NCBI RefSeq assembly: GCF_023806485.1
Contig: NZ_JAMSLR010000001.1
Span: forward strand, 496,001-560,000
DNA: 64,000 bases
Reading direction: 5' to 3'
Source of the DNA: Thermalbibacter longus
GTDB taxonomy: Bacteria; Chloroflexota; Chloroflexia; Thermomicrobiales; Thermomicrobiaceae
Part shown: positions 1 through 64,000 of the stretch, piece by piece
How the letters are laid out: each line of letters starts with the position of its first letter
How positions within the stretch are numbered: position 1 is the first letter of the stretch
Made by a program: the position numbers and the translations under genes
The notes under the pieces: generated by a model
The model's input: the letters and a program-made list of their open reading frames with translations, nothing else
What the model was told of the DNA's origin: nothing
The model's database searches: none

Positions 1-158
1 AGATGTGGGACCAGCTTATGGCTCAACTCGGCAGTGGAGCGGCGATCGCAGACGCCCTGGCTCGAGAGCGCAAGGCGTGGGCGCGCCTCTTGCGAGCCAG
101 TGAAGCTCGCGAGCGGCTTCGGACGGTGCTGCAGCAGGCGAGCGCGGGAAGACGATAG
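1..158 (+). CDS. C-terminal end of an upstream protein, probably enoyl-CoA hydratase/isomerase family
   Basis: Only about 51 residues are inside the window, in the frame ending at TAG 156-158. The pattern (an arginine-rich ALARERKAWARLL segment followed by SEARERLRTVL) resembles the C-terminal helix of crotonase-fold proteins and is similar to the C-terminus of the next gene (FERELFLRVF, SEEARRAVREFL). This suggests two adjacent crotonase paralogues, but the catalytic part lies outside the window. The stop is 9 bases before the next start, so the two are probably cotranscribed. Confidence 0.4.
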   Translation, partial: MWDQLMAQLGSGAAIADALARERKAWARLLRASEARERLRTVLQQASAGRR

Positions 159-167
159 GGTAGGCAG

Positions 168-950
168 ATGGAGCAAGGACAGCAGGCTACGACGGTCATC
201 ACTGAGCGGGTGGGGCAGGTCCTGGTTCTCCGGCTGAACCGGCCGGAGAAGCTCAACGCTATCAGCCCGCAGATGATGCGGGAGATCGCGAGCACTCTCC
301 ATGAGGCGCGAGTCGACGAATCCGTGCGTGTCGTTGCCCTGACGGGAAACGAGCGGGCGTTCTCCGTGGGAGCTGATATCGACGTCTTCGCGGGTGCTAC
401 AGCGCGGGACCTGTCGGGCCCGCAGTCCGATGCTCACTTGTGGTCGACGATCTGGCGTTTCGAGAAGCCGCTCGTCGCCGCGGTATCGGGCTATGCCTTC
501 GGGGGCGGCTTCGAGCTAGCTCTCGCCTGCGATCTGATCGTGGCCTCGGAGACGGCGCGCTTCGCCAGCCCGGAGATCCGCCTGGGGCTGATCCCCGGCG
601 CCGGCGGGACGCAGCACCTGGCCAGAAGGCTCGGCAAGTACCTCGCGATGGAGCTGGTGCTCACCGGGCGCGAGCTATCTGCTCGGGAGGCGCAGCAACT
701 CGGACTGGTGAACCGCGTCGTCCCGGTGGATCAGTATCTCACCGAGGCGCTGGAGCTTGCCGCAAATATTGCGAGCTACTCGCCGGAGGCGGCACGGGCA
801 GCCAAAGCCGCTATCGCGCTCGGACCGGAGATGCCCTGGGATGCCGCTGTGGCCTTCGAGCGCGAGCTCTTCCTCCGCGTCTTCGAGAGCGAGGAGGCGC
901 GCCGAGCCGTGCGCGAGTTCCTCGAGCGGCGGCAGCGTCGCTCCTCGTGA
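168..950 (+). CDS. Enoyl-CoA hydratase/isomerase family protein (crotonase)
   Basis: A 260-residue crotonase-fold protein, the usual family length. The oxyanion-hole segment (AFSVGADIDVF, near residues 65-75) and the block AFGGGFELALACDL are present. The two glutamates that act as acid/base in true hydratases are both there: one in GGFEL and one in SPEIRLGLIPGAGGTQ. The reaction expected for the family is hydration of trans-2-enoyl-CoA in beta-oxidation or related acyl-CoA metabolism in the cytosol. The exact substrate cannot be read from sequence. The start ATG follows an AGGGTAGG ribosome site and sits just after the stop of a probable paralogue. Confidence 0.88.
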   Translation: MEQGQQATTVITERVGQVLVLRLNRPEKLNAISPQMMREIASTLHEARVDESVRVVALTGNERAFSVGADIDVFAGATARDLSGPQSDAHLWSTIWRFEKPLVAAVSGYAFGGGFELALACDLIVASETARFASPEIRLGLIPGAGGTQHLARRLGKYLAMELVLTGRELSAREAQQLGLVNRVVPVDQYLTEALELAANIASYSPEAARAAKAAIALGPEMPWDAAVAFERELFLRVFESEEARRAVREFLERRQRRSS

Positions 951-1012
951 AGGAAGGCTAGCCGGCGCCTGGAAGCTGCCCCTTCCTACACCGAGAGGCC
1001 GTGGTTGGCGTC

Positions 1013-1717
1013 TCATGCCGGGGCACGCGGCGAGGCAGGATCCAGCCACCAGACCCGAACCTCTCCACCCAGCAGGTCTTCGACAAGGGTAGCCAGTTCG
1101 GCCGCAGCCAGGTGCAGGGCGCTCTCGGTCACGTGTGCGAAGCCGTCGATCGGGAACAGAAGATCGGTCGTATCCGGAGTGACCAGGCCGGTGCGGCTCT
1201 GGCGCCAGACCCACCGGCGGGTGCGAACGTCCGAAGCGTGGGCGTAGACGATCTCGCCGGGTTCCGGTACCTCCGCCGGACCGTCGCCCATCGGCAGGAA
1301 GCAATCGCCTGGCCGGGCCAGCCGAACGGTGATCCCCAGCGGCGCGGTTCCCAAGTCGTGGGCGCCGATCGGCACGAGGTAGCGCAGCGAGACGCTGTTC
1401 GCCAGATCGACCGCTGAGTTGATGCTCGGAGGCGGCTTACCTTTCAGCGTGCGCCGGACCAGGGCTTCGACCGAGCTCTGATAGGTGCTCGGCGACCAGC
1501 CAAGGTCGCGGAATGTCTCCCGCCAGGCGGCGATCGCCGGATGCAGCTTGGGGTCACGCTCGCCGAAATTAGCCGCGACGGCGTCGATTGCCAGTGCGAG
1601 CCGTTCGGCGGCCAACGGCGCGCTTCGCCGGTTGTCGACACCGAGTGCTACCACAGCCGCGAAGCGCGCTTCCCACACTCGCTCGAACACCTCGCTGGCG
1701 ATCTCGAGGAACGCCAC
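1013..1717 (-). CDS. Stand-alone B3/4-domain protein (PheRS beta-like tRNA-editing fold)
   Basis: A 234-residue protein matching the B3/4 domain of phenylalanyl-tRNA synthetase beta as found in solo proteins. Recognisable parts are the motif WSPSTYQSSVEALVRR, the segment SINSAVDLANSVSLRYLVPIGAHDL and the closing RRWVWRQSRTGLVTPDTTDLLFPIDGF. In synthetases this domain hydrolyses mischarged Tyr-tRNAPhe; solo members have no settled function, so a trans-editing or amino-acid binding role is inference. The GTG start follows GAGGAGATG at a good spacing. It lies alone between a plus-strand hydratase and a minus-strand glycosyltransferase. Confidence 0.75.
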   Translation of the reverse strand: MAFLEIASEVFERVWEARFAAVVALGVDNRRSAPLAAERLALAIDAVAANFGERDPKLHPAIAAWRETFRDLGWSPSTYQSSVEALVRRTLKGKPPPSINSAVDLANSVSLRYLVPIGAHDLGTAPLGITVRLARPGDCFLPMGDGPAEVPEPGEIVYAHASDVRTRRWVWRQSRTGLVTPDTTDLLFPIDGFAHVTESALHLAAAELATLVEDLLGGEVRVWWLDPASPRAPA

Positions 1718-1839
1718 CGGCCCATCTCCTCGTAGCGCCGGATGATTACGCCGCTCGCTGGATCGTAGCAGGCTCGGGGCGCCGTGAACAGGTCACATCG
1801 TTCGCTGGGGAGGCGCGGAGCCTGCACTGAACGCGGTGG

Positions 1840-3147
1840 TTACGGGCAGGGTAGCAGCTCGCGGCGCTGAGCTACTTGCTGGTAAACCTGGAGAACGGCG
1901 TTAGTGACCCCGTGCCAGGAGTAGCGGACGGCCGCCTGGCGGGCACCGACCTGCATGCGGGTGCGCAAGCGGTGATCGGCGAGCGCCCGGCGAATCGCCG
2001 CGGCTAGCGCCACGGGGTCGTCCGGTGGCACCAGCAGGCCAGAGACCTCGTCCTCGACCGTGAAGCGTAAGCCACCGACACGGCTTGCCACCACCGGCGT
2101 GCCGCACGCCATCGCCTCGACCGCGACGAGGCCGAACGACTCGTAGCGGGACGGCATCACGCAGAGATCTGCCGCATTGTAGAAGAGCGGCAGGATCGCT
2201 CGCGGCTGGGAGCCGAGGAATAGAATCGATCCCTCGATGCCTAGCCGTCTGGCCTCCCCGATGACCCGCTCGAGCGCGGGTTCGAACTGCGGCCCGGCAG
2301 CGCTCTCCGTGCGCCGGCCTCCGAGGAAGATCAGCAGCGGCACGGTGTCGCCGGGCTCGAGCGAGTCGAGCAGCCGGCGCCAGCCCTCGAACAGCGTGTC
2401 GATCCCTTTGACGGGGTCGATGCGTCCCACGAAGAGGACGAGTGGCCGGTCAGGCAGACCGAGCTGGTCACGGGCGGCATGCCGGTCAGCGGGGCGGAAG
2501 TGGTCGAGATCGACGCCGGGGGGAACTGTGCAGATCTTGGCGGGGTCCGCTTGGAGATCCCAGATCATCACCTCGCGCTCGTCTGGATTGGCGGCGATCA
2601 CAGCGTCGGCCAATCGCAGTAATCCGCGTTCGACCTGCAGGCGCAGTACCGGCTCGATCGAGCCTCTCGGAGAGAGTAGGTTCTTCAGGTCGCCCAGCGT
2701 GTGGAACATCTGGACGAGGGGAATGTCCCAGTAGCGTTTGAGCAGGTAACCGGCCCACCCGGAGAGCCAGTAGTGCGCGTGGATCAGCTCGTAGGGGTGG
2801 CCGTTACGGCTGATCTGGAAGGCCAGTTCCGTCACGAATTCCGGGAGGTGGCAGAAGATCTGGTCTTTGGGGATCGGAGCGAGTGGGCCGGCTTCCAGCG
2901 CGAAGACACGCACGCCGTAATCGGCTTCGACTACCGGCGGCTGCTCGGGGTCGGCCCGCCGGGTAAAGATGTCGACTTCAACGCCTCGGTGGGCCAGGTT
3001 TCGGCTCAGCTCCCGGATGTACACGTTCATTCCACCCGCCTCGCCGCTGCCTGGTTGGGCCAGCGGGGAGGTGTGGACGCTAATCATGGCGATGCGGCTC
3101 ACGACCGGCGGGGCGAAAAACGCGCGCTGCTCCTCCAGGGGTGCCAC
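1840..3147 (-). CDS. Glycosyltransferase family 4 (sucrose-phosphate synthase/MshA-like)
   Basis: A 435-residue GT-B glycosyltransferase. The N-terminal domain has SVHTSPLAQPGSGEAGGMNVYIRELSR, which is the donor/acceptor loop typical of GT4 enzymes such as MshA and sucrose synthases. The C-terminal Rossmann domain carries LFVGRIDPVKGIDTLFEGW and the nucleotide-sugar block PSRYESFGLVAVEAMACGTPVVAS with the EX7E arrangement. It transfers a sugar from an activated donor; the acceptor (sugar phosphate, inositol phosphate or lipid) is not determined. The GTG start is about 12 bases after GGGAGGGAGG, slightly long; an internal GTG 14 codons on is possible. Upstream lies a palindrome and hairpin (3246-3285) that may control it. 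Confidence 0.85.
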   Translation of the reverse strand: MAPLEEQRAFFAPPVVSRIAMISVHTSPLAQPGSGEAGGMNVYIRELSRNLAHRGVEVDIFTRRADPEQPPVVEADYGVRVFALEAGPLAPIPKDQIFCHLPEFVTELAFQISRNGHPYELIHAHYWLSGWAGYLLKRYWDIPLVQMFHTLGDLKNLLSPRGSIEPVLRLQVERGLLRLADAVIAANPDEREVMIWDLQADPAKICTVPPGVDLDHFRPADRHAARDQLGLPDRPLVLFVGRIDPVKGIDTLFEGWRRLLDSLEPGDTVPLLIFLGGRRTESAAGPQFEPALERVIGEARRLGIEGSILFLGSQPRAILPLFYNAADLCVMPSRYESFGLVAVEAMACGTPVVASRVGGLRFTVEDEVSGLLVPPDDPVALAAAIRRALADHRLRTRMQVGARQAAVRYSWHGVTNAVLQVYQQVAQRRELLPCP

Positions 3148-3245
3148 GAGTTCGTGTATCCTCCCTCCCTGCCGCCCAGGTCGTGAGCGCGAGTGGAATG
3201 GGCTTGCGGCACAGGCCAGCCCGTCACCGAGCCGGCCAGACGCAC

Positions 3246-3285
3246 GGTAGTACTACCTGCTGCTCACAACTATACTCGAGCAGCA
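3246..3285. promoter_or_regulatory. Palindrome and hairpin with possible minus-strand promoter for the glycosyltransferase
   Basis: GGTAGTACTACC (3246-3257) is a perfect 12-bp palindrome. Directly beside it TGCTGCTC (3258-3265) and GAGCAGCA (3278-3285) form an 8-bp stem with a 12-base loop. On the minus strand the loop contains TATAGT (3269-3274), a plausible -10 box for the glycosyltransferase, although no good -35 is seen. The palindrome would sit at or just after the start of transcription, a usual place for an operator. Confidence 0.35.
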
Positions 3286-3348
3286 TCGCACTTTCGCAAA
3301 CGCTGGCGGGGCCGCGCTTATTCCGGAGATGCGCTCCAGAGCACGCGC

Positions 3349-3933
3349 TCAGCCGAGCACCGGCTGAATTAGACCGTAGCGGCCGTCCTTCCTCCGGTAG
3401 AGGACGTTGATCTGATCGTCGGCGGGATTGAAGAAGACGAAGAAGTCGTGCCCGAGGAGCTCCATCTGCTCGATCGCTTCTTCCTCGCTCATCGGGTAGA
3501 CCGTGAACCGTTTGCGGCGCACGACCGAAGGAGACAGCTCGTCCTCTTCCATCTCAGGACCAGACAGGTCCTCGGCCGTCGCCTCGATCGCCGCGGTACC
3601 GTCTGCCTGGGTGGTAGCCCGGGAGCGGCGGCGGCTCAGGATCTGCTTCTTGCGGAACCGTTTGATCTGGCCCGTCATATGGTCGATTGCCCCATCGATG
3701 GCCAGGTGGATGTCACGGTTCCGGTGCTCGGCACGGAGGATGGCCGAGCTCGTGGTGATGGTGAACTGGGCGACGAACTGCTCGCCCCCGCTGCGCTGCC
3801 GCTCGCTGCGCAGCTCGAAGCGGGCATCCGCCACGCGGGCGTGGATCCGGTCGAGCTTGGCGATCTTGGCACGGATGTATTGCTCGAGCGCGGGAGTAAG
3901 CGGGACGTCCAGGGTGCGAAGCCGAACCTCCAT
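3349..3933 (-). CDS. hpf: Ribosome hibernation promoting factor, long form (HPF/RaiA family)
   Basis: A 194-residue long-form HPF. Residues 1-100 form the S30AE/YfiA fold (MEVRLRTLDVPLTPALEQYI, then AKIAKLDRIHARVADARFEL) that binds the 30S decoding and mRNA channel. The last 55 residues (KRFTVYPMSEEEAIEQMELLGHDFFVFFN) are the dimerisation domain that joins two 70S ribosomes into 100S particles. A charged linker rich in Thr, Ala and Glu separates them. The ATG at 3933 was chosen over longer versions because it follows GGGGGG and starts the conserved strand; the longer frame runs through the tRNA gene. It lies 58 bases downstream of tRNA-Arg and may share its promoter. Confidence 0.93.
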   Translation of the reverse strand: MEVRLRTLDVPLTPALEQYIRAKIAKLDRIHARVADARFELRSERQRSGGEQFVAQFTITTSSAILRAEHRNRDIHLAIDGAIDHMTGQIKRFRKKQILSRRRSRATTQADGTAAIEATAEDLSGPEMEEDELSPSVVRRKRFTVYPMSEEEAIEQMELLGHDFFVFFNPADDQINVLYRRKDGRYGLIQPVLG

Positions 3934-3991
3934 CTGTCCCCCCTTTCGGCAGGAGACGGCGGTGCACCTCGTCGAAGTTGAACGCACGCGG

Positions 3992-4065
3992 CGCCCGCGG
4001 AGGGACTCGAACCCCCGACCACAGGGCTTAGGACGCCCCGGCTCTATCCGCTGAGCTACGCGGGC
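3992..4065 (-). tRNA. tRNA-Arg (anticodon CCT)
   Basis: Read on the minus strand, the 7-bp acceptor stem GCCCGCG/CGCGGGC encloses a D arm (GCTC/GAGC), an anticodon arm GGGGC/GCCCT with loop GTCCTAA, and a T arm with GGTTCGAGTCC. The anticodon is CCT, decoding AGG. The discriminator base is G and the CCA end is not encoded (CCG follows). Length is 74 bases. A TATACT box lies about 20 bases upstream. Confidence 0.95.
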
Positions 4066-4084
4066 AGAATGCGACCTCGAGCGA

Positions 4085-4114
4085 AGTATACCCGAATTCA
4101 CCTGGCGGCTTCCA
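4085..4114 (-). promoter_or_regulatory. Promoter of the tRNA-Arg/hpf unit
   Basis: The minus strand has TATACT at 4090-4085 inside GGGTATACTTC, 20 bases before the mature tRNA 5' end. A weak TGGAAG lies 18 bases further upstream as a -35. The same GGGTATACT core is found upstream of uvrB (53484-53489), and GGGTATCCT precedes the SRP RNA, suggesting a shared promoter style for constitutive genes. Confidence 0.45.
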
Positions 4115-4136
4115 CGGCCATGCGAGCCGGGGCGTG

Positions 4137-5405
4137 CTAGCTACTGCTCGCGCTGGTCTCACGGGCGCGCTGGATGAGTTCGCGTCCCCGCTCGATGATC
4201 TGCCGCTTGCGGTCGTCGGGGAGATCGTGCAGGTCTACCCATCGCTGCAGCATGGTGACCGGGTCGGTCGCCTCCTCAGGCCGGATCTCGACCCGTGGTC
4301 GAGTCATCCGGTCGGTCTCGCGCACGATTGCCGCCACGTGCGCCGCACCGTGTTCCTGCAGCGCGCGGCGGACGTCGTTCAACCGGATCTGATCGACCTG
4401 CTCGGGCTCCAGCTCGAGGAAGACCCGCACGATGGCGCCGGAGATCGCCCGCGCGTTGCGCTCGATCGCGCGCGCGATCGAGGCCATCGGTTCTTCGCCG
4501 CTCACCTTGACCCGGAGGGTGTAAAAGCTGCGGGCCGGCACGGGCCGGAATTCCCACTTCACCTCTCGCTCCGGGTAGCGTCCGGGGCCGATCTCGACGA
4601 CCACGAATCCTTTGGGCTCGTCTTCCTCACCGAAGTCGACCCGCTCCAAGCTGCCGGCGTACACCACCGGCGGCCGGCCGGCGACGACCTGGTGCCGGTG
4701 GATATGCCCCAAAGCGACGTAGTCGAGCGGGCTCTCGTGGAGTCCGAGCTCGACGGTGCTGAAGAAGGGGTCGAGCCCGAGCATGATGCTGCGCTCACCG
4801 CCCACCTTTGCTCCCTCGAGACTGAGATGGCCGAGGAAGACGGCGGGGATCGCGGGGTCGAGCTCCTTCAACGCCTCCTGCACTCCCAGGCTGACCGCCA
4901 GGCGAAACCTCCGCTCGATCTCTTCCCGATCCAGCGAGCGGATCTCGTCGTTCGCCAGCGACCGGTTGAGTGGGATCCACGGGAGCGTAACCACCTGAAG
5001 CTGCCCCTCGCGCAGGGGAATGAGCAGGCGCCGGATATCCCTCGCGACATAGATGCCGGGGATGCCGAGCGCTTGATAGATATCCATCGGGGTGGCACGA
5101 GACTGGGCTATCGGCAGGTCATGGTTGCCGACGAGCAGTACCGTGGGGATGGCGGCTTCGGTCAGCCGGCGGATCCGCTCGGCGAAAGCGCGCTGCAGCG
5201 TGGGGTTCGGGTCGCGGTTCTTGAAGGCGTCGCCAGCGAAGAGGACGGCGTCCACGCGCTCCGACACCGCGTAGTCGATCACTGCATCGAACGCACGCAG
5301 GAAATCCTGCACGCGGGAAGAGAGACCGGTCGCCGGGTCGGGACTACCGTGCAGCTCGATGCCCAGGTGCAGGTCGGCGAAGTGGACGAGGCGAAGAGCG
5401 GTCAC
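4137..5405 (-). CDS. DNA double-strand break repair nuclease, SbcD/Mre11 family
   Basis: A 422-residue metallophosphoesterase of the SbcD/Mre11 type. The metal-binding motifs are in order: FADLHLG (D-x-H), FAGDAFKNRDP (GD), VGNHDLP (GNHD), then YVALGHIHRHQVVAGRPPVVYAGS (GHxH). The C-terminal part (residues about 270-420) is the variable capping/partner-binding region. Members of the family are Mn-dependent 3'-5' exonucleases and endonucleases that work with the Rad50/SbcC ATPase. No SbcC gene is beside it here; instead its GTG start overlaps the stop of a HerA-like ATPase, indicating translational coupling. Confidence 0.85.
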   Translation of the reverse strand: MTALRLVHFADLHLGIELHGSPDPATGLSSRVQDFLRAFDAVIDYAVSERVDAVLFAGDAFKNRDPNPTLQRAFAERIRRLTEAAIPTVLLVGNHDLPIAQSRATPMDIYQALGIPGIYVARDIRRLLIPLREGQLQVVTLPWIPLNRSLANDEIRSLDREEIERRFRLAVSLGVQEALKELDPAIPAVFLGHLSLEGAKVGGERSIMLGLDPFFSTVELGLHESPLDYVALGHIHRHQVVAGRPPVVYAGSLERVDFGEEDEPKGFVVVEIGPGRYPEREVKWEFRPVPARSFYTLRVKVSGEEPMASIARAIERNARAISGAIVRVFLELEPEQVDQIRLNDVRRALQEHGAAHVAAIVRETDRMTRPRVEIRPEEATDPVTMLQRWVDLHDLPDDRKRQIIERGRELIQRARETSASSS

Positions 5406-7045
5406 GAGTCCTCCCCGATCAGATTCTTGAGCAGCGCGCGGGCCGCGTCATCGCCCGCGCGTGCCTCCTTCAACAGTGTATCGCGGTGATATGGACGCGT
5501 GCGGAGCAGGATCGGCATCGGCACCGCGTGGCCGACGACCAGGCACTCCTGCTGAGGGCTCAAGTTAGCCAGCAAGTTGCGCAGGTGGTTTCGGTCGGAG
5601 ACGCCGGTAAGGACGGCCTCGATATCGTGCTGGTCGGTGAGCGGGCCGATAATCTTGGTACCGAGCTGGGAGAGCACTTCAGTGTCGATCCCTGATGGTC
5701 GCTGATCGACGACGAGCAAGGTGACCCAGTACTTGCGCATCTCGCGCGCGATGGTGCCGAAGATGGATTGCCGGGCGGCCTCCGGTGCCAGGAACTTGTG
5801 CGCCTCCTCCAGCACGATGACCAGGCGCCGGCGGTGCGCATCCGACGCTCCAATCTGCGACTGCCGCAACGCCTGGTCGACGTACCGCTGGTGGATGCGC
5901 CGGGTCACGAGATTGGCGACCAGCATGTAGTCCAGCATCGAGTCGAAGCGCCCGAACTGGAGGATGACGTGGGTGCCGCGCTCCAAATGGCGAAGCATGT
6001 CGTCGAGCGTGGAGTTGTCGGCTCGGGTAACGATATAGTCCCGCTCGGGGAGCCGGCTGAGCTTGCTGCGCAGCGCATCCACGGCCTGGGGATGAGCGCC
6101 CGTCTCGCCGCAGAACTCTTTTACCTGCTCCTCGGTGAACGCCAGCGCTTTCGAGATCCAATCATCACCGAACTGGCGCTTGAGCAGGCGGGACACCGTG
6201 GCGAAGGTCGGTGTCAGGTTGAGCTCTTGTGCTAGCAGCTCGATGTCCTCCGGCTCGATATGGTTGAGCCCGATCTGGACGACCCGGCTGCTGGCGGCAT
6301 CGTCCGTCAGTGGGTCGAGCGTGTAGACGCGGACGCGGGTGTGGCCGAAGATCTCCGCCAGGCCGGCGATGTGCGGCTGGTCGGCCGGGGCGCGCGCATA
6401 TTCGCTGTGCATGTCGAAGATCAATGCTGAGGCGATGTCGGCCCGGATAAGGCCATAGAGGATGAGCCGGGTCAGCACGCTCTTGCCGCTGCCGCTCTGG
6501 CCGAAGATGCCATTGCTACGCTGGACGAGCAGCTCGAGATCGATCGGGATCGGGATGTCCATCGTCGGCGGGGTGCCGAGGGCGAAGCGATACCGGTCTT
6601 CCTTGCCGAAGACGACCTCGAAGTCGATCGGAGTCGCCTGGCGAAGGGTGGCGAAGTGTGCCGGAATGGTCCGCGCGGGTCTCGGCTTGCTGCCGGCCGG
6701 GCTGGCCGGATCTTCGAGTACTAGCGAGGGGCGTACCTCGACGGTGACGTAGGCGTGCGTGCCGCGAATGATGCGCCGGACGAAGGCCGAGCCGTGCGCC
6801 GGAGGATCGGCGGTCAGCGCAGTGTCGGTGGCCCGCAGGCGGATATCGGTGATCGTACCGAAGTACCAGTGGCGCTGCCCCTCGAGCACCACGAAGCTGC
6901 CGACCCGCAACGCCTCGGCCTCGCAGTCGGGGAACAGCCGGACGATCAATCCGCCGCTGTAGCTCCCTTCAGTGACGACGCCGAGCCAGGAGAGATCGTT
7001 TTGCCCCGTCAGGGTGGGCAACTGGGGCTCCTCGCGTCGCTCCAT
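5402..7045 (-). CDS. HerA-like DNA translocase/helicase ATPase
   Basis: A 547-residue ATPase of the HerA/FtsK class. The N-terminal HAS-barrel-like domain (residues about 15-110) precedes the Walker A motif GIFGQSGSGKSVLTRLIL and Walker B RRLVIVLEEAHKFLAPE. The C-terminal segment GTIAREMRKYWVTLLVVDQRPSGIDTEVLSQLGTKI carries the sensor and arginine-finger region typical of HerA. HerA proteins form hexamers that pump DNA during end resection, usually with the nuclease NurA. Here the immediate partner is the SbcD-like nuclease, four bases of overlap downstream. A TACAAT box on the minus strand (7101-7106) is a likely promoter element. Confidence 0.85.
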   Translation of the reverse strand: MERREEPQLPTLTGQNDLSWLGVVTEGSYSGGLIVRLFPDCEAEALRVGSFVVLEGQRHWYFGTITDIRLRATDTALTADPPAHGSAFVRRIIRGTHAYVTVEVRPSLVLEDPASPAGSKPRPARTIPAHFATLRQATPIDFEVVFGKEDRYRFALGTPPTMDIPIPIDLELLVQRSNGIFGQSGSGKSVLTRLILYGLIRADIASALIFDMHSEYARAPADQPHIAGLAEIFGHTRVRVYTLDPLTDDAASSRVVQIGLNHIEPEDIELLAQELNLTPTFATVSRLLKRQFGDDWISKALAFTEEQVKEFCGETGAHPQAVDALRSKLSRLPERDYIVTRADNSTLDDMLRHLERGTHVILQFGRFDSMLDYMLVANLVTRRIHQRYVDQALRQSQIGASDAHRRRLVIVLEEAHKFLAPEAARQSIFGTIAREMRKYWVTLLVVDQRPSGIDTEVLSQLGTKIIGPLTDQHDIEAVLTGVSDRNHLRNLLANLSPQQECLVVGHAVPMPILLRTRPYHRDTLLKEARAGDDAARALLKNLIGEDS

Positions 7046-7082
7046 TCCCTACCACCGTTTCCCATCGTACGTCCGCGCTGGT

Positions 7083-7110
7083 TTGACCCGTTCGCCAGCG
7101 ATTGTACCAT
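7083..7110 (+). promoter_or_regulatory. Divergent promoter region between herA-like and histidine kinase genes
   Basis: On the plus strand TTGACC (7083-7088) is followed after 16 bases by TACCAT (7105-7110), 40 bases before the kinase start. On the opposite strand TACAAT (7106-7101) could serve the herA-like/sbcD pair, so the two -10 elements overlap and the promoters probably compete. Confidence 0.45.
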
Positions 7111-7149
7111 CAGTGATATGAGCGATCGTCACCCACAGAGGAGCGACCG

Positions 7150-8910
7150 GTGCTCGACAATGAATGGGAAGCGCTCGCCAAACTTTTGAAACCGGCCACC
7201 GGAGACGAAGGGACGGGCGGGCCGGAGACTCTGGCCGGCCCAGTCGGTCGCCTGCACGCGCTGCACCGCATCAGCCGGGCGGCTACCCGAAGCCTCGATC
7301 TCGAGGAGATGCTGGCGACCGTCGCCAAGGTCCTGCGCGAGACGATCCGTGCCGACCGCTGTGCCATATTTCTCTACGACCAGTCGACGGGTACCCTGAC
7401 TCTACGGGCGAGCGAGGGAATCAATACCGACCCGCCGGGGTCAGTCACGCTACCGCTCGGGGTGGGCATTACTGGCCAGGCAGCCCTCACGCGCCAGCTC
7501 CAGGCTGTGCCGGACGCGACGAGCCACCCGGCCTATCTCGATTACCCCCACGTGAACGATCGACCGTTCGCTAGCCAGGTCTCGGTACCGCTCATCGCAC
7601 GCTCGCCCGGCGGCCTGCTCGGGGTGCTCAATATCATGAGCCTGGAGCGCCGGGTGTTTCTCCCTGAAGAGCTGGACTTCCTGGAGACCGCGGCCGGTGA
7701 GATCAGTATCGCCATCGAGAACGCCCAGCTCTACAGCGAGACCGACGCCGAGCTACGACGGCGCATCGCGCAGCTCGAGCTGCTGCAGCAGCTCTGGCGG
7801 GCCATCGCCTCGACGCTCGATCTCCCCGCGCTGCTGGAGCTGATCAGCACCAAGGCGATCGATCTCTCGGGTGCCCGCGCTGCCCTGATCTATCGCCAGC
7901 CGCGCGCTCGTCGCGGCCAGCTCGAGTTACTGGCCCAACATCCGAGTGACTGGATGGCGCAAATAGGCGCCGAGTTCGACCCGGCGCTGCGACCCCTGGT
8001 CGGCGAGGTCCTGGAATCGTGCTGGGCCATCTGGAGGCCGCTGTCAGGCTCCACCGAGAGCGTCGCGGTCTATGCCATGCCGATGATCACCGGTCGCCGG
8101 GCGGTCGGTGCGATCTGCCTCGTCTTCGATGCGAATGCTGGACAGCCTGCGCAGCCGGGCTTGCTCCACGCGTTCACCGACACCGCGGCAATCGCCATCG
8201 AGAACGCCGAGCTGTACGACGAGGCGCGCCGGGGACTCGCGCGGGCGTCGGCGCTCCTTCAGGAGATGCACCACCGGGTTCGGAACAATCTGCAAACCGT
8301 GGCCGCGCTCCTCTCGCTCCAGATGAGGCATGCCAGTCCGCAGGTGCGCGCGCCGCTCCAGGAGGCGGTGAGCCGGATCCGGAGCCTGACGGTGGTGCAC
8401 GACCTCTTCAGCGGGAAACACCTCCAGGAGATGGACCTGGAGACGCTCTGCCGAACGGTGGTCGAGGAGGCGGTGGCGACGCTCTGCGGCGAGGACAGCG
8501 GGGTGTTATGGACAGTGGAAGCAGACGAGGTTTGGGTATCGTCTCGCCAGGCCACGATCCTGGCGCTGCTGCTGAACGAGTTCGTCGCGAACGCGGTCCG
8601 GCACGGGTTCAAGGATCGCAGCGGTGGGCGGATTCACGTGCTCGTACGGCGTGAAGCCGGGCAGGCGCTGCTCGAGGTCGCCGACGACGGCTGGGGGCTG
8701 CCCCCCGGGTTCGACGCGCGCTACAGCCGTGGGCTGGGGCTCCAGATCGCGCGCACGCTCGTCGAGGTCGACCTCCGTGGCCGGCTCGAGGTGTCGCCGC
8801 GGTCAGGCAACGGGACTGTGGTGCGGATATGGTTCAGCCCCGACGCTCTGCCTAATGGCCGTGGGACAGGGGAAGGGCAGCTTGACCCGGCCGAACGTGG
8901 ACGCCGATAA
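7150..8910 (+). CDS. GAF-domain sensor histidine kinase (HisKA_2/HWE type)
   Basis: A 586-residue soluble kinase with no membrane segment. GAF domain 1 covers about residues 30-195 (LDLEEMLATVAKVL, then RADRCAIFLYD), GAF domain 2 about 210-365 (SGARAALIYRQ). The phosphorylation motif LLQEMHHRVRNNLQTVAALLSLQMRH marks the HisKA_2 subfamily. The ATP-binding domain shows NEFVANAVRHGF (N box), VADDGWGLP (G1) and RGLGLQIARTLVE (G2). GAF domains bind small ligands, light pigments or redox cofactors; the signal is unknown. No response regulator is adjacent. The GTG start follows AGAGGAG. The next gene starts 30 bases later, so they are likely cotranscribed. Confidence 0.88.
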   Translation: MLDNEWEALAKLLKPATGDEGTGGPETLAGPVGRLHALHRISRAATRSLDLEEMLATVAKVLRETIRADRCAIFLYDQSTGTLTLRASEGINTDPPGSVTLPLGVGITGQAALTRQLQAVPDATSHPAYLDYPHVNDRPFASQVSVPLIARSPGGLLGVLNIMSLERRVFLPEELDFLETAAGEISIAIENAQLYSETDAELRRRIAQLELLQQLWRAIASTLDLPALLELISTKAIDLSGARAALIYRQPRARRGQLELLAQHPSDWMAQIGAEFDPALRPLVGEVLESCWAIWRPLSGSTESVAVYAMPMITGRRAVGAICLVFDANAGQPAQPGLLHAFTDTAAIAIENAELYDEARRGLARASALLQEMHHRVRNNLQTVAALLSLQMRHASPQVRAPLQEAVSRIRSLTVVHDLFSGKHLQEMDLETLCRTVVEEAVATLCGEDSGVLWTVEADEVWVSSRQATILALLLNEFVANAVRHGFKDRSGGRIHVLVRREAGQALLEVADDGWGLPPGFDARYSRGLGLQIARTLVEVDLRGRLEVSPRSGNGTVVRIWFSPDALPNGRGTGEGQLDPAERGRR

Positions 8911-8940
8911 TCGGCGGGAGTTGGCCGATGGAGGGTGAAC

Positions 8941-9738
8941 ATGGCTGTGGAGCACGACATGATCGCGGGCAAGTGGGCGCTGATTCTGGGCGCGTCGAGC
9001 GGGTTCGGGGCGGCGACCGCGCGGGAGCTGGCGCAGGCTGGTATGCATATCTGCGGTGTCCACCTCGATCGCCGCAGCACGCTGCCGATGGCCGAGGCGG
9101 TTATCCGCGACGTCGAATCTCACGGCGTGCAGGCGCTCTTCTTCAATGCGAACGCCGCTGATCCGGAGACGCGCCAGGCAGTGGTCCAGGCACTGCGCGA
9201 GCGGGATGCCAAGGTGCGAGTGCTGATGCACTCGCTGGCGTTCGGCACCTTGCGCAATTACATCGAAGAAGACCCGGCTCAGGAGGTGACCCAGAAGCAG
9301 ATGGAGATGACGCTCGATGTCATGGCCAACTCGCTGGTCTACTGGACGCAGGACGTGTTCCATGCCGGACTCTTCGATCAGGATGCGCGGATTTTCGCGA
9401 TGACCAGCGAGGGCTCGACGCGGGTCTGGAAGGGGTACGGCCCGGTCTCGGCTGCCAAGGCGGCCCTGGAGGCTCACGTTCGGCAGCTTGCCGTGGAGCT
9501 TGCGCCGTACGGCATCGCCGCGAATTCAATACAAGCCGGAGTTACCAACACGCCAGCCCAGAACCGCATCCCGGGCGCTGAGGAGATGCTGCGCCACGCG
9601 GCGACACGCAACCCCGGTGGCCGGTTGACCACGCCCGAGGACGTCGCGCGGGCGATCCGGGCGCTGAGCCAGCCGGGGCTGGGCTGGATCACCGGGAACG
9701 TCATTCGCGTGGACGGCGGCGAGGCGCTCGTACCGTAG
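8941..9738 (+). CDS. SDR-family oxidoreductase, enoyl-ACP reductase-like (FabI/FabL type)
   Basis: A 265-residue short-chain dehydrogenase. The cofactor loop is LGASSGFGAATAREL, and the catalytic pair occurs as GYGPVSAAK, i.e. Tyr-x6-Lys, the spacing of enoyl-ACP reductases, where classical SDRs have Tyr-x3-Lys. The block VLMHSLAFG also matches the FabI HSIAFA strand. It probably reduces the double bond of enoyl-ACP in fatty-acid elongation, using NAD(P)H. Whether it is FabI or FabL cannot be decided. ATG 8941 was chosen because GGAGGG (8930-8935) ends five bases before it; the GTG at 8935 would overlap the ribosome site. Confidence 0.72.
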   Translation: MAVEHDMIAGKWALILGASSGFGAATARELAQAGMHICGVHLDRRSTLPMAEAVIRDVESHGVQALFFNANAADPETRQAVVQALRERDAKVRVLMHSLAFGTLRNYIEEDPAQEVTQKQMEMTLDVMANSLVYWTQDVFHAGLFDQDARIFAMTSEGSTRVWKGYGPVSAAKAALEAHVRQLAVELAPYGIAANSIQAGVTNTPAQNRIPGAEEMLRHAATRNPGGRLTTPEDVARAIRALSQPGLGWITGNVIRVDGGEALVP

Positions 9739-9837
9739 CGGGGGAATCGCAGGCCAGAGACCGCGCGCGGGCCGGCCATAGTGGCCACGCGTGCCTGGCG
9801 GGGCTGACCGTTCGGCGCCGGCTGGCTAACACGGCCC

Positions 9838-9866
9838 TGGCAGTCTCTGACGAAATCGGGTATCCT
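9838..9866 (+). promoter_or_regulatory. Promoter of the SRP RNA
   Basis: TGGCAG (9838-9843), a 17-base spacer and TATCCT (9861-9866) preceded by GGG lie just before the SRP RNA 5' region (about 9872). The layout matches the tRNA-Arg promoter in this window. Confidence 0.5.
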
Positions 9867-9871
9867 TCATG

Positions 9872-10145
9872 AGTGGCCGTGCTAGGCGGGGAGATAGCGG
9901 TGCCCTGTACCCGCAATCCGCTGTAGCGGGGCTGAACTCCCTCCCGAGGTCTGGCCCTGTGGGACTGCCCGGGTCACGTGGCGTGGATGGTTGGGTCCCA
10001 CGCGGCGAGGAGCCGTGAACCCGGTCAGGTCCGGAAGGAAGCAGCCGTAAGCGGTGAACCTCGGGTGACGTGGGGGCGCCTGGCCGGAGCTAACGAGCCC
10101 GGCGCAAGCCGGAGGACCGTGATCGACGGAGGGTGCACGGCCATC
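9872..10145 (+). ncRNA. ffs: Signal recognition particle RNA, large bacterial (6S/scRNA) type
   Basis: The invariant domain IV hairpin is at about 10022-10048 (GGTCAGGTCCGGAAGGAAGCAGC), containing the GGAA tetraloop and the internal loop bound by Ffh. The 5' part carries the Alu-domain signature (CTAGGCGGGGAGATAGCGGTGCC in pieces, then CCTGTACCCGCAATCCGCTGTAGCGGGG, 9882-9931). The ends pair: GGCCGTG (9875-9881) with CACGGCC (10136-10142), so the molecule is about 270 bases, the Bacillus-like long form with Alu domain rather than the short 4.5S form. A promoter and a terminator frame it. It targets membrane and secreted proteins with Ffh/FtsY. Confidence 0.95.
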
Positions 10146-10158
10146 CCACGCAACGAGA

Positions 10159-10193
10159 CCAGGCCGCCTCAGCGGGCGGCCTGGTTGCTTTTT
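10159..10193 (+). terminator. Rho-independent terminator of the SRP RNA
   Basis: CCAGGCCGCC (10159-10168) pairs perfectly with GGCGGCCTGG (10175-10184) around a six-base loop, and is followed by TTGCTTTTT. It starts 14 bases after the terminal SRP helix. Confidence 0.9.
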
Positions 10194-10217
10194 CGGGGAA
10201 CGGCCTTCGTTTCACGC

Positions 10218-10748
<531 letters not shown>

Positions 10749-10862
10749 CTACCCTTTCCCTCTGTGTGCCGCAACTAGGAAACTGCCCATCGGCGGCCCT
10801 ACCGGTGAGACCTCAAGCACGGATCATCGACGAGGCCGACCACGTGTCCCGCACCCGAGTGC

Positions 10863-11557
10863 CTAACTCTGCTCGAAGAGAATGCGGCGCTTCACCTGCT
10901 CGATCGCGTGCGTCACCTGGATGCCCCGAGGACACGCCTCTGTGCAGTTGAAGATGGTGCGGCACCGCCAGACACCGAATCGCTGGTTCAGGACGGCCAG
11001 CCGCTCCTCGGTCGCGCGGTCGCGCGAGTCGAAGAGGAAGCGATGACCATTGACGATAGCTGCCGGGCCGAGCCATTCAGTCGTCCAGAAGATCGGACAG
11101 GCGGAGGTACAACAGGCACAGAGGATACACTTACTGGTGTCTTCGATGAGCTCGCGCTCCTCCGGGGTTTGCAGGCGCTCGCGCGTGGGTGGAGGCTCAT
11201 CGTTGATCAGGTAGGGCATCACGGTCCGGTACTGGGCGAAGAACGGTTCCAGATCGACGACGAGGTCTTTGATTACCTTGAAGCCGAGCAATGGCTCAAT
11301 GGTGATCTTCGGCCCCAGATCCTTGATCAACACCTTGCACGCCAGGCGGTTGCGCCCGTTGATCCGCATGGCATCCGAGCCGCAGATGCCGTGGGCGCAG
11401 CTCCGCCGGTAGGTCAGTGAACCGTCCTGGTACCACTTGACCTGGTTCAGCGCGTCGAGTACCCGGTCGGTCGGCTCGACCTCAACCGTGTATTCCTGGT
11501 AATGCGGCTTGGTATCCGTTTCCGGATTAAAGCGCTGGATCCGCAGTGTAACCTGCA

Positions 11558-11558
<1 letters not shown>
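10863..11558 (-). CDS. sdhB: Succinate dehydrogenase iron-sulfur subunit
   Basis: A 231-residue SdhB/FrdB. The N-terminal ferredoxin domain has SCAHGICGSDAMRINGRNRLAC, the [2Fe-2S] ligands. The C-terminal domain has CILCACCTSACP for [4Fe-4S] and later CRTIFNCTEACPRGI for the [3Fe-4S] and remaining ligands. It passes electrons from the FAD of SdhA to quinone at the membrane anchor. Its ATG overlaps the SdhA stop (TGATG), showing tight coupling. It is the last gene of the operon sdhC-sdhD-sdhA-sdhB. Confidence 0.95.
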
Positions 11559-13285
<1,727 letters not shown>

Positions 13286-13288
13286 GGC

Positions 13289-13705
13289 TCAACTCCCCGC
13301 TGCCGTAGCCGCTGCCTGGAATGCATCCGGGTTGAAGGTCAGGACCGCGATCGAGCCGATGATCAAAAAGATTACCGCCGCGCTCCAGAGGATCGAATGG
13401 GCGAAGATGCGCCAGCCGCGGGAGCGCACGTAGTCGTCCACGGCGAGCCGCGCGCCGTTCAGGCCGTGAAGAAGCGCCAGGAAGAGCATCAGCCAGTCGA
13501 AGGCGCGCCAGAACGGTGAGCCCCAGCGATCGGCGACGAAGCGCCAATCGATCTCATCGACGGTATTGATCACGTGCATGATCACGACGTGCGTAATCGC
13601 GAGGAAGATCAGCAGCAACCCGCTGATCCGGAAGAAGTACCAGGAGTAGAGCTCGAATCCCCCCGCTGGCCGTTCGCGACCGACTCGCAGGCGTGGGGCG
13701 CTCAT
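13289..13705 (-). CDS. sdhD: Succinate dehydrogenase membrane anchor subunit
   Basis: A 138-residue protein with three transmembrane helices (starting about FFRISGLLLIFLAITHVVIMHV, then FDWLMLFLALLHGLNGARLAV, then ILWSAAVIFLIIGSIAVLTF). The pattern RISG and HVVIMHV/ALLHGLNGAR is typical of SdhD anchors, with histidines that can ligate heme b. The ATG at 13705 is preferred to a GTG three codons upstream because the GGGAGG sequence would run into that GTG. It lies between sdhC and sdhA. Confidence 0.88.
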   Translation of the reverse strand: MSAPRLRVGRERPAGGFELYSWYFFRISGLLLIFLAITHVVIMHVINTVDEIDWRFVADRWGSPFWRAFDWLMLFLALLHGLNGARLAVDDYVRSRGWRIFAHSILWSAAVIFLIIGSIAVLTFNPDAFQAAATAAGS

Positions 13706-13768
13706 CTGGCTCACCTCCCGATCGACTCCGACCCTCTTGGCGTCGCTGGCATCATCGCGCTCGACCTG

Positions 13769-14194
13769 TTACCGAACCATAGCCCGGATCATGAGGAATG
13801 CAGTTGGGATAAAGCCGGCGAGAAACACGACGATCACTCCGTAGAAGAGCTGGCGCTCGAACTGGTATGCCTTGTCCCAGAAGTCGATGAGGATGATGCG
13901 TACGCCATTGGCCGCATGATAGTACAGCCCTGCCACCAGGATAATCTCGCCGATCCGGAACACCGGATGGCGGTAGAGGAAGAGAAGCTCGTTGAACGTC
14001 TCGGGCCCGTAACCGACGAGAAAGATATCGACGATGTGCAGCAGCAAGAAGAGGAGCACACCCAGACCGGTAATCCGGTGCAAGGCCCAGGACAACATCC
14101 CCACCGGGGGACGATAACCCCGGTAGGCGGCGATCCCGCGGGTACCGGCAGTTACCGGACCGCGCTCCTGCGTTGGGACTGTACCGGTGGTCAC
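13769..14194 (-). CDS. sdhC: Succinate dehydrogenase cytochrome b556 subunit
   Basis: A 141-residue three-helix anchor. SWALHRITGLGVLLFLLLHIVDIFLVG carries the quinone/heme region signature (HRITG and the heme histidine in LLH), and GLYYHAANGVRIILIDF is the second conserved block of SdhC. It anchors complex II and binds heme and quinone. First gene of the operon, GTG start after GAGGAG. A promoter is proposed at 14276-14304. Confidence 0.92.
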   Translation of the reverse strand: MTTGTVPTQERGPVTAGTRGIAAYRGYRPPVGMLSWALHRITGLGVLLFLLLHIVDIFLVGYGPETFNELLFLYRHPVFRIGEIILVAGLYYHAANGVRIILIDFWDKAYQFERQLFYGVIVVFLAGFIPTAFLMIRAMVR

Positions 14195-14275
14195 GATTCG
14201 AACTCCTCGGTGCTGCTATCCAGTCGCCGACGGGCCGTCCAGGCGCAGCGCGAGGTCAGAGGGGCGACCGGGCTA

Positions 14276-14304
14276 AGTGTACGGGATTGGGAAAATTTGA
14301 ACAA
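14276..14304 (-). promoter_or_regulatory. Promoter of the sdhCDAB operon
   Basis: On the minus strand TTGTTC (14304-14299), a 17-base spacer rich in A/T and TACACT (14281-14276) precede sdhC, leaving a leader of about 75 bases. The AT-rich spacer stands out in this GC-rich region. Confidence 0.55.
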
Positions 14305-14464
14305 GCAGGCGAATTGCGCCGGATCATCACTTCCTCGAGCATCTTTTGCTTGCACGGCATAAATCGTCCACCAGTAACAGGATCAAGCGGGCCTCGAGCG
14401 AGTGGCCTTCGATCGGGTCGGTGCGAGGCCAACTCGGATCGATCGACCCCGCCGCGTTCGGGGC

Positions 14465-14516
14465 TTGACACTCGCCATGACGCGGCCTACTATGTAGGTA
14501 TCCTACATAGTAGGCC
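14465..14516 (+). promoter_or_regulatory. Promoter with perfect palindromic operator upstream of the protoglobin gene
   Basis: TTGACA (14465-14470), 17 bases, TACTAT (14488-14493) is close to the sigma70 consensus. Overlapping the -10 and the start point is a perfect inverted repeat: GGCCTACTATGTAGG (14484-14498), spacer TAT, CCTACATAGTAGGCC (14502-14516). A dimeric repressor bound there would block RNA polymerase. The MarR-type gene two positions downstream is the obvious candidate. The leader to ATG 14547 is only about 45 bases and includes AAAGGAG. Confidence 0.8.
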
Positions 14517-14546
14517 GGAGGCCGCTCGCGAGAAAGGAGCTTCGCC

Positions 14547-15134
14547 ATGGCAAGGGACCAGATCCCCGGCTACCGGTATGGTGATCCTGCTCTACCACGG
14601 GCGCCCTATAGCGTGCAGGATCTCGAACTTCTCAAGCAGGCGCTCCTCTTCTCCGAAGAGGACGCGCAGGCACTGCGTCGCGCTGGCCAGATCCTCGAGC
14701 CCTACGTGGAGGAGATCCTCGATGTGTGGTACGGCTTCGTGGGCAGCCATCCGTTTCTCCTCCGCTACTTCGCGAACGAGCAGGGGCCGGTACCTGCGTA
14801 CCTCGAGCGGGTGCGCAAGCGTTTCGGCCAATGGATCCTCGATACGTGTCGCGCCGAGTACGACCAGGCGTGGCTCGACTACCAGTACGAGATCGCTCGC
14901 CGTCATTTCGATCGCAAGAACCAGACTGACGAGGTCTCCGGCGCACCGCCGATCGTTCATTTCCGCTACGTCAACGCGCTCGTCTATCCGATCTACGCCA
15001 CGATCCGTCCCTTCCTCGAACGTGGTGAGTCCGAGCCGAGGAAGGTCGACGCGATGCATCAGGCCTGGCTGAAAGCGGTCCTGCTCCAGTCAACTCTCTG
15101 GTCCTATCCCTACCTGAAGGAGAGCGCGTTCTAG
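14547..15134 (+). CDS. Protoglobin family heme protein
   Basis: A 195-residue single-domain protoglobin, the usual length for the family first described from Methanosarcina acetivorans. The proximal-heme region reads WLDYQYEIARRHFDRKNQ, with His120 in the position of the F8 histidine. The aromatic pair Trp61-Tyr62 (VWYGFVGSHP) matches the distal-pocket Trp/Tyr of protoglobins. C-terminal helices HFRYVNALVYPIYATIRPFL and the closing WSYPYL are also typical. It should bind O2, CO or NO; whether it senses, scavenges or catalyses is unknown, and there is no output domain. It is controlled by a strong palindromic promoter and followed by a MarR-type regulator with a cysteine cluster. Confidence 0.85.
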   Translation: MARDQIPGYRYGDPALPRAPYSVQDLELLKQALLFSEEDAQALRRAGQILEPYVEEILDVWYGFVGSHPFLLRYFANEQGPVPAYLERVRKRFGQWILDTCRAEYDQAWLDYQYEIARRHFDRKNQTDEVSGAPPIVHFRYVNALVYPIYATIRPFLERGESEPRKVDAMHQAWLKAVLLQSTLWSYPYLKESAF

Positions 15135-15171
15135 AGTCTGCACAGCGTGCCGGCCGGCGGGCGCCGTAGAT

Positions 15172-15191
15172 GCAAAAGTTTTTGCTACAAT
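15172..15191 (+). promoter_or_regulatory. Palindrome and -10 box before the MarR-type gene
   Basis: GCAAAA (15172-15177) and TTTTGC (15180-15185) form an inverted repeat with a 2-base centre, directly followed by TACAAT (15186-15191), a good -10 box. No clear -35 is present, as expected for an activated or autoregulated promoter. The sequence differs from the palindrome at 14484-14516, so the two sites need not bind the same protein. Confidence 0.4.
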
Positions 15192-15270
15192 GCCGACTAC
15201 GGCGCTCGCTGCACGTTTCTTTTTCCAGGAGCAACCTTGCAGCGATCTAACAGCGAGGAGTCGGGAGAAG

Positions 15271-15894
15271 GTGACCATCTACGATCCACTCTACCGGCGC
15301 ACGTCGCGCGCGGCCCGGGTGGGAATGACGCTGTTACGGCTGAGCCAGGCAGTGAAGGTGATCACCGCGTCCGAGGTGTCCGGAACCGGGCTTACGCCGG
15401 TTCAGGCGCAGGCTCTGCTCTTCGTCCGCTACACTAAACCCTTCCTCGCTTCGGTGGGGCGGTTGGCCGAGGCGCTCGGCGTCACCCACGTGACTGCCAT
15501 TGGCGTGCTCGATGGGCTGGTGCGGCATGGCCTCGTTCAGAAGGCGCCGAGCCCGTTCGACAGGCGGGTAACACTTCTGCGTCTCACTCCGGCTGGCGAG
15601 GACGTTTGCCAGCGGCTGAGCCGATTCGGGCACACGCTCGAAGAGGCGCTCGCGCAGCTCGACGAGCTTGAGCTCGAAGCTCTGGAGCGCAGCCTGGGGG
15701 CTGTGGTCTGGAGCCTACGGGAGGCCGGCGTGCTTCAGGTGGCCGAGCCGTGCCGCGGCTGTATCCATTTCCAGGAGAACGCCGTCCCGGGCAGCCCCGA
15801 GCCACACCGCTGCAGGCTCATCCAGCGATACCTCAGCGAGGCTGACGCGCGGCTGGCTTGCCCCGATTTCACGCCGGCGCCTCTGCCTCGGTAA
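15271..15894 (+). CDS. MarR-family transcriptional regulator with C-terminal four-cysteine tail
   Basis: A 207-residue protein. Residues about 25-140 are a MarR winged helix: LTPVQAQALLFVRYT, then VGRLAEALGVTHVTAIGVLDGLVRHGLV (recognition helix) and the wing SPFDRRVTLLRLTPAGEDV. After the dimerisation helices comes an unusual tail with Cys161-x2-Cys164-x16-Cys181-x15-Cys197 (PCRGCIHF, HRCRLI, ACPDF), which looks like a metal or iron-sulfur site. GTG 15271 was chosen because GAGGAG and GGGAG precede it; a longer frame would begin with a non-family, Phe-rich segment. Next to the protoglobin and two palindromes, it probably represses one or both genes in response to a redox, gas or metal signal. 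Confidence 0.8.
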   Translation: MTIYDPLYRRTSRAARVGMTLLRLSQAVKVITASEVSGTGLTPVQAQALLFVRYTKPFLASVGRLAEALGVTHVTAIGVLDGLVRHGLVQKAPSPFDRRVTLLRLTPAGEDVCQRLSRFGHTLEEALAQLDELELEALERSLGAVVWSLREAGVLQVAEPCRGCIHFQENAVPGSPEPHRCRLIQRYLSEADARLACPDFTPAPLPR

Positions 15895-15974
15895 GCTGCG
15901 ACGAGCTCGTCGCGCTCCCCTACCATCCGAGCGCTGCCTTAACCGGTTGTCCTCCTGCCTCATCTCTGACCGGG

Positions 15975-16003
15975 TTGACAGGAGTGCCCGGCGCTCCTAC
16001 GAT
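15975..16003 (+). promoter_or_regulatory. Promoter of the dehydrogenase-complex-like operon
   Basis: TTGACA (15975-15980), 17-base spacer, TACGAT (15998-16003); the first gene of the operon starts 79 bases later at GTG 16083 after GGGGGGAGG. Confidence 0.6.
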
Positions 16004-16082
16004 GGAGACGATCCTCAGTGCAATGCCGATCAGCGGCTCTCCTGCGCGGGCAGGATCGGGTACCCGGAGGGGGGAGGCTGCA

Positions 16083-17504
16083 GTGGCGACTGTCGTTGTC
16101 ATGCCCAAGCTCGGCCTGACGATGACCGAGGGCAGGGTCGGCAAGTGGCTGAAGCAGCCGGGAGAGCCGGTGAGGCAGGGCGAACCGCTCCTCGAAGTCG
16201 AAACCGAGAAGATCACGATCGAGCTAGAGGCTCCGGAAACGGGCGTGCTGAAGCACGTGCTCGCGCCGGAGGGCGCGACGCTTCCGGTCGCGGCGCCGGT
16301 AGCGGTGGTAGCCGCGCCGGAGGAGGAGGTCGACCTCTCGCTTCTCACTTCTGGGGCGACCTTCGCGGCTGAGCCGGTCGCGGCGGAGGCCACTGCCATC
16401 TCGGCGCCGGCGTCGATCCCCACCGTTCCCTCGGGCGGAGCACAGGTGGTGGCCACGCCGGCGGCACGCAAGCTGGCTCGGGAGCACGGCATCGACCTGG
16501 CGCGGGTACGCGGCACCGGCCCAGGTGGGCGGATCACCTACGAGGATGTCGAGCGGGCGATCGCTGACCGGGGACAAGCGGCGGCCTTCCCGCGCGGCCA
16601 ACTCGTGACGTTCTACAGCGACGGCTTGCGGCTGGCCGGCGAGCTTTTCCTGCCCAGGGGCGAACCCAGGGCGGCACGCCTGCCCGGCGTGGTGCTGTGC
16701 ACGGGTATCCAGGGCGTCAAGGAGCTGGCAATGCCGCTCCTGGCGCAGGCACTGGCCGACGCCGGCTTTGCGGCCCTGACCTTCGACTATCGTGGCTTCG
16801 GGAGTAGCGAGGGCGCGCGCTGGCGACCGCTGCCGTACGAGCAGGTGCGCGATGTCCGAGCCGCTATCACCTACCTCTCCCGGCACCCGCTAGTCGATGG
16901 TCAGCGCGTCGGGTTGCTGGGCATGAGCTTCGGCGGGGCGCATGCGCTGGTGGCTGCGGCCGAGGACGAGCGCGCCCGCTGCGTAGTCGCGCTCGAGCCG
17001 GTCACCGACGGGCGACGGTGGCTGCGTAGCCTGCGCTCGGAGTGGGAGTGGCGGGTCTTCCTGGAGGAGCTGGCCCAGGATCGCTCCGCGAGGGTGGTTC
17101 ACGGCACGCCGCGGCGGGTATCGCTCTACGAGATCATGCCTCCGGATCCTGAATCCAGGGCTATCCTTCAGGAGGTGGCGCGGCAATTCCCGGAACTCGA
17201 CGTCCACCCCGAATTCCCGCTGGACTCAGCCGAAGCGTTCATAGAGTACCACCCGGAAGCGGTCGTGGACCGGATCGCTCCGCGCGCGGTGCTGTTCCTG
17301 CATGGCGAGGTGGACGTGCTGGTGTCACCGGAGGAGTCGATTCTGGCCGCGGCGCGTGCCGGCGAGCCGAAGCGGCTGGTGCTCCTGCCCGGGATGGGGC
17401 ATCTCAACTGGCTCAACCCCAAGCATCCGGTCTTCTCGCGGGTTGTGGCCGAGGTCACCGCCTGGTTGGAGCAGCATTTGGCCGCCTCGCAGCCCAGATC
17501 GTAG
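16083..17504 (+). CDS. Lipoyl-domain protein with E3-binding domain fused to an alpha/beta hydrolase (AcoC-like)
   Basis: A 473-residue three-domain protein. Residues 1-75 are a lipoyl domain with the lipoylated Lys43 in EVETEKITIE. Residues about 125-165 are a peripheral-subunit-binding domain (ATPAARKLAREHGIDLARVRGTGPGGRITYEDV). Residues about 180-470 are an alpha/beta hydrolase (dienelactone-hydrolase-like) with nucleophile Ser282 in GMSFGG, Asp411 in HGEVDVL and His440 in GMGHLN, where a normal E2 has a CoA acyltransferase domain. Pseudomonas AcoC also pairs a lipoyl domain with a hydrolase. It is followed by E1 alpha and beta and an AcoX-like gene, so it is the E2-like core of a 2-oxoacid or acetoin dehydrogenase system. 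The GTG start was chosen because the lipoyl domain begins there after GGGGAGG. Confidence 0.8.
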   Translation: MATVVVMPKLGLTMTEGRVGKWLKQPGEPVRQGEPLLEVETEKITIELEAPETGVLKHVLAPEGATLPVAAPVAVVAAPEEEVDLSLLTSGATFAAEPVAAEATAISAPASIPTVPSGGAQVVATPAARKLAREHGIDLARVRGTGPGGRITYEDVERAIADRGQAAAFPRGQLVTFYSDGLRLAGELFLPRGEPRAARLPGVVLCTGIQGVKELAMPLLAQALADAGFAALTFDYRGFGSSEGARWRPLPYEQVRDVRAAITYLSRHPLVDGQRVGLLGMSFGGAHALVAAAEDERARCVVALEPVTDGRRWLRSLRSEWEWRVFLEELAQDRSARVVHGTPRRVSLYEIMPPDPESRAILQEVARQFPELDVHPEFPLDSAEAFIEYHPEAVVDRIAPRAVLFLHGEVDVLVSPEESILAAARAGEPKRLVLLPGMGHLNWLNPKHPVFSRVVAEVTAWLEQHLAASQPRS

Positions 17505-17605
17505 GCAGTGCGTCGTTGACGTTCGGGTGGGTTCGATCGCGAAAGGAGGAGATCGTAGAGACGGGAGGTTAGAGATTCGGAGTGGCTGCTCTGGGAGGTG
17601 TCGCG

Positions 17606-18598
17606 ATGGACATCCCGAAAGAGAAGCTTCGCTGGATCTATGAGCGGATGGTCATGATTCGTCGGTTCGAGGACCGGGTGGCGCAGGAGTTCGCGGCGGG
17701 CAAGCTCCCTGGCTTCGTCCACCTGTATGCCGGTGAGGAGGCCATCGCGGTCGGGGTCTGCGCGCACTTGACTGACCGTGACTACATCACCAGCACGCAC
17801 CGCGGCCACGGGCACTGCATTGCCAAGGGCGTGGATGTCCGCAGCATGATGGCTGAGCTCTTCGGGCGGAGTACCGGCGCCTGCAAGGGTAAGGGCGGCT
17901 CCATGCACATCGCCGACGTCGACAAGGGCATGCTCGGGGCCAACGGGATCGTCGGGGGTGGCCCGCCGCTGGCCTGCGGGGCCGGACTGATGGCAAAGGT
18001 GAAGGGAACCGACCAGGTGGCGGCCTGCTTCTTCGGCGATGGCGCGGCCGAGCAAGGCACCACGCACGAGGCGATGAACCTGGCAGCAATCTGGAAACTG
18101 CCGGTCATCTTCGTGTGCGAGAACAACCTGTATGCCGAGTCAACGCCCTGGACATACCACTGCGCGGCCTCGGACATCGCGAGCCGGGCGGCGGCCTACG
18201 ACATGCCCGGCGTGCTGGTCGACGGTACCGATGTCTTCGCCGTCTACGAGGCGGCTGGCGAGGCGGTGGCCCGGGCACGCCGAGGAGAGGGGCCGAGCCT
18301 GTTGGAGTGCCGTGGATTCCGCTACTACGGGCACTTCCAGGGGGATGCAGTGACGTACCGCACGAGCGAAGAGGAAGAAGAGTGCCGGCGGCGCGACCCG
18401 ATCGAGCGCTTTCGGCAGACGGTGCTCTCGCAAGGGCTCCTGACCGAGGACGAGCTCAACGCGATCGACGAGTCGGTGGCCCGCGAGATCGAGGAGGCGG
18501 TGCGGGACGCCGAATCGAGCCCGATGCCGTCTCCAGCGGAGTGCCTGACCGACGTCTATGTCGACTACCCGGCGGCGCAGCTCGCCTTCCGTCACTGA
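17606..18598 (+). CDS. Thiamine-dependent dehydrogenase E1 component, alpha subunit (pyruvate/acetoin dehydrogenase)
   Basis: A 330-residue E1 alpha. It begins with RWIYERMVMIRRFEDRVAQEF, the standard E1 alpha helix, and has the TPP/Mg motif GDGAAEQGTTHEAMNLAAIWKLPVIFVCENN (GDG ... NN). The loop RTSEEEEECRRRDPIERF corresponds to the conserved region holding the phosphorylation loop of eukaryotic enzymes. With the beta subunit it decarboxylates pyruvate (or cleaves acetoin) and transfers the acetyl unit to the lipoyl arm. ATG 17606 follows GGGAGG with 7-base spacing. It lies 101 bases after the lipoyl/hydrolase gene. Confidence 0.92.
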   Translation: MDIPKEKLRWIYERMVMIRRFEDRVAQEFAAGKLPGFVHLYAGEEAIAVGVCAHLTDRDYITSTHRGHGHCIAKGVDVRSMMAELFGRSTGACKGKGGSMHIADVDKGMLGANGIVGGGPPLACGAGLMAKVKGTDQVAACFFGDGAAEQGTTHEAMNLAAIWKLPVIFVCENNLYAESTPWTYHCAASDIASRAAAYDMPGVLVDGTDVFAVYEAAGEAVARARRGEGPSLLECRGFRYYGHFQGDAVTYRTSEEEEECRRRDPIERFRQTVLSQGLLTEDELNAIDESVAREIEEAVRDAESSPMPSPAECLTDVYVDYPAAQLAFRH

Positions 18599-18641
18599 AC
18601 GGCGCCGGCCCGGTGGGAATGACGAGAGGAGGGAAGGCGAG

Positions 18642-19661
18642 GTGGTCGTCGCAACGCGCGTCATCAGCTACCGCGAGGCCCTGAACGAGGCGATCCGCCT
18701 GGAGACGCGCCGTGACCCCACAGTGGTGATCATGGGCGAGGACATCGCGGGTGGGGCCGGCATCGGGCATATCGAGAGCGTCGGCGCCTGGGGTGGCGTG
18801 CTGGGCGTCACTAAAAGCCTGGTCAGCGAGTTCGGGCGCCAGCGCGTGCTCGACACGCCGATCAGCGAGGCGGGCTTCATCGGCGCGGCGGTAGGGGCCG
18901 CGGTCACCGGGCTGAGACCGATCGCCGAGCTGATGTTCGTCGACTTCTTCGGTGTCTGCATGGATCAGATCTTCAACCAGGGCGCCAAGCTGCGCTACAT
19001 GTTCGGCGGCAAGGCCAAGGTGCCGATGGTTATCCGGACGATGATCGGGGCCGGCTTCGGGGCAGCCGGACAACATTCAGGTTGTCACTACTCGGTGTTC
19101 ACTCATATGCCCGGGCTGAAGACAGTGGCTCCGGCAACGCCTTACGATGCGAAGGGCCTGCTGATCGCAGCGATTCGGGATGACGACCCGGTCATCTTCT
19201 TCGAGCACAAGCTGCTCTACGACACCACCGGCGAAGTAGCGGAGGGGGAGTACGTCATCCCGCTGGGCAAGGCAGACGTCAAGCGCGAGGGCAGTGCCGT
19301 GACGGTCGTCGCCATCGCTCGCATGGTGCACGTGGCAATGGAGGCGGCGGCGAGGCTGGCCGGTGAGGGAATCGATGTCGAGGTGATCGACCTGCGCACG
19401 CTGTCGCCGCTCGATGAGGAGGCGATTCTGGAATCGCTGGCCAAGACGCGCCGGCTCGTGGTGGTCGACGAGGACAACCCGCGCTGCAGCGTCGCGGCCG
19501 ACATCGCCGCGCTGGCGGTGGACCAGGGCTTCGACTACCTGGATGCGCCGGTGAAAATGGTGACGGCGCCGCACACACCGGTGCCGTTCAGCCCGAGCAT
19601 GGAGCAGTTCTATATCCCGAGTCCGCAGCGCGTGATCGACGCCATCCGGGAGGTCGTCTAA
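18642..19661 (+). CDS. Thiamine-dependent dehydrogenase E1 component, beta subunit
   Basis: A 339-residue E1 beta. The N-terminal ISYREALNEAIRLETRRDPTVVIMGEDIAGG, the central DTPISEAGFIGAAVGAAVTGLRPIAELMF and the C-terminal EVIDLRTLSPLDEEAILESLAKTRRLVVVDED are the conserved blocks of the family. It completes the alpha2beta2 E1 with TPP bound at the interface. GTG 18642 is preceded by GAGGAGGG and starts the conserved core; a start further upstream would add a basic non-conserved extension. The closing TCACTACTCGVF-like sequence (GCHYSVFTHMPGLKT) is also typical. Its stop overlaps the start of the AcoX-like gene. Confidence 0.92.
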   Translation: MVVATRVISYREALNEAIRLETRRDPTVVIMGEDIAGGAGIGHIESVGAWGGVLGVTKSLVSEFGRQRVLDTPISEAGFIGAAVGAAVTGLRPIAELMFVDFFGVCMDQIFNQGAKLRYMFGGKAKVPMVIRTMIGAGFGAAGQHSGCHYSVFTHMPGLKTVAPATPYDAKGLLIAAIRDDDPVIFFEHKLLYDTTGEVAEGEYVIPLGKADVKREGSAVTVVAIARMVHVAMEAAARLAGEGIDVEVIDLRTLSPLDEEAILESLAKTRRLVVVDEDNPRCSVAADIAALAVDQGFDYLDAPVKMVTAPHTPVPFSPSMEQFYIPSPQRVIDAIREVV

Positions 19662-20680
19662 TCGCCGGTCAAGAGGCCGTCGTCGGGATCATCGCCAACC
19701 CGGCTGCCGGCAAGGACATCCGGCGGCTGGTCGCCCCGGCGTCAGCGTTCGATAACAACGAGAAGGTCAAGATCGTCCGCCGGGTGCTGGCCGGGTTGGC
19801 GTTTACCGGGATCCGGCGCGTGCGCTTCCTTCCCGACTCCTACCAGATCGTCGGGCGTGCAGCAGATGGCTTGCACTCGGATGTCGAGATCGAGCCGCTG
19901 CAGCTCGCTGTTCACTTTACTGTCGAAGACACGGTCCGGGCGGCTGGCCTGCTAGCGGAGAGCGGGGCCGCCTGTATCGTCACGCTCGGGGGAGACGGGA
20001 CGAACCGAGCCGTCGCCAAGGCGTGCGGTGATGTGCCGCTGATCGCTATCGCGACCGGTACGAACAACGTCTTCCCGCAGATGGTGGATGGCACGCTCGC
20101 CGGGATCGCCGCTGGGTTGATCGCCTGCGGGCACGTGCCGTCGACGCTGGCGCGCCGCACGAAGCGGCTGGAGATCTGGCTCGACGGCGAGCTGGCCGAT
20201 ATCGCGCTGGTGGACGTGGCGATCTCGCAACACCCCTTCATCGGAACACGGGCGATCTGGGATCTCTCGACCCTACACGAGCTGGTGCTGGCTCGTACCG
20301 AGCCCGGTTGCATTGGACTCTCTTCCATCGGCGCGCACCTGTGCCCGCTGGCTCGCGAGGATGAGCGAGGGTTGCACATCCACCTCGGCGACCAAGGCCA
20401 GCCAGTCTCGGCGATCCTGGCGCCGGGCATGATCCGGACGGTTCGGGTACAGCGGTGGCGCGCGCTACGGTGCGGTGATGCGGTGGAGATCGCGCTCCGA
20501 CCCTGCACGGTGGCGGTGGATGGCGAGCGCGAGCTGCACCTCGAGCGCGGCGGATCGCTGGAGGTGCGCCTCACCGGCCGTGGTCCGCGCCTCGTCGATG
20601 TGCGGGAAGTCCTCTGGCACGCCGCGCGCGCTGGTCTTCTCCGCTCGCCGATCGGTGCTCAAGGGGAGGACGACCGGTAG
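19661..20680 (+). CDS. AcoX-like protein, ATP-NAD kinase fold (probable AUC start)
   Basis: A 339-residue protein if read from ATC 19661. The region GIIANPAAGKDIRRLVA (residues 9-25) and the core VTLGGDGTNRAVAKA ... IATGTNNVFP are the conserved motifs of the NAD-kinase-like AcoX family found in acetoin and related dehydrogenase operons. The first canonical start in frame (GTG 19784) would delete 41 conserved residues. The ATC overlaps the TAA of the E1 beta gene (TAATC, one change from the common TAATG) and is preceded by GGGAGG with exactly 7 bases of spacing. The role of AcoX is unknown; it probably binds a nucleotide. The end overlaps the convergent transglycosylase gene by 22 bases. Confidence 0.78.
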   Translation: MAGQEAVVGIIANPAAGKDIRRLVAPASAFDNNEKVKIVRRVLAGLAFTGIRRVRFLPDSYQIVGRAADGLHSDVEIEPLQLAVHFTVEDTVRAAGLLAESGAACIVTLGGDGTNRAVAKACGDVPLIAIATGTNNVFPQMVDGTLAGIAAGLIACGHVPSTLARRTKRLEIWLDGELADIALVDVAISQHPFIGTRAIWDLSTLHELVLARTEPGCIGLSSIGAHLCPLAREDERGLHIHLGDQGQPVSAILAPGMIRTVRVQRWRALRCGDAVEIALRPCTVAVDGERELHLERGGSLEVRLTGRGPRLVDVREVLWHAARAGLLRSPIGAQGEDDR

Positions 20681-22947
20681 AGGCGCTGGTAGTTCAGGTA
20701 GTTGGCGTATACATGCTGAACGTAGTCGTGCGTCTCCGGAAAGGGGATGCGCTCGACGAAGAGGTCCGGATCCGCGAGCCCGAATGCATCCACCCAGTTA
20801 GCCGCGTTCCCCTCGCCCGCGTTGTATCCGGCCAGGGCAGGGTAGAGCTGCTGCTCGTAACGGGCGAGTCGCTGAGCGAGGTAATACGCTCCGAACTCGA
20901 TGCTCACCACTGGCCGGTAGAGGTCGCTAGGCTGCCAGTCAGACTGGCCGAGGGCCGCGGCGATGCCTTGCCCCGTGCTCGGCAAGACCTGCGTGAGACC
21001 GCGGGCGTCGGCGGGCGAGCGGGCCTGTGGCTCGAACGCGCTCTCCTGCCGGATCAGCGCGGCCAGCAAGAGCGGGTCGACCCCGCGCGCGCTGGCCAGG
21101 GGGAGCAGCAGATCTGGATACGGGACGGGGTATAGTAGACGCTCGAGCGTCCTCGGTAGCTCGGTCGCACCCGAAAATGACAGCAACTGGCTTGCAGCGC
21201 GATAGGCGTAGGCGACCTCACCCTGCTCACCGAGCAGCAGGGCGAGTGCGGCGAGCGCGGCCAGGTCGCGGGCGTACTGTTCGAGCAGGGCATCGACTTC
21301 CCAACCGGCCTCCATTCGCAGGTCCAGGGCGAGAAGGTCGCGGATACGCCGGTAACCGGGGTCAGTCTCGACCCGCCGGCGGGCACCCTCGAGGTCGGTG
21401 CCCAGCGCGACGAACCAGCGGACGAGCTGCTGGTCATCCGGCGGGGTCGCTTCGAGCGCCTCGAGGTCGAGTGTCGCGGGGGTCGCCCGAACGTCCTGTT
21501 GACCAGCGAGCAGCTCGCCGGCGCGCAGCCCGTAGAAGCCGGACGGGTCCTGCCGGCGTGCCTCCTCCCAGGCCGCCCTGGCGCTGTCGCGATTCCCGCT
21601 CGCTGCGAACGCCTTGCCCAGCCACAGCGCGTCACGCGCCGGGTTGCCACTGGCCGTATCGGTAGCTCCCTCGCGCCAGCGGCGTTCGGCCTCGGCGAGG
21701 TCTCCGCCCAGGTAGGCGAGGAGACCGAGCCGGAAGCGCGCCTCGGATGCCTGGGGCGTGTCGGAGAACTGGTCCAGGAGCCGCTGGTAGGCCAGGCGCG
21801 CCTCGGCGAGACGCCCGTCGTGCTCGTGTAGCTTGCCCGCGGTGAGGAGCGCTTCGGCGCTGAAGGGGCTGTTCGGGAACTGATCCACTAGGCTGGCGAG
21901 TTCCTGCGCGCTCCCGGCCGAATCGCCCGCGCGTAGCCGGGCCTGTGCGCGGTAGTACCAGGCGAGGTCGTTGCCCGGATTGATGGCGAGCGCCTGGGAG
22001 AAGATATCGATCGCGGCCGCGTACTGGCCGCTGTTGAAGTAGACCAGCCCCCGCTGCTCCAACAGCACGGCGTCACCGCGCCCCAGCTCGTCCAGCGCGG
22101 CCAAGGCGGGCGCCGCGAACGGGCTGTCCGGAGCCGCGGTAACCACTGCGATAAACCCGTCGACCGCCTCGGATTGACCCAGCGCACGTTGGGCCGCCGC
22201 TCGCGCGTACAGTAACTCGGCCCGGTAGAGCCGGAGGGTGGCGAGGTCGAGCAGGCGCGAAGTGACCTGCACGACGCCGGCATGATCGCCCCGTTGCTGG
22301 GCAATGGCGCGGACCAGCTCCAGGGCGGCGACTGCCGTGCGCCGGATTGGTGCCTGAACAGCGACGCTCTCGGCGACTGCTGAAGCCTCCTCTAGTTCGC
22401 CCGCCTGTTGCAGGTTGGAGGCGACTCGCAGGTCGACATATGGCCGGATTTCGGGATGCCGCTGCGCATAGGAGCGAAGGGTGTCGGCCGCCTGACGGTG
22501 GTCGCCCAGCGCTTCCCAGGCCAGGCCGCCAAAGAACTCCGCCTGGTCCGCTGCCTCGCTGTCCGGATATCGCCGCTGGAGGTCGGTGAGCACGTCGAGC
22601 GCCGCCCGTGCCTGGCCATCCTCGAGCAGTGCCCGTCCCAGCGCGAGCCGAGCTGCGGCGTCGAGGCTGCGATCCTGTGCGCCGAGCAGGGGTCCCAGCA
22701 GGCTGGCTGCGCCGGAAAAGTCGCCGCCATGAAGCAGACGCTGGGCGCGGGCTAGGCGCTCTCGCGGATCGAGCAGTTCAACTGTTGCCTGAGGGCCTGT
22801 CGGGGTCGCAACCGGCGGGACAAGCGACGGCTGGCTCTTCTCGGCCAGTTCGAGCTGGCGCCCGTCCCCGCGCCAGCCCCAGTAGATGCTCGCCAGGACG
22901 ACGAGCGCCAGTAGGAGGTGGAGCCAGCGGTTGGGAAAGCCACGCAT
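20659..22947 (-). CDS. Membrane-anchored lytic transglycosylase with TPR repeats (Slt70-like)
   Basis: A 762-residue protein. An N-terminal signal anchor (RWLHLLLALVVLASIYWGW) is followed by a long series of TPR-like helices (residues about 60-560; for example NPGNDLAWYYRAQARLRAGD and GDLAEAERRWREGA). The C-terminal SLT domain (residues about 600-750) has LAALIRQESAFEPQARSPADARGLTQVLPSTGQGIA, including the catalytic Glu in RQESAF, and ends with PALAGYNAGEGNAANW. It cleaves peptidoglycan glycan strands non-hydrolytically, forming 1,6-anhydro-muramyl ends, on the outside of the membrane. Overlaps the AcoX-like gene tail to tail. Confidence 0.88.
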   Translation of the reverse strand: MRGFPNRWLHLLLALVVLASIYWGWRGDGRQLELAEKSQPSLVPPVATPTGPQATVELLDPRERLARAQRLLHGGDFSGAASLLGPLLGAQDRSLDAAARLALGRALLEDGQARAALDVLTDLQRRYPDSEAADQAEFFGGLAWEALGDHRQAADTLRSYAQRHPEIRPYVDLRVASNLQQAGELEEASAVAESVAVQAPIRRTAVAALELVRAIAQQRGDHAGVVQVTSRLLDLATLRLYRAELLYARAAAQRALGQSEAVDGFIAVVTAAPDSPFAAPALAALDELGRGDAVLLEQRGLVYFNSGQYAAAIDIFSQALAINPGNDLAWYYRAQARLRAGDSAGSAQELASLVDQFPNSPFSAEALLTAGKLHEHDGRLAEARLAYQRLLDQFSDTPQASEARFRLGLLAYLGGDLAEAERRWREGATDTASGNPARDALWLGKAFAASGNRDSARAAWEEARRQDPSGFYGLRAGELLAGQQDVRATPATLDLEALEATPPDDQQLVRWFVALGTDLEGARRRVETDPGYRRIRDLLALDLRMEAGWEVDALLEQYARDLAALAALALLLGEQGEVAYAYRAASQLLSFSGATELPRTLERLLYPVPYPDLLLPLASARGVDPLLLAALIRQESAFEPQARSPADARGLTQVLPSTGQGIAAALGQSDWQPSDLYRPVVSIEFGAYYLAQRLARYEQQLYPALAGYNAGEGNAANWVDAFGLADPDLFVERIPFPETHDYVQHVYANYLNYQRLYRSSSP

Positions 22948-23235
22948 CGCCTCGCTCGTCTCGCCTCGCGGGTGCCCCAGGATGGTCTGGCCGACCGATC
23001 GCTACGACCTCATCCTGCTCTGCCGTAGCTCGTCCACGTGTGAGGGCTCGATCTCACATGGCAGCGCGATGTCGACGCTACTAACGGTAGCAGACATCCT
23101 GGCTGAGGTGTCGAGAGGGTTACATAAATCGTCTCAAGGAGGACGTCGTACTACAATACTCCTCGAACCCTCGATGCCGGGGAGCGGAGGGTCTAGTCAC
23201 ACCAGGGCGCTGCTCGGTCACCGAAGGAGGCGGCG

Positions 23236-23787
23236 ATGGTGGATCTCGCAATCCTCGTGTTGCGGTTGACACTCGGGGCGCTGCTTACCGGGCACGGCTT
23301 CCAGAAGCTCTCCCGCCGGTTCGGGGGCGGAGGCTTGGTTGGCACGGCTGCCTGGCTAGAGTCGATCGGCCTCCGCCCGGGCAAGCGCTGGGCGCCGCTC
23401 GCGGCTAGTGCCGAATTCGGCGGCGGCCTGCTCACGCTGCTGGGCTTCTTGAATCCACTCGGCCCGCTGGCAATTGTCAGCACCATGACGATGGCAACGG
23501 CGACCGTGCACTGGGGCAAGCCGATCTGGGTAACAGCAGGCGGGGCCGAGCTGCCGCTGACGAACATGGCCATCGCGTCCGCACTCGCGCTAGCCGGACC
23601 TGGTCGCTACTCGCTCGACCATGCGCTCGGTATCCGTCTGCCTCGCTGGCTCTTCCCCCTCGGCATGGCGGTGATCGTCACCGTCGCAGCGCTGGCGCGC
23701 GCCGGTGTGCCGCCGATCGTGTCGCCGCCCGCGCCCAGCGAGCCGGAGCGGCCGGGCGAGCAGGCATCCGCTGGGACCCAGGGTTAG
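23236..23787 (+). CDS. DoxX family membrane protein
   Basis: A 183-residue membrane protein of the DoxX/SURF4-like family. The signature LTLGALLTGHGFQKLSRRFGGGGLVGTAAWLESIGLRPG (first helix and loop), then AASAEFGGGLLTLLGFLNPLGPLAIVSTM, fits the family. Four helices are expected; the last 25 residues are Pro/Glu-rich and probably cytoplasmic. Relatives act in thiosulfate-quinone oxidation or oxidative-stress complexes, but the general family has no fixed activity. ATG follows AAGGAGGCGGCG. It is transcribed alone, flanked by convergent and divergent minus-strand genes. Confidence 0.8.
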   Translation: MVDLAILVLRLTLGALLTGHGFQKLSRRFGGGGLVGTAAWLESIGLRPGKRWAPLAASAEFGGGLLTLLGFLNPLGPLAIVSTMTMATATVHWGKPIWVTAGGAELPLTNMAIASALALAGPGRYSLDHALGIRLPRWLFPLGMAVIVTVAALARAGVPPIVSPPAPSEPERPGEQASAGTQG

Positions 23788-23803
23788 AGTCCACGCCCGG
23801 CGC

Positions 23804-26443
<2,640 letters not shown>

Positions 26444-26509
26444 GACAGAACTCCTCTCTCGTGGCGCGAGCAGTGCGTTGACCAGTGCCCCGCCAGGGCG
26501 AGGCAGGGT

Positions 26510-28723
26510 TCAATCGACGGTCAAATTCGCCAGGCTGGCGAGCAGCGTCTTGCGCCCATGGCGCTTGAAGTCGACCACGACCTCCTGATCGCTCTGCACC
26601 GGGCGGACCTCGGCGACGACCCCGTCTCCGAAGCGGGCGTGGAACACTCGCATCCCGACGGCCAGCGGCGGCGAGGACGCGCCGTCACTGGGGGTGGTAC
26701 GCCTGTCGACCGGTCGTGCAGGTGAGGTGTCTGGCCGAGCCGGGCCATCTCCCCGGTCTATCAGGTGAACCGGGATGTCGTCGACGAAGCGGGAGCGCAC
26801 GCTGAGATCAGCGGCCCCGAACCGTGCCCGTCGGAAGGTGTAGGTAATGTACAACCGCTGCCTGGCCCGCGTCATGCCGACGTAGAACAGTCGCCGCTCC
26901 TCCTCGAGCTGGGCTTCGCTCTCGAGCGAGCGGGCGTGCGGTAGCAACCCCTCCTCGACGCCAGTCAGGAAGACCACCGGAAATTCCAGTCCTTTGGCCG
27001 CGTGCAGGGTAATCAGGGTCACCTGGTCGCTCGCGTCGTCCAGCGTGTCCGCGTCGGTCACCAGCGCTGACTCCTCCAGGAAGGCACGCAGGGCACCGTC
27101 ACCCACGCTGTCGTAGCTTGCAAGTACCGAGCGGAGCTGGAGCAGGTTCTCCCAGCGCTCGATCTGCTCCGGGTCGCCGGCGTCGTGGTAGAGCTGAGCG
27201 AGGCCGCTGCGCTCGAGCGCGAGGTCGAACAGCTCGCTCGGGAGGAGCCGCTCGCTCGCCTCCCAGAGCTGCTGGAGAGTGCCCCACGCCTCCGCTAGCA
27301 GGCGGGCGGGCCGCCCGGAGATCTGCGGAGGAGCCACATCGCTCTGGCCGGCCAGCGCGGCGATGCCCCGCGCGACAGGCTGGCGCGTGAGTGCCGCCCA
27401 GCGTTCGAGCTCTTGCCAGGTGCGATCGCCGATGCCAGCGCCGAGCGGCGTGTTGGCGAGCACGCGCTGAAGGCTGACCGAGTCGTTGGGGTTGGCGATG
27501 ACCCGGAGGAGGGCGAGCGCGTCCTTGATCTCCTTGCGCTCGTAGAAGCGGAGGCCGCCGATGAGCTGGTAGGGGATGTCGGCCCGGATGAGCGCCTCCT
27601 CGAGCGGCCGGCTCTGGGCGTTGGTGCGGTACATCACGGCAATGTCACGGTAGCGCAGGTCACCGCGGAGGGTGAGCCGTCGGATCTCACTGGCCACGAA
27701 CTGGGCCTCGTGCCCCTCGTCGTAGCACTCGCGGAGACGAATCGGCTCGCCGCGCGGGTTCTCAGTGCGCAGCCGGCGCTCGATGCGCAGGCGGTTGGCG
27801 CGGATGACAGCGTCGGCTGCCTCGACGATGGAGCGGGTGGAGCGGTAGTTGAGCTCCAGGTGGATCTCGGTGGCATCCGGGTAATCCCGCTTGAAGTCTA
27901 GGATGTTGCGGATATCGGCCTGGCGCCAGCCGTAGATTGACTGGTCGGGGTCGCCGACCACGCAGAGGTTACGGTGGGCGCCGCTGATCGAGCGGACCAG
28001 CAGGTACTGGACACGGTTGGTGTCCTGGTACTCGTCGACGAGCACGTAGCGGTACCAGTCCTGGTAGCGCGCGAGCACGTCGGGATGCTCGTGGAAGAGC
28101 CGCAACGTCTCGGTGAGCAGATCTTCGAAGTCGAGGGCCTGGTTGCGGCGGAGGATCTCTTCGTAGCGCGGGTAGACGCGGCTGACCACCTCATCCCAGT
28201 AGCTCTGCACCTGCTCGGCGAACTGCTGCGGGCTCTGGAACTGGCTCTTGGCGGCGGAGATGCGGCTGAGGATGGAGCGGGGGCTGAACTGCTTGGGGTC
28301 GAGGCCGAGCGCCTTGAGCGCCTGGCGGACCGCCTCGAGCTGGTCGGCATCGTCGTAGATCGTAAAGCGGGGATCGATGCCGATGCGGCCGCCGTCTCGA
28401 CGTAGAATGCGCGCGCAGGTGGCGTGGAAAGTCCCGACGGTCAGCCGCTGTGCCTGCTCGAGACCGATCAGCGCCTCCAGCCGGGTGCGCATCTCGCGGG
28501 CGGCCTTGTTGGTGAAGGTGACGGCCAGGATGTGCCAGGGGGAGGCGTAGCCGGCCTCGATCAGGTAACCCACCCGGTGGGTGAGCACGCGGGTCTTGCC
28601 GCTGCCCGGACCGGCGACGATCAGCACCGGGCCCGCCACCGTGGTGACGGCCCGGACCTGCTCCTCGTTGAGCCCGGTTAGGATATCCCGCTTGCCGGGC
28701 TGGCGCTGCACCACCGCCAACAC
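26510..28723 (-). CDS. pcrA: ATP-dependent DNA helicase, UvrD/PcrA family
   Basis: A 737-residue superfamily 1 helicase. Q motif/start LNEEQVRAV, motif I GPGSGKTRVLTHRVGYLI, motif II VDEYQDTNRVQY, motif III VVGDPDQSIYGWRQAD, motif IV region NYRSTRSIVEAAD, motif V LITLHAAKGLEFPVVFLTGVEEGLLPH and motif VI RRLFYVGMTRARQRLYITY are all seen. The C-terminal tail (SSPPLAVGMRVFHARFGDGVVAEV) is the Tudor-like domain of PcrA that contacts RNA polymerase. It unwinds DNA 3'-5' in nucleotide excision and replication-fork repair. The start is GTG 28723 (or TTG 28720), which follows GGACAGGAGGGCA; a longer frame has no ribosome site. Confidence 0.93.
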   Translation of the reverse strand: MLAVVQRQPGKRDILTGLNEEQVRAVTTVAGPVLIVAGPGSGKTRVLTHRVGYLIEAGYASPWHILAVTFTNKAAREMRTRLEALIGLEQAQRLTVGTFHATCARILRRDGGRIGIDPRFTIYDDADQLEAVRQALKALGLDPKQFSPRSILSRISAAKSQFQSPQQFAEQVQSYWDEVVSRVYPRYEEILRRNQALDFEDLLTETLRLFHEHPDVLARYQDWYRYVLVDEYQDTNRVQYLLVRSISGAHRNLCVVGDPDQSIYGWRQADIRNILDFKRDYPDATEIHLELNYRSTRSIVEAADAVIRANRLRIERRLRTENPRGEPIRLRECYDEGHEAQFVASEIRRLTLRGDLRYRDIAVMYRTNAQSRPLEEALIRADIPYQLIGGLRFYERKEIKDALALLRVIANPNDSVSLQRVLANTPLGAGIGDRTWQELERWAALTRQPVARGIAALAGQSDVAPPQISGRPARLLAEAWGTLQQLWEASERLLPSELFDLALERSGLAQLYHDAGDPEQIERWENLLQLRSVLASYDSVGDGALRAFLEESALVTDADTLDDASDQVTLITLHAAKGLEFPVVFLTGVEEGLLPHARSLESEAQLEEERRLFYVGMTRARQRLYITYTFRRARFGAADLSVRSRFVDDIPVHLIDRGDGPARPDTSPARPVDRRTTPSDGASSPPLAVGMRVFHARFGDGVVAEVRPVQSDQEVVVDFKRHGRKTLLASLANLTVD

Positions 28724-29058
28724 TGCCCTCCTGTCCTCTGTCGAAGCGATTCTACACCCGCGAGCGGAGACCGCCGCGAGAGGGATAGTACCTGACAAGC
28801 CACCGCGCGCGGGAGCTCCGAGCGGACAGCGAAGCTGTGGGCTGTTGGCTAGGTCTTGACGTGAGTAATGATCTCAGGCGGTGGAGCGCCGCGCCGTGAG
28901 GGGCGCCGAGCGATGCAGAGCTGAGGAGCCGCCGTCGTTGCCGTAGCTGGAAGCTCGACAGCCTGGGTTGCGGGTGGCTCAGCGCGCTTCAGCCTGACTG
29001 TGACGGTGCATCCCCAGATCCAGGTCGCTCGCGCTCTCGTGCAGTGTTCGGGCTGCGG
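28724..29058. other. Non-coding stretch upstream of pcrA and beyond the Tat remnant
   Basis: No convincing gene. A minus-strand TAGAAT at 28749-28754 lies about 30 bases upstream of the helicase start and may be its -10 box, with a poor -35. The remainder (28870-29058) is the degraded downstream part of the Tat-signal remnant; the three frames on the minus strand contain stops and no conserved motif. Confidence 0.4.
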
Positions 29059-29307
29059 TCAAATCCGCGCGCCCGAGGCACGGGGCCGAGTGGCGGGCGT
29101 CTGGCTCGACTGCTGGGCTGAGGCGATCGCGGCCGGCGACGGTGTCGAGGTGGGAACCATTGTTGCTGTCTCTGAGCCAGATGGTGTGCCGGTGCCCGAG
29201 CCACCGGCGGCGGAGCCGGCCAGGAAGGTGGTCCCGGCGGTTCCGAGCAGGGCCAGCACCTCGCGCCGGCTCCAGATTCGCCCAAGCTGGCGATCGTCGT
29301 TGTCAAC
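29059..29307 (-). pseudogene. Remnant with twin-arginine (Tat) signal sequence, possibly of an intradiol dioxygenase-type protein
   Basis: The minus-strand frame reads DNDDRQLGRIWSRREVLALLG then TAGTTFLAGSAAGG, a textbook Tat signal (SRREVLALLG, hydrophobic stretch, small-residue exit). It then becomes a low-complexity Ser/Thr/Pro segment and stops after about 80 residues, with no folded domain. Where a start would be expected (29307-29305) there is GTT. The DNDD ... GRI-SRREVLALLG beginning resembles secreted intradiol ring-cleavage dioxygenases, a weak similarity from memory. I read it as the 5' fragment of a decayed gene; a short Tat-exported peptide started elsewhere cannot be ruled out. 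Confidence 0.4.
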
Positions 29308-29463
29308 GGTTCGCTCCCTCCCGATGTGATGATCGTCTCGTTCGCGGTAGCGCGAGCAGCTACGGCGATGGTTACAGCACAGCAGTGCTGGCTGAGGATA
29401 GTCTGAGAAGTGCCTGAGCTTTGGCCGAGATGCGCGCTGTCCGGGGTGGAGGCTCCGGCTTCT

Positions 29464-29505
29464 TTGACAGCGGTCAGGCGATCGGTTACACTTACGCTGC
29501 GTAAG
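29464..29505 (+). promoter_or_regulatory. Promoter with 7-1-7 palindromic operator before the BlaI/M56 operon
   Basis: TTGACA (29464-29469), 17-base spacer, TACACT (29487-29492). The palindrome CTTACGC T GCGTAAG (29491-29505) begins within the -10 box and covers the start point, the normal position of a repressor site. BlaI/CopY-type repressors bind TAC-rich/GTA-rich dyads, and a BlaI-family gene lies in the operon, so autoregulation is likely. The first gene starts 32 bases later. Confidence 0.75.
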
Positions 29506-29537
29506 CAAATTCGCGCGTCGTGCGCAAGGGGGGACGC

Positions 29538-29906
29538 ATGCGAAGCAACTGGTTACTGATCGCTAGCCTCGGCCTGATCGCGGCCGGACTCCTCGGGCTC
29601 AGCGTGCTGGGCTCGGTCCCCGAGGTGCAAGCTCAGGGAGACGAGCCCGCTGCAGACCGAGCTGCCGAACTCCACGAGCAGATGCATCGCATGATGGACG
29701 CGATGATGGGCGAGGGGTTCAGCCAGGCGATGCATGAAGCCATGCCCGGCTCGGAGGAGATGATGGATGCCTGCGCCCGGGCGATGGCGGAGCGCGAGCG
29801 CTCCGGGCAACCTGGGGTCATGCCGGGCATGATGAGTGGCATGGACGGGATGATGCGCGGCGACATGATGGGCGGGATGTACGACCCCATGGGAAGGGGA
29901 CACTAG
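29538..29906 (+). CDS. Secreted methionine-rich protein, possible copper binding
   Basis: A 122-residue protein with a signal peptide (RSNWLLIASLGLIAAGLLGLSVLG, ending near VQAQG). The mature part has 20 methionines in about 76 residues, many in MM, MxGMM and HxMM arrangements (EQMHRMMDAMM, GVMPGMMSGMDGMM), with several His and a single Cys. Such Met/His clusters bind Cu(I) outside the membrane in copper-tolerance proteins. No enzymatic domain is visible. It is the first gene after the palindromic promoter, with GGGGGGACGC before the ATG, and its stop touches the next start (TAGATG). Copper binding is inference from composition and from the SCO-like and BlaI genes in the operon. Confidence 0.65.
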   Translation: MRSNWLLIASLGLIAAGLLGLSVLGSVPEVQAQGDEPAADRAAELHEQMHRMMDAMMGEGFSQAMHEAMPGSEEMMDACARAMAERERSGQPGVMPGMMSGMDGMMRGDMMGGMYDPMGRGH

Positions 29907-30872
29907 ATGGCCAAGACAGCGCCACCGAGGAGCCCGCGAGCCCAGCGGCGAGAGGAGGCGCGCCGGCAGGCCCAGCGGCAGAGACAGCAGCACCTGCTCC
30001 TCCGGGGCGGGCTGGCGGCGATTGCGGTCGTCGTCGTGGCGGTTGCGGCGTGGTGGCTGATCGTCCGAGCCGGGTCGTCCGACACGCAGGTGCTCTACCG
30101 GTTCCAGACCGAGGATTTCCACTCGCTGGCCATCGATCCGGCCGACCCGAAGACGATCTACTTCGGCCACCACGGCGGCCTGCTGGTTAGCCAGGATGGA
30201 GGACGGAATTGGCAGGTAGGCACGCTGTCTGGCGTCGATGCGATGCAGCTCGCTCTTCCAGCCGCCGATCCCGACCGGATCTACGCTAGTGGGCACGGCG
30301 TGTTCGTGGTGAGCCAGGACGGCGGCCAGACCTGGGCTTCCCCTGCCCACAACCTGCCGGCTCTGGACCTCCACGGCTTTGCGGTCGCTCCCTCCGATCC
30401 GAATCGCGTCTACGCCTTCGAGCTCGGCACCTTCAGCCTCTACGCGAGCAGCGACGGCGGCGTGACCTGGGAGACGAGGACGCTCCCGCCGGACCTGAAC
30501 CAGGGGATCCTCCCGCTGGCCGTCGCAGCGGACGATCCCCAGCACCTCTATGCTGGAGTCGGGGGACAGATCTGGGAGAGCCTGGACGGTGGGCAGAGCT
30601 GGCGGCAGGCAGGGCCAGGCCTCGGCGGGACGATCACAGCGCTCGCGTTTTCAGCGAGCAGCCAGGCCCTGCTCTACGCCGGAACCGACCAGGGGCTCTG
30701 GAAGCTCGACAGCAGCGGCAACTGGCAGAAGCTGCCGGTGGAGCCACGCGAGGCGGTGCTGGCCGTCGCAGTCGCGCCGCTCGCGGGCGGCGCCGAGCGG
30801 GTCGTTCTGGTCGACGCTCAGGGGAACTTCTATCGCAGCGATGACGGTGGTCAAACGTGGCTGAGCAGGTGA
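29907..30872 (+). CDS. Membrane-anchored BNR/Asp-box repeat beta-propeller protein
   Basis: A 321-residue protein. A basic N-terminus (RRQAQRQRQQHLL) and one membrane helix (LAAIAVVVVAVAAWWLIV, about residues 35-55) precede an extracytoplasmic beta-propeller. Asp-box repeats S-x-D-x-G-x-x-W recur: SQDGGRNWQ, SQDGGQTWA, SSDGGVTWE, SLDGGQSWR, SDDGGQTWL. The fold is shared by sialidases, YCF48 and F510_1955-type proteins; no catalytic sialidase residues can be assigned. In this operon a structural or assembly role, perhaps with the Met-rich protein, is possible but not shown. Confidence 0.75.
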   Translation: MAKTAPPRSPRAQRREEARRQAQRQRQQHLLLRGGLAAIAVVVVAVAAWWLIVRAGSSDTQVLYRFQTEDFHSLAIDPADPKTIYFGHHGGLLVSQDGGRNWQVGTLSGVDAMQLALPAADPDRIYASGHGVFVVSQDGGQTWASPAHNLPALDLHGFAVAPSDPNRVYAFELGTFSLYASSDGGVTWETRTLPPDLNQGILPLAVAADDPQHLYAGVGGQIWESLDGGQSWRQAGPGLGGTITALAFSASSQALLYAGTDQGLWKLDSSGNWQKLPVEPREAVLAVAVAPLAGGAERVVLVDAQGNFYRSDDGGQTWLSR

Positions 30873-30879
30873 GGAGGCT

Positions 30880-31287
30880 ATGAAGATCAACCGGTTCGCT
30901 CTCGATAGTCGGGGGCTGGCCCGTGTGCTCGGCGAGCTCGAGGCCAGGATTCTCGAGGTGGTCTGGACGCTGGGCCAGGCCACGGTGAAGGACGTGGCGG
31001 CAGCGCTCGGACCGGAGGCGCACGTGAAGACCGTTATGACCGTCATGAACCGGATGGTCGAGAAGGGCGTCCTGCAGCGCGAGGCCCGAGGACGGAGCTT
31101 CGTCTACTCCGCGGTACTGGACCGCGAGCGCTTCGCCCAGCAGGTCGCCAGCCGCGTCCTCTCCGGCTTGCTCGCCGACTTCGGCAAGCCGACGCTGGCG
31201 CACTTCGTCCAGGAGATCCCGCCGGAGCAACTCGCCGAGCTGGAGCGGCTGATCGCCGAGCGGCGACGCCTGCAGGGGGGAGAGTAG
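30880..31287 (+). CDS. BlaI/MecI/CopY family transcriptional repressor
   Basis: A 135-residue penicillinase-repressor-type protein. The winged helix reads LGELEARILEVVWTLGQATVKDVAAALG, then VKTVMTVMNRMVEKGVLQREARGRSFVYSAV, all hallmark positions of the family. The C-terminal half forms the dimer helices. BlaI-type repressors are inactivated by cleavage triggered by the partner M56 protease, or by copper in CopY. The M56 gene starts two bases after its stop. The palindrome at 29491-29505 is a likely binding site. ATG follows GTGAGGAGG. Confidence 0.93.
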   Translation: MKINRFALDSRGLARVLGELEARILEVVWTLGQATVKDVAAALGPEAHVKTVMTVMNRMVEKGVLQREARGRSFVYSAVLDRERFAQQVASRVLSGLLADFGKPTLAHFVQEIPPEQLAELERLIAERRRLQGGE

Positions 31288-31289
31288 GC

Positions 31290-32177
31290 ATGTGCCGGCA
31301 GGTGAAGGGGATGCTTCGGCAGTACACCGCCTCGCTCGTCGTCGTGCTGGTGGCGGCGCTGGTGGCGCGGTACCCGAGCCTCCTGGACCCGCTGGCGGAG
31401 ACCTACGTGCGCGCCTGTGCTCGTCTCGCCGGATACTGGCGATATCATCACGTCCCGCCGTACGTGGTCGCCGCCATCGCCCTAATCCTGCTCATGTCGG
31501 CCTCGTTTCTCGGTGTGGCGCTGCTGCGCGAGCTCGCCGGGCTCTACCGGATCGGGCGGCGATATACCCGGCCGGGTGGCCTGGCTGTCGAGGACTGGTC
31601 GCATCTCGCCGAGACAGTAGGGATCGGCGAGCGGCTGCGGGTCCTGGACGGGGCTGCGGCCTGCGCCTTCTGTGCCGGCCTGCTGCGGCCGCGGGTCTAC
31701 GTCAGCCAGGGGCTGCTGAGCGCGCTCACCCCGCGGGAGGTGGAGGCCGTGCTGCGGCATGAGGCCCATCATCTCCGGCGGCGGGATCCGTTGCGGCTGT
31801 TCTTCCTGGATCTGGCCCGGCGACTGGCGGCACCGCTCCCGGTCGCCAGGGTCCTGCTCGATCGTGCCCGGGTAGAGATCGAGCTGGCGGCAGATCGCGC
31901 TGTGCTCCAGCAGGTACCGGTCGAGGTCCTGGCGAGCGCGCTGATCAAGGTGGCCGGCGCGCGGCCGGCCGTCCCACCGCTGGCCGCGGCGGCTGGCCTG
32001 ACGCCGGATCAGGCGCGGGTGGCGGCGCTCCTCGGCCGGCCGGTCGCGATCCGGTTCGACGTGCGGGACGCGCTGGTGAGCGTGCTCGTGCAGGTGATCA
32101 TCGGAGCGGTGATCGGCCACCTCGCGGCGCAGCCGTTCCTGATGACGCCAATCTGCGACGCCTGCCCGTCGTTCTGA
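31290..32177 (+). CDS. M56-family membrane zinc protease (BlaR1-like, without sensor domain)
   Basis: A 295-residue membrane protein. Hydrophobic helices are near residues 10-25, 50-75 and at the C-terminus (VLVQVIIGAVIGHLAAQPF). The zinc-protease motif reads VLRHEAHHLRRRDPLRL, the H-E-x-x-H of M56 peptidases, and is followed by the typical ELAADRAVL (third ligand region). It lacks the C-terminal penicillin-binding sensor of true BlaR1, so the trigger is not a beta-lactam acylation domain. With the adjacent BlaI it should form a protease/repressor switch; copper or envelope stress are possible signals. Confidence 0.85.
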   Translation: MCRQVKGMLRQYTASLVVVLVAALVARYPSLLDPLAETYVRACARLAGYWRYHHVPPYVVAAIALILLMSASFLGVALLRELAGLYRIGRRYTRPGGLAVEDWSHLAETVGIGERLRVLDGAAACAFCAGLLRPRVYVSQGLLSALTPREVEAVLRHEAHHLRRRDPLRLFFLDLARRLAAPLPVARVLLDRARVEIELAADRAVLQQVPVEVLASALIKVAGARPAVPPLAAAAGLTPDQARVAALLGRPVAIRFDVRDALVSVLVQVIIGAVIGHLAAQPFLMTPICDACPSF

Positions 32178-32214
32178 GGGCTGCAACGGTGTCGCATGGG
32201 ATGGCCTGAGCACT

Positions 32215-32883
32215 ATGGTCTCGCGTCGGCGTTGGATCCTGCTCGCGATCGGGTTGGTCTCAGGGCTCGCGATCTCGCTGGCGCTGGCTCTGGCGCCCAG
32301 CCGGGCAATCCCCGGGGACGAACCGGCGGATCCGACCGGTTCGCAGACCTACACAGGGATGGCACTCGATGGCCCGGCGCCCGACTTTCAGCTCGTGGAT
32401 CAGCGGGGTGAGCTGGTGAAGCTCTCCGATTTTCGCGGCCGGATCGTCGTCCTCTCGTTCCTAGATCCATACTGCGACGACGTGTGCCCGTTGACCGTCC
32501 TGCATCTCCGGCGCGCCCAGCAGGCTCTGGGGGAGGAGGCGGATGGCGCCGTCTTCCTGGCAGTCAACGCGAATCCCCGAGCCACTGCGTTGCACGATGT
32601 AGCCGAGGCTACCCGGCACTGGGGCCTGGAGAGCATGCCCAACTGGTATTTTCTCACCGGCGAGGAGCACGAGCTGCGCGCGGTCTGGCAGGCATACTGG
32701 GTGGAGGTGAGCGTTGGCGCCGACGGCGACGCGACCCATACCCCTGGGGTTTTCCTGGTCGACCCGGCCGGGCGACTGCGGCATTACCTCTCGACGCCGT
32801 TCGAGGATGAGCGGTGGTCGGGGCCGCTGCTAAGTGAGCTCCTCGTGGATCACATCCGTCAGCTCCGCGAGGCTGAGGACTGA
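32215..32883 (+). CDS. SCO1/SenC-like thioredoxin-fold protein, membrane anchored
   Basis: A 222-residue protein with an N-terminal signal anchor (RRWILLAIGLVSGLAISLALAL). The thioredoxin-fold domain has FLDPYCDDVCPLTVLHL, i.e. Cys-x3-Cys as in SCO copper chaperones, and a later His in DATHTPGVFLVD as the third copper ligand. SCO proteins deliver copper to the CuA site of cytochrome oxidase or act as thiol-disulfide proteins outside the membrane. Last gene of the BlaI/M56 unit, 37 bases after the protease; the ribosome site is weak. Confidence 0.82.
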   Translation: MVSRRRWILLAIGLVSGLAISLALALAPSRAIPGDEPADPTGSQTYTGMALDGPAPDFQLVDQRGELVKLSDFRGRIVVLSFLDPYCDDVCPLTVLHLRRAQQALGEEADGAVFLAVNANPRATALHDVAEATRHWGLESMPNWYFLTGEEHELRAVWQAYWVEVSVGADGDATHTPGVFLVDPAGRLRHYLSTPFEDERWSGPLLSELLVDHIRQLREAED

Positions 32884-33514
32884 GAGCCGACCACGTTCTG
32901 CCACCACCACCGCATCTTCGAAGGGGATGGCAAATAGGGATGTCCCTGGTCGGTTGAGAGCAGGTCCACCACTCAACCGAAGGGGGGCGTCCCGATGCCG
33001 AAGCAGACCACAGCCACTACCAGTCTGCGCCGACAGCTCGTTGCGTTCCTCCTGGCTCACCTCGAGTCCTGAGCTCCCGAAGCGCCCCGGTGACCAGTTA
33101 CTCATCCCTCAGGCCGGGCAACGCGGGTGGACGGGCTGGCAGGCGGTGCACCTGCCAGTACGGACGGCTGCTGCCGGTAACCTGACGGATGATGGGCCGC
33201 CGCTGGTGGCTGGGGTAACACTGGGCTGGAGTGCCGCCTGGGCCAACGCAATGCTGGCTGACCGGCGGGCGCGCCGCTAGTGCCGTTCTGGCCACCCTCA
33301 CACCGGTCGATTCGCTGCCGGCGAGGCTCAGAAAAGGACCAAACCCCAAGGCCTTGCGCTGCACTACGTGTTTGAGGGGCAGCGAAGCCAGCAGGTCACG
33401 CTCAGGCAGTGTTGCTCAATTCGGAATCCGGGGACTGTGCAATACTGGCGGCGGCAACGCGTTCGACAGCGCTGGCATGAGTTATGGCTGATCGCTCAGT
33501 GAGGAGGACAAGCG
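32884..33514. other. Gene-poor stretch with a long imperfect hairpin
   Basis: No recognisable gene. A long hairpin is formed by 32937-32958 and 32972-32993: outer arms GGGATGTCCC/GGGGCGTCCC (about ten pairs with G-T pairs), a small internal loop, then the perfect inner stem TCGGTTGAG/CTCAACCGA with a 13-base loop. Directly after it, ATG 32995 opens a 25-codon frame (MPKQTTATTSLRRQLVAF then LLAHLES) without support. There is no run of T, so the hairpin is not an ordinary terminator. GAGGAGG before 33515 belongs to the next gene. Confidence 0.4.
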
Positions 33515-34096
33515 GTGGCCCGTCTGCCAGGTGTGCCGGACTCCGAGATCCCCCAGGAGATGCGCGAGATCGTCGAGGCGCAGCGGAAACATTACGGCTG
33601 CGTGTTGAACTCGGCGAGGCAACTCGCCTATGCTCCGCGCGTCGCGATCGGCGCCGCCGCGATGACGCGCGAGCTGGCTCGCTCGCGCCAGATCGAGCCT
33701 CGTTTGAGCGCGCTCCTCAACTTGCGGATAGCCGCCATCGTCGGCTGTGGCTTCTGACAAGACCTGCACGCTGCCGGCGGCAGTGCACTGGGAATTCCGG
33801 ACGAGATCATCCTGGCGGTACGCGATGGTCACTGACGGAATCTGGAGGCGCTGACTGAGGCGGAGCGGGTCGCCCTGGAGCTGGCGGAGCGCGTAACGGA
33901 CACGCCCGCGACGGTGAACGACGAGCTCTTCGAGCGCCTTCGCCATCACTTCACGGAGGCGCAGATCGTCGAGCTGGCGGCGATCTGTGCCTGGGAGAAC
34001 TACCGCGCGCGCTTCAACCGCGTGCTGGACATCGAGCCGCACGGCTTTTACCGGGTGGGTGATTCGAGTCGCGGGGAGGGCGGCCACTCGACGTGA
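33515..34096 (+). pseudogene. Carboxymuconolactone decarboxylase/AhpD-type frame with two in-frame UGA codons (selenoprotein candidate or pseudogene)
   Basis: One continuous frame from GTG 33515 (after GTGAGGAGG) to TGA 34094-34096 encodes 193 residues if UGA is read through at codon 81 (33755-33757) and codon 107 (33833-33835). Codons 78-85 read Cys-Gly-Phe-UGA-Gln-Asp-Leu-His, exactly the AhpD active site Cys-x-x-Cys-x-x-x-His with UGA at the second Cys. After it comes a stem-loop (33765-33787; CTGCC/GGCAG with loop GGC at +19 to +21), which fits the general description of bacterial SECIS elements. The rest (AGGSALGIPDEIILAVRDG, LTEAERVALELAERVT, AAICAWENYRARFNRVLDIE) is well preserved family sequence. 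The second UGA has no such explanation, so decay by nonsense mutations is equally possible. Confidence 0.6.
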
Positions 34097-34198
34097 TCGG
34101 AAACTGTGCCAGCGGGTGTACCATTGCGTGGAGGAGGCGACCTGACAGACCGGGTCATGCCTGGTAGCAGGATATCAGGCTCCAACGAGGGGGTGAGC

Positions 34199-35359
34199 AT
34201 GCGCGAGGTCGCTATCGTCGGCGCTGCAGAGACTCGATTTGGCAAGAGCGAGCTTTCGTACCGTGAGCTGGCGGTCGAGGCGGCCAGGGGGGCCCTGGAG
34301 GACGCCGGGGCGGAGCCGGGGCAGGTCGAGGCGCTCTTTCTCGGCAGCTACTCGCCCGGCACGTTCGTTCACCAGGAGCACGTGGCGCCGTTGATCGCCT
34401 CGGAGCTCGGGCTGTCGCATATTCCCAGCACCAGGGTAGAGAACGCCTGCGCCTCGGGAGCCACGGCGTTCGTCAGTGGAATGATGGCGATCGCGGCTGG
34501 GCTCTACGACGTGGTGCTGGTAGTGGGTGCCGAGAAGATGACGTCCACGCCGGTCGCCGAGACCACCCGGATCCTGGCCGAGGCGGCGGACTGGGAGAAC
34601 GAGAGCAAGGTCGGCCTGACCTTCCCCGGCGCCTTCGCGCTGATGGCCCAAGCCTACCTGCACAAGTACGGCTATGGCCGTGAGATCCTCGATGCAGTCG
34701 CAATCAAGAATCACGCTAACGCCCTGGCCAACCCCTACGCCCAGTTCCACAAGGCGATCACCGCCGAGGACATCGCGAACTCTCCGATGGTGGCAGATCC
34801 CTTGACCCTCTACGACTGCTCGCCGATCAGCGACGGGGCAGCCGCCATCCTGCTGGTGGCCGGCGACGCGGCCCGCAACTTCGCCAAGCCGGCGGTGCGG
34901 GTGCTCGGCTTCGGGCAGGCCTCCGACTCGCTGGCGCTCTACCGGCGGCCGGATCTGACGACGCTGCCGGCAGCTCGGCAGGCGGCCCAGCGCGCCTACC
35001 GGATGGCCGGCGTGTCGCCCCGGGACATTAGCCTGGCTGAAGTGCACGACTGCTTCACCATCGCCGAGATCATCGCGACCGAAGACCTCGGCTTCTTCGA
35101 GCCCGGCGAAGGCGGGGAAGCGGCCAGAGCCGGCGCCACCAGCCGCGACGGCCAGATCCCGGTCAACCCCAGCGGCGGACTGAAGGCGAAGGGTCACCCG
35201 GTAGGCGCCACCGGAGTCGGCCAGCTCGTCGAGGCCACCTTCCAGTTGCGGGGCGAGGCGGGCGGCCGCCAGATCGACGGCGTGGAGCTGGCGTTGACCC
35301 ACAACGTGGGCGGTTCCGGTGCGACCTGTGTGGTCACGATCCTGGGAAGGGCAGCCTGA
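34199..35359 (+). CDS. Thiolase family protein (SCP-x/acetyl-CoA acetyltransferase-like)
   Basis: A 386-residue thiolase. The nucleophile region is VENACASGATAFVSG (active Cys), and the C-terminal blocks HDCFTIAEIIATEDLG and NPSGGLKAKGHPVGATGVGQLVEATFQLRG carry the catalytic His residues. The variant HDCF plus KGHP is typical of the SCP2-thiolase/lipid-transfer subgroup. It cleaves or forms 3-ketoacyl-CoA. ATG 34199 was chosen because GAGGGGGTG precedes it and the conserved REVAIVGAAETRFGK starts there. Its stop overlaps the start of a DUF35 OB-fold gene, the usual partner of this thiolase subgroup. Confidence 0.9.
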   Translation: MREVAIVGAAETRFGKSELSYRELAVEAARGALEDAGAEPGQVEALFLGSYSPGTFVHQEHVAPLIASELGLSHIPSTRVENACASGATAFVSGMMAIAAGLYDVVLVVGAEKMTSTPVAETTRILAEAADWENESKVGLTFPGAFALMAQAYLHKYGYGREILDAVAIKNHANALANPYAQFHKAITAEDIANSPMVADPLTLYDCSPISDGAAAILLVAGDAARNFAKPAVRVLGFGQASDSLALYRRPDLTTLPAARQAAQRAYRMAGVSPRDISLAEVHDCFTIAEIIATEDLGFFEPGEGGEAARAGATSRDGQIPVNPSGGLKAKGHPVGATGVGQLVEATFQLRGEAGGRQIDGVELALTHNVGGSGATCVVTILGRAA

Positions 35360-35598
35360 TGGCGACAGTGCAGCTTGCGCCGGGGACGCCCGGCACGGTC
35401 GTCAGCTACACCGTCATCTATGTCCCCACGCCGGAGTTCGCCGACCTGGCCCCCTACGCGCTGGCGGTGATCGAGACGAGCGACGGCGAGCGGCTGCTCG
35501 GGCGAGTCGAAGACTGGCAGGAACGGCCGCTGGCGGTCGGCGCGCGCGTTATCTTCGAGCGCGCCGATGAGCGGGGTCCGGTCTTCCGCCTGGCGTGA
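35359..35598 (+). CDS. DUF35 OB-fold protein, thiolase partner (no zinc ribbon)
   Basis: A 79-residue protein matching the OB-fold half of DUF35/ChsH2-like proteins: GTVVSYTVIYVPTPEFADLAPYALAVIETSDGERLLGRVEDW then GARVIFERADERGPVFRL. In most relatives an N-terminal zinc ribbon precedes this domain; here there are no cysteines, so only the acyl-CoA-binding OB part is kept. Such proteins bind acyl-CoA and form complexes with SCP2-type thiolases or HMG-CoA synthases. ATG overlaps the thiolase stop (TGATG arrangement), supporting a complex. Confidence 0.78.
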   Translation: MATVQLAPGTPGTVVSYTVIYVPTPEFADLAPYALAVIETSDGERLLGRVEDWQERPLAVGARVIFERADERGPVFRLA

Positions 35599-35606
35599 GG
35601 GCGGGC

Positions 35607-36242
35607 TCAGATCGGCGGGCCGCTCAGGCAGAGCTCGCGCCCAAGCTGCACGGCGGCTGCCAGTGAGAGCAAGCCGCGGGCGTCCGCCTCGTCCCCTGCC
35701 CGGCAGCAGTAGAAGCCGATCTCCGCGCAGACCCCATCGCGCAGCGAGCGGCTGAGGTCGGGTGCCACGAGCGAGAGGGAGAGATCGGGGTGGGAAGCGC
35801 TCCGGAGCTCGCCGGCCTCGATCTCCAGCCAGATCGGCGCCCCACAGGCGGCGCAGCGACTCTCGACGCGGGCGTCTGCCCGGAGTCCGGCCGGGATGCC
35901 CACGGCATCCAGCGCGCACCAGGTGTAGAGCTGCCGGCCGTTGAGGAGCAGGCGGTGCCTGGACGGGATCAGCGACAGCCCGCCGGCTGCCACGATGGCC
36001 TCCCTGCGCTCGTCGAGCGTGAGACGCCCCTGCCCGGCCATGCGCTCGATGAGCTCTCGGACGTCCTCGCGCGTCATGCCGAGCGCGACCTGCGCCTCGG
36101 CGAGCGGCAGGGAGCGCCCAGCCGCGATTGCCTCGAACGCGAGGCAGGTCAACCGGTATTCGACCGTCTGGCGCTGCTGGGCCGCGCAGACCAGCCAGCG
36201 CTGCGCGAGAGCGCCCTGAGCGCCGGGATCCGCATGCGTCAT
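35607..36242 (-). CDS. merB: Alkylmercury (organomercurial) lyase family protein, MerB-like
   Basis: A 211-residue protein. The N-terminal 90 residues hold a winged-helix-like region (LPLAEAQVALGMTREDVRELIERMAGQGRL), as in MerB. The catalytic set of MerB (Cys96, Asp99, Cys159) corresponds to Cys109 and Asp112 in LYTWCALDAVG and Cys172 in DGVCAEIGFY; all three are offset by the same 13 positions. CAACGAPIWLEIEAG matches the MerB core. It would cleave carbon-mercury bonds, giving Hg(II) for MerA encoded across the divergent promoter. Sequence is otherwise divergent, so substrate range is uncertain. Confidence 0.75.
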   Translation of the reverse strand: MTHADPGAQGALAQRWLVCAAQQRQTVEYRLTCLAFEAIAAGRSLPLAEAQVALGMTREDVRELIERMAGQGRLTLDERREAIVAAGGLSLIPSRHRLLLNGRQLYTWCALDAVGIPAGLRADARVESRCAACGAPIWLEIEAGELRSASHPDLSLSLVAPDLSRSLRDGVCAEIGFYCCRAGDEADARGLLSLAAAVQLGRELCLSGPPI

Positions 36243-36765
36243 GTCGTCCCCCTTCCGTTCGAGCCCGGGATACTACCGCCCTGCGAGGTCACGCCCGCAG
36301 CAGCGCAACAGGGCACATAGTCCAGAGAAGCTGGGGAGAGGCGCCACTGGCCGCGCGAGCGGCGGCACAAGTATACGCCGCTTCCGATGTGTCTGCCTGC
36401 GTGGCGCGTGATGAAGGTAACCAGGCTGGAGCAAGAGCTCCTCGCCGGCGCCGGCTTCCGAATAGCTTACGCGGGGCTTCTGCCCCGTGCTGACGTTAGA
36501 AAATGGAATAATCATTCGCCCCTACCTTTCAGGGACTAGCCGGCGGCTCGGCTGCCGAGCCTGGGCTGGCAACCCAGGGCCAGCCCGCCACGACGCCATC
36601 ATCTGCAGCCTGTACGAAATCGCCACTGGAGTGCATCGGTTCGATGTCGCCATCCTTGCAGTTTAAGCGAGCCCCTGAACGTGATCGCTCTTGGAATAGA
36701 TATACGGATGTGAGAATATAAATGTCGACGAACCTGCGGGACGCGGTGCCGGAGGAGCCAGGCAG
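36243..36765. promoter_or_regulatory. Divergent control region between merB and the merA-side genes
   Basis: Two promoter-like sites point outward. For merB (minus): TATACT at 36375-36370 with a weak AGGCAG 17 bases upstream. For the plus strand: TTGGAA (36691-36696), 18 bases, AATATA (36715-36720). The second site lies in an unusually AT-rich 35-base patch (ATAGATATAC ... GAATATAAAT, 36695-36722), a likely operator for the ArsR-type regulator encoded at 39007. No classical MerR operator was recognised, and no gene is supported in the region. Confidence 0.5.
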
Positions 36766-37347
36766 GTGACGCGCTCGATCGGCAACCAAGGACACCGAAA
36801 GTACCAGCACTGGACGGTCCCGCTCGACGCGGCGGCCGCGCTCGGGTTCGCGGCGCTCAGCGCCCTCGCCTGCTGCGGCTGGCTGGTGATCCAGTGGCTC
36901 TCCCTCGCGCTCTACGCCGTCGGCGGCGCGGCGGCGTTTCGCGTCCTCATCCGGTACGAGGTGGAGATCCTGCTCGCGCTCGGCGGGGAGCAACTCGTCG
37001 CCGCGCGCCTCGCCCGCGACCAGATCGGCCGGCTCGTGAACGTGGCTCTCGGAGCGCTCGCCATCGCCCTCGGCGCGCTCCGGCTGCTGTGGGAGTTTCG
37101 CAGGAGTTCCGTTCTGGGAGCGTATCCGCTGTACGTTGTGTTCGTGCACCGGCAGCAGATTCTGCTCGTGGCCCTCGGACTAGCCCTTGCGCTGCGGGTA
37201 GCCGGCCCGCTCGTCGCCCGGCGGCAGTCCGCGACCAGTGAGTGCTGCGTTCCCGAACGGGGTAAGGCGGCATCGATGGGCGTGCAGCGTTTCGTGACGG
37301 AAGGCGATTATGAAGAAGCAAGCACGAGCCTATCGCATGGCCATTGA
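36766..37347 (+). CDS. Membrane protein of the mercury cluster (transporter-like, function unproven)
   Basis: A 193-residue protein with four likely membrane helices: about residues 18-37 (AAALGFAALSALACCGWLVI), 38-60 (QWLSLALYAVGGAAAFRVL), 85-105 and 130-150 (ILLVALGLALALRVAGPLVA). A vicinal Cys-Cys pair (ALACCGWL) lies in the first helix, as in the mercuric transporter MerT, and another pair (SECCVPER) is near the C-terminus. These pairs and its place directly before merA suggest Hg(II) uptake to MerA, but overall similarity to MerT is not evident. GTG after GGAGGAG; the end overlaps merA by 38 bases. Confidence 0.6.
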   Translation: MTRSIGNQGHRKYQHWTVPLDAAAALGFAALSALACCGWLVIQWLSLALYAVGGAAAFRVLIRYEVEILLALGGEQLVAARLARDQIGRLVNVALGALAIALGALRLLWEFRRSSVLGAYPLYVVFVHRQQILLVALGLALALRVAGPLVARRQSATSECCVPERGKAASMGVQRFVTEGDYEEASTSLSHGH

Positions 37348-38968
37348 CGGCATGACCTGTTCGCACTGCGAAGAGACCGTCGAGCGGGCGCTGCGAGCCC
37401 AGGGCGCTCAGGGCGTCCGGGCTGACTGGAGGCACGGCGAAGTCACGTTCACCCTGGTCGACGGCGTCGACCTCTCTACCCTGCGGAGCGCCGTGCGCGC
37501 CACCGGCTATAGACCGGGCGAGGTCACCGAGCAGCCCAGCCCTGAGCGGGCGCCGATCACGTTCTCCTCCTCCGAGGCGGATACTGACCTGGTGATTATC
37601 GGCGGCGGGTCAGCGGCGTTCAGCGCGGCAATCACGGCCACCGAGCTCGGCGCGCGCGTCATCATGATCGAGGAGGGCACGATCGGTGGCACCTGCGTCA
37701 ACGTGGGCTGCGTGCCCAGCAAGTTCCTGCTCCGGGCGGCGGAGGTCTACCATGAGGCGGGCCACCACGGCTACGCTGGCGTGCAAACGGCGGCGCTCGG
37801 CGTGGAGCTCGACCGGCTAGTCGCGCAGAAGCGCGAGCTGTCCGGCGAGCTGCGGCGCGAGAAGTACGAGGAACTGATCGAGTACTACGGCTGGGAGCTG
37901 ATCCGTGGCCGCGCTCGCTTCATCGGCCCCGATGCGGTGGCGGTCGGTGACCGGGTGGTACGGGCCCGCGCTTTCTTGATCGCCACTGGAGCCAGGCCAA
38001 CTGTGCCGGCGATCCCCGGCCTCGAGGAGGCTGGCTATCTGACGAGCACGAGCGCCATGGAGCTGGACCGGCCGCCGAGCTCGCTCGGCGTGATCGGGGC
38101 CGGCTACGTGGCGCTGGAGCTGGGGCAGGTCGTCCGCTCGCTGGGCAGCGAGGTCACGCTCGTGCAACGCCGGCCGCGCCTGCTCCCGGACTACGAGCCC
38201 GAGGTCGCCGAGGCGATGGGCGCAGCCCTCGGCCGGCTGGGGACGACCGTGCTGACCGGGTCGCGGGTCCTGCGGGTCGAGCGCACGCGGCAGGGCCGCC
38301 GGCTGGTGGTGCTCCGGGACGGGCGCGAGGAGATGCTCGAGGTCGAGCAGATCCTCGTGGCGGCCGGCCGCCGACCGAACACCGAAGGGCTTGACCTGGA
38401 GCGCGCCGGCGTCGCCGTGGACGAGCGCGGCGTCCCGGTGCTGGACGAGGCGCTGCGCACGACCAACCCCCGGGTCTGGGTAGCCGGCGATGTCACGCTC
38501 GCGCCGCAGTTCGTGTACGTGGCCGCCTACCAGGGGCGGCTCGCCGCGCGGAACGCCGTGCTGGACCTGGAAGAGCCGGCCGACCTCTCGGCGGTGCCGG
38601 GGGTGATCTTCACCGACCCGCAGGTGGCCACGGTCGGGCTGACGCGAGCGGAGGCGGGCCGACAGGGCTACCGCGTCGAGAGCGCCTTCGTGCCGGCCCA
38701 AGCAATCGCCCGGGCGCGCGTCGACCTGGCTCCCGAGGGCGGAGTGGTGATGGTGACCGACGGGGAGAGCGGACGCGTCCTTGGAGTCCAGGCGATCGGG
38801 AGGCATGCCGGCGAGATGATCTACGCCGCCACGCTGGCGGTGAAGCACCGGCTGACGGCCGGCGATCTGGTCGAGAGCTTCGCGCCCTACCTGACGATGG
38901 CCGAAGGCCTGCGGCTGGCGGCGCTGGCGTTCGAGCGAGACGTGGCGAAGCTCTCCTGCTGCGCGTGA
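37310..38968 (+). CDS. merA: Mercuric reductase with N-terminal metal-binding domain
   Basis: A 552-residue flavoprotein disulfide reductase. Residues 10-70 are an HMA domain with Cys17 and Cys20 (GMTCSHCEETVERAL). FAD motif LVIIGGGSAAFSAAI; redox-active pair Cys129/Cys134 in GGTCVNVGCVPSKFLLR; NAD(P)H domain LGVIGAGYVALELGQVVRSLG; and the C-terminal Cys550-Cys551 (KLSCCA) that hand Hg(II) to the active site. It reduces Hg(II) to volatile Hg(0) with NADPH in the cytoplasm. The start at 37310 follows GGAAGG. Confidence 0.96.
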   Translation: MKKQARAYRMAIDGMTCSHCEETVERALRAQGAQGVRADWRHGEVTFTLVDGVDLSTLRSAVRATGYRPGEVTEQPSPERAPITFSSSEADTDLVIIGGGSAAFSAAITATELGARVIMIEEGTIGGTCVNVGCVPSKFLLRAAEVYHEAGHHGYAGVQTAALGVELDRLVAQKRELSGELRREKYEELIEYYGWELIRGRARFIGPDAVAVGDRVVRARAFLIATGARPTVPAIPGLEEAGYLTSTSAMELDRPPSSLGVIGAGYVALELGQVVRSLGSEVTLVQRRPRLLPDYEPEVAEAMGAALGRLGTTVLTGSRVLRVERTRQGRRLVVLRDGREEMLEVEQILVAAGRRPNTEGLDLERAGVAVDERGVPVLDEALRTTNPRVWVAGDVTLAPQFVYVAAYQGRLAARNAVLDLEEPADLSAVPGVIFTDPQVATVGLTRAEAGRQGYRVESAFVPAQAIARARVDLAPEGGVVMVTDGESGRVLGVQAIGRHAGEMIYAATLAVKHRLTAGDLVESFAPYLTMAEGLRLAALAFERDVAKLSCCA

Positions 38969-39006
38969 GTCGCCAGGTGGGGCAAGAGCTGGTGAGGAGC
39001 TGAGCT

Positions 39007-39444
39007 ATGGGAACGCATGAGGAGATGGATCTGATCACCGGGGAGACGCCGCGGGGCGGCGAGGTCGACCAGGGCGCCCTGCACCCCCGGTTGGGACGCC
39101 GCTTCGCGCGCCGGGTCGAGCCACAGGAGGCGCGCCGGCAGGCCGAGTTACTGGCGAAGTACTTTCGCGGGCTTACCGACGTGACCCGGCTGCGCATCCT
39201 CGACCTGCTGATCCGGGAGGGCGAGCTGAACGTGAGCGAGCTCGTCGAGCGGTTGGATCAGCCGCAGGGGCGCGTCTCGTCGCACCTCGCCTGCTTGCGG
39301 GACTGCGGCTACGTGTCGGCCCGCCGCGAGGGGAAGTTCGTCTATTACCGGGTCGCCGACCAGCGGGTGCCGCTGCTCCTGGCGCTGGCCAAGGACATGC
39401 TGGCCGACCACGCTGAAGCGATCATCGCGTGCACGCGGATGTAG
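39007..39444 (+). CDS. ArsR/SmtB-family metalloregulator of the mercury cluster
   Basis: A 145-residue regulator with a winged helix (RLRILDLLIREGELNVSELVERL, then RVSSHLACLRDCGYVSARREGKFVYYRVADQ). The recognition-helix Cys (HLACLRDCGY, two cysteines five apart) and a further Cys in the last helix (IIACTRM) give a possible thiolate site for Hg(II), recalling CmtR and the ArsR-type MerR of Streptomyces. It is expected to repress the mer genes until Hg(II) binds. The N-terminal 45 residues are charged and not conserved in my memory of the family. Between merA and the transporter-like genes. Confidence 0.88.
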   Translation: MGTHEEMDLITGETPRGGEVDQGALHPRLGRRFARRVEPQEARRQAELLAKYFRGLTDVTRLRILDLLIREGELNVSELVERLDQPQGRVSSHLACLRDCGYVSARREGKFVYYRVADQRVPLLLALAKDMLADHAEAIIACTRM

Positions 39445-39461
39445 CGCGAGGGTGAAGGCCT

Positions 39462-39701
39462 ATGAAGCGATGGGCCCTCGCTATCATCGGCGCCCTTACC
39501 TGCCCCTGTCACCTGCCGCTCTACCTCGCCCTTCTCGGTGGCACGGCCATCGGGGGAGCGCTGGCGGCTCACCAGCTCTGGCTCTTCGCAGCGATGAGCC
39601 TCATCTTCACCGGGGCGATCGCTGGGTTGCTGCGCGGCCGCCTATATCCTGCCGGAGCCAGCCGGCGCGGGCCTCGGATTCACCGCCCGGCTCGTCGATG
39701 A
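39462..39701 (+). CDS. Small membrane protein with CPCH motif (MerC/MerE-like)
   Basis: A 79-residue protein with two helices. The first contains ALTCPCHLPLYLALLGGTAIGGAL, where Cys-Pro-Cys-His in a membrane helix is the mark of a small family of mercury-resistance membrane proteins; the second is QLWLFAAMSLIFTGAIAGLL. The last 15 residues are Arg/Pro-rich and may result from a frameshift near 39632 (see the next gene). It probably moves Hg(II) or a mercury-thiol complex across the membrane. ATG after GGTGAAGG-like sequence, 17 bases after the regulator. Confidence 0.65.
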   Translation: MKRWALAIIGALTCPCHLPLYLALLGGTAIGGALAAHQLWLFAAMSLIFTGAIAGLLRGRLYPAGASRRGPRIHRPARR

Positions 39702-40095
39702 CACGGGGTTCCACTTTCACGAGCACCGAGGCCCGGTGGTGGCGATCTACACGATGGCGGGCTGGTGCCTCTCCTGTATCCCTGAAGCCCAGGCATGGGC
39801 GAAGCTTTATCCGGAGTATCACCAGCGCGGGGTTGACGTGCTCCTGCTCTCGATCGATCCATCCGACACGCCCGCCACGCTGGCGAACTTTTCGAATCTG
39901 GCAGGTCGCGAGGTGGCGACCTTGCCCTGGGCCGTCGACAAGGACCAGGCCCTCACGCGGCTACTCGACGTGCGCACGCTCGACCAGACGATTATCATCG
40001 ACCGGCGGGGGCGAGTCGCCTACGTGGACTACGGGCCGACGTCGCCTGATCAGTTACGGCGGGTACTCGATCAGTTGCTGCAGGGGGAACTGTGA
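39598..40095 (+). CDS. Thioredoxin-like (TlpA/redoxin) protein, 5' end disrupted
   Basis: The thioredoxin fold is clear: RLVDDTGFHFHEHRG (about 39688-39732), VVAIYTMAGWCLSCIPEAQAWAKL with the Cys-x2-Cys site WCLSC, LLLSIDPSDTPATLANF and the cis-Pro region DQTIIIDRRGRVAYVDYG. The first canonical start in frame is GTG 39736, in the middle of the first strand; the frame is open upstream to 39598 and continues AAAYILPEPAGAGLGF, like the end of a signal anchor. The start of that anchor (MSLIFTGAIAGLL at 39594) is in the neighbouring frame, so one extra base near 39632 may have broken the gene. It would deliver electrons to, or receive them from, the CcdA-like protein next door. Confidence 0.6.
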   Translation, partial: ASSSPGRSLGCCAAAYILPEPAGAGLGFTARLVDDTGFHFHEHRGPVVAIYTMAGWCLSCIPEAQAWAKLYPEYHQRGVDVLLLSIDPSDTPATLANFSNLAGREVATLPWAVDKDQALTRLLDVRTLDQTIIIDRRGRVAYVDYGPTSPDQLRRVLDQLLQGEL

Positions 40096-40844
40096 GTGAG
40101 TTGCAGGCTCAGGCCGCGCAGTGGCTCTCGACTCTGATCACCTGGCTGCCGGTGGGCTATGCCTTCGGCGCGGGGATGATCGCGGCGGTGAACCCCTGCG
40201 GCTTCGCCATGCTGCCGGCCTACCTGGCGCTCTACCTCGGCGCGGGCGGGCAGGCCGACCAGCGCAGTGGCGCGCGGCGGCTGGCGGAAGCCGTGGTCGT
40301 CGGCGGAACGGTGTCCGCCGGCTTCGTCGTCCTGTTTGCGGCTGCCGGCGCGGTGATCTCGGCCGGGGGCCGCTTCCTGCTGCCGGTCATGCCGTGGGTC
40401 GGGCTGGCGATCGGGGTGGGGTTGGTGCTGCTTGGCCTGGCCATGCTGGCCGGGCGCACGTTCAACCCGGCGCTCTTCGAGCAGCTCGCCGATCGCATCG
40501 GCCGCTCCCGCGAGCGAAGCCTCCGTGGCTTCTTTCTCTTCGGGCTGGCGTACGGGCTGGCCTCGCTCAGCTGCACGCTGCCGGTCTTTATGATCGCGGC
40601 CGGCAGCGCGCTGATCAGCGGCAGCCTGGGCCGGGGCTTCGTCCAGCTCCTCAGCTACGGGTTGGGCATGGCTAGCGTCGTCATCGCGCTCACGCTCGCC
40701 ATCGCGCTGGTCAAGGCCGGCTTCGTTACCCTGCTGCGACGGGCAGTCCCGTACGTGCAGACGGTCGCTGCCATGCTGCTGGTGGTCGCCGGCGGTTCGA
40801 TCGTGCTCTACTGGTCGCCGTACGTGCTCCAGACCGTGCGCTGA
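40092..40844 (+). CDS. CcdA/DsbD-like membrane electron-transfer protein
   Basis: A 250-residue protein with six helices. GMIAAVNPCGFAMLPAYLALYLG holds the conserved Asn-Pro-Cys motif of the first CcdA helix, and YGLASLSCTLPVFMIAAGSAL holds the second Cys in the fourth helix. CcdA proteins carry reducing equivalents from cytoplasmic thioredoxin to extracytoplasmic thioredoxin-like partners. Its GTG overlaps the end of the thioredoxin-like gene (GTGAGTGAG), so the pair is coupled. In this location they may keep thiols of the mercury proteins reduced, which is inference. Confidence 0.85.
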   Translation: MSELQAQAAQWLSTLITWLPVGYAFGAGMIAAVNPCGFAMLPAYLALYLGAGGQADQRSGARRLAEAVVVGGTVSAGFVVLFAAAGAVISAGGRFLLPVMPWVGLAIGVGLVLLGLAMLAGRTFNPALFEQLADRIGRSRERSLRGFFLFGLAYGLASLSCTLPVFMIAAGSALISGSLGRGFVQLLSYGLGMASVVIALTLAIALVKAGFVTLLRRAVPYVQTVAAMLLVVAGGSIVLYWSPYVLQTVR

Positions 40845-41085
40845 ACGATCCCCCGCAGTCGGTGCCGCGGAGCGTCTCGGTGCACTGAATCAGGCGCAAG
40901 CTGCCCCTCATGCCGTTCGGGCGAAGGAATCGACATCCCCGTAAGCACCCTGACGCCTGATCGTTTGCCGCTTCGTACTATCATTGGAGCGTCCGGGTTC
41001 CAGCCGGCCGCCGCGCCGTCGTGGGCAGCACTGGGCTCTAAGCACGGGAGCGCGGCTGGAGGATCCGCATGCCAGGAGAAGCACG

Positions 41086-41889
41086 ATGGCACTCGGCCCT
41101 GTCGCCCTGTTCGGTTCCGGCGAGACCTCGAAGCAAGGCCGCCAGGTGCACGAGCGCCTGCTCAGCCGCTTCTCCCCGCCGGTACGGATCGCCATCATCG
41201 AGACCCCAGCCGGGTTCCAGCCCAACGCTGGTCTGGTCGCGGCCAAGATCCGGGACTTCTTCCTCCAAAGCCTGGTCAACCTCCGCCCCGAGGTGCGCTT
41301 CGTCCCAGCTCGCCGGCGTGACGGCGTGTACAATCCCGACTCGCCGATCGTCACCGAGCCGTTGCTGTGGGCCGATTACCTCTTCGCCGGGCCCGGTAGC
41401 CCGACGTACATGGTCAAGCACCTTCGCGGCACGCGGACGCTGTCGTTGCTGCTCGAGCGCTGGCGCTCCGGGGCCGCGGTCGCTTTTGCCAGCGCCGCGG
41501 CTATCGCGACCGGCCGCTACACGCTACCCGTGTACGAGATCTACAAAGCAGGGTTCGACCCATACTGGAGCGAGGGGTTGGATCTATTGTCCGAACTCGG
41601 GCTCTGCGTGGCGGTGATGCCGCACTGGAACAATGCCGAGGGTGGGCGGGAGCTCGACACCAGTCGCTGCTTCATGAGCGTCGAGCGCTTTCGCTATCTC
41701 CGGCGCATGCTGCCGCGAGAGGCGGTCATTCTCGGTATCGACGAGCACACGGCGTGCATCATCGAGCCCGAGTCGCACAGCGCCCTCGTGCACGGTGCGG
41801 GGACGATCACCATCGTCGCCGGCCATCGCGAGGTGGTGGTACCGAGTGGCGAGCGGTTTCCGCTCGGCTGGCTCCGCGACGATCCATAA
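41086..41889 (+). CDS. Class I glutamine-amidotransferase-like protein, cyanophycinase/peptidase S51 type
   Basis: A 267-residue protein. It starts with VALFGSGETSKQGRQVHERLL, the typical glycine-rich strand of this group, then IAIIETPAGFQPN. The nucleophile elbow would be at YLFAGPGSPTYMVKHL or GAAVAFASAAAIATG, where peptidase S51 members have a Ser in GxSAGA; here Ala-Phe-Ala-Ser-Ala-Ala is found, with Ser one position off, so activity is uncertain. MPHWNNAEGGRELDTSRCFMS and ILGIDEHTACIIE are conserved blocks. ATG follows CAGGAG; a longer frame lacks a ribosome site. Transcribed alone. Function unknown. Confidence 0.7.
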   Translation: MALGPVALFGSGETSKQGRQVHERLLSRFSPPVRIAIIETPAGFQPNAGLVAAKIRDFFLQSLVNLRPEVRFVPARRRDGVYNPDSPIVTEPLLWADYLFAGPGSPTYMVKHLRGTRTLSLLLERWRSGAAVAFASAAAIATGRYTLPVYEIYKAGFDPYWSEGLDLLSELGLCVAVMPHWNNAEGGRELDTSRCFMSVERFRYLRRMLPREAVILGIDEHTACIIEPESHSALVHGAGTITIVAGHREVVVPSGERFPLGWLRDDP

Positions 41890-42048
41890 AGCTAACCAGT
41901 TGAGGCTGTGCGCCAGCGCTCGTGATCGTCGCTGGTCCGTCGCTTCTGGTGCCTGACCTCTGCCGGTAGTCGACCCTGCAATGCGGATGAGATGGGCGTG
42001 TCCCCCTGAGTGTTCATGGACAGGCGATCCTGCCAGGGGGCACGCGGC

Positions 42049-43359
42049 TCAGTCGTCGGGTGGCGTTTCGACGATCCTCGTCTGCTCGTGCGCGGAGGCG
42101 GCTTCCCGCGAAGCCCGGCGGCGGTAGGTCTCCGGCGCGAAGAGCCCGAAGAGCACGCCGGTGGTCACCACCAGCGCTGCCGTGCAAGTCAGCGCGGTCG
42201 TCGTTCCAGCTAGATCGCTCAGCCAGCCGAGCAACGCCGGGCCGATGACATAGCCGGAGTCGGCGAGCATCCGGTAGGTGCTCATAGCCGCGGCGTTCAT
42301 CCCCCGAGGAGCGATGTCTGCCGCGTAGGCGGCCGGAGCCGCGCCGCTGATCCCGCTCGCGAGTGCCCAGAGCAGGCAGGCGATCAGGAACCAGGTGTAG
42401 TTCGGCGCCAGCGCGAAGCTGACTAACCCGGCTCCACTGAGAAGGGTAGAGGGAACGATGACCGCCTTCCTGCCGAAGGTATCGACGAGTACACCAGACG
42501 GGTAGGCGCCGAGCAAGGCGAGCACGCTGATGAGCGCGAGGCCGAGACCGATCTGCGCCGGATCGAGACCGATCGACTGTTGGGCGCGGACGGGTACCAG
42601 GTTGAACAGCGCGCCGGTGCGGGCGAAGAACGATGCGAAGGAGAGCAGGCTCACCAAGAGGAACGGGCGGCGACGGAGCACGGATCCGATCTGCCCGAAA
42701 TACTGAAGCTGCTTCGCCTCCCCGGTAGCGCGTGCTGGCAAGGCTGGCCGTGTCTCCGGCACGCGCCAGAGGGCCAGCAAGGCAACGACGGAGCCAAAAG
42801 CAGCGTATGCAAAGAACGGGAAGGCCAGGCCGCCCAGGTCGGCCAGGATACCTCCGGGCAGCGGGCCGATGCCGACGGCGAAGAGGAAGACCGACATGTA
42901 GAGCGCCATCGTCCGGCCGCGAGTCTCCGCCGTCGTGATGTCGGCGAGGATCACCTGGCCGCTGGTCAATACCATCGCCGCGCCGCTTCCAGCGACGAAA
43001 CGGCCCAGCAGGAAGACCTCATAGGTCGGAGCCAGTCCGCAGATGAGATTTCCGACCACCGTGATTGCCCCACCGGTCGCGAGCGACCAGCGGCGGCCGG
43101 CACGGTCGGCTAACCAACCGGCGGGGACGGAGGCGGTGAAGCGAGCAAGCCCGTACACGGCGATCGTGAGCCCGATCAGCGCCTGGGAGACGCCGAAGGC
43201 CGCGGCGTAGAGCGGGACTACCGGCACGATGCTGCCGAAGCCGAGCTGGTTCACCGCGATGACTACGCAGATCCAAGCCAGCACTCGATTCCGCCGGTAC
43301 CAGGCCGGCAGGTTGCGCAGCCGTGCCGCGATGTTCCTGTGAGAACGCCAGCCTGCCAC
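42049..43359 (-). CDS. MFS transporter
   Basis: A 436-residue major facilitator with 12 predicted helices. The loop 2-3 signature reads GWLADRAGRRWSLATGGAI, and its second-half copy PSGVLVDTFGRKAVIVPS. Helix 4/5 region LGRFVAGSGAAMVLTSGQVILADI fits drug/sugar efflux types. The basic N-terminus and charged C-terminus are cytoplasmic. Substrate unknown; the arrangement resembles multidrug exporters. It stands opposite a cupin gene starting 92 bases upstream on the plus strand. Confidence 0.88.
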   Translation of the reverse strand: MAGWRSHRNIAARLRNLPAWYRRNRVLAWICVVIAVNQLGFGSIVPVVPLYAAAFGVSQALIGLTIAVYGLARFTASVPAGWLADRAGRRWSLATGGAITVVGNLICGLAPTYEVFLLGRFVAGSGAAMVLTSGQVILADITTAETRGRTMALYMSVFLFAVGIGPLPGGILADLGGLAFPFFAYAAFGSVVALLALWRVPETRPALPARATGEAKQLQYFGQIGSVLRRRPFLLVSLLSFASFFARTGALFNLVPVRAQQSIGLDPAQIGLGLALISVLALLGAYPSGVLVDTFGRKAVIVPSTLLSGAGLVSFALAPNYTWFLIACLLWALASGISGAAPAAYAADIAPRGMNAAAMSTYRMLADSGYVIGPALLGWLSDLAGTTTALTCTAALVVTTGVLFGLFAPETYRRRASREAASAHEQTRIVETPPDD

Positions 43360-43451
43360 CGCGCCTCCCGAGATCCAGCGGCCCGCTCGATCTTACCGCC
43401 GCGCGCTATCCTAGATCCTGCGAGGCAGACGCGCACGAGGTGAGGTGCGGG

Positions 43452-43790
43452 ATGACCGAGTTGTTCGGGCAAGTGAAGGTGTCGTCCTGGGACGGGTCAG
43501 AGAAACCGACCGAGGACTCGATCGTACAGCGGATGATCGATGAGGGACTCATGCCCTACCGCTGGGCTAACGGGCCGGGCGATGTCTACCCACCTCACCG
43601 GCACCCGTACCACAAGGTGCTCTACGTCGCCCGCGGCTCCATTCGCTTCGAGCTCCACCCAGGTGGTGCGATCGACCTCTACCCTGGTGACCGGCTGGAT
43701 CTGCCGCCCGGCCTTGAGCACAGCGCGGTGGTGGGCCCAGAGGGGGTAGTCTGCCTGGAAGCACAAGTGTTGGCGCGCAGCGGGAAGTGA
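43452..43790 (+). CDS. Cupin-domain protein
   Basis: A 112-residue single-domain cupin. Motif 1 is VYPPHRHPYHKVLYVARGSIRFEL (His-x-His ... Glu-like positions), motif 2 is IDLYPGDRLDLPPGLEHSAVVG. The histidines can bind a metal ion. No specific activity can be named; small cupins of this type bind ligands or act as isomerases. ATG 43452 was chosen after GAGGTGCGGG; earlier residues in frame are Arg/Pro-rich and unlike the family. Confidence 0.8.
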   Translation: MTELFGQVKVSSWDGSEKPTEDSIVQRMIDEGLMPYRWANGPGDVYPPHRHPYHKVLYVARGSIRFELHPGGAIDLYPGDRLDLPPGLEHSAVVGPEGVVCLEAQVLARSGK

Positions 43791-43836
43791 GCTGGTGGCT
43801 CGAGGATCGGTTTACCGCTGGTCGTTGTGGGCTTAC

Positions 43837-43851
43837 CTTAACCTGGTTAAG
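43837..43851. repeat. Perfect 7-1-7 palindrome between convergent genes
   Basis: CTTAACC T GGTTAAG lies between the cupin gene and the 3' end of xseB. The stem is short and only a few T follow, so it could be a weak bidirectional terminator or a protein site. Confidence 0.4.
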
Positions 43852-43863
43852 AGGCGATCACCT

Positions 43864-44214
43864 TTAATGCGAGCGGAAAGGCTCTTCGTCGTCTTCGTCC
43901 TCCTCTTCGTCCGTCTCGCCCAGCGGGCTGAAGTAGCGCCGGTAGTCGCCACGGTAGGCAGGTTCGCCTTCGCGACCTAGACGCAACCCACCGGCCAGCT
44001 CGCTGATACGCAGCTCTGCCTGATCCAGCAGGTCATTGCACAGCCGGATGAGTTCGACACCGCGCTGGTACTCCAGCAGTGCTTCAGCGAGCGGCAGATC
44101 GCCCGACTCGAGCCGCTCGACGATTGCTTCGATCTGACTGACCAGCCGGTCGTACTCCTCGATCGGTGCCGGCTTCGATTCCTGGTCAGGTGGCACGATC
44201 GGTTCGTCAGCCAC
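43864..44214 (-). CDS. xseB: Exodeoxyribonuclease VII small subunit
   Basis: A 116-residue protein whose core (YDRLVSQIEAIVERLESGDLPLAEALLEYQRGVELIRLCNDLLDQAELRI) is the two-helix XseB domain. The acidic tail (EEDEDDEE) is an extension beyond the usual 70-80 residues. It assembles with XseA to degrade single-stranded DNA into short oligonucleotides. Its start overlaps the xseA stop by eight bases. Confidence 0.93.
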   Translation of the reverse strand: MADEPIVPPDQESKPAPIEEYDRLVSQIEAIVERLESGDLPLAEALLEYQRGVELIRLCNDLLDQAELRISELAGGLRLGREGEPAYRGDYRRYFSPLGETDEEEDEDDEEPFRSH

Positions 44215-45454
44215 ACTCGGCTCCTCTCGCTCGGGTGAGATGCACTTCGTTCACCTGCGTCGCCGCCGCGCCGTCGATGAACTCTAAGAGCAGGTGCTGC
44301 CCGATCTCCAGATCATGGGCCGACCGCTGGCGTTGCCCAGTGAAGCGGTCGGTCACCAGGGCATAGCCGCGCTCCAGCGGTCCGTGGGGGTGCAGGAGCT
44401 GGATCTGCCGCCCGAGCGCCCCCAGCCGTTGCCGCTTCTCTTGGACTGTCCGCGCGATTTGCCTTCGCAGCCGGCCCTCGAGTCCATCGAGGCGCAGCCG
44501 CTCCTGGCCGATCCGGCGCCGGGGGCTTCCGTGCTCGAGACGAGCTCGCCGCCGGTCGAGCCGGTCGCGCTCGTCCTGCACACGCTCGTCCAGCGCCGTA
44601 CGCAACCGGCTGGCGAATTCGGCCAGCTCGCTCAACAGTTCACGGATGTCAGGCGCCACGATTTCGGCAGCGGCCGATGGCGTCGGTGCCCGGCAGTCGG
44701 CGACCAGGTCGCAGAGCGTGACATCGGTCTCGTGGCCGATCGCGGAGATGACCGGGATGTGGGAGGCGAAGACCGCGCGGGCCAATGTCTCGCTGTTGAA
44801 GCACCACAAGTCTTCGAGCGACCCGCCGCCTCTGGCGATGATGATGACCTCGGCTCGACCATCGTGGTTCAACTCCTCCAGCGCGGCGATGACGGATTGC
44901 GGTGCCTCTTCTCCCTGCACCTGGGCCGGCGCCAGCAGGAGGTGGGCGAGAGGATAGCGGCGCCGGAGCACGGTCTGGATATCGTGCCAGACAGCACCAG
45001 TGGGTGAGGTGATCACGCCGATACAGCGTGGCCGTCGTGGCAGCGGTCTCTTGCGCGTCTCGTCGAACAGTCCCTCAGCTTCCAGCTTGCGGCAAAGCTC
45101 CTGAAATGCGAGCCTGAGCCGCCCGTCTCCGACTGGCTGGATCTCATCGACGTAGAGCTGGTAGGCTCCAGCGACCTCGTAGACCGAGACGTTGCCGTGC
45201 ACGAGCACGGCATCTCCGTTCGCCGGGATGAAACGCTGCTGGCGCACGTAAGATCGAAAGAGCACGCACTTGATCTGCGACTTGTCGTCCCGGAGCGAGA
45301 AGTACACGTGGCCGGCAGTGGAGCGCACCACATTGGTCGCTTCGCCGGTGACCCAGACACTGCCGAGTACTGGGTCACGTTCGAGCACATCCCGAATGTA
45401 GGTCGTTAACTCGCCCACGCTGAGGATGGTGAACATGCCGTCGCTATTGTTCAT
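44207..45454 (-). CDS. xseA: Exodeoxyribonuclease VII large subunit
   Basis: A 415-residue XseA. The N-terminal OB fold reads SVWVTGEATNVVRSTAGHVYFSLRDDKSQIKCVLF. The nuclease domain has IGVITSPTGAVWHDIQTVLRRRYP, IIARGGGSLEDLWCFNSETLARAVFASHIPVISAIGHETDVTLCDLVADCRAPTPSAAAE, which is the catalytic core of the family. A long coiled coil (residues about 280-360) follows. It starts with TTG or ATG near MNNSDGMF, overlapping the accB stop. Confidence 0.95.
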   Translation of the reverse strand: MNNSDGMFTILSVGELTTYIRDVLERDPVLGSVWVTGEATNVVRSTAGHVYFSLRDDKSQIKCVLFRSYVRQQRFIPANGDAVLVHGNVSVYEVAGAYQLYVDEIQPVGDGRLRLAFQELCRKLEAEGLFDETRKRPLPRRPRCIGVITSPTGAVWHDIQTVLRRRYPLAHLLLAPAQVQGEEAPQSVIAALEELNHDGRAEVIIIARGGGSLEDLWCFNSETLARAVFASHIPVISAIGHETDVTLCDLVADCRAPTPSAAAEIVAPDIRELLSELAEFASRLRTALDERVQDERDRLDRRRARLEHGSPRRRIGQERLRLDGLEGRLRRQIARTVQEKRQRLGALGRQIQLLHPHGPLERGYALVTDRFTGQRQRSAHDLEIGQHLLLEFIDGAAATQVNEVHLTRARGAECG

Positions 45455-45945
45455 AACCCCGTCGTTACCGGGCGCAATCGCATCAGCGGCTGGCCGTACT
45501 CGACCGCCTGGCCGTTCTCGACCAGGAGGGCGACGACCTCCCCGCCTTGTTCGGCCACGATCTCGTTCATGATCTTCATCGCCTCGATGATCGCGACCGT
45601 TTGGCCCGGCTCGACGACATCTCCGACCCGGACGAACGGGTCGGCATCGGGCGCCGGCGCGGCGTAGAAGGTGCCGACCATCGGGGCATCGATCGTGAAT
45701 GTGCCGGCTTCCTCGGCGAGAGGTGGGACTGGAAGTGGTGTCGCTACCGGTAAGGGGTTGTGACTCGGGGTTGCGGCCTTCGCTGAAGCCGGGGTCGCCC
45801 CTGCTTCGAGCTCGATCCGCAGGTCGCCGTGCGCCACCTCGAGCCGCAGCAGGCCGGCCTCCTGCATGACCTCGACGAGCTCGCGGACAGCCTGCGTCAG
45901 AGCGGCGTAGTCACCTGCCTGGTCTCGACGATCTCGCGGCGCCAT
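45451..45945 (-). CDS. accB: Acetyl-CoA carboxylase biotin carboxyl carrier protein
   Basis: A 164-residue BCCP. The N-terminal part (YAALTQAVRELVEVMQEAGLLRLEVAHGDLRIELEAG) is the standard AccB beginning, followed by a Pro/Ala linker. The biotinyl domain (residues about 85-160) ends with VAIIEAMKIMNEIVAEQGGEVVALLVENGQAVEYGQPLMRL; the biotinylated Lys is in EAMKI. It carries CO2 for malonyl-CoA formation. No accC is next to it; the neighbours are efp and xseAB. ATG 45945 is taken as the start, six bases after the efp stop; a TTG two codons earlier is an alternative. Confidence 0.93.
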   Translation of the reverse strand: MAPRDRRDQAGDYAALTQAVRELVEVMQEAGLLRLEVAHGDLRIELEAGATPASAKAATPSHNPLPVATPLPVPPLAEEAGTFTIDAPMVGTFYAAPAPDADPFVRVGDVVEPGQTVAIIEAMKIMNEIVAEQGGEVVALLVENGQAVEYGQPLMRLRPVTTGL

Positions 45946-45951
45946 CGGCAA

Positions 45952-46512
45952 CTAGCTCACTCGCTCGATGTACTCGCCGGTGCGAGTGTCTACCTTCACG
46001 ACGTCGTCAATGCTCACGAAGAGCGGCACGTTGACCACCAAGCCGGTCTCGAGCCGCGCTGGCTTGGTGCCGCCAGTGGCGGTATCGCCGCGCACGCCTG
46101 GGTCGGTCTCGACGACGCGGAGGTCGACCGTGACGGGCAGCTCGACTTCGACTGCCTGCCCCTCGTAGGTGAGGAGATCCAGCGTCATGTTCTCCTTGAG
46201 GTAGTTGACGGCGTCACCCAGGGCCTCACGATCGAGCGCGAACTGCTCGAAGCTCTCGAGGTCCATGAAGTGATACTGCCCCTCCTCCTCGTACAGGAAC
46301 TGCACGCGGTGGCGCTCCAGCGGCGCAACCTGGAAGCGAGAGCCCGCCTGAACGGTCGTCGTCGTGGTGGCTCCGGTTCGCAGGTTACGCAGCGTCAGCC
46401 GGACGAAGGCGCTACCCCGGCCCTGCTTGACGTGCTGGAAATCGAGCACCCGGACGAGGTCGCCGTCGATCTGTAACGTAAGCCCCTTGCGGAGGTCTCC
46501 AGTCTCGATCAT
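45952..46512 (-). CDS. efp: Translation elongation factor P
   Basis: A 186-residue EF-P with three beta-barrel domains. The domain I tip reads HVKQGRGSAFVRLTLRNL; an Arg stands at the position that is a modified Lys in E. coli, and Gln replaces the usual Pro before it. The C-terminal signature (VDTRTGEYIERVS) is intact. It relieves ribosome stalling at polyproline stretches. No EarP or EpmA homologue is nearby, so the state of the Arg is unknown. TATACT at 46573-46568 on the minus strand may be its -10 box. Confidence 0.95.
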   Translation of the reverse strand: MIETGDLRKGLTLQIDGDLVRVLDFQHVKQGRGSAFVRLTLRNLRTGATTTTTVQAGSRFQVAPLERHRVQFLYEEEGQYHFMDLESFEQFALDREALGDAVNYLKENMTLDLLTYEGQAVEVELPVTVDLRVVETDPGVRGDTATGGTKPARLETGLVVNVPLFVSIDDVVKVDTRTGEYIERVS

Positions 46513-46728
46513 CCTGTCCTCTCCTGAACGTCACGACCTCGACGAAGACGAATACGGCCAGCAGTTCAGTATACGCGCTGACCCGCTCCGGCCGTACAGC
46601 CCGAGCCGGTCGATTCACGCTTCCCTATCCCCCTGCGCACAGCCCACTCACCTCGCGCCCGCTTGCCCGTACGTTGCCAGCCAACCTGCCCCCGGGGACG
46701 CGGGCGACGCGGCGGAGGAAGGGAATGG

Positions 46729-47829
46729 TCAGGGCGTGACCACAATCCGCTTCGGGACCGTGGTCAGGATTCGGATGCCATCGGGCTCAACCACGGCCAG
46801 ATCTTCGATCCGCACGCCGCCCCAGCCCGAGATATAGATGCCCGGCTCGATCGTGACCACGTGGCCGGCCTCGAGCGGCCTATCCCCGCGAGGAGACAGG
46901 TAGGGCGCCTCGTGTACCCGCACGCCGACACCGTGGCCCAGCGAGTGGGTAAACGCCTCGCCGTAGCCTGCCGCTGCGATGACGTCGCGGGCGAGCGCGT
47001 CGACCTCCTTGCCGGTCATGCCGGCACGCATCCCGGCCTCGGCGGCGTCCAGTGCCGCTAGCACGACGCTGAACACGTGCTCGAGCTGCTCGCCGGCCTG
47101 GCCGATCCAGACCGTGCGGGTCAGATCCGCGCAATAGCCATCAAGCATCGCGCCCATATCGATCACGACCGGCTCTCCGGCCTGTACGCGCCGGTCAGTA
47201 GGCCGGTAGTGGGGCAGGGCACCGTTCGGGCCGGAGGCGACGGCGATGGGGAATGCCGGCCCATCGGCGCCGAGCTCGCGCATGGCCTGTTCGAGCCGCC
47301 AGGCGATCTCGCGCTCGGACTGGCCGGGACGCATGGTGGCCACAACCTGCATGAATGCCTGGTCGGTCAGGGCCTGCGCGCGGGCGATCAGCTCGATCTC
47401 TTCGGGGGTCTTGACGGCCCGGAGGTCGTCGACCAGTGTATCCAGTGGCACCAGCTCGACGTCTTCGCCCAGCTCATCGCGGAGCGTCCGGTAGTCACGG
47501 TATAGCGTCGCCTGGTCTTCGAAACCGACGCGCTGAGCGCCCAGCTCGCGGATTACGGCGGCATCCGCCTTGGCGAAGTCGCGCTCCTTGTCGTAGATCG
47601 TGAACCCGGCCGCCTCTTGCCGGGCCTGCTCGGCATTGAGACGGCTGGTCACGAGGTAGGCGGCGTCGAGCCCGATCACGAGGTGGCCGCCGGACTCGTT
47701 GGGTGGGATATCCTCTCCGGTGTAGCCACTCAGCCAGAACCGGTTCGAAGGATGGGTGATGACGGCGGCGTCCAGCGCTCGCTCGCGCAGTCGCTCGCGC
47801 AGCGCCGCGATCCGTTCAGTCGTGCTCAC
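46729..47829 (-). CDS. M24-family aminopeptidase (Xaa-Pro peptidase type)
   Basis: A 366-residue protein. The N-terminal creatinase-like domain ([34 protein letters not shown]) precedes the pita-bread domain. Metal ligands are visible as [22 protein letters not shown] (two Asp), [17 protein letters not shown] (His), VTIEPGIYI (Glu) and [14 protein letters not shown] (Glu). It cleaves Xaa-Pro at peptide N-termini with two Mn or Zn ions. It overlaps aroQ by four bases, as is common in bacteria where pepP, aroQ and efp cluster. Confidence 0.92.
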
Positions 47830-48296
47830 GGTAGCTCCTCCTCCGCGCGATCCATCAAATACTGCAGAGCCAGCTCGTAGCTAGCCGGCCCGAGACCGGC
47901 GATCTGGCCAACGGTCACCGGCGCGATCACCGAACGGTGCCGGAACGGCTCACGGGCGTGCACGTTCGAGAGGTGCACCTCGACCGTGGGGGTGGATACG
48001 GCAGCGATTGCGTCACGCAGGGCGATGCTGTAGTGCGTCAGCGCCCCTGGGTTGATCACGATGCCGCAGGCAATCGGGCCGTAGCGCTGGATCTGGTCGA
48101 TGAGCGCGCCCTCGTAGTTGGACTGCACGATCACCAGTTCGAATCCGCGGGCTTCGGCAAGGCGACGCAGCCGCTCGTTGATCTCGTCCAGCGTGGTAGC
48201 CCCGTAGATGTGTGGCTCGCGCTGCCCCAGCAGGTTCAGGTTGGGGCCGTGGAGCACCAGGATCAAGCGCTGGACGACCGGTGATCGCTCACTCAT
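47826..48296 (-). CDS. aroQ: 3-dehydroquinate dehydratase, type II
   Basis: A 156-residue enzyme. [20 protein letters not shown] contains the conserved loop with the catalytic Tyr, followed by the Arg in the flexible lid; [31 protein letters not shown] and [16 protein letters not shown] are the other active-site blocks. It converts 3-dehydroquinate to 3-dehydroshikimate in the shikimate pathway. ATG 48296 forms an ATGA overlap with the upstream gene; an in-frame ATG nine bases earlier is possible. Confidence 0.95.
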
Positions 48297-50029
48297 CGGA
48301 TCCATCCTTTTGCACGTACCTCCTCGGCTCCCAGGAGGCCCAGCAGCACCCGGTATGGCTCCGGGTTCTCCGGATGGTATTCGAAGCGGGCGCGCTCGAA
48401 GTACTGCACGGTCGATCCGGTGGCGGGATCGGTGAATTCCTCGCTGATGGGATAGCCGAAGAGTGCCAGCGACTCCCGGAACGAGACACCCGGGTCGCCG
48501 AACTCCAGCCCGTGAGATTGCCAGTATGTGCGGAAGCCGTTACAGAGCCGGTGGCCGGTCTCCGGGAAATAGTCGCAACTGGCATCGCTGACAGCATCCA
48601 CGCGCCGGAAGGGGGCAGTGGCGAGGAGGTCTCGCCGCTCGGCGTCCTGCACCCCCAAACGCCCGAGTTGCACCTCGTACGGCGTCCCAGCGAGCTCTGG
48701 GTGGTACTCGAACCGCTGGCGCTCGAAGTACTGCACCGTCCGGTTCTTTCCCAGATCAGGGTTCAGCTCATCGAACTCCTCCGTGAGGGGATAGCCGAAG
48801 ACCATCAGGCCACCGCTGCGTTCCCAGAACTGCTTGAAGCCAAAAGCTAGCGAGTGTCCGGTTTCCGGGAAATAGAGCCGATCGCGGGTCGACGTAAACG
48901 CAGGGATGCGGGTGGCTGGCGTATTGAGACGGGCAATCTCGTCCCAGACGGCTGGGTCTTCATGCCCGAGCCGCCAGACTGCGAAGCCGCCCAGCCCGTC
49001 GTCCAGCACCAGACGGAGACGGGCAGCGACGCTGGCCGCGTTGGCGTGCCAGACCTCGTGAGTGTGCCCCTCGTCGTCGGTGTAGCGCACCCAGGCCTCC
49101 TGCTCGAATGAGTCGTAGCCGCTGGTCGCGCCGGGCCGGGAAGCGAGCTGCATGGCCTGATCGTACCGAACCGAGCTGGCCGGTGGCCCCTCGACGGTGT
49201 CCCAGTCATAGCCGTAGAGGGGGATACCGAGCAGGATCGTCGAGGCGGGCATCCTGCTCTGCGCATACGCCACCACACGCTCGACCCAGGTGACCGGAGC
49301 GACCGGCCCGGGGCTACCGCCGCTGTAATGGAAATCGTAAGCCATAATCACGACGAAGTCGTTGATCTGCCCCAGCGCGGCATAGTCGTAGGCACCCCCC
49401 CAAGCCGTTGGGGTGTCCGAGGTGCGGGCAGCGATGGCCTGCGTTACCAGCTTCCCGCGAGGTCGGAGCGCGTCGGCGAGCTCCCGCATGAAGGCGGTCA
49501 GCAGCGGTGCGTCAGCGGCGTTGATCGCCTCGAAGTCGATGTGAATGCCGTCGTATCGTCCATCTTCGACGAGCCGTACCAGCCGCTCGATGATCCGTGC
49601 ACGCTTCTCCTGGGTGTCGATCGTCGCATGAAACTCGTCCCAGCGCGGCACATTCTTGATCATCGGCACGATCCGAACCCCCGATCGCCGCATCAGATCG
49701 AGCGCCCGGGAATCGCTGAAATCCGTGATCGTGCCGTCGGCGTTGAGGTGGTAGAAGTACGGCGAGACGATATCGAGCTGGCCGATGTGCGCCCGCAGCG
49801 AGTGCCATGACGTCTCATCGTTGGTGATGTAGTACCCCCACCGTATCACTACCGGCTGTGCGGCATGGGCAGGAGTCGTCCAGGTCAGCGGCGCCACCAC
49901 AGTCAGCAGCCACGCGGCCCACATCCAGCTCGCGAGGCGGCTGCGACTACGCTCCGGCGGCGTGTTGCGAGTCCTGTGGCGTCCCTCGGCGCTGCCGATG
50001 AGTGAGCGCCAGGCTGCTCCCCGCGGCAT
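48293..50029 (-). CDS. Secreted GH18-fold protein with two C-terminal repeats
   Basis: A 578-residue protein. A signal peptide ([23 protein letters not shown]) precedes a GH18 barrel like that of spore-cortex YaaH/SleL hydrolases. The catalytic motif reads [11 protein letters not shown], the D-G-I-x-I-D-F-E form with the acid Glu, and [31 protein letters not shown] and [12 protein letters not shown] are also typical. The last 190 residues hold two copies of a repeat ([20 protein letters not shown] ... [11 protein letters not shown] ... [14 protein letters not shown] and [20 protein letters not shown] ... [11 protein letters not shown] ... [14 protein letters not shown]), probably cell-wall or sugar binding. 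ATG 50029 follows AAGGGAGAG; a GTG 11 codons earlier has no ribosome site. Confidence 0.82.
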
Positions 50030-50144
50030 CGATCTCTCCCTTCTCTTCCCTCGTTCCCCCACCTACTGGTGGGGCCAGCGCGCTACCGCGGCGCGGTTGA
50101 AGCCCCTGGAAGAATGGCGGAAGTCGCGCAGTGTGTCCGGCGCT

Positions 50145-51308
50145 CTAGCCCCGCGGCGCCGCCTGTGCGCCGACAGCGGGCACCGAGACGCGAATCGGCA
50201 CTGGACCGTCGACACCTGCAATCGTCGCTTCTCCGGTGAAGCGCACCAGCGGTGTCAGGTAGCGGTCGCTTTCCCCTCCCGCATCAGTGTAAGCGATCTC
50301 AACGCCGGTGATCGTCACGTCGGCGGGCAGCGGGTCGTTCCCTGGGGGGAGACTCTCCACATCGACTTCCAGGTAGCCTCTGCCCTCGAGCACGTCCTGC
50401 CAGAGCGATTCAGCGTCGCGCAGGCCATAGATCGACGACTCGAAGCCAGCAGGCCAATTGATGAACGCCTGGCGGATCTCACCGTCCGCTGAGACGGTTA
50501 CCGTCGCTCGTGGTACGGCTGACAGAACAGGTGACGGTTCTGCTGGCTGGAAGACGACGATCGCTAGGCCGGTATCCTCGAGGCGATCGCTCACTGTGCC
50601 AGCCCCCAACCCCTCGCCGACCAGGTCATGCGTCATCAGCCAGTCACGCGCTGCCGCAATCAAGGTGGTGTCGTCCGGCAACGTGGCAGCTTGCTGGCTT
50701 GCCGCCAGTCGCTGGTACTGGACCTGATTGCCGGAGATGTAGAGTTCCTGGGCACCGTCAGCGATATGGAAACCGCCCGTCGACTCCGTGACCTCGCCCT
50801 CGATCCCGAGCGATTCGGCGATCGCCACTACGCGTTCCCGATCCCAGGCTCTCGGAAGCATTCGATAGACCGGTGCCTCGGTCGGCACTTGCTCCAGGCT
50901 GATCCCGAGGGTGTACTGTGGCTGCAGGCGAGCGAGATCCGGCCGTGCTTGCGGCATGTTGGGGCGAGGCAGTTCACCGAACTCGCCGATGATCACGGTC
51001 GGAACTGGTGTGGGAGGCGGTGCAACGGTCGGTGTGCTCTCCAGCGTGGGAGTCGCCGTGTCCTCAGGCGACGGCGTTTGCTCGGCGGGGACCGGCGTTG
51101 CCGTCTCGACTGCGAGCGGGGCTGCGGGTGTGGGCGTTGCTAGCTCCGTGCCGGCCAGCAGTCCCCCCGTCTCATCACCCAGGCCGAGCGCGAGCCAGAC
51201 GGCGAGAACCACCATCGCGATCAGGGCGAGTGCGGCTGGCAACACCCACCGCTGTGGGTGGCTCGCCTGTCGTCCTCTCGAGCGCCGTTTCGCCATCGTA
51301 TTCGGCAT
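50145..51308 (-). CDS. Membrane-anchored hypothetical protein with Pro/Thr-rich linker
   Basis: A 387-residue protein I do not recognise. A basic N-terminus (KRRSRGRQASHPQRW) and one helix (VLPAALALIAMVVLAVWLAL, residues about 22-42) are followed by a 70-residue Thr/Pro/Ala linker (ATPTPAAPLAVETATPVP and similar), common in wall-spanning proteins. The C-terminal 270 residues are mixed alpha/beta (PQYTLGISLEQVPTEAPVYRML, TESTGGFHIADGAQELYISGNQVQYQRL), likely outside the cell. The layout recalls regulators such as YycH/YycI, but no real homology is visible. ATG at 51308 is very close to GGGAGGGA; ATG at 51296 is an alternative. Confidence 0.6.
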   Translation of the reverse strand: MPNTMAKRRSRGRQASHPQRWVLPAALALIAMVVLAVWLALGLGDETGGLLAGTELATPTPAAPLAVETATPVPAEQTPSPEDTATPTLESTPTVAPPPTPVPTVIIGEFGELPRPNMPQARPDLARLQPQYTLGISLEQVPTEAPVYRMLPRAWDRERVVAIAESLGIEGEVTESTGGFHIADGAQELYISGNQVQYQRLAASQQAATLPDDTTLIAAARDWLMTHDLVGEGLGAGTVSDRLEDTGLAIVVFQPAEPSPVLSAVPRATVTVSADGEIRQAFINWPAGFESSIYGLRDAESLWQDVLEGRGYLEVDVESLPPGNDPLPADVTITGVEIAYTDAGGESDRYLTPLVRFTGEATIAGVDGPVPIRVSVPAVGAQAAPRG

Positions 51309-51434
51309 TCCCTCCCAGTCTAGCGCAGCGGCCGCCTTGCGCCGCGAAGGCCGCCTGCGCGGCCTCCTGACCTTACCCGGCTCGAGCTGAACCGGCCCAG
51401 CGCGCTCTCGCGCCGGTCGTCCGCAGCAAGCCTA

Positions 51435-53438
51435 TCAGGTCAGGACCTCCTGGATACGGCGAAGCTCGATGATCTGGTCGCGGATGAGGGCTGCCTTTTC
51501 GAACTCGAGCTGCTTGGCAGCTTCCTTCATTTGCTTCTCCAGGTCGCGGATCATGCGAGCCAGCTCGTCCGGCGGTAGCTCGGTAATGATGCCCGGCTTG
51601 CCATCGGCTTCTGCACGGTAGCCGGCCCGCTCTTCGGCGACGGCTTTGACCCGGTCGGTTAGATCTCGCACCTGCTTGACGATGCCGCGTGGGACGATAC
51701 CGTGCGCTTCGTTGTACGCGAGCTGGATCGCGCGGCGGCGGTAGGTCTCGTCGATCGCGCGTCGCATCGAGTCGGTCACCGTGTCGGCATACATGATCAC
51801 CAGGCCGTTGACATGGCGCGCTGCCCGGCCGATCGTCTGGATCAGCGACGTCTCGGAGCGCAGGTAGCCTTCCTTGTCGGCGTCGAGGATCGCGACCAGC
51901 GAGACCTCGGGGAGATCCAGTCCTTCTCGGAGCAGGTTGATCCCGACCACTACGTCGTAGACGCCGAGCCGCAGGTCGCGCAGGATCTCGACGCGCTCAA
52001 GCGTGTCGATCTCGCTGTGCAGGTAGTGCGTGCGGACGCCGACCTCTTTGAGATAGTCGGCCAGGTCTTCCGCCATCTTCTTGGTGAGCGTCGTCACCAG
52101 CGCCCGCTCGCCACGCGCCACCCGCTGCCTGATCTCGTGGATCAGATCGTCGATCTGGCCTCGGGTCGGCCGGACGCTGATCTCCGGATCGACGAGGCCG
52201 GTCGGGCGGATCACCTGCTCGACGACCTGCTGGCTCACATCCAGCTCGAATGGCCCGGGCGTCGCCGAGACATAGATCACCTGGTTGATGCGGTCGAGGA
52301 ACTCCTCGAAGGTGAGCGGACGATTGTCGCGCGCGGAGGGAAGCCGGAACCCGTACTCGACCAGCACGTCCTTGCGGGAGCGATCTCCGTGGTACATCCC
52401 GCGTACCTGCGGAATGGCCATGTGCGACTCATCAATGAACATCAGGTAGTCTTCGGGGAAGTAGTCGAGCAGAGTCCAGGGCGGCTCGCCCGGCGCTCGC
52501 CGCGAGAGATGCCGGGAGTAGTTCTCGATCCCGGAGCAGTAGCCGACCTCGCGCAGCATCTCCAGGTCGTAGAGCGTTCGCTGCTTGAGGCGGGCGGCCT
52601 CGAGTACCTTGCCCTCTGCTTCCAGCTCGCGCACCCGCTCTTCCAGCTCGGCCTCGATATCCTGGATGGCGAGCAGGAGCTTGTCCTGGCTAGTGACCCA
52701 GTGCTTAGCCGGGTAGATGTCGATCTCGGTGCGCTCGGCTAGGATCTCTCCGGTCAAGGGATCGATCTCGACGATCCGCTCGATCTCGTCGCCCCAGAGC
52801 TCGACCCGCACGGCGATCTCCTCGTAGGCCGGGAAGATCTCGATGACATCGCCGCGGGCGCGGAAGGTGCCGCGCACCAGGGTTAGGTCGTTGCGGTCGT
52901 ACTGGATATCGACCAGATGACGGAGCAGCTTGTCCCGGCGAATTTTGCCGCCGCGCCGGAGCGAGATGACAGTCTTACCATACTCCTCCGGCGAGCCCAG
53001 CCCGTAGATGCAGGAGACGCTGGCGACGATGATCACGTCGCGCCGGGTGAGGAGGGCACGGGTGGCCGCGTGGCGTAACTTGTCGATCTCGTCGTTGATC
53101 TCCGTCTCTTTCTCGATGTAAGTGTCCGTGCGCGGGACATAGGCCTCTGGCTGGTAGTAGTCGTAGTAGCTGACGAAGTACTCCACCGCGTTGTGCGGGA
53201 AGAACTCGCGGAACTCGCTATAGAGCTGTGCGGCCAGCGTCTTGTTCGGCGCGAGCACCAGCGTAGGACGCTGTACCTGCGCGATGACATTGGCCATCGT
53301 GAAGGTCTTGCCTGATCCGGTCACTCCTAGCAGGGTCTGGTGCCGGTAGCCGCGACGCAGTCCATCGACGAGCTTCTCGATCGCTTGCGGTTGATCTCCG
53401 GTGGGCTGGAAGTCGGTCACGAGCTGGAACTCTGGCAT
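51435..53438 (-). CDS. uvrB: UvrABC excision nuclease subunit B
   Basis: A 667-residue UvrB. Walker [18 protein letters not shown], the beta-hairpin [21 protein letters not shown] that is inserted between the DNA strands, [15 protein letters not shown], the helicase motifs ([23 protein letters not shown], then [29 protein letters not shown]-like sequence) and the C-terminal UVR motif [28 protein letters not shown] for UvrC contact are all present. It verifies and holds damage found by UvrA. TATACT lies upstream on the minus strand. Confidence 0.97.
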
Positions 53439-53751
53439 GGCACACCTTCAGCGGGGCGGTAGCGACCTCGACAGCGCCAGAGAAGTATACCCGAACCGGT
53501 TGTCCGGACACCCGCGCTCTGGTCGTTACTCCAGGCATCGATTGCTTCGGCCTCTGTACAACGAACCGCAGGGGCGAATAGACGTCCGACCCTACCGCGT
53601 TCACACATCGTGCGAGGGCAGGCCGCGTACGTGTTCCTGAAGTAGGCCACAGATGCGGAGCTGCGCCGGCTGGTCTGTCTACTGCATGCGGCACCGCGAA
53701 CGATTTCGCAAGGCCGGGATCTCCTGCCGAACCGGATCGGCCCTCAACTGG
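53439..53751. promoter_or_regulatory. Upstream region of uvrB, otherwise empty
   Basis: The minus strand has GGGTATACT with the -10 box at 53489-53484, about 45 bases before uvrB, preceded by GTGTCC near the -35 position. No clear SOS box was found. The rest (53520-53751) shows no gene, repeat or terminator that I can support. Confidence 0.45.
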
Positions 53752-54627
53752 CTAACTGCGGGCAGGAACCAGTGTCAGGCGCGCGCCGAAGGCCTGATCC
53801 GGAGCGATAAGGAGGCCAGACCAGGCCGGGGCGGGCTCCAGCGCGACCCCGGACTGCTCCAGGTATCTTCGCGTCTCATCCAGATCCCTAACTTGGAGCA
53901 CCACTTCGAATGGGTGCTCGCCGTCCTGCTCGAGCGCTTGCTGCACTGGCCCGTCTCCGGTCGGAGCCAGCAAATCGATCGCGAATTCGCCGAGCTGGAA
54001 CCGCGCGCGTCGAGCGGCGAGCTCTGGCACCTCGTCCTGGGCCTGCACCGCTAGGCCGAGCTGTCGCTCGTACAGGTGGAGCCCGCGCTCCAGGTCAGTT
54101 ACAGCAATCGATATCCCGACCACACCGGTCGTGCCGTTCGGGTGGTTGCCCGGCCGTTCCCACGTAAGCCGCTCGTCGTCGGGGATGTCCCACTGGATCA
54201 GGAATGGCCAGGGCCGTAGCCAGGACACACCACTCGGGACCAGCAGGCGCCACGAGAGGAGCCGGCCGTCGGGGCGAAGCCGTTCCATCGGGAAGGGGCC
54301 GACCGCCTCGAGGCCGGTCTGCCGGAACCGCTCGGCATCGGCCTCGATGTCGGACGTCGCCAAGGCGTATCCTACCAGCCCGCCATCGCGCTGGTCGAAC
54401 AGCGCGACCAGCGTCTGCCCGCTCGTGCCACCGGCGATGGCTTCTTCCCGGTCGGCCACGGAGAGTAGTTCCAGGTAATCGAGCCCGAAGCGGATGATGG
54501 CGTTGTAGGTTCCCAGACCGGTGTGGCGACCGCCGGGGTGAACATCGAACCCAAGGTGGCGGAAACGAGCAATCGCCGCGTCGAGGTCGCGCACCGCGAT
54601 GACGGCATGGTCGAACCGGCTGATCAT
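53752..54627 (-). CDS. VOC-superfamily protein (glyoxalase-like, two-domain)
   Basis: A 291-residue protein with two vicinal-oxygen-chelate units. The first opens FDHAVIAVRDLDAAIARFRHLGFDVHPGGRHTGLGTYNAIIRFGLDYLELLSV (His and Glu metal positions), the second VVGISIAVTDLERGLHLYERQLGL. The first unit resembles the glyoxalase-like (PF13468-type) domain, which binds a metal and often a substrate with a cofactor-free lyase or dioxygenase activity. Substrate unknown. It starts 16 bases downstream of the LLM oxidoreductase and is probably cotranscribed with it. Confidence 0.8.
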   Translation of the reverse strand: MISRFDHAVIAVRDLDAAIARFRHLGFDVHPGGRHTGLGTYNAIIRFGLDYLELLSVADREEAIAGGTSGQTLVALFDQRDGGLVGYALATSDIEADAERFRQTGLEAVGPFPMERLRPDGRLLSWRLLVPSGVSWLRPWPFLIQWDIPDDERLTWERPGNHPNGTTGVVGISIAVTDLERGLHLYERQLGLAVQAQDEVPELAARRARFQLGEFAIDLLAPTGDGPVQQALEQDGEHPFEVVLQVRDLDETRRYLEQSGVALEPAPAWSGLLIAPDQAFGARLTLVPARS

Positions 54628-54643
54628 TCGTCACGTCCTCTCG

Positions 54644-55633
54644 TTATGCGAACGCGGGGAGCACCTCTCGGGTGACCCGCTCGAACTGCCCCTGCTGGTC
54701 GTAGCTAGCCAGGCGCAGCGTGATCGTCGTCGCGCCGGCCTCGACAAATGCCCGGATCTGCTCGATGCATTCCTCTGGCGTGCCGAGCGCCACCCAGCGT
54801 TCGACTAAGGCCCGGTCGTAGTCGACACCATAGTAGGCATCCAGGTATCGCTTGGCCTCCTGGAAGGCCGCCTCACGGTCCTCATTGACGTTGATGTTGT
54901 AGTAGAGGCAGGCCTCGAAGTCAGGACCGAGCTCGCGCCCCTCCTCACGCGCGTACTGCTCGATCGCCTGAAGGTTGGCCGCGAACGATTCCGGCGTGTT
55001 CATCGTCGTCATCCAGCCGTCACCGAGACGGGCCACGCGCCGGAGTGCTCGCTCGCGCATCTTCGGCTTGTCGACCGGCGGGTTGGCGGTGACCCAGATC
55101 GGGATCGGTTGCTGGACGGGGCGCGGGAGAATCGTGACGCCGTCGAAGGAGTTGTACTCGCCGTGGTAGCTGACGTTCTCCTGGCTGGAGGTCAGGCGCA
55201 GGATCTCGATTGCCTCCTCCATGCGCCGCATGCGGCTCGAGGGATCGATCCGGAACGCGGCGAACTCCTCTTCGAACTGGCCGCCGCCAGGTCCCGGCTG
55301 TCCCTGGCAGGCGACAAAGATGGTTCGTCCTCCGGAGAGAAAGTCCAGGCTCGCCCACTGGTACGCGAGCAACAACGCGTCTCGCAGCGGTGTGCTCGCC
55401 ATGCAAGCCGGGCCGAGCTTGACCCGTTCGGTGATCGCGGCGAGCGCGCCAAGGAGTACCAGCGCGTCCAACCGCGGCTTGGCGAGGATCGAGTCGCCGA
55501 CCCACACGGAGTCCCAGGCCGGCTCCTGGTCGGCTAGCCGTGCCAGGCTGTACAGGTCTTCCAACGTAGCCGCTCCGGTGATCACTCCTCTGTTCGAGAG
55601 CGTCAGGCCGAAGCGCACCTTCGATCGCGCCAT
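54644..55633 (-). CDS. LLM-class flavin-dependent oxidoreductase
   Basis: A 329-residue luciferase-like monooxygenase fold. RFGLTLSNRGVITGAATLEDLYSLARLADQEPAWDSVWVGDSI and LGALAAITERVKLGPACMASTPLRDALLLAYQWASLDFLSGGRTIF match the F420/FMN-binding barrel, while PIPIWVTANPP and RVARLGDGWMTTMNTPESF are the distal conserved blocks. Members use FMN or F420 to oxidise diverse substrates. It sits between a VOC protein and a liv-type transporter and so may act on an imported compound, which is inference. Confidence 0.85.
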   Translation of the reverse strand: MARSKVRFGLTLSNRGVITGAATLEDLYSLARLADQEPAWDSVWVGDSILAKPRLDALVLLGALAAITERVKLGPACMASTPLRDALLLAYQWASLDFLSGGRTIFVACQGQPGPGGGQFEEEFAAFRIDPSSRMRRMEEAIEILRLTSSQENVSYHGEYNSFDGVTILPRPVQQPIPIWVTANPPVDKPKMRERALRRVARLGDGWMTTMNTPESFAANLQAIEQYAREEGRELGPDFEACLYYNINVNEDREAAFQEAKRYLDAYYGVDYDRALVERWVALGTPEECIEQIRAFVEAGATTITLRLASYDQQGQFERVTREVLPAFA

Positions 55634-55655
55634 CGGGCAATCCCTCCTTCGTGTA

Positions 55656-56429
55656 TCACGCAGAGTCTCCCGCAGTTAACTCGGGTGCTCTCTCGGGGTT
55701 GGATTTGGAACCGCGCGCCGTGCCGAAGTAGCGCTCGCGTACCTCGGGGTTCTTGGCCAGCTCTCGGGCCGGCCCGCTCAGCACGATGCGGCCCGTGTGC
55801 ATGATGTATCCACGCTCGGCTGCCTCGAGCGCCAGCCGCGCGTTCTGCTCCACGAGCAGGATCGTGACGCCCCGCTCGCGCAGGTGGCGCAGCAGGCTGA
55901 ACACTTGCTGGACGATCACTGGCGCCAGGCCGAGGCTCGGCTCGTCGAGCAGCAGGATGCGCGGTCTGGACATCAGCGCTCGGGCAATCGCCAGCATCTG
56001 CTGTTCGCCGCCGGACAGCGTACCAGCGGCTTGATGCGACCGCTCACGCAGGATCGGGAAGAGCTCATAGACCTGGCGCAGGTCGCCGGCGATCTCCTCG
56101 CGCGGACGGCTGTATCCCCCGAGATAGAGGTTATCGAGCACGGAGAGGTCGGCGAACACCCGCCGGCCCTCCGGTATCAGCGCGAGCCCGCGTCGCGGTA
56201 GTTCGTGGGCCGGCACTCCCCGGATCGACACGCCGTCGAGCAGGATATCTCCCCCAGCGACAGGGGCCAACCCGGCAATCGCGCGCAGCGTGCTGCTCTT
56301 CCCCGCGCCGTTCGCCCCGATGATCGCGACCAGCTCGCCCTCAGCTACCTGGAACGAGGCGCCGTCTACCGCGCGGATGCCGCCGTACTGCACAGTGAGT
56401 TCGGTAATTGCCAGTACTGGTTCCCTCAT
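55656..56429 (-). CDS. livF: Branched-chain amino-acid type ABC transporter, ATP-binding protein LivF
   Basis: A 257-residue ATPase. Walker A IIGANGAGKSSTLRAIAG, signature LSGGEQQMLAIARALM, Walker B PRILLLDEPSLGLAP. The Q-loop region ALIPEGRRVFADLSVLDNL is typical of LivF. It hydrolyses ATP for import with LivG. ATG 56429 overlaps the livG stop (ATGA); a longer frame is Arg-rich and unlike the family. Confidence 0.93.
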   Translation of the reverse strand: MREPVLAITELTVQYGGIRAVDGASFQVAEGELVAIIGANGAGKSSTLRAIAGLAPVAGGDILLDGVSIRGVPAHELPRRGLALIPEGRRVFADLSVLDNLYLGGYSRPREEIAGDLRQVYELFPILRERSHQAAGTLSGGEQQMLAIARALMSRPRILLLDEPSLGLAPVIVQQVFSLLRHLRERGVTILLVEQNARLALEAAERGYIMHTGRIVLSGPARELAKNPEVRERYFGTARGSKSNPERAPELTAGDSA

Positions 56430-57196
56430 GCCGCCTCCCCGAGATAGGCACGAATGACCTCGGGGTGCTGGGTCACTTCCTCGGGAGTGCCGCTTACGAT
56501 GATCGCCCCCTGGTCCATCACGATGACCCGCTGGCAGAGCCGTTCCACCACGTCCAGGTGATGCTCGATCAGCACGAGCGAGAGCCCGTACCGTCCTTGC
56601 GCCCACTCGAGGAAGTCGCTCAACGCGGCCGCTTCGCTCTCGTTCATGCCGGCCGCCGGTTCGTCGAGCAGCAGCGCTCGTGGTTGTGTGGCCAGCGCGC
56701 GGATGATCTCGACCCGCCGCTGGTCGCCGTAGGGGAGGACGCCGGCCGGCCGGTCCTGTATCGCCATGAGCCCGGAAGCCTCCAGCAGCTCGTCGACCTC
56801 CTGGCGCCAGCGCTCGACTTCCCGCCGGTAGCGTCTCGTGCGGAGCGCCACGTCAATCGTGGAGATCTGCAGCCTTGGAGCCGCCGCCACCTCGACGTTC
56901 TGCCGAACCGTCAGCTCGCTGAACAGGCGGATGTGCTGGAAGGTGCGCACGAGCCCCAGTTGAGCGATCCGGTCCGGACGAGCCTGGCTAATGTCGTGGC
57001 CGGCGAACGTGATGCGGCCGCGTGACGGACGGTGGAAGCCAGACAACAGGTTAACGACCGTGCTCTTGCCGGCGCCGTTGGGCCCGATCAAGCCGACGAC
57101 CTCGCCGGGATAGAGATCCAGCTCGAAGCCCCGCACCGCTTGGATGCCGTCGAACTCTTTCCACAGATCACGGACAGTGAGCAGCGCCTCGGTCAT
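56426..57196 (-). CDS. livG: Branched-chain amino-acid type ABC transporter, ATP-binding protein LivG
   Basis: A 256-residue ATPase. Walker A LIGPNGAGKSTVVNLLSGF; the LivG-specific RTFQHIRLFSELTVRQNV; LPYGDQRRVEIIRALA as the signature region; Walker B RALLLDEPAAGMNESE. It starts on the livM stop and ends on the livF start, so all three are translationally coupled. Confidence 0.94.
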   Translation of the reverse strand: MTEALLTVRDLWKEFDGIQAVRGFELDLYPGEVVGLIGPNGAGKSTVVNLLSGFHRPSRGRITFAGHDISQARPDRIAQLGLVRTFQHIRLFSELTVRQNVEVAAAPRLQISTIDVALRTRRYRREVERWRQEVDELLEASGLMAIQDRPAGVLPYGDQRRVEIIRALATQPRALLLDEPAAGMNESEAAALSDFLEWAQGRYGLSLVLIEHHLDVVERLCQRVIVMDQGAIIVSGTPEEVTQHPEVIRAYLGEAA

Positions 57197-58236
57197 CGGG
57201 CTCCTGCCTCCTCTCGAGGCGACGGCTGAGTCCGTCGCTCTTCCGCGTTCGGTTCTGCGCTGACTCGCTGGGGCACCAGAGACGCTGGCGGCCGGCCACG
57301 CCAGCCCGCGAACAGCCTGCCCTGGCCGAGCAGGCCCTGTGGGCGTAACCAGATGACCAGCATCAGCAGGACGCCGTACAAGACCATGCGTAGATCAGCC
57401 AACCCGCGCAGTACCTCGGGCAAGAGCGTCAACAAGACGGCGCCCACGATGGGCCCCGGAATGGTGGCGATGCCACCGACTGCCACCATCGCCAGGAGCG
57501 CGATGGTGTGCGTGAGCTGGAACGGTTCCACACTCACGAACGTGATGTAGTGCGCGTAGAGTGCCCCGGCTGCTCCCGCAAAGAAAGCGGCCAGGGCGAA
57601 CGCCATCGTGCGGACTCCCGCTACGTCCGTCCCGATACTAGCCGCCGCCTGATCGTCTCCACGCGTCGCGATCAGGCTCAGGCCGAAGGGGGAGTCGACG
57701 AAGCGGCGGATGACCACGATGGCGAGAACCAGGAGGGCCAACCCCAGATAGTAGTTGTCCCGGTGAGTCGTTGCGACCCAGCCGAAGAGTTCCGCTCGGG
57801 GTATCCCGGGTAGACCGCTCGGGCCGCGGGTGACCGCGTCCCAGTTGTAGGCGACGAGTACCAGGATCTCTCCGAGGGCGAGCGTGGCCATGGCGAAATA
57901 GTGCCCGCGAAGGTGCAGGATCGGCCGCGCGAAGATCCAGCCGGTGATGGCTGCTGCCAGCGCCGCGACCGGGAGGGTGACAAGGAAGGGCGCGCCGAGA
58001 TGGAGCGCGAGCAGAGCCGTCACATACGCGCCGATGCCGTAGAAGCCGGCGTGGCCGAGCGAGATGAGCCCGCCATAGCCCAGAACGAGGTTCAGGCTGA
58101 CCGCCAGTACCGCTTCGAGGGCCGCGACTGCTAGCAGCCGGTGTAGGAACGGGTTCTGAACCAGAAGCGGCAGCAGGATGGCCAGAACTAGGAACGGCCA
58201 GCCTGGTCGGATGCGTGTGGGTCGCCACCGGCGCAT
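57193..58236 (-). CDS. livM: Branched-chain amino-acid type ABC transporter, permease LivM
   Basis: A 347-residue permease with about 9-10 helices. The hallmark SLNLVLGYGGLISLGHAGFYGIGAYVTALL and the conserved cytoplasmic loop DSPFGLSLIATRGDDQAAASIGTDV (EAA-like) are present, plus GGIATIPGPIVGAVLLTLLPEVLRGLADLRMVLYGVLLMLVIWLRPQGL. The start ATG 58236 lies one base after the livH stop; a longer frame is Ser/Arg-rich and unlike permeases. C-terminal 35 residues are a charged tail. Confidence 0.9.
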   Translation of the reverse strand: MRRWRPTRIRPGWPFLVLAILLPLLVQNPFLHRLLAVAALEAVLAVSLNLVLGYGGLISLGHAGFYGIGAYVTALLALHLGAPFLVTLPVAALAAAITGWIFARPILHLRGHYFAMATLALGEILVLVAYNWDAVTRGPSGLPGIPRAELFGWVATTHRDNYYLGLALLVLAIVVIRRFVDSPFGLSLIATRGDDQAAASIGTDVAGVRTMAFALAAFFAGAAGALYAHYITFVSVEPFQLTHTIALLAMVAVGGIATIPGPIVGAVLLTLLPEVLRGLADLRMVLYGVLLMLVIWLRPQGLLGQGRLFAGWRGRPPASLVPQRVSAEPNAEERRTQPSPREEAGAR

Positions 58237-58237
58237 G

Positions 58238-59143
58238 CTACAACCTCTCCGGTATGGCTCGGCCCAGGAGCCCCTGTGGCCGGAGCACGAGCACCCCGAT
58301 AAGCAGCGCGAAGATGATCGCGTCCGACCACTTGGGCGACACGTAGCTCTCCAGCAAGACTTCGAAGACGCCGAGCAGTAGCCCACTGATCACGGCGCCA
58401 ACCAGGTTGCCCACGCCACCGATCACCGTGGCGGTATACCCTTTGACCAGTGCCGCAATCCCCATGCTCGAGTAGACGACACCGTAGAGGGCAGCTACGA
58501 GCACGCCAGCCGCGCCGGCGAACGCCGAGCCGACCGCGAACGCAGCAGCGATGATGCGTATGGTGTTGATCCCCATCAGCCGGGCTGTCTCGGGGTCACT
58601 CGCGGTTGCCCGGATAGCTCGCCCAAGCTGGGTGCGCCGCAGCACGAGCTGTAGCCCAGCAAGCAACGCCAGCGCGGTGACGAAGATGACGACCTTGAAT
58701 GCCGGAATCGTGGCCGGTCCCAGAGTCAGGTTCCCAGGTGCCCAATTGAGCACGAAGGGGTGCAGTTCCGCGCCCCATAGGAAAGCTGCGAGGTACTGGA
58801 GGGCGATCGAGAGTCCGATAGCGCTAATGATCGCCGCGATATGCGGGGCTGCCATCAGGGGCCGGAACACCACGCGCTCGACCGCCAACCCGATCGCGGC
58901 GCCGAGGAACAGAGCAAGAACCAGTACCAGACCGAACTGGCTAAAGCCACCGAGCGGTAACGCCGGGAGCGCCGTCAGGACCAAGAACGCCACCAGCATG
59001 TAGACCTCGCCGTGGGCGAACTGGGCGACGCGGAGCACGCCGAAGATCAGCGCGAAGCCCAGCGCGACGAGCCCGTAGACGCCTCCGATTGCCAGCCCGC
59101 TGACGAGCTGATCGACCAGGACAGGAATCGTCACGGAGTCCAT
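58238..59143 (-). CDS. livH: Branched-chain amino-acid type ABC transporter, permease LivH
   Basis: A 301-residue permease. QLVSGLAIGGVYGLVALGFALIFGVLRVAQFAHGEVYMLVAF is the LivH N-terminal signature; RRTQLGRAIRATASDPETARLMGINTIRIIAAAFAVGSAFAGAAGVLVA is the conserved loop and helix, and VIGGVGNLVGAVISGLLLGVFEVL the closing block. It forms the import channel with LivM. Its start lies inside the 3' end of livK (13-base overlap). Confidence 0.93.
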   Translation of the reverse strand: MDSVTIPVLVDQLVSGLAIGGVYGLVALGFALIFGVLRVAQFAHGEVYMLVAFLVLTALPALPLGGFSQFGLVLVLALFLGAAIGLAVERVVFRPLMAAPHIAAIISAIGLSIALQYLAAFLWGAELHPFVLNWAPGNLTLGPATIPAFKVVIFVTALALLAGLQLVLRRTQLGRAIRATASDPETARLMGINTIRIIAAAFAVGSAFAGAAGVLVAALYGVVYSSMGIAALVKGYTATVIGGVGNLVGAVISGLLLGVFEVLLESYVSPKWSDAIIFALLIGVLVLRPQGLLGRAIPERL

Positions 59144-60261
59144 GGCTTGAACTGCCCGTCCTGAACGATCAGGAACTCGAACTCGGTATAGATTGCCTGG
59201 CGATTCTGGTCGAAGCTCAGCGGGCCGATGGCGGTATCCAGATTCTCGATCGCCTCCAGGCCCTGGCGGATACCGTCGCGCGTCGCGCCGCCCTGGCGCG
59301 CGGCTTCAGCGATTGCCTGGGTGGCGGCATAGGCATAGATGACGAACGGGGTCGGCTCGGCTCCGTACTTCTGCCGGTATTCGGCGGCCACGGCCTCCCA
59401 GTTTTCGCCTTGCGCCACTCGGGCCGTGATCACCCCTTCGACAGCCTCACCGCCGACCTCCGGGAACTGGTTGGAAATGATGGCTGCCGATGCGAACCAG
59501 CGGGTCTGCACCCCTGATGCGACGGCCTGCTTAATCAGGAGCGCCGCGTCGTTGTAATAGCTGCTCAGGTAGACCGCCTCAGCGCCAGCGTTCTTCAGCT
59601 TGATGATCCCGCTGGTGAAGTCCTTGGTATCTGGCTGGTAAGGCTCGTCGAGCACGATGGTGCCGCCGTTTTGTTGCACTCGCTCGACGAAGTACTGGTG
59701 CTCCGACTTGCCGAAGTCCGTGTTCAGATAGAACGTGGCAATACGCGTGAGACCGAGCTGCTGGACGAGCAAATCAGCCGTGGCCTGCGCGCCGAGATCG
59801 TTGGTCGGGCTTACGCGGAAGACCCATTCGTTCCCTTGCTGCGTGATCTTAGGGTCGGAGGCGGAGATTACGACCAGCGGCAACCCGTTCGCCTTGTAGA
59901 TCGGCATTGCGGCGTAGACCGTGCTGCTGGTGAAGTGGCCCATGCTGGCAAGGATGCTGGAGTCGGAGCCGATCCGCTGAGCGATGTTTGCGGTCTCGGT
60001 AGTATCGTTCCGGTCGTCGAACTGCTCGATGACGATCTCCTTACCGTCGACTCCACCAGCCGCGTTGATCTTCTCAGCCGCCATCTGGGCGCCACGAACG
60101 AAGTCCTGCCCGTAGGTAGCCGCGTCACCGGACATCGGCCCGACGACCGCGATCTTGATCTGGTCTCCACCGGCTCCGGCGAGCCCGCCGATATCGCAGC
60201 CGACGAGGATGAACGCGGCTGCCAGAACCAGGGCAAGCAGGCGACTGCGCACGATGTTCAT
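59131..60261 (-). CDS. livK: Branched-chain amino-acid type ABC transporter, substrate-binding lipoprotein LivK
   Basis: A 376-residue lipoprotein. The signal ends with the lipobox ILVGC (Cys22). The mature part, KIAVVGPMSGDAATYGQDFVRGAQMAAEKINAAGGVDGKEIVIEQFDDRNDTTETANIAQRI, is the periplasmic type I binding fold for amino acids or amides; VYAAMPIYKANGLPLVVISASDPKI and AEAVYLSSYYNDAALLIKQAVASG are further blocks. The ligand could be a branched-chain amino acid, another amino acid or urea. First gene of the operon; ATG 60261 follows GGAGGGTG and starts the lipoprotein signal. Confidence 0.92.
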   Translation of the reverse strand: MNIVRSRLLALVLAAAFILVGCDIGGLAGAGGDQIKIAVVGPMSGDAATYGQDFVRGAQMAAEKINAAGGVDGKEIVIEQFDDRNDTTETANIAQRIGSDSSILASMGHFTSSTVYAAMPIYKANGLPLVVISASDPKITQQGNEWVFRVSPTNDLGAQATADLLVQQLGLTRIATFYLNTDFGKSEHQYFVERVQQNGGTIVLDEPYQPDTKDFTSGIIKLKNAGAEAVYLSSYYNDAALLIKQAVASGVQTRWFASAAIISNQFPEVGGEAVEGVITARVAQGENWEAVAAEYRQKYGAEPTPFVIYAYAATQAIAEAARQGGATRDGIRQGLEAIENLDTAIGPLSFDQNRQAIYTEFEFLIVQDGQFKPWTP

Positions 60262-60800
60262 CCGACAACACCCTCCTCGATCCAGCCCACGGAAGGTTGG
60301 CCTGTCAAATCCATGGACCGGCACTCAACCCATTTGGGGACAGGGACTCCGGCTTGCTTCCGCTCTCGAGCCATCACCGATCACCGCGTGCGAGGCCGTA
60401 GCGGAGGCTCGTCCACCACGACCGTGCGCCACGGGGATTCTTCCCAGCGGCGTCGGAGCGCCTCGATTGCTCGGGCAAAGAGGGGACTAGTTACAGTTGC
60501 AGATTCGCGGCCAGTAGGCCAGCACGAGGATCGTCAGCGGGCACGGCGGTACCGGCCGGGCCAGGACTGGATATGCAGCCTTCAGGTCGATCTCCATCGC
60601 ATCACCCAAAGCGAGTACCTGATACCGCCAGCCGCCATGCGGCAGTCTCAGCAGCGCAAGTATCCGGATTTCCGCGCCCGCTGTCAAGTCCGCGTGGAAT
60701 ACGAGCGACTATCAGGAGCCATGCTCCCGTGGCGTCCAATGCCTGCCTCACGCGGACAACGGACGCCGCAGAGCACGGGCGTGCTGCCGGAGAGCCAGCG
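60262..60800 (-). promoter_or_regulatory. Long upstream region of the liv operon with a consensus-like promoter
   Basis: On the minus strand TTGACA (60687-60682), 17 bases, GATACT (60664-60659) is a strong promoter, giving a leader of about 390 bases to livK. A second TTGACA (60308-60303) with a poor -10 (CTGGAT) lies 42 bases before livK. The leader contains a 36-codon frame starting MEIDLKAAYPVLARPV, not convincing as a leader peptide. No riboswitch fold was recognised. Confidence 0.45.
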
Positions 60801-61283
60801 TCAGGGCACGATTGCCCACTCATCTGGCAGGCGATAGTGGTAGAGCATGCGCGTCGGTTGGCCGGATCGGCGGATTCGCCCTCGGTCCTCCCGCTGTAGC
60901 TCGCCGTAGCTATTCACTACCTGGACGATTCGCCGCGCGCCGAGGTTGTAGAGAATCAGCCCGGACTCTACCGGTTGCAAGCTGAGGTCCCTCGTGACCT
61001 CGTCTAGGACGCGGAAGGGGGGCAAGGTCGAGGGAGACGCGTGCTCGATTATCGAGTGAAAGGCTGATGGATCGTCAGGAGTGTTGTGCTCATCGAACAC
61101 CGCCAGGCCGTTGCGAACTTCGGTAATGAAGTCAGCATCGTAAGGCCGCGTGAACTCCAGGAGTTCCGCGAGCGACCGCGGGTTGCGGCTACAGGCGGCT
61201 GCGAACATTTTGATGGCGTGACCAGGTCCAACGAAGCTCGCTGCTCCTTGCGCGTCGATCACGGTAAACCGAACCAGCGTCAC
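60801..61283 (-). CDS. Conserved-looking hypothetical protein, divergent from the E1/NifS-like pair
   Basis: A 160-residue protein with no family I recognise. It has balanced codon use and a soluble composition: VRFTVIDAQGAASFVGPGHAIKMFAAACSRNPRSLAELLEFTRPYDADFI, then LFDEHNTPD-like (VFDEHNTPDDPSAFHSIIEHASP) and LGARRIVQVVNSYGELQREDRGRIRR. The C-terminal part reads like a small beta domain with a YHYRLPDEWAIVP end. It starts at GTG/ATG 61283 facing away from the ThiF-like gene across a 136-base gap. No function assigned. Confidence 0.6.
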   Translation of the reverse strand: MTLVRFTVIDAQGAASFVGPGHAIKMFAAACSRNPRSLAELLEFTRPYDADFITEVRNGLAVFDEHNTPDDPSAFHSIIEHASPSTLPPFRVLDEVTRDLSLQPVESGLILYNLGARRIVQVVNSYGELQREDRGRIRRSGQPTRMLYHYRLPDEWAIVP

Positions 61284-61357
61284 GGTCTCACCTTTACCCT
61301 TCAGAAGGAATTCGGCACTTCGAAACGAACTCGGCTCGGTTCGGAGCCGAGAGTGCC

Positions 61358-61386
61358 TTGGGAAGAGCCTCCGGCAACTGTACCAT
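61358..61386 (+). promoter_or_regulatory. Promoter of the ThiF/NifS-like operon
   Basis: TTGGGA (61358-61363), 17-base spacer, TACCAT (61381-61386), 33 bases before the ThiF-like start; the divergent hypothetical gene begins 75 bases away on the other side. Confidence 0.45.
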
Positions 61387-61419
61387 AGAGGTCAAGCGAT
61401 CACTGGTGAGGAGTTCTCC

Positions 61420-62457
61420 GTGAGCAGCTCGCTCGTCGTCTCTCAGCGGTACCACCGGCAGGAGTTGATCCCCGAGATCGGCCGCGAGGGTCAACGGCGT
61501 CTCCGGGAGGCTCGCGTCTGCATCATCGGCATCGGCGCGCTCGGCACGCATGTGGCCGACCAACTCGCCCGAGCGGGTGCCGGCTTCCTGCGGCTGGTCG
61601 ACCGCGATGTTCCGGAGCTGACGAATTTGCAACGCCAGGTGCTCTTCGACGAGGCGGATGTCGAATCTGCAACCCCCAAGGCGATCGCAGCCGCTAGACG
61701 CTTGGGAGCGATCAACCACGAGGTCGAGCTGGAGCCGGTCGTCGACGACGTCAATCCGTACAACGTCGAGCGGCTGATCTCCGACGTCGACGTCGTGATC
61801 GACGGGAGCGACAACTTCGAGCTGCGCTATTTGCTGAACGATGCGTCGGTCAAGCTGGGCCGGCCGTGGATCTACGGCGGTGTCATCGCGACGCACGGGA
61901 CGACGATGACGATCATCCCCGGAGAGACCCCTTGCCTGCGCTGCGTCTTCCCGGAGCCGCCTCCACCGGGCGCCGCGCCAACCTGCGACACGGCGGGGGT
62001 GCTCGGCCCCGCCGTGGCCGTCATCGGCGCGTTGCAGGCCGTTGAGGCGATCAAGTTGCTGACCGGCAACCGCGACGCGCGGAGCCGATGGTTGACCAGC
62101 TTCGATGTCTGGACGCACGAGCTCGTTCGCATCGATCTCCCGGCGCGCAATCCGGAGTGCCCGACTTGTGGCCTCGGCCGGTACGAGTTTCTCGATCGAA
62201 CGCTGCCGACCCAGACGATCCAGCTCTGTGGACGCGATGCGGTGCAGGTCGTGGTTCACCCCCGCGCCAGCCTCTCGTTCCCTGCGCTCGCTGAGCGACT
62301 AAGTCGATCCGGTGAGGTAAGCTATAACCGTTACCTGATGCGGTTCCGGGCAGGAGCTTATGAGTTGACGATCTTCCCGGACGGACGCGCGATCGTACGG
62401 GGTACGACCGATCCCGCCGAGGCGAGGTCAATCTACGCTCGCTATATCGGGATGTAA
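61420..62457 (+). CDS. ThiF/MoeB/HesA-family E1-like adenylyltransferase
   Basis: A 345-residue enzyme. N-terminal YHRQELIPEIGREGQRRLREARVCIIGIGALGTHVADQLARAG is the nucleotide-binding start; DRDVPELTNLQRQVLF contains the adenylation Asp and Arg; CLRC and CPTC are the two zinc Cys pairs, and TCDTAGVLGP carries the conserved thioester Cys. The last 90 residues (QTIQLCGRDAVQVVVHPRASLSFPALAERL ... RAIVRGTTDPAEARSIYARYIGM) are the C-terminal domain seen in B. subtilis-type ThiF/MoeB. It adenylates the C-terminal Gly of a ubiquitin-like sulfur carrier (ThiS, MoaD or similar). No carrier gene lies in the window. Three bases separate it from the NifS-like gene. Confidence 0.9.
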   Translation: MSSSLVVSQRYHRQELIPEIGREGQRRLREARVCIIGIGALGTHVADQLARAGAGFLRLVDRDVPELTNLQRQVLFDEADVESATPKAIAAARRLGAINHEVELEPVVDDVNPYNVERLISDVDVVIDGSDNFELRYLLNDASVKLGRPWIYGGVIATHGTTMTIIPGETPCLRCVFPEPPPPGAAPTCDTAGVLGPAVAVIGALQAVEAIKLLTGNRDARSRWLTSFDVWTHELVRIDLPARNPECPTCGLGRYEFLDRTLPTQTIQLCGRDAVQVVVHPRASLSFPALAERLSRSGEVSYNRYLMRFRAGAYELTIFPDGRAIVRGTTDPAEARSIYARYIGM

Positions 62458-62460
62458 CAA

Positions 62461-63624
62461 ATGATCTACCTCGATAACGCTGCTGCGAGCTGGCCCAAGC
62501 CGGAGGTCGTCTACCGGACACTCGGCGACTTCCTGCGCGGGACGGGAGCCAGCCCCGGCCGCCATGTCCATCGGATGGGCGTCGAGGCTGCTCGCGCCGT
62601 CGAGGAGACTCGACAGAAGTTGGCCCGGCTGCTCGGTCTCGAGGACGCCTGGCGGATCGTCTTCACCGCCAACGCGACCGACGCGCTGAATCTCGCGATC
62701 AAGGGCGTGCTCTCGGCGAACGACCATGCCGTGACGACGGTCATGGAGCACAACGCGGTACGGCGGCCGCTACGGGCGCTGGAGGCGATCGGTGTCGCCA
62801 TGACCAAGGTGCGAGCAGACGGGCAGGGGTTTGTCGATCCGACCGCCGTACGGGCAGCGCTTCGCCCGAATACCCGCCTGGTCGTGGTCACGCATGCCTC
62901 GAACGTGAACGGAGCGCTACAACCGGTCCGCGAGGTGGCGGAGATCGTCCATGAGCACGGTGCGCTCCTGCTGGTCGATGGCGCGCAGACGGTGGGTGCT
63001 TTACCGTTTACACTCGCGGACCTCGACGCTGACTTACTCGCGTTCGGCGGCTATCGGGCCCTTTTGGGTCCGCCGGGCACAGGAGCGCTGGTCATCGGGC
63101 CCCGGGTCGATCCTTCCGAACTCTCACCGCTTCGTGAGGGAGAAACCGGGGTAAACTCGGAGAGGGATATCCAGCCAGCCGAGCTACCACACCGGTACGA
63201 GGCCGGTATGCTCAATACCGTCGGCATCGCCGCGTTGGGGGCGGCGCTGGACTTCCTCCGCGAGGTCGGAATCGACCGGGTTGCGGCGCATCTGCGAGTC
63301 CTGACCGACCGGCTGATCGAGGGATTAGGAGGCATTCCGGGCGTGCGAGTTCTCTCACCGGACGACCCGAATCGCCGGGTTGCGGTCGTCTCCTTCGTTG
63401 TCGAGGGGTGGGATCCGGTTGACTTCGGTGACGTGCTGGACCGGACCTTCGGTATCGCCTGCCGGGCTGGTCTACATGGTGCGCCGGAGGCATGCCGGGC
63501 GCTGGATGCCTTCCCGCGCGGAACTGTACGGTTTTCGCCGGGGTTCTTCACCACCGAACAGGAGATCGACCAGGCTGTTGCCGCCGTGCGCGAGCTTGCC
63601 CGCACGCCGCTCCACTTAGCCTGA
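62461..63624 (+). CDS. Cysteine desulfurase family protein lacking both catalytic residues (pseudoenzyme)
   Basis: A 387-residue fold-type I PLP protein, clearly of the cysteine-desulfurase group: IYLDNAAASWPKPEVVYRTLGDFLRGTGASPGRHVHRMGVEAARAVEETRQKLARLLG, VTTVMEHNAVRRPLRALEAIG, VVVTHASNVNGALQPVREVAEIVHEHGALLLVDGAQTVGALPF. The usual active-site segment GHKGLLGPQGTGGL reads GGYRALLGPPGTGAL, so the Schiff-base Lys is Arg199. The usual GLHCAP loop reads GLHGAP, so the persulfide Cys is Gly340. Other conserved residues (His in MEHN, Asp and Gln in VDGAQ, RxSPGFFTTEQEID) are retained and the frame is intact. It can hardly be a cysteine desulfurase; a regulatory, scaffold or altered role with the ThiF-like partner is inference. 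Confidence 0.85.
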   Translation: MIYLDNAAASWPKPEVVYRTLGDFLRGTGASPGRHVHRMGVEAARAVEETRQKLARLLGLEDAWRIVFTANATDALNLAIKGVLSANDHAVTTVMEHNAVRRPLRALEAIGVAMTKVRADGQGFVDPTAVRAALRPNTRLVVVTHASNVNGALQPVREVAEIVHEHGALLLVDGAQTVGALPFTLADLDADLLAFGGYRALLGPPGTGALVIGPRVDPSELSPLREGETGVNSERDIQPAELPHRYEAGMLNTVGIAALGAALDFLREVGIDRVAAHLRVLTDRLIEGLGGIPGVRVLSPDDPNRRVAVVSFVVEGWDPVDFGDVLDRTFGIACRAGLHGAPEACRALDAFPRGTVRFSPGFFTTEQEIDQAVAAVRELARTPLHLA

Positions 63625-63636
63625 AGGGGCGTGTCC

Positions 63637-64000
63637 ATGCCTGAGAATCGACGCTCGACTCGCCTCGAGGAGCAGATCCGAGAAATCCTGGAGCAGGCAG
63701 ATCGCGAGCCGGCCTGGCGGCGCTGGCTCCGGCGGCTTCGACGCCCACGGCCACACCTGGAAGCTTTTCCACCTCGCCCGAGGCGCCGAGCTTGGTCGAT
63801 CGAGCCGACCTGGGTTTGGATCGGCGCGACGTTCGGCCTCGCGCTTCTTGCGATCCTCGTCTCGGACTGGTCCCGCACGCTCGCTCTGGCCGTGGCCATC
63901 ACTAGCCTCGTCGTCTTCTTCGCGCCGATCGTCGCGCGCTTTCGCCGGGGCCCAGTGGAGGTGTCCGGCTCGCGCCGCTGGCGAGGGCGAGATATCGATC
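63637..64000 (+). CDS. Membrane protein, partial (runs off the window end)
   Basis: The first 121 residues are visible from ATG 63637 (after GAAGGGGCG). A charged, Arg/Pro-rich cytoplasmic start (RLEEQIREILEQADREPAWRRWLRRLRRP) is followed by two helices (WVWIGATFGLALLAILVSDW and TLALAVAITSLVVFFAPIVA) and then a basic segment GPVEVSGSRRWRGRDID. No family is recognised. It starts 12 bases after the NifS-like gene and is probably part of that operon. Confidence 0.6.
   Translation, partial: MPENRRSTRLEEQIREILEQADREPAWRRWLRRLRRPRPHLEAFPPRPRRRAWSIEPTWVWIGATFGLALLAILVSDWSRTLALAVAITSLVVFFAPIVARFRRGPVEVSGSRRWRGRDID

Follow-up and report, generated by a model that had tools for sequence, protein, structure and literature searches.

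In Escherichia coli, NsrR is reported to repress hmp, ytfE and ygbA in an NO-sensitive manner; these genes encode a globin, a protein resembling hemerythrin, and YgbA (excerpt of PMC1274295). ArnR of Corynebacterium, made of a MarR/ArsR-like winged helix-turn-helix and a C-terminal region, needs three conserved cysteines for its [4Fe-4S] cluster; it responds to NO and represses nar as well as hmp, a globin gene (excerpt of PMC12343034). In the excerpt of PMC11837568, CioR of Chromobacterium violaceum is a MarR-family repressor that shares one operon with a haem protein, the cytochrome bd helping against NO. As for the protoglobins, their biological role was given as still unknown in 2013 (excerpt of PMC3680402), and the protein of Methanosarcina acetivorans is a nitrite reductase and a peroxynitrite isomerase in vitro (excerpt of PMC4020757).

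The locus presented here is located in the window, i.e., the whole stretch of 64,000 nucleotides that was analysed, and consists of a protoglobin gene followed by a gene for a MarR-family regulator with four cysteines in its C-terminal tail (Cys4 MarR). Its features are the following:

14465..14470, + strand: -35 hexamer TTGACA of the protoglobin promoter (promoter scan)
14488..14493, + strand: -10 hexamer TACTAT of the same promoter, spacer of 17 nt (promoter scan)
14483..14517, no strand: candidate operator, a perfect 16-3-16 palindrome spanning the -10
14492-14508: inner core of the candidate operator, ATGTAGG-TAT-CCTACAT
14495-14505: TAGG-N3-CCTA inside this core
14533..14539, + strand: ribosome-binding site AAAGGAG of the protoglobin gene (from the sequence)
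14547..15134, + strand: protoglobin gene, 195 aa (PF11563, E 4e-33)
15172..15185, no strand: second, short palindrome GCAAAAGTTTTTGC, 6-2-6
15186..15191, + strand: likely own -10 of the MarR gene, TGC-TACAAT (by eye, from sequence and comparison)
15271..15894, + strand: MarR-family regulator gene, 207 aa, start GTG at 15271, stop at 15892-15894
15751..15861, + strand: Cys4 tail, Cys161-x2-Cys164-x16-Cys181-x15-Cys197 (alignment)

The switch proposed for this locus has the same logic as NsrR and ArnR, built on another protein family. As with NsrR, a repressor would act at a palindrome before genes for globin, hemerythrin-type and YgbA proteins, the partners of the Cys4 MarR being protoglobin, DUF438-hemerythrin and YgbA_NO (excerpt of PMC1274295 for NsrR). 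NsrR, however, is an Fe-S protein of the Rrf2 family, whereas the window protein is a MarR with four tail cysteines, and the NsrR operator given in the same excerpt, gATGyAT-N5-ATrCATc, is not that of the window, ATGTAGGTATCCTACAT, with its TAGG-N3-CCTA. ArnR also combines a MarR-like winged helix with C-terminal cysteines and represses a globin gene, but its Cys179, 193 and 223 (x13, x29) do not have the spacing of the window tail (x2, x16, x15); it is almost exclusively found in Actinobacteria, and its targets are flavohaemoglobin and nitrate reductase (excerpt of PMC12343034). CioR differs in being of the GbsR type, with one cysteine (C52) mentioned in the excerpt of PMC11837568, and among the stressors tested there it is induced by cyanide alone. 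No published description of a protoglobin/Cys4-MarR system was encountered among the matches listed, including those for protoglobin with MarR and for cytochrome P460 with MarR, in a search whose scope lay mostly outside subscription journals.

The window ORFs put through Pfam were the protoglobin and the MarR protein. The protoglobin displays the PF11563 domain, an N-terminal extension, His F8, Trp B9, Tyr B10 and Phe E11. Its nearest solved relative is the M. acetivorans protoglobin 2veb (E 7e-68), with identical haem-pocket residues. The window protein has His120 (F8), Trp61, Tyr62, Phe93 and Cys101, residue roles being those given in the excerpt of PMC3680402. An earlier sequence-only reading of this DNA had proposed a 195-residue protoglobin with His120 at F8 behind a TTGACA-17-TACTAT promoter, and a MarR protein ending in C-x2-C-x16-C-x15-C. 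The domain, the 2veb match and the pocket residues bear out the globin, the promoter scan returns the same promoter (14465-14493), and the cysteine motif is exact. The perfect palindrome described over the -10 is also present, and is longer than the 15-3-15 claimed.

This palindrome has its arms at 14483-14498 and 14502-14517; no other perfect inverted repeat in the 64-kb window, with loops of at most 10 allowed, is as long (arms of 16 bp, against 11 for the runner-up). The palindrome overlaps the -10 of a sigma-70-type promoter with a 10-of-12 match. Two promoter-like sites were identified in 14200-16100, where shuffles give a mean of 0.1, and TTGACA-17-TACTAT is the sole one 5' of the protoglobin gene. 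The arrangement is retained in the family, 12 genomes of which have a protoglobin of at least 70% identity: read by eye, the -35 is TTGACA in 11 and TTGACG in one, and ATGT-N9-ACAT lies over the -10 in all 12 (10 exact, two with one change). The -10 in relatives is TATCAT/TATTAT/TACTAT-like. The inner TAGG...CCTA is altered to ATGTCG...CGACAT in G008, G014 and G016, the genomes in which the MarR gene is unlinked. An exact match to ATGTNGGNNNCCNACAT occurs once in the genome itself, at the protoglobin gene. A regulon beyond protoglobin was considered and set aside, as in most of 21 genomes searched, matches to ATGTNGGNNNCCNACAT with at most one mismatch were about as frequent as those of the reversed control.

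The MarR assignment is based on Pfam (MarR_2, 39.9 bits with a cut-off of 27; MarR, 25.5 with a cut-off of 24.6) and on the AlphaFold2 (AF2) model, residues ~11-154 of which match MarR structures with Z of 13.0-14.9 and rmsd of 2.0-6.5 over 109-154 aligned residues, among the matches listed. No Rrf2 domain was matched in Pfam at E<=1, and no NCBIfam family was over its cut-off (best 26 bits vs 240). A start at ATG 15190 was rejected, since relatives share GTG 15271 instead. By eye, TACAAT or TATACT boxes recur 5' of the MarR gene in relatives having an intergenic gap. The second palindrome, which the sequence-only reading had placed before the MarR gene, does exist, within imperfect 13-nt arms (15157-15169/15197-15209). 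The comparison does not support it as a further operator for this MarR: it is short, unlike the first palindrome, and only partly retained within the genus. Autoregulation in this genus was likewise discarded, as no TAGG palindrome precedes the window MarR gene or the unlinked ones of G008, G014 and G016. In G002, a one-mismatch TAGG...CTA before the MarR gene is too little palindromic to count. Other phyla have marR-pgb operons in which the operator precedes both genes.

Among 61 closely related genomes (the genome itself and 60 others), 15 contain a protoglobin and 13 a MarR of at least 57% identity; the two genes are adjacent in nine of these 13, the genome itself included. They are ~7 kb apart in G008 and G014 and on separate contigs in G016. 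In G005, the close MarR is elsewhere, and a second Cys4 MarR, 34% identical, is directly upstream of the protoglobin gene; this other pair has TACTTAGGAGTTCTAAGTA. Beyond the genus, the stretches compared share only the MarR-protoglobin pair, not its surroundings.

For a comparison across bacteria, the best 80 of 114 confirmed protoglobin loci in the GTDB collection were inspected with an HMM built from 14 MarR proteins. A match to this HMM is the direct neighbour of the protoglobin gene (0 to 425 bp) in 45 of these 80, a lower bound, because several of the 35 loci counted as lacking the MarR end near the protoglobin gene (e.g., L114 and L139). The MarR gene is upstream on the same strand in 22 cases, downstream on the same strand in 11, divergent in 11, and in one open frame with the protoglobin in one. 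Among the 35 loci without a Cys4 MarR, some have AraC/Cupin_6 or HxlR neighbours. In a tree of 65 MarR rows, protoglobin-linked members span 12 NCBI phyla (as named in the records, some being MAGs), intermixed with members having other partner types. In 10 of 10 chosen genomes of diverse taxa, there is one Cys4-tail gene per genome, beside the protoglobin gene. In 300 genomes of Chloroflexota, the GTDB phylum to which the window belongs, 24 encode the tail, 51 PF11563 and 22 both (Fisher p 2.8e-17, kinship ignored). In the 247 Acidobacteriota genomes, with 20, 20 and three, respectively (p 0.21, kinship ignored), the tail and protoglobin show no association. The co-occurrence that the earlier reading had put forward as a check is found elsewhere, in 45 of the best 80 loci and in 22 of the 24 Chloroflexota tail genomes. 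That reading would also have fallen with cysteines that vary among orthologues; all four are retained in 44 of the 44 full-length MarR neighbours, the 45th (L098) being left out of the count because its MarR is cut by the contig end. Tail-less MarR proteins are detectable by the same HMM, with matches in other loci, yet none of the 44 neighbours is tail-less.

The promoters of the 45 pairs were searched for TAGG-N3-CCTA with at most one mismatch (operator A) and TATCGA-N-TCGATA with at most two (operator B), for which the background per 220 bp is 0.023 and 0.005. Operator A is present in 28 of them and operator B in eight others (36 of 45), against 1/35 and 0/35 in protoglobin promoters outside pairs (p 3.6e-13); the motifs were derived from the same 45 loci and this count is therefore partly circular. 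TATCGA-N-TCGATA belongs to a MarR clade whose recognition helix differs from that of the others: the helix [KR]G[TN]xSQ goes with operator B in 8/8 cases and with operator A in 0/29. L085 has a class B helix and no recognised operator. In the Chloroflexota pairs, some of whose 14 loci come from genomes also in the 80-locus set, the site lies at most 60 bp from the start of the first gene in 13 of 14, these starts being partly estimated. In 25 chosen genomes, exact TTAGGANTCCTAA occurs at 13 sites in 12 genomes, 12 of the 13 at the MarR locus; its reversed control occurs eight times anywhere.

Operator sites are also found away from protoglobin. Fifteen Acidobacteriota Cys4-MarR loci, 14 of them without an adjoining protoglobin, were examined (L208 and L218, in which the MarR ORF was not resolved, were left out). 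Seven have a site in the preset promoter stretch, and a site of the same type lies anywhere in the 4-7.5 kb locus in 13 of the 15, six of them outside the preset stretch, where several front the operon or a divergent partner. Twelve of the 13 match TTAGGANTCCTAA with at most one mismatch, and L221 contains an exact TATCGA-N-TCGATA twice. In comparison, 60 permuted palindromes of the same letters reach a mean of 0.15 of the 15 loci, with a maximum of two. No recognised operator was found in nine of the 45 pairs, nor in L210, L211 and G272, and the two Chloroflexota genomes with the tail and without protoglobin have no operator site in 8.5 kb. As judged by these comparisons, the operator appears to track the MarR, to co-vary with its recognition helix and to stay with it where protoglobin is absent. 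We strongly infer that the palindrome at 14483-14517 is the operator of the Cys-tailed MarR; its place over the -10 implies that binding would repress the gene. Of the unit put forward in the sequence-only reading, a Cys-tailed MarR repressing protoglobin through the first palindrome is strongly supported by pairing, cysteines and operator co-variation, whereas the second palindrome finds no support as an operator for it.

The Cys4 tail has no identifiable counterpart among known domains: no Pfam family was common to even two of the 27 tails searched, and the best PDB sequence match is a short ferritin stretch with an E of 0.14. The PF01355 (HIPIP) profile was not matched by any of the 27 tails at E<=1. 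The four cysteines are invariant in 41 aligned diverse members. As part of the full AF2 model, the tail is confidently predicted (block mean pLDDT 91-95); modelled alone, it reaches a pLDDT of 78.5 and a pTM of 0.58. Fold-search matches of the whole model cover the MarR part only, and the tail alone returned nothing significant with Foldseek in the PDB (best E 0.35). Of the 11 tail matches listed, six are HiPIPs or the small subunits of 2y8n, a glycyl radical enzyme, and of benzylsuccinate synthase, which we take to be HiPIP-like [4Fe-4S] proteins; the other five are unrelated, some low-ranked ones among them being presumably zinc proteins. By structure comparison, nine of 16 chains have a Z of at least 2, all HiPIP or HiPIP-like; these similarities are weak (Z 2.3-2.8 with HiPIPs and 3.7 with 2y8n_B; 43-50 aligned residues, rmsd 2.4-4.0).

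The cluster motif of the Chromatium vinosum HiPIP is C-x2-C-x16-C-x13-C, and the five HiPIPs fetched read C-x2-C-x(8-14)-C-x(12-13)-C. The four cysteines of the window tail align with those of one HiPIP, the last spacing (15) being different. Kinship with HiPIPs was also sought by profile comparison, which gave a probability of 2% and a score of 14.1; 60 shuffles that keep the cysteines gave a mean of 10.0, an sd of 2.1 and a maximum of 16.6. The score is within the range of the shuffles, and kinship is therefore not claimed. The predicted fold of the tail weakly resembles [4Fe-4S] HiPIP-type domains. Because the structure matches are HiPIP or HiPIP-like, Fe-S is favoured as the putative metal site, although zinc would account for the cysteines equally well.

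The partner genes give an indication of the signal. Seventeen of the 20 Acidobacteriota loci were examined (that of G353 is L105; the weak matches in G413 and G510 were left out). Cytochrome P460 is beside the Cys4 MarR at three loci (L206/L228, L207/L227 and L208), a DUF438-hemerythrin-PAS protein at L214 and L217, and YgbA_NO at L212 and L220. A DUF2024 protein, identified by Pfam at L216 and by similar sequence at L213, is located behind a 77-aa ORF without a Pfam match; L209 and L221 have a secreted-looking partner without a Pfam match. A protoglobin lies 1.3 kb from the Cys4 MarR at L219, other genes adjoin it at L205, L210, L211 and L215, and L218 is unresolved. The Cys4-MarR family is therefore wider than protoglobin. 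Most of the partners that can be recognised bind gases or are induced by NO. Moreover, the Cu nitrite reductase NirK exceeds its cut-off in 11 of the 24 Cys4 genomes, the one analysed here included, vs 24 of 276 tail-less genomes (kinship ignored), and in two of 29 protoglobin genomes without the tail. Cu nitrite reductase is a source of NO. The likeness of the partners to NsrR targets, the precedent of ArnR, NirK, and the nitrite and peroxynitrite chemistry of protoglobin make NO our best guess for the signal, with O2 or peroxide as alternatives; it is plausible that a gas or the redox state acts through a tail holding a metal or Fe-S site.

It is proposed that the Cys-tailed MarR is a dedicated local repressor of protoglobin. 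From the position, conservation and co-variation of the palindrome, a MarR dimer would sit over the -10 and keep RNA polymerase off. The four-cysteine C-terminal domain may bind a metal; the likeliest form is a [4Fe-4S] cluster of the HiPIP kind, as the faint fold resemblance suggests. As the partner genes would have it, NO or a related reactive nitrogen species would damage or nitrosylate this cluster, the repressor would release the DNA, and the NO/O2-binding protoglobin would be made and trap or convert the gas. We hold it rather probable that the MarR protein represses protoglobin and is released when its Cys4 site, probably Fe-S, meets NO. With the same repressor and operator, the four cysteines could also form a structural zinc knuckle, in which case the signal would be an oxidant or a small molecule that acts on the core of the MarR protein. 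Four invariant cysteines can bind zinc, the tail blocks are well defined in the full model, and a few low-ranked Foldseek matches are presumably zinc proteins; 14 of the 41 members are matched by the profile of the zinc-dependent MarR protein AdcR, as would be expected from the common winged helix alone. The partner genes, however, point to NO or O2, and all nine chains with a Z of at least 2 are Fe-S proteins, which leaves the zinc knuckle unlikely, though still the most serious competitor.

A thiol (disulfide) switch of the OhrR/MarR type, sensing O2, peroxide or electrophiles through the tail cysteines, seems more doubtful still. MarR proteins can sense oxidants, and HxlR-type regulators, known thiol sensors, adjoin protoglobin at L091, L139 and L145, but the invariance of all four cysteines in 41 diverse rows is more reminiscent of a metal site than of a one- or two-cysteine switch. 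The tight pairing also suggests that protoglobin itself might be part of the sensor and pass the signal on to the MarR once it has bound the gas, the two proteins together forming a globin-coupled regulator. The in-frame MarR-protoglobin ORF of L097 would fit this idea and is given little weight: the protoglobin there keeps its own ribosome-binding site, and the fusion may therefore be a lost stop. Since protoglobin is missing beside many Cys4 MarRs that share this operator, such a regulator is very improbable. Finally, as the operator assignment rests on comparison, the palindrome could serve another regulator or be due to chance; being the longest perfect repeat of the window, in a type of site that follows the MarR and its recognition helix across phyla, it is hardly credible as either.

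On sequence grounds, the preferred reading, repression by the Cys-tailed MarR, is well supported as a mechanism, and the locus, in a heat-loving bacterium, represents a unit of repressor, operator and target that is conserved across phyla and whose Cys4 domain is uncharacterised. With somewhat less than even confidence, it may represent an undescribed family of NO-sensing MarR repressors with a HiPIP-like [4Fe-4S] tail, present in at least a dozen phyla, each serving a single dedicated target (protoglobin, cytochrome P460, hemerythrin, YgbA) and doing the job of NsrR. If true, this job would be done in this way in Thermomicrobia, Chloroflexota, Acidobacteriota and nitrite oxidisers, and the bacterial protoglobins would gain a physiological role. 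The dedicated repressor, together with its defined operator sequence and what is likely a metal sensor, makes this role directly testable, by asking for the signal that lifts repression. Should the tail contain an Fe-S cluster that reacts with NO, a family of NO regulators would have been overlooked despite being widespread, and TAGG-N3-CCTA and TATCGA-N-TCGATA would offer a handle for new NO-response genes, such as that of the secreted partner.

The region preceding the MarR gene (window 15157-15209) carries GC-rich arms, GGGCGCCG...CGGCGC, which enclose GCAAA-N4-TTTGC and a TACAAT box; this arrangement is conserved in the same-genus relatives G001 and G002, and not in G003. The surroundings of the protoglobin-MarR pair are as follows:

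10863-14194, minus strand: succinate dehydrogenase-like genes (by eye), divergent from protoglobin
15858-19661: lipoyl/peripheral-binding/alpha-beta-hydrolase-like ORF, then E1-alpha and E1-beta type genes (by eye)
15975-16003: TTGACA-17-TACGAT

Among the stretches compared, the succinate dehydrogenase-like neighbourhood is common to genus members only. The genes at 15858-19661 resemble a cluster for acetoin dehydrogenase or a 2-oxoacid dehydrogenase, with TTGACA-17-TACGAT as its possible promoter.

The exact operator TTAGGANTCCTAA was found away from a MarR locus only once among the 25 genomes scanned, at L222:1501 (G500:C27:26583), where it precedes a ComEA-like helix-hairpin-helix ORF. Within the Chloroflexota sample, two genomes carry a tandem pair of operators ahead of protoglobin:

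L193:3840-3872 (G321)
L194:4184-4219 (G262)

In an Acidobacteria genome, one open frame joins MarR and protoglobin (L097:4272-5582). A ribosome-binding site still precedes the protoglobin ATG inside it, and the joint frame is either a natural fusion or the result of a lost stop.

Other regulators accompany some protoglobins lacking the Cys4 MarR. Upstream of such protoglobins in beta-proteobacteria runs a divergent gene for an AraC protein containing a Cupin_6 domain (L126, confirmed by Pfam; L109, L112, L116, L119, L136 and L157, by sequence similarity), and HxlR regulators occur at protoglobin loci L091, L139 and L145.

Cys4 MarR genes without protoglobin have a recurrent neighbour, encoding a secreted-looking protein of ~275 residues:

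L209:3747-4592, beside MarR
L221:3896-4702, beside MarR
L032:2121-2948, beside MarR
L029-L031, upstream of MarR

None of the three copies tested had a Pfam match; the protein is possibly a new gas-response protein.

Follow-up and report, generated by a model that had tools for sequence, protein, structure and literature searches.

The gene and its surroundings

The window, by which we mean the whole 64,000-nucleotide stretch of the Thermalbibacter longus genome that was analysed, contains at 33515-34096 (forward strand) a single frame with a GTG start, 193 codons and a TGA stop, which is intact except for two in-frame TGA triplets, at codons 81 and 107. The first-pass annotation, made from the letters of the window, had described one 193-codon frame with a ribosome site and two UGA codons, and was right on all of these points. 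The features referred to below are as follows.

32953-33433, no strand assigned: 481 bases upstream of the gene, with about 45 bases in their place in the nearest relative (L047) (locus comparison, genome search)
33502-33507, forward: AGGAGG, a Shine-Dalgarno sequence 7 nt ahead of the GTG codon (sequence)
33515-34096, forward: predicted AhpD-like selenoprotein gene of the CMD superfamily (peroxidase-related/YciW-like), with 193 codons and a stop (domain matches, relatives, fold)
33746-33748, forward: TGT codon of Cys78, which is the first redox residue in CxxU (sequence, alignment)
33755-33757, forward: UGA81, very probably a selenocysteine codon, at the active-site Cys position (21 aligned relatives with UGA, six with Cys)
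33770-33784, forward: putative apical hairpin of a bacterial SECIS, GCUGCC-GGC-GGCAGU, with the loop starting 18 nt after UGA81 (conservation and model scoring)
33833-33835, forward: UGA107, where a Trp codon, TGG, reads TGA in this genome alone, most likely a premature stop or a consensus error (alignment, hairpin scoring)

To either side of each UGA the codon usage looks like that of coding sequence, which is a weak sign, since other frames in the window score alike; a codon-usage scan of the window for further frames with UGA read-through gave weak candidates only, and a scan of 32800-34250 for promoters and terminators found none.

The read-through protein belongs to the CMD/AhpD superfamily, scoring 27.8 bits with the Pfam CMD domain (PF02627, cut-off 23). 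Its best NCBIfam match, over the full length, is NF053654 (GroundWater_YciW, 'YciW-related (seleno)protein'; E 2.5e-42), with a score of 144.6 bits that lies below the equivalog cut-off of 310, while TIGR01926 ('peroxidase-related enzyme') gives 42.9 bits, under its curated cut-off of 81.8. With NF053654 the aligned relatives range from 98 to 320 bits, and one of them from the same class (L032) exceeds the cut-off (319.6 vs 310) and has the same UGA column and hairpin as the window gene. An AlphaFold model, computed with 22 relatives alongside the window protein and with UGA entered as Cys, is all helical (mean pLDDT 92.5) and places residue 81 just past Cys78, near the start of a helix beginning at residue 79. 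The best PDB match of the model is 2prr, a peroxidase-related protein with the AhpD core (TM 0.84); this AhpD-like all-helical fold is common to the two over nearly the whole length of the window protein, but their identity is 21%, and the function of 2prr is uncharacterised according to its deposited title.

The active-site motif of the window protein, Cys78-Gly-Phe-U81-Gln-Asp-Leu-His85, is the Cys-x-x-UGA-x-x-x-His that had been recognized earlier as matching AhpD; the match stands for this sequence, but the His is not general, being found in the window protein and four near relatives, whereas most of the Sec relatives have Asn. The main group of the relatives differs from these proteins in having Asn85 and in the loop just before column 107, which is two residues longer in the window protein and the four near relatives. 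The same genome also contains a Cys paralogue (G000:C2:1891-2382), 29% identical, with a CAFC motif at the matching place, i.e., a CxxC protein whose gene is without the UGA.

A SCO1/SenC gene (32215-32883) adjoins the selenoprotein gene. Compared with the nearest relative (G117, locus L047), the window has about 436 more bases upstream of the gene, in a stretch that matches no known element and shows no clear features of coding sequence or of mobile elements; a repeated mobile element is not supported as their origin, since they occur in a single copy in the genome. Further along the window lies a mercury resistance-like cluster (35607-40095), with a MerB alkylmercury lyase domain (35607-36242, reverse strand), an unassigned protein that is likely membrane-bound and has an ACC motif (36766-37347), a MerA-like reductase with an HMA domain (37310-38968), a regulator of the ArsR family (39007-39444) and a protein with a redoxin domain (39736-40095). 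A large bacterial SRP RNA (9877-10140) and a tRNA (3992-4065, reverse strand) are found elsewhere in the window. Beyond the genus the gene order is not maintained, so the neighbours give no functional clue.

UGA81 and the hairpin downstream of it

The selA, selB, selC and selD genes, which the first-pass annotation had named as the ones to look for, are all present in the host genome (3.63 Mb, 99.9% complete): tRNA-Sec is found at 75.3 bits against a cut-off of 47, with ARAGORN concurring, SelA at 531 bits and SelD at 376 bits, and SelB is likewise encoded. The SelD gene itself has TGA within C-A-G-U-A-G-K (read by eye), and its U-A-G-K fits UxxK, the site of Sec-containing SelD (PMC13188914). 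Going by gene content, the host organism is able to decode selenocysteine.

A search of 158 genomes of the class gave a match in 71, and 29 sequences, including that of the window, were aligned; one of them, L036, is a remnant without the codon-81 region. At column 81, where an alignment of homologues had been proposed, there is either UGA, in 22 of the 29 (the window gene and 21 relatives, L017-L035, L038 and L040), or Cys, in six, and no other residue. Cys78 is kept in every row that reaches its column except L038, which has Arg. Eleven further distant matches were read separately, and at the corresponding motif nine have UGA and two have Cys. Two findings that the first-pass annotation had named as refuting, a genome lacking the Sec machinery and homologues having neither Cys nor Sec at codon 81, were thus looked for and did not turn up. 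Together with the Sec machinery, these homologues support the earlier suggestion of a CxxU member of the AhpD-like proteins, and UGA81 is very probably a selenocysteine codon.

A second, more distant CMD/AhpD-like group with CxxU encoded by UGA is found in other genomes of the class (L040, L065, L066, L069-L071, L073-L075), and hairpin-like sequences follow the UGA in several of its genes, e.g. TCCGCCTTGTTAAGGCGG. The existence of this group indicates that Sec use in the superfamily is widespread in the class.

The stem-loop that had been noticed after UGA81 (CTGCC/GGCAG, loop GGC) consists of GCTGCC (33770-33775), the GGC loop (33776-33778) and GGCAGT (33779-33784). The bSECIS model calls for a loop of 3-9 nt with G in the first two positions, located 16-37 nt after the UGA, on a stem of 4-16 bp with a minimum free energy of -7.5 or lower (PMC13188914), and the sequence fits it, with a gap of 18 nt, a stem of 6-7 bp, the 3-nt GGC loop and -9.4 kcal/mol. 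In a single sequence this proves little, because 92 of the 1430 TGA triplets in the window satisfy the model equally well by chance, and the minimum-free-energy fold of the 48 nt past either UGA is no better than that of shuffled sequences (z -0.57 for UGA81). The evidence lies in conservation, and here the hairpin is both retained and covarying: in the 21 sequences whose alignment is gap-free in this region, 95.2% of cells are paired, and two-sided changes occur at three of the six pairs (G-C to U-A in L035, U-A to C-G in L029, C-G to A-U in L026). This result was matched in 1 of 500 shuffles, which ignore relatedness, and sliding the stem partner drops the pairing to 21-78%. The third base of the Ala86 codon pairs within the stem, and 18 of the 21 sequences use GCT for this codon, vs 6.6% of Ala codons elsewhere in those genes (binomial 6e-19, relatedness ignored). 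Four relatives have a mismatch beside the loop, and some miss the bSECIS energy limit under strict contiguous-stem scoring.

UGA107 and the state of the sequenced copy

The four nearest relatives (83, 61, 60 and 53% identity) all have TGG at codon 107, and none has UGA; in the rest of the aligned set the column holds Trp, Tyr, Asp, Arg or Pro, with neither UGA nor Cys in any row, and in this set UGA107 does not align with a redox-active Cys or Sec. The best model-type hairpin past it reaches -5.5 kcal/mol, which misses the bSECIS limit and is no stronger than what follows the TGG codons of some relatives. The first-pass annotation had been troubled by this second UGA, and with good reason: it is private to the host genome, replaces a Trp codon and is without a SECIS-like element.

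Compared with its nearest relative in G117, the gene shows Ks 0.61, Ka 0.10 and Ka/Ks 0.16, with no gaps, which is within the range of the surrounding genes (Ka/Ks 0.05-0.27); over codons 108-181 the ratio is about 0.23. The value of 0.16 indicates that the gene was under constraint until recently. Neutrality since the split from G117 is unlikely (P 0.002, calculated on outgroup-conserved sites, which somewhat biases the test), and relaxed constraint in the window lineage is not significant, with private changes of 9 nonsynonymous (UGA107 included) and 12 synonymous vs 3 and 7 in G117 (Fisher P 0.70). Continued constraint implies that UGA107 is recent, or absent from the real genome. Judging from these comparisons, the most likely origin is a nonsense mutation of very recent date or an error in the consensus, a second recoding being much less likely.

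In one congener (G116; L036, L048) the DNA corresponding to 32251-33873 is missing (junction in L048 near 3073-3082), a deletion that leaves very little of the SCO1-like gene and cuts away the 5' two thirds of the selenoprotein gene, and the remnant of the latter has TGA at a further Trp. The loss of most of the gene in this congener indicates that it is dispensable in the genus. In another genome, G115, no match to the gene was found in an assembly that is 81% complete.

Our preferred reading, to which we assign a probability of about 0.9 from the sequence comparisons, is a one-Sec AhpD-like CxxU gene, in which UGA81 would be decoded as selenocysteine by means of the hairpin and UGA107 is a private change. 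The opposite reading, a gene decayed long ago in which both UGA codons act as plain stops and no selenocysteine is involved, can appeal to two stops within one frame, but it is contradicted by UGA81 being conserved, along with a covarying hairpin, among 21 aligned relatives and by the whole Sec system in the genome; prolonged neutral drift would also have left further stops and raised Ka/Ks well beyond 0.16, and we consider this reading extremely improbable. Recoding of both codons, giving a two-Sec protein, or one in which UGA107 is read as Trp or Sec at a low level, would be in keeping with the Sec machinery and with constraint that persists beyond codon 107, but no relative has UGA or Cys in that column, the hairpin there falls outside the model limit and the site has no redox motif, which makes it very unlikely. 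If UGA107 were decoded, the window gene would stand alone in the aligned set in having two recoded UGA codons, the second without a standard SECIS.

Within the preferred reading, UGA107 can be taken in two ways. There is about an even chance that it is a real nonsense mutation and the gene a fresh pseudogene of a one-Sec selenoprotein. TGG to TGA takes one transition, a single deletion took SCO1 and the 5' two thirds of the gene in the congener, whose remnant has its own TGA at another Trp, the 436 extra bases separate the gene from its upstream neighbour, and a simulated short neutral period (0.02-0.1 substitutions per site) yields one new stop and no more in 21-32% of runs; on the other hand, there is no frameshift, and the private changes show no significant relaxation. 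A sequencing, assembly or strain-consensus error, with the gene an intact one-Sec selenoprotein as in the relatives, is a substantial possibility, though one we would put below even odds. The frame is otherwise intact, constrained and gap-free against the nearest relative, and past codon 107 it is still coding-like and keeps its conserved positions, but single-base consensus errors in short-read data are rare and the congener shows that the gene can be lost.

A probable divergent branch of the CxxU AhpD-like selenoproteins

The existence of AhpD-like selenoproteins, which the first-pass annotation had taken as known, is documented: 27 CxxU sequences of COG2128 were described in the Sargasso Sea selenoproteome in 2005 (PMC1088965), a 2026 review puts AhpD-like selenoproteins under TIGR01926, beside CMD-like and AhpD-related CxxU families (PMC13188914), and the family is included in review tables (PMC9312934, PMC13188914). 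The window gene resembles COG2128/TIGR01926 in its CMD/AhpD superfamily, CxxU active site, SECIS-like hairpin past the UGA and Cys homologues elsewhere, and differs in its divergent sequence and private second UGA. By sequence scores it represents a divergent branch near NF053654 and TIGR01926, a member of neither by the curated cut-offs. By analogy of fold, motif, SECIS and machinery, its predicted mode of action is that of the known CxxU AhpD-like selenoproteins of the same superfamily.

The gene would belong to an AhpD-like (COG2128/peroxidase-related) thiol redox lineage with selenocysteine at the place of the second Cys of CxxC. SelB with Sec-tRNA-Sec would read UGA81 as Sec, guided by the hairpin 18 nt downstream, and the all-helical AhpD-like fold would carry the Cys78-Sec81 couple, which, going by the family, may reduce hydroperoxides or similar electrophiles. 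UGA107 would stand outside this design, as a G-to-A change that has hit a Trp codon in this genome alone, and the sequenced copy would be either very recently broken, giving a 106-residue fragment even with UGA81 read through, or affected by a miscalled base. If UGA107 is real and unread, no full-length protein is made from the present copy.

CxxU AhpD-like selenoproteins have been known since 2005, and what the window gene adds to them is a divergent branch from Thermomicrobiaceae-related bacteria, in which an RNA signal is clearly seen to be kept inside a coding region. It also illustrates routes by which such a gene may be lost, by deletion in one congener and by a new stop, if real, in the window genome. 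Gene callers that take UGA as a stop will truncate this gene at codon 80.
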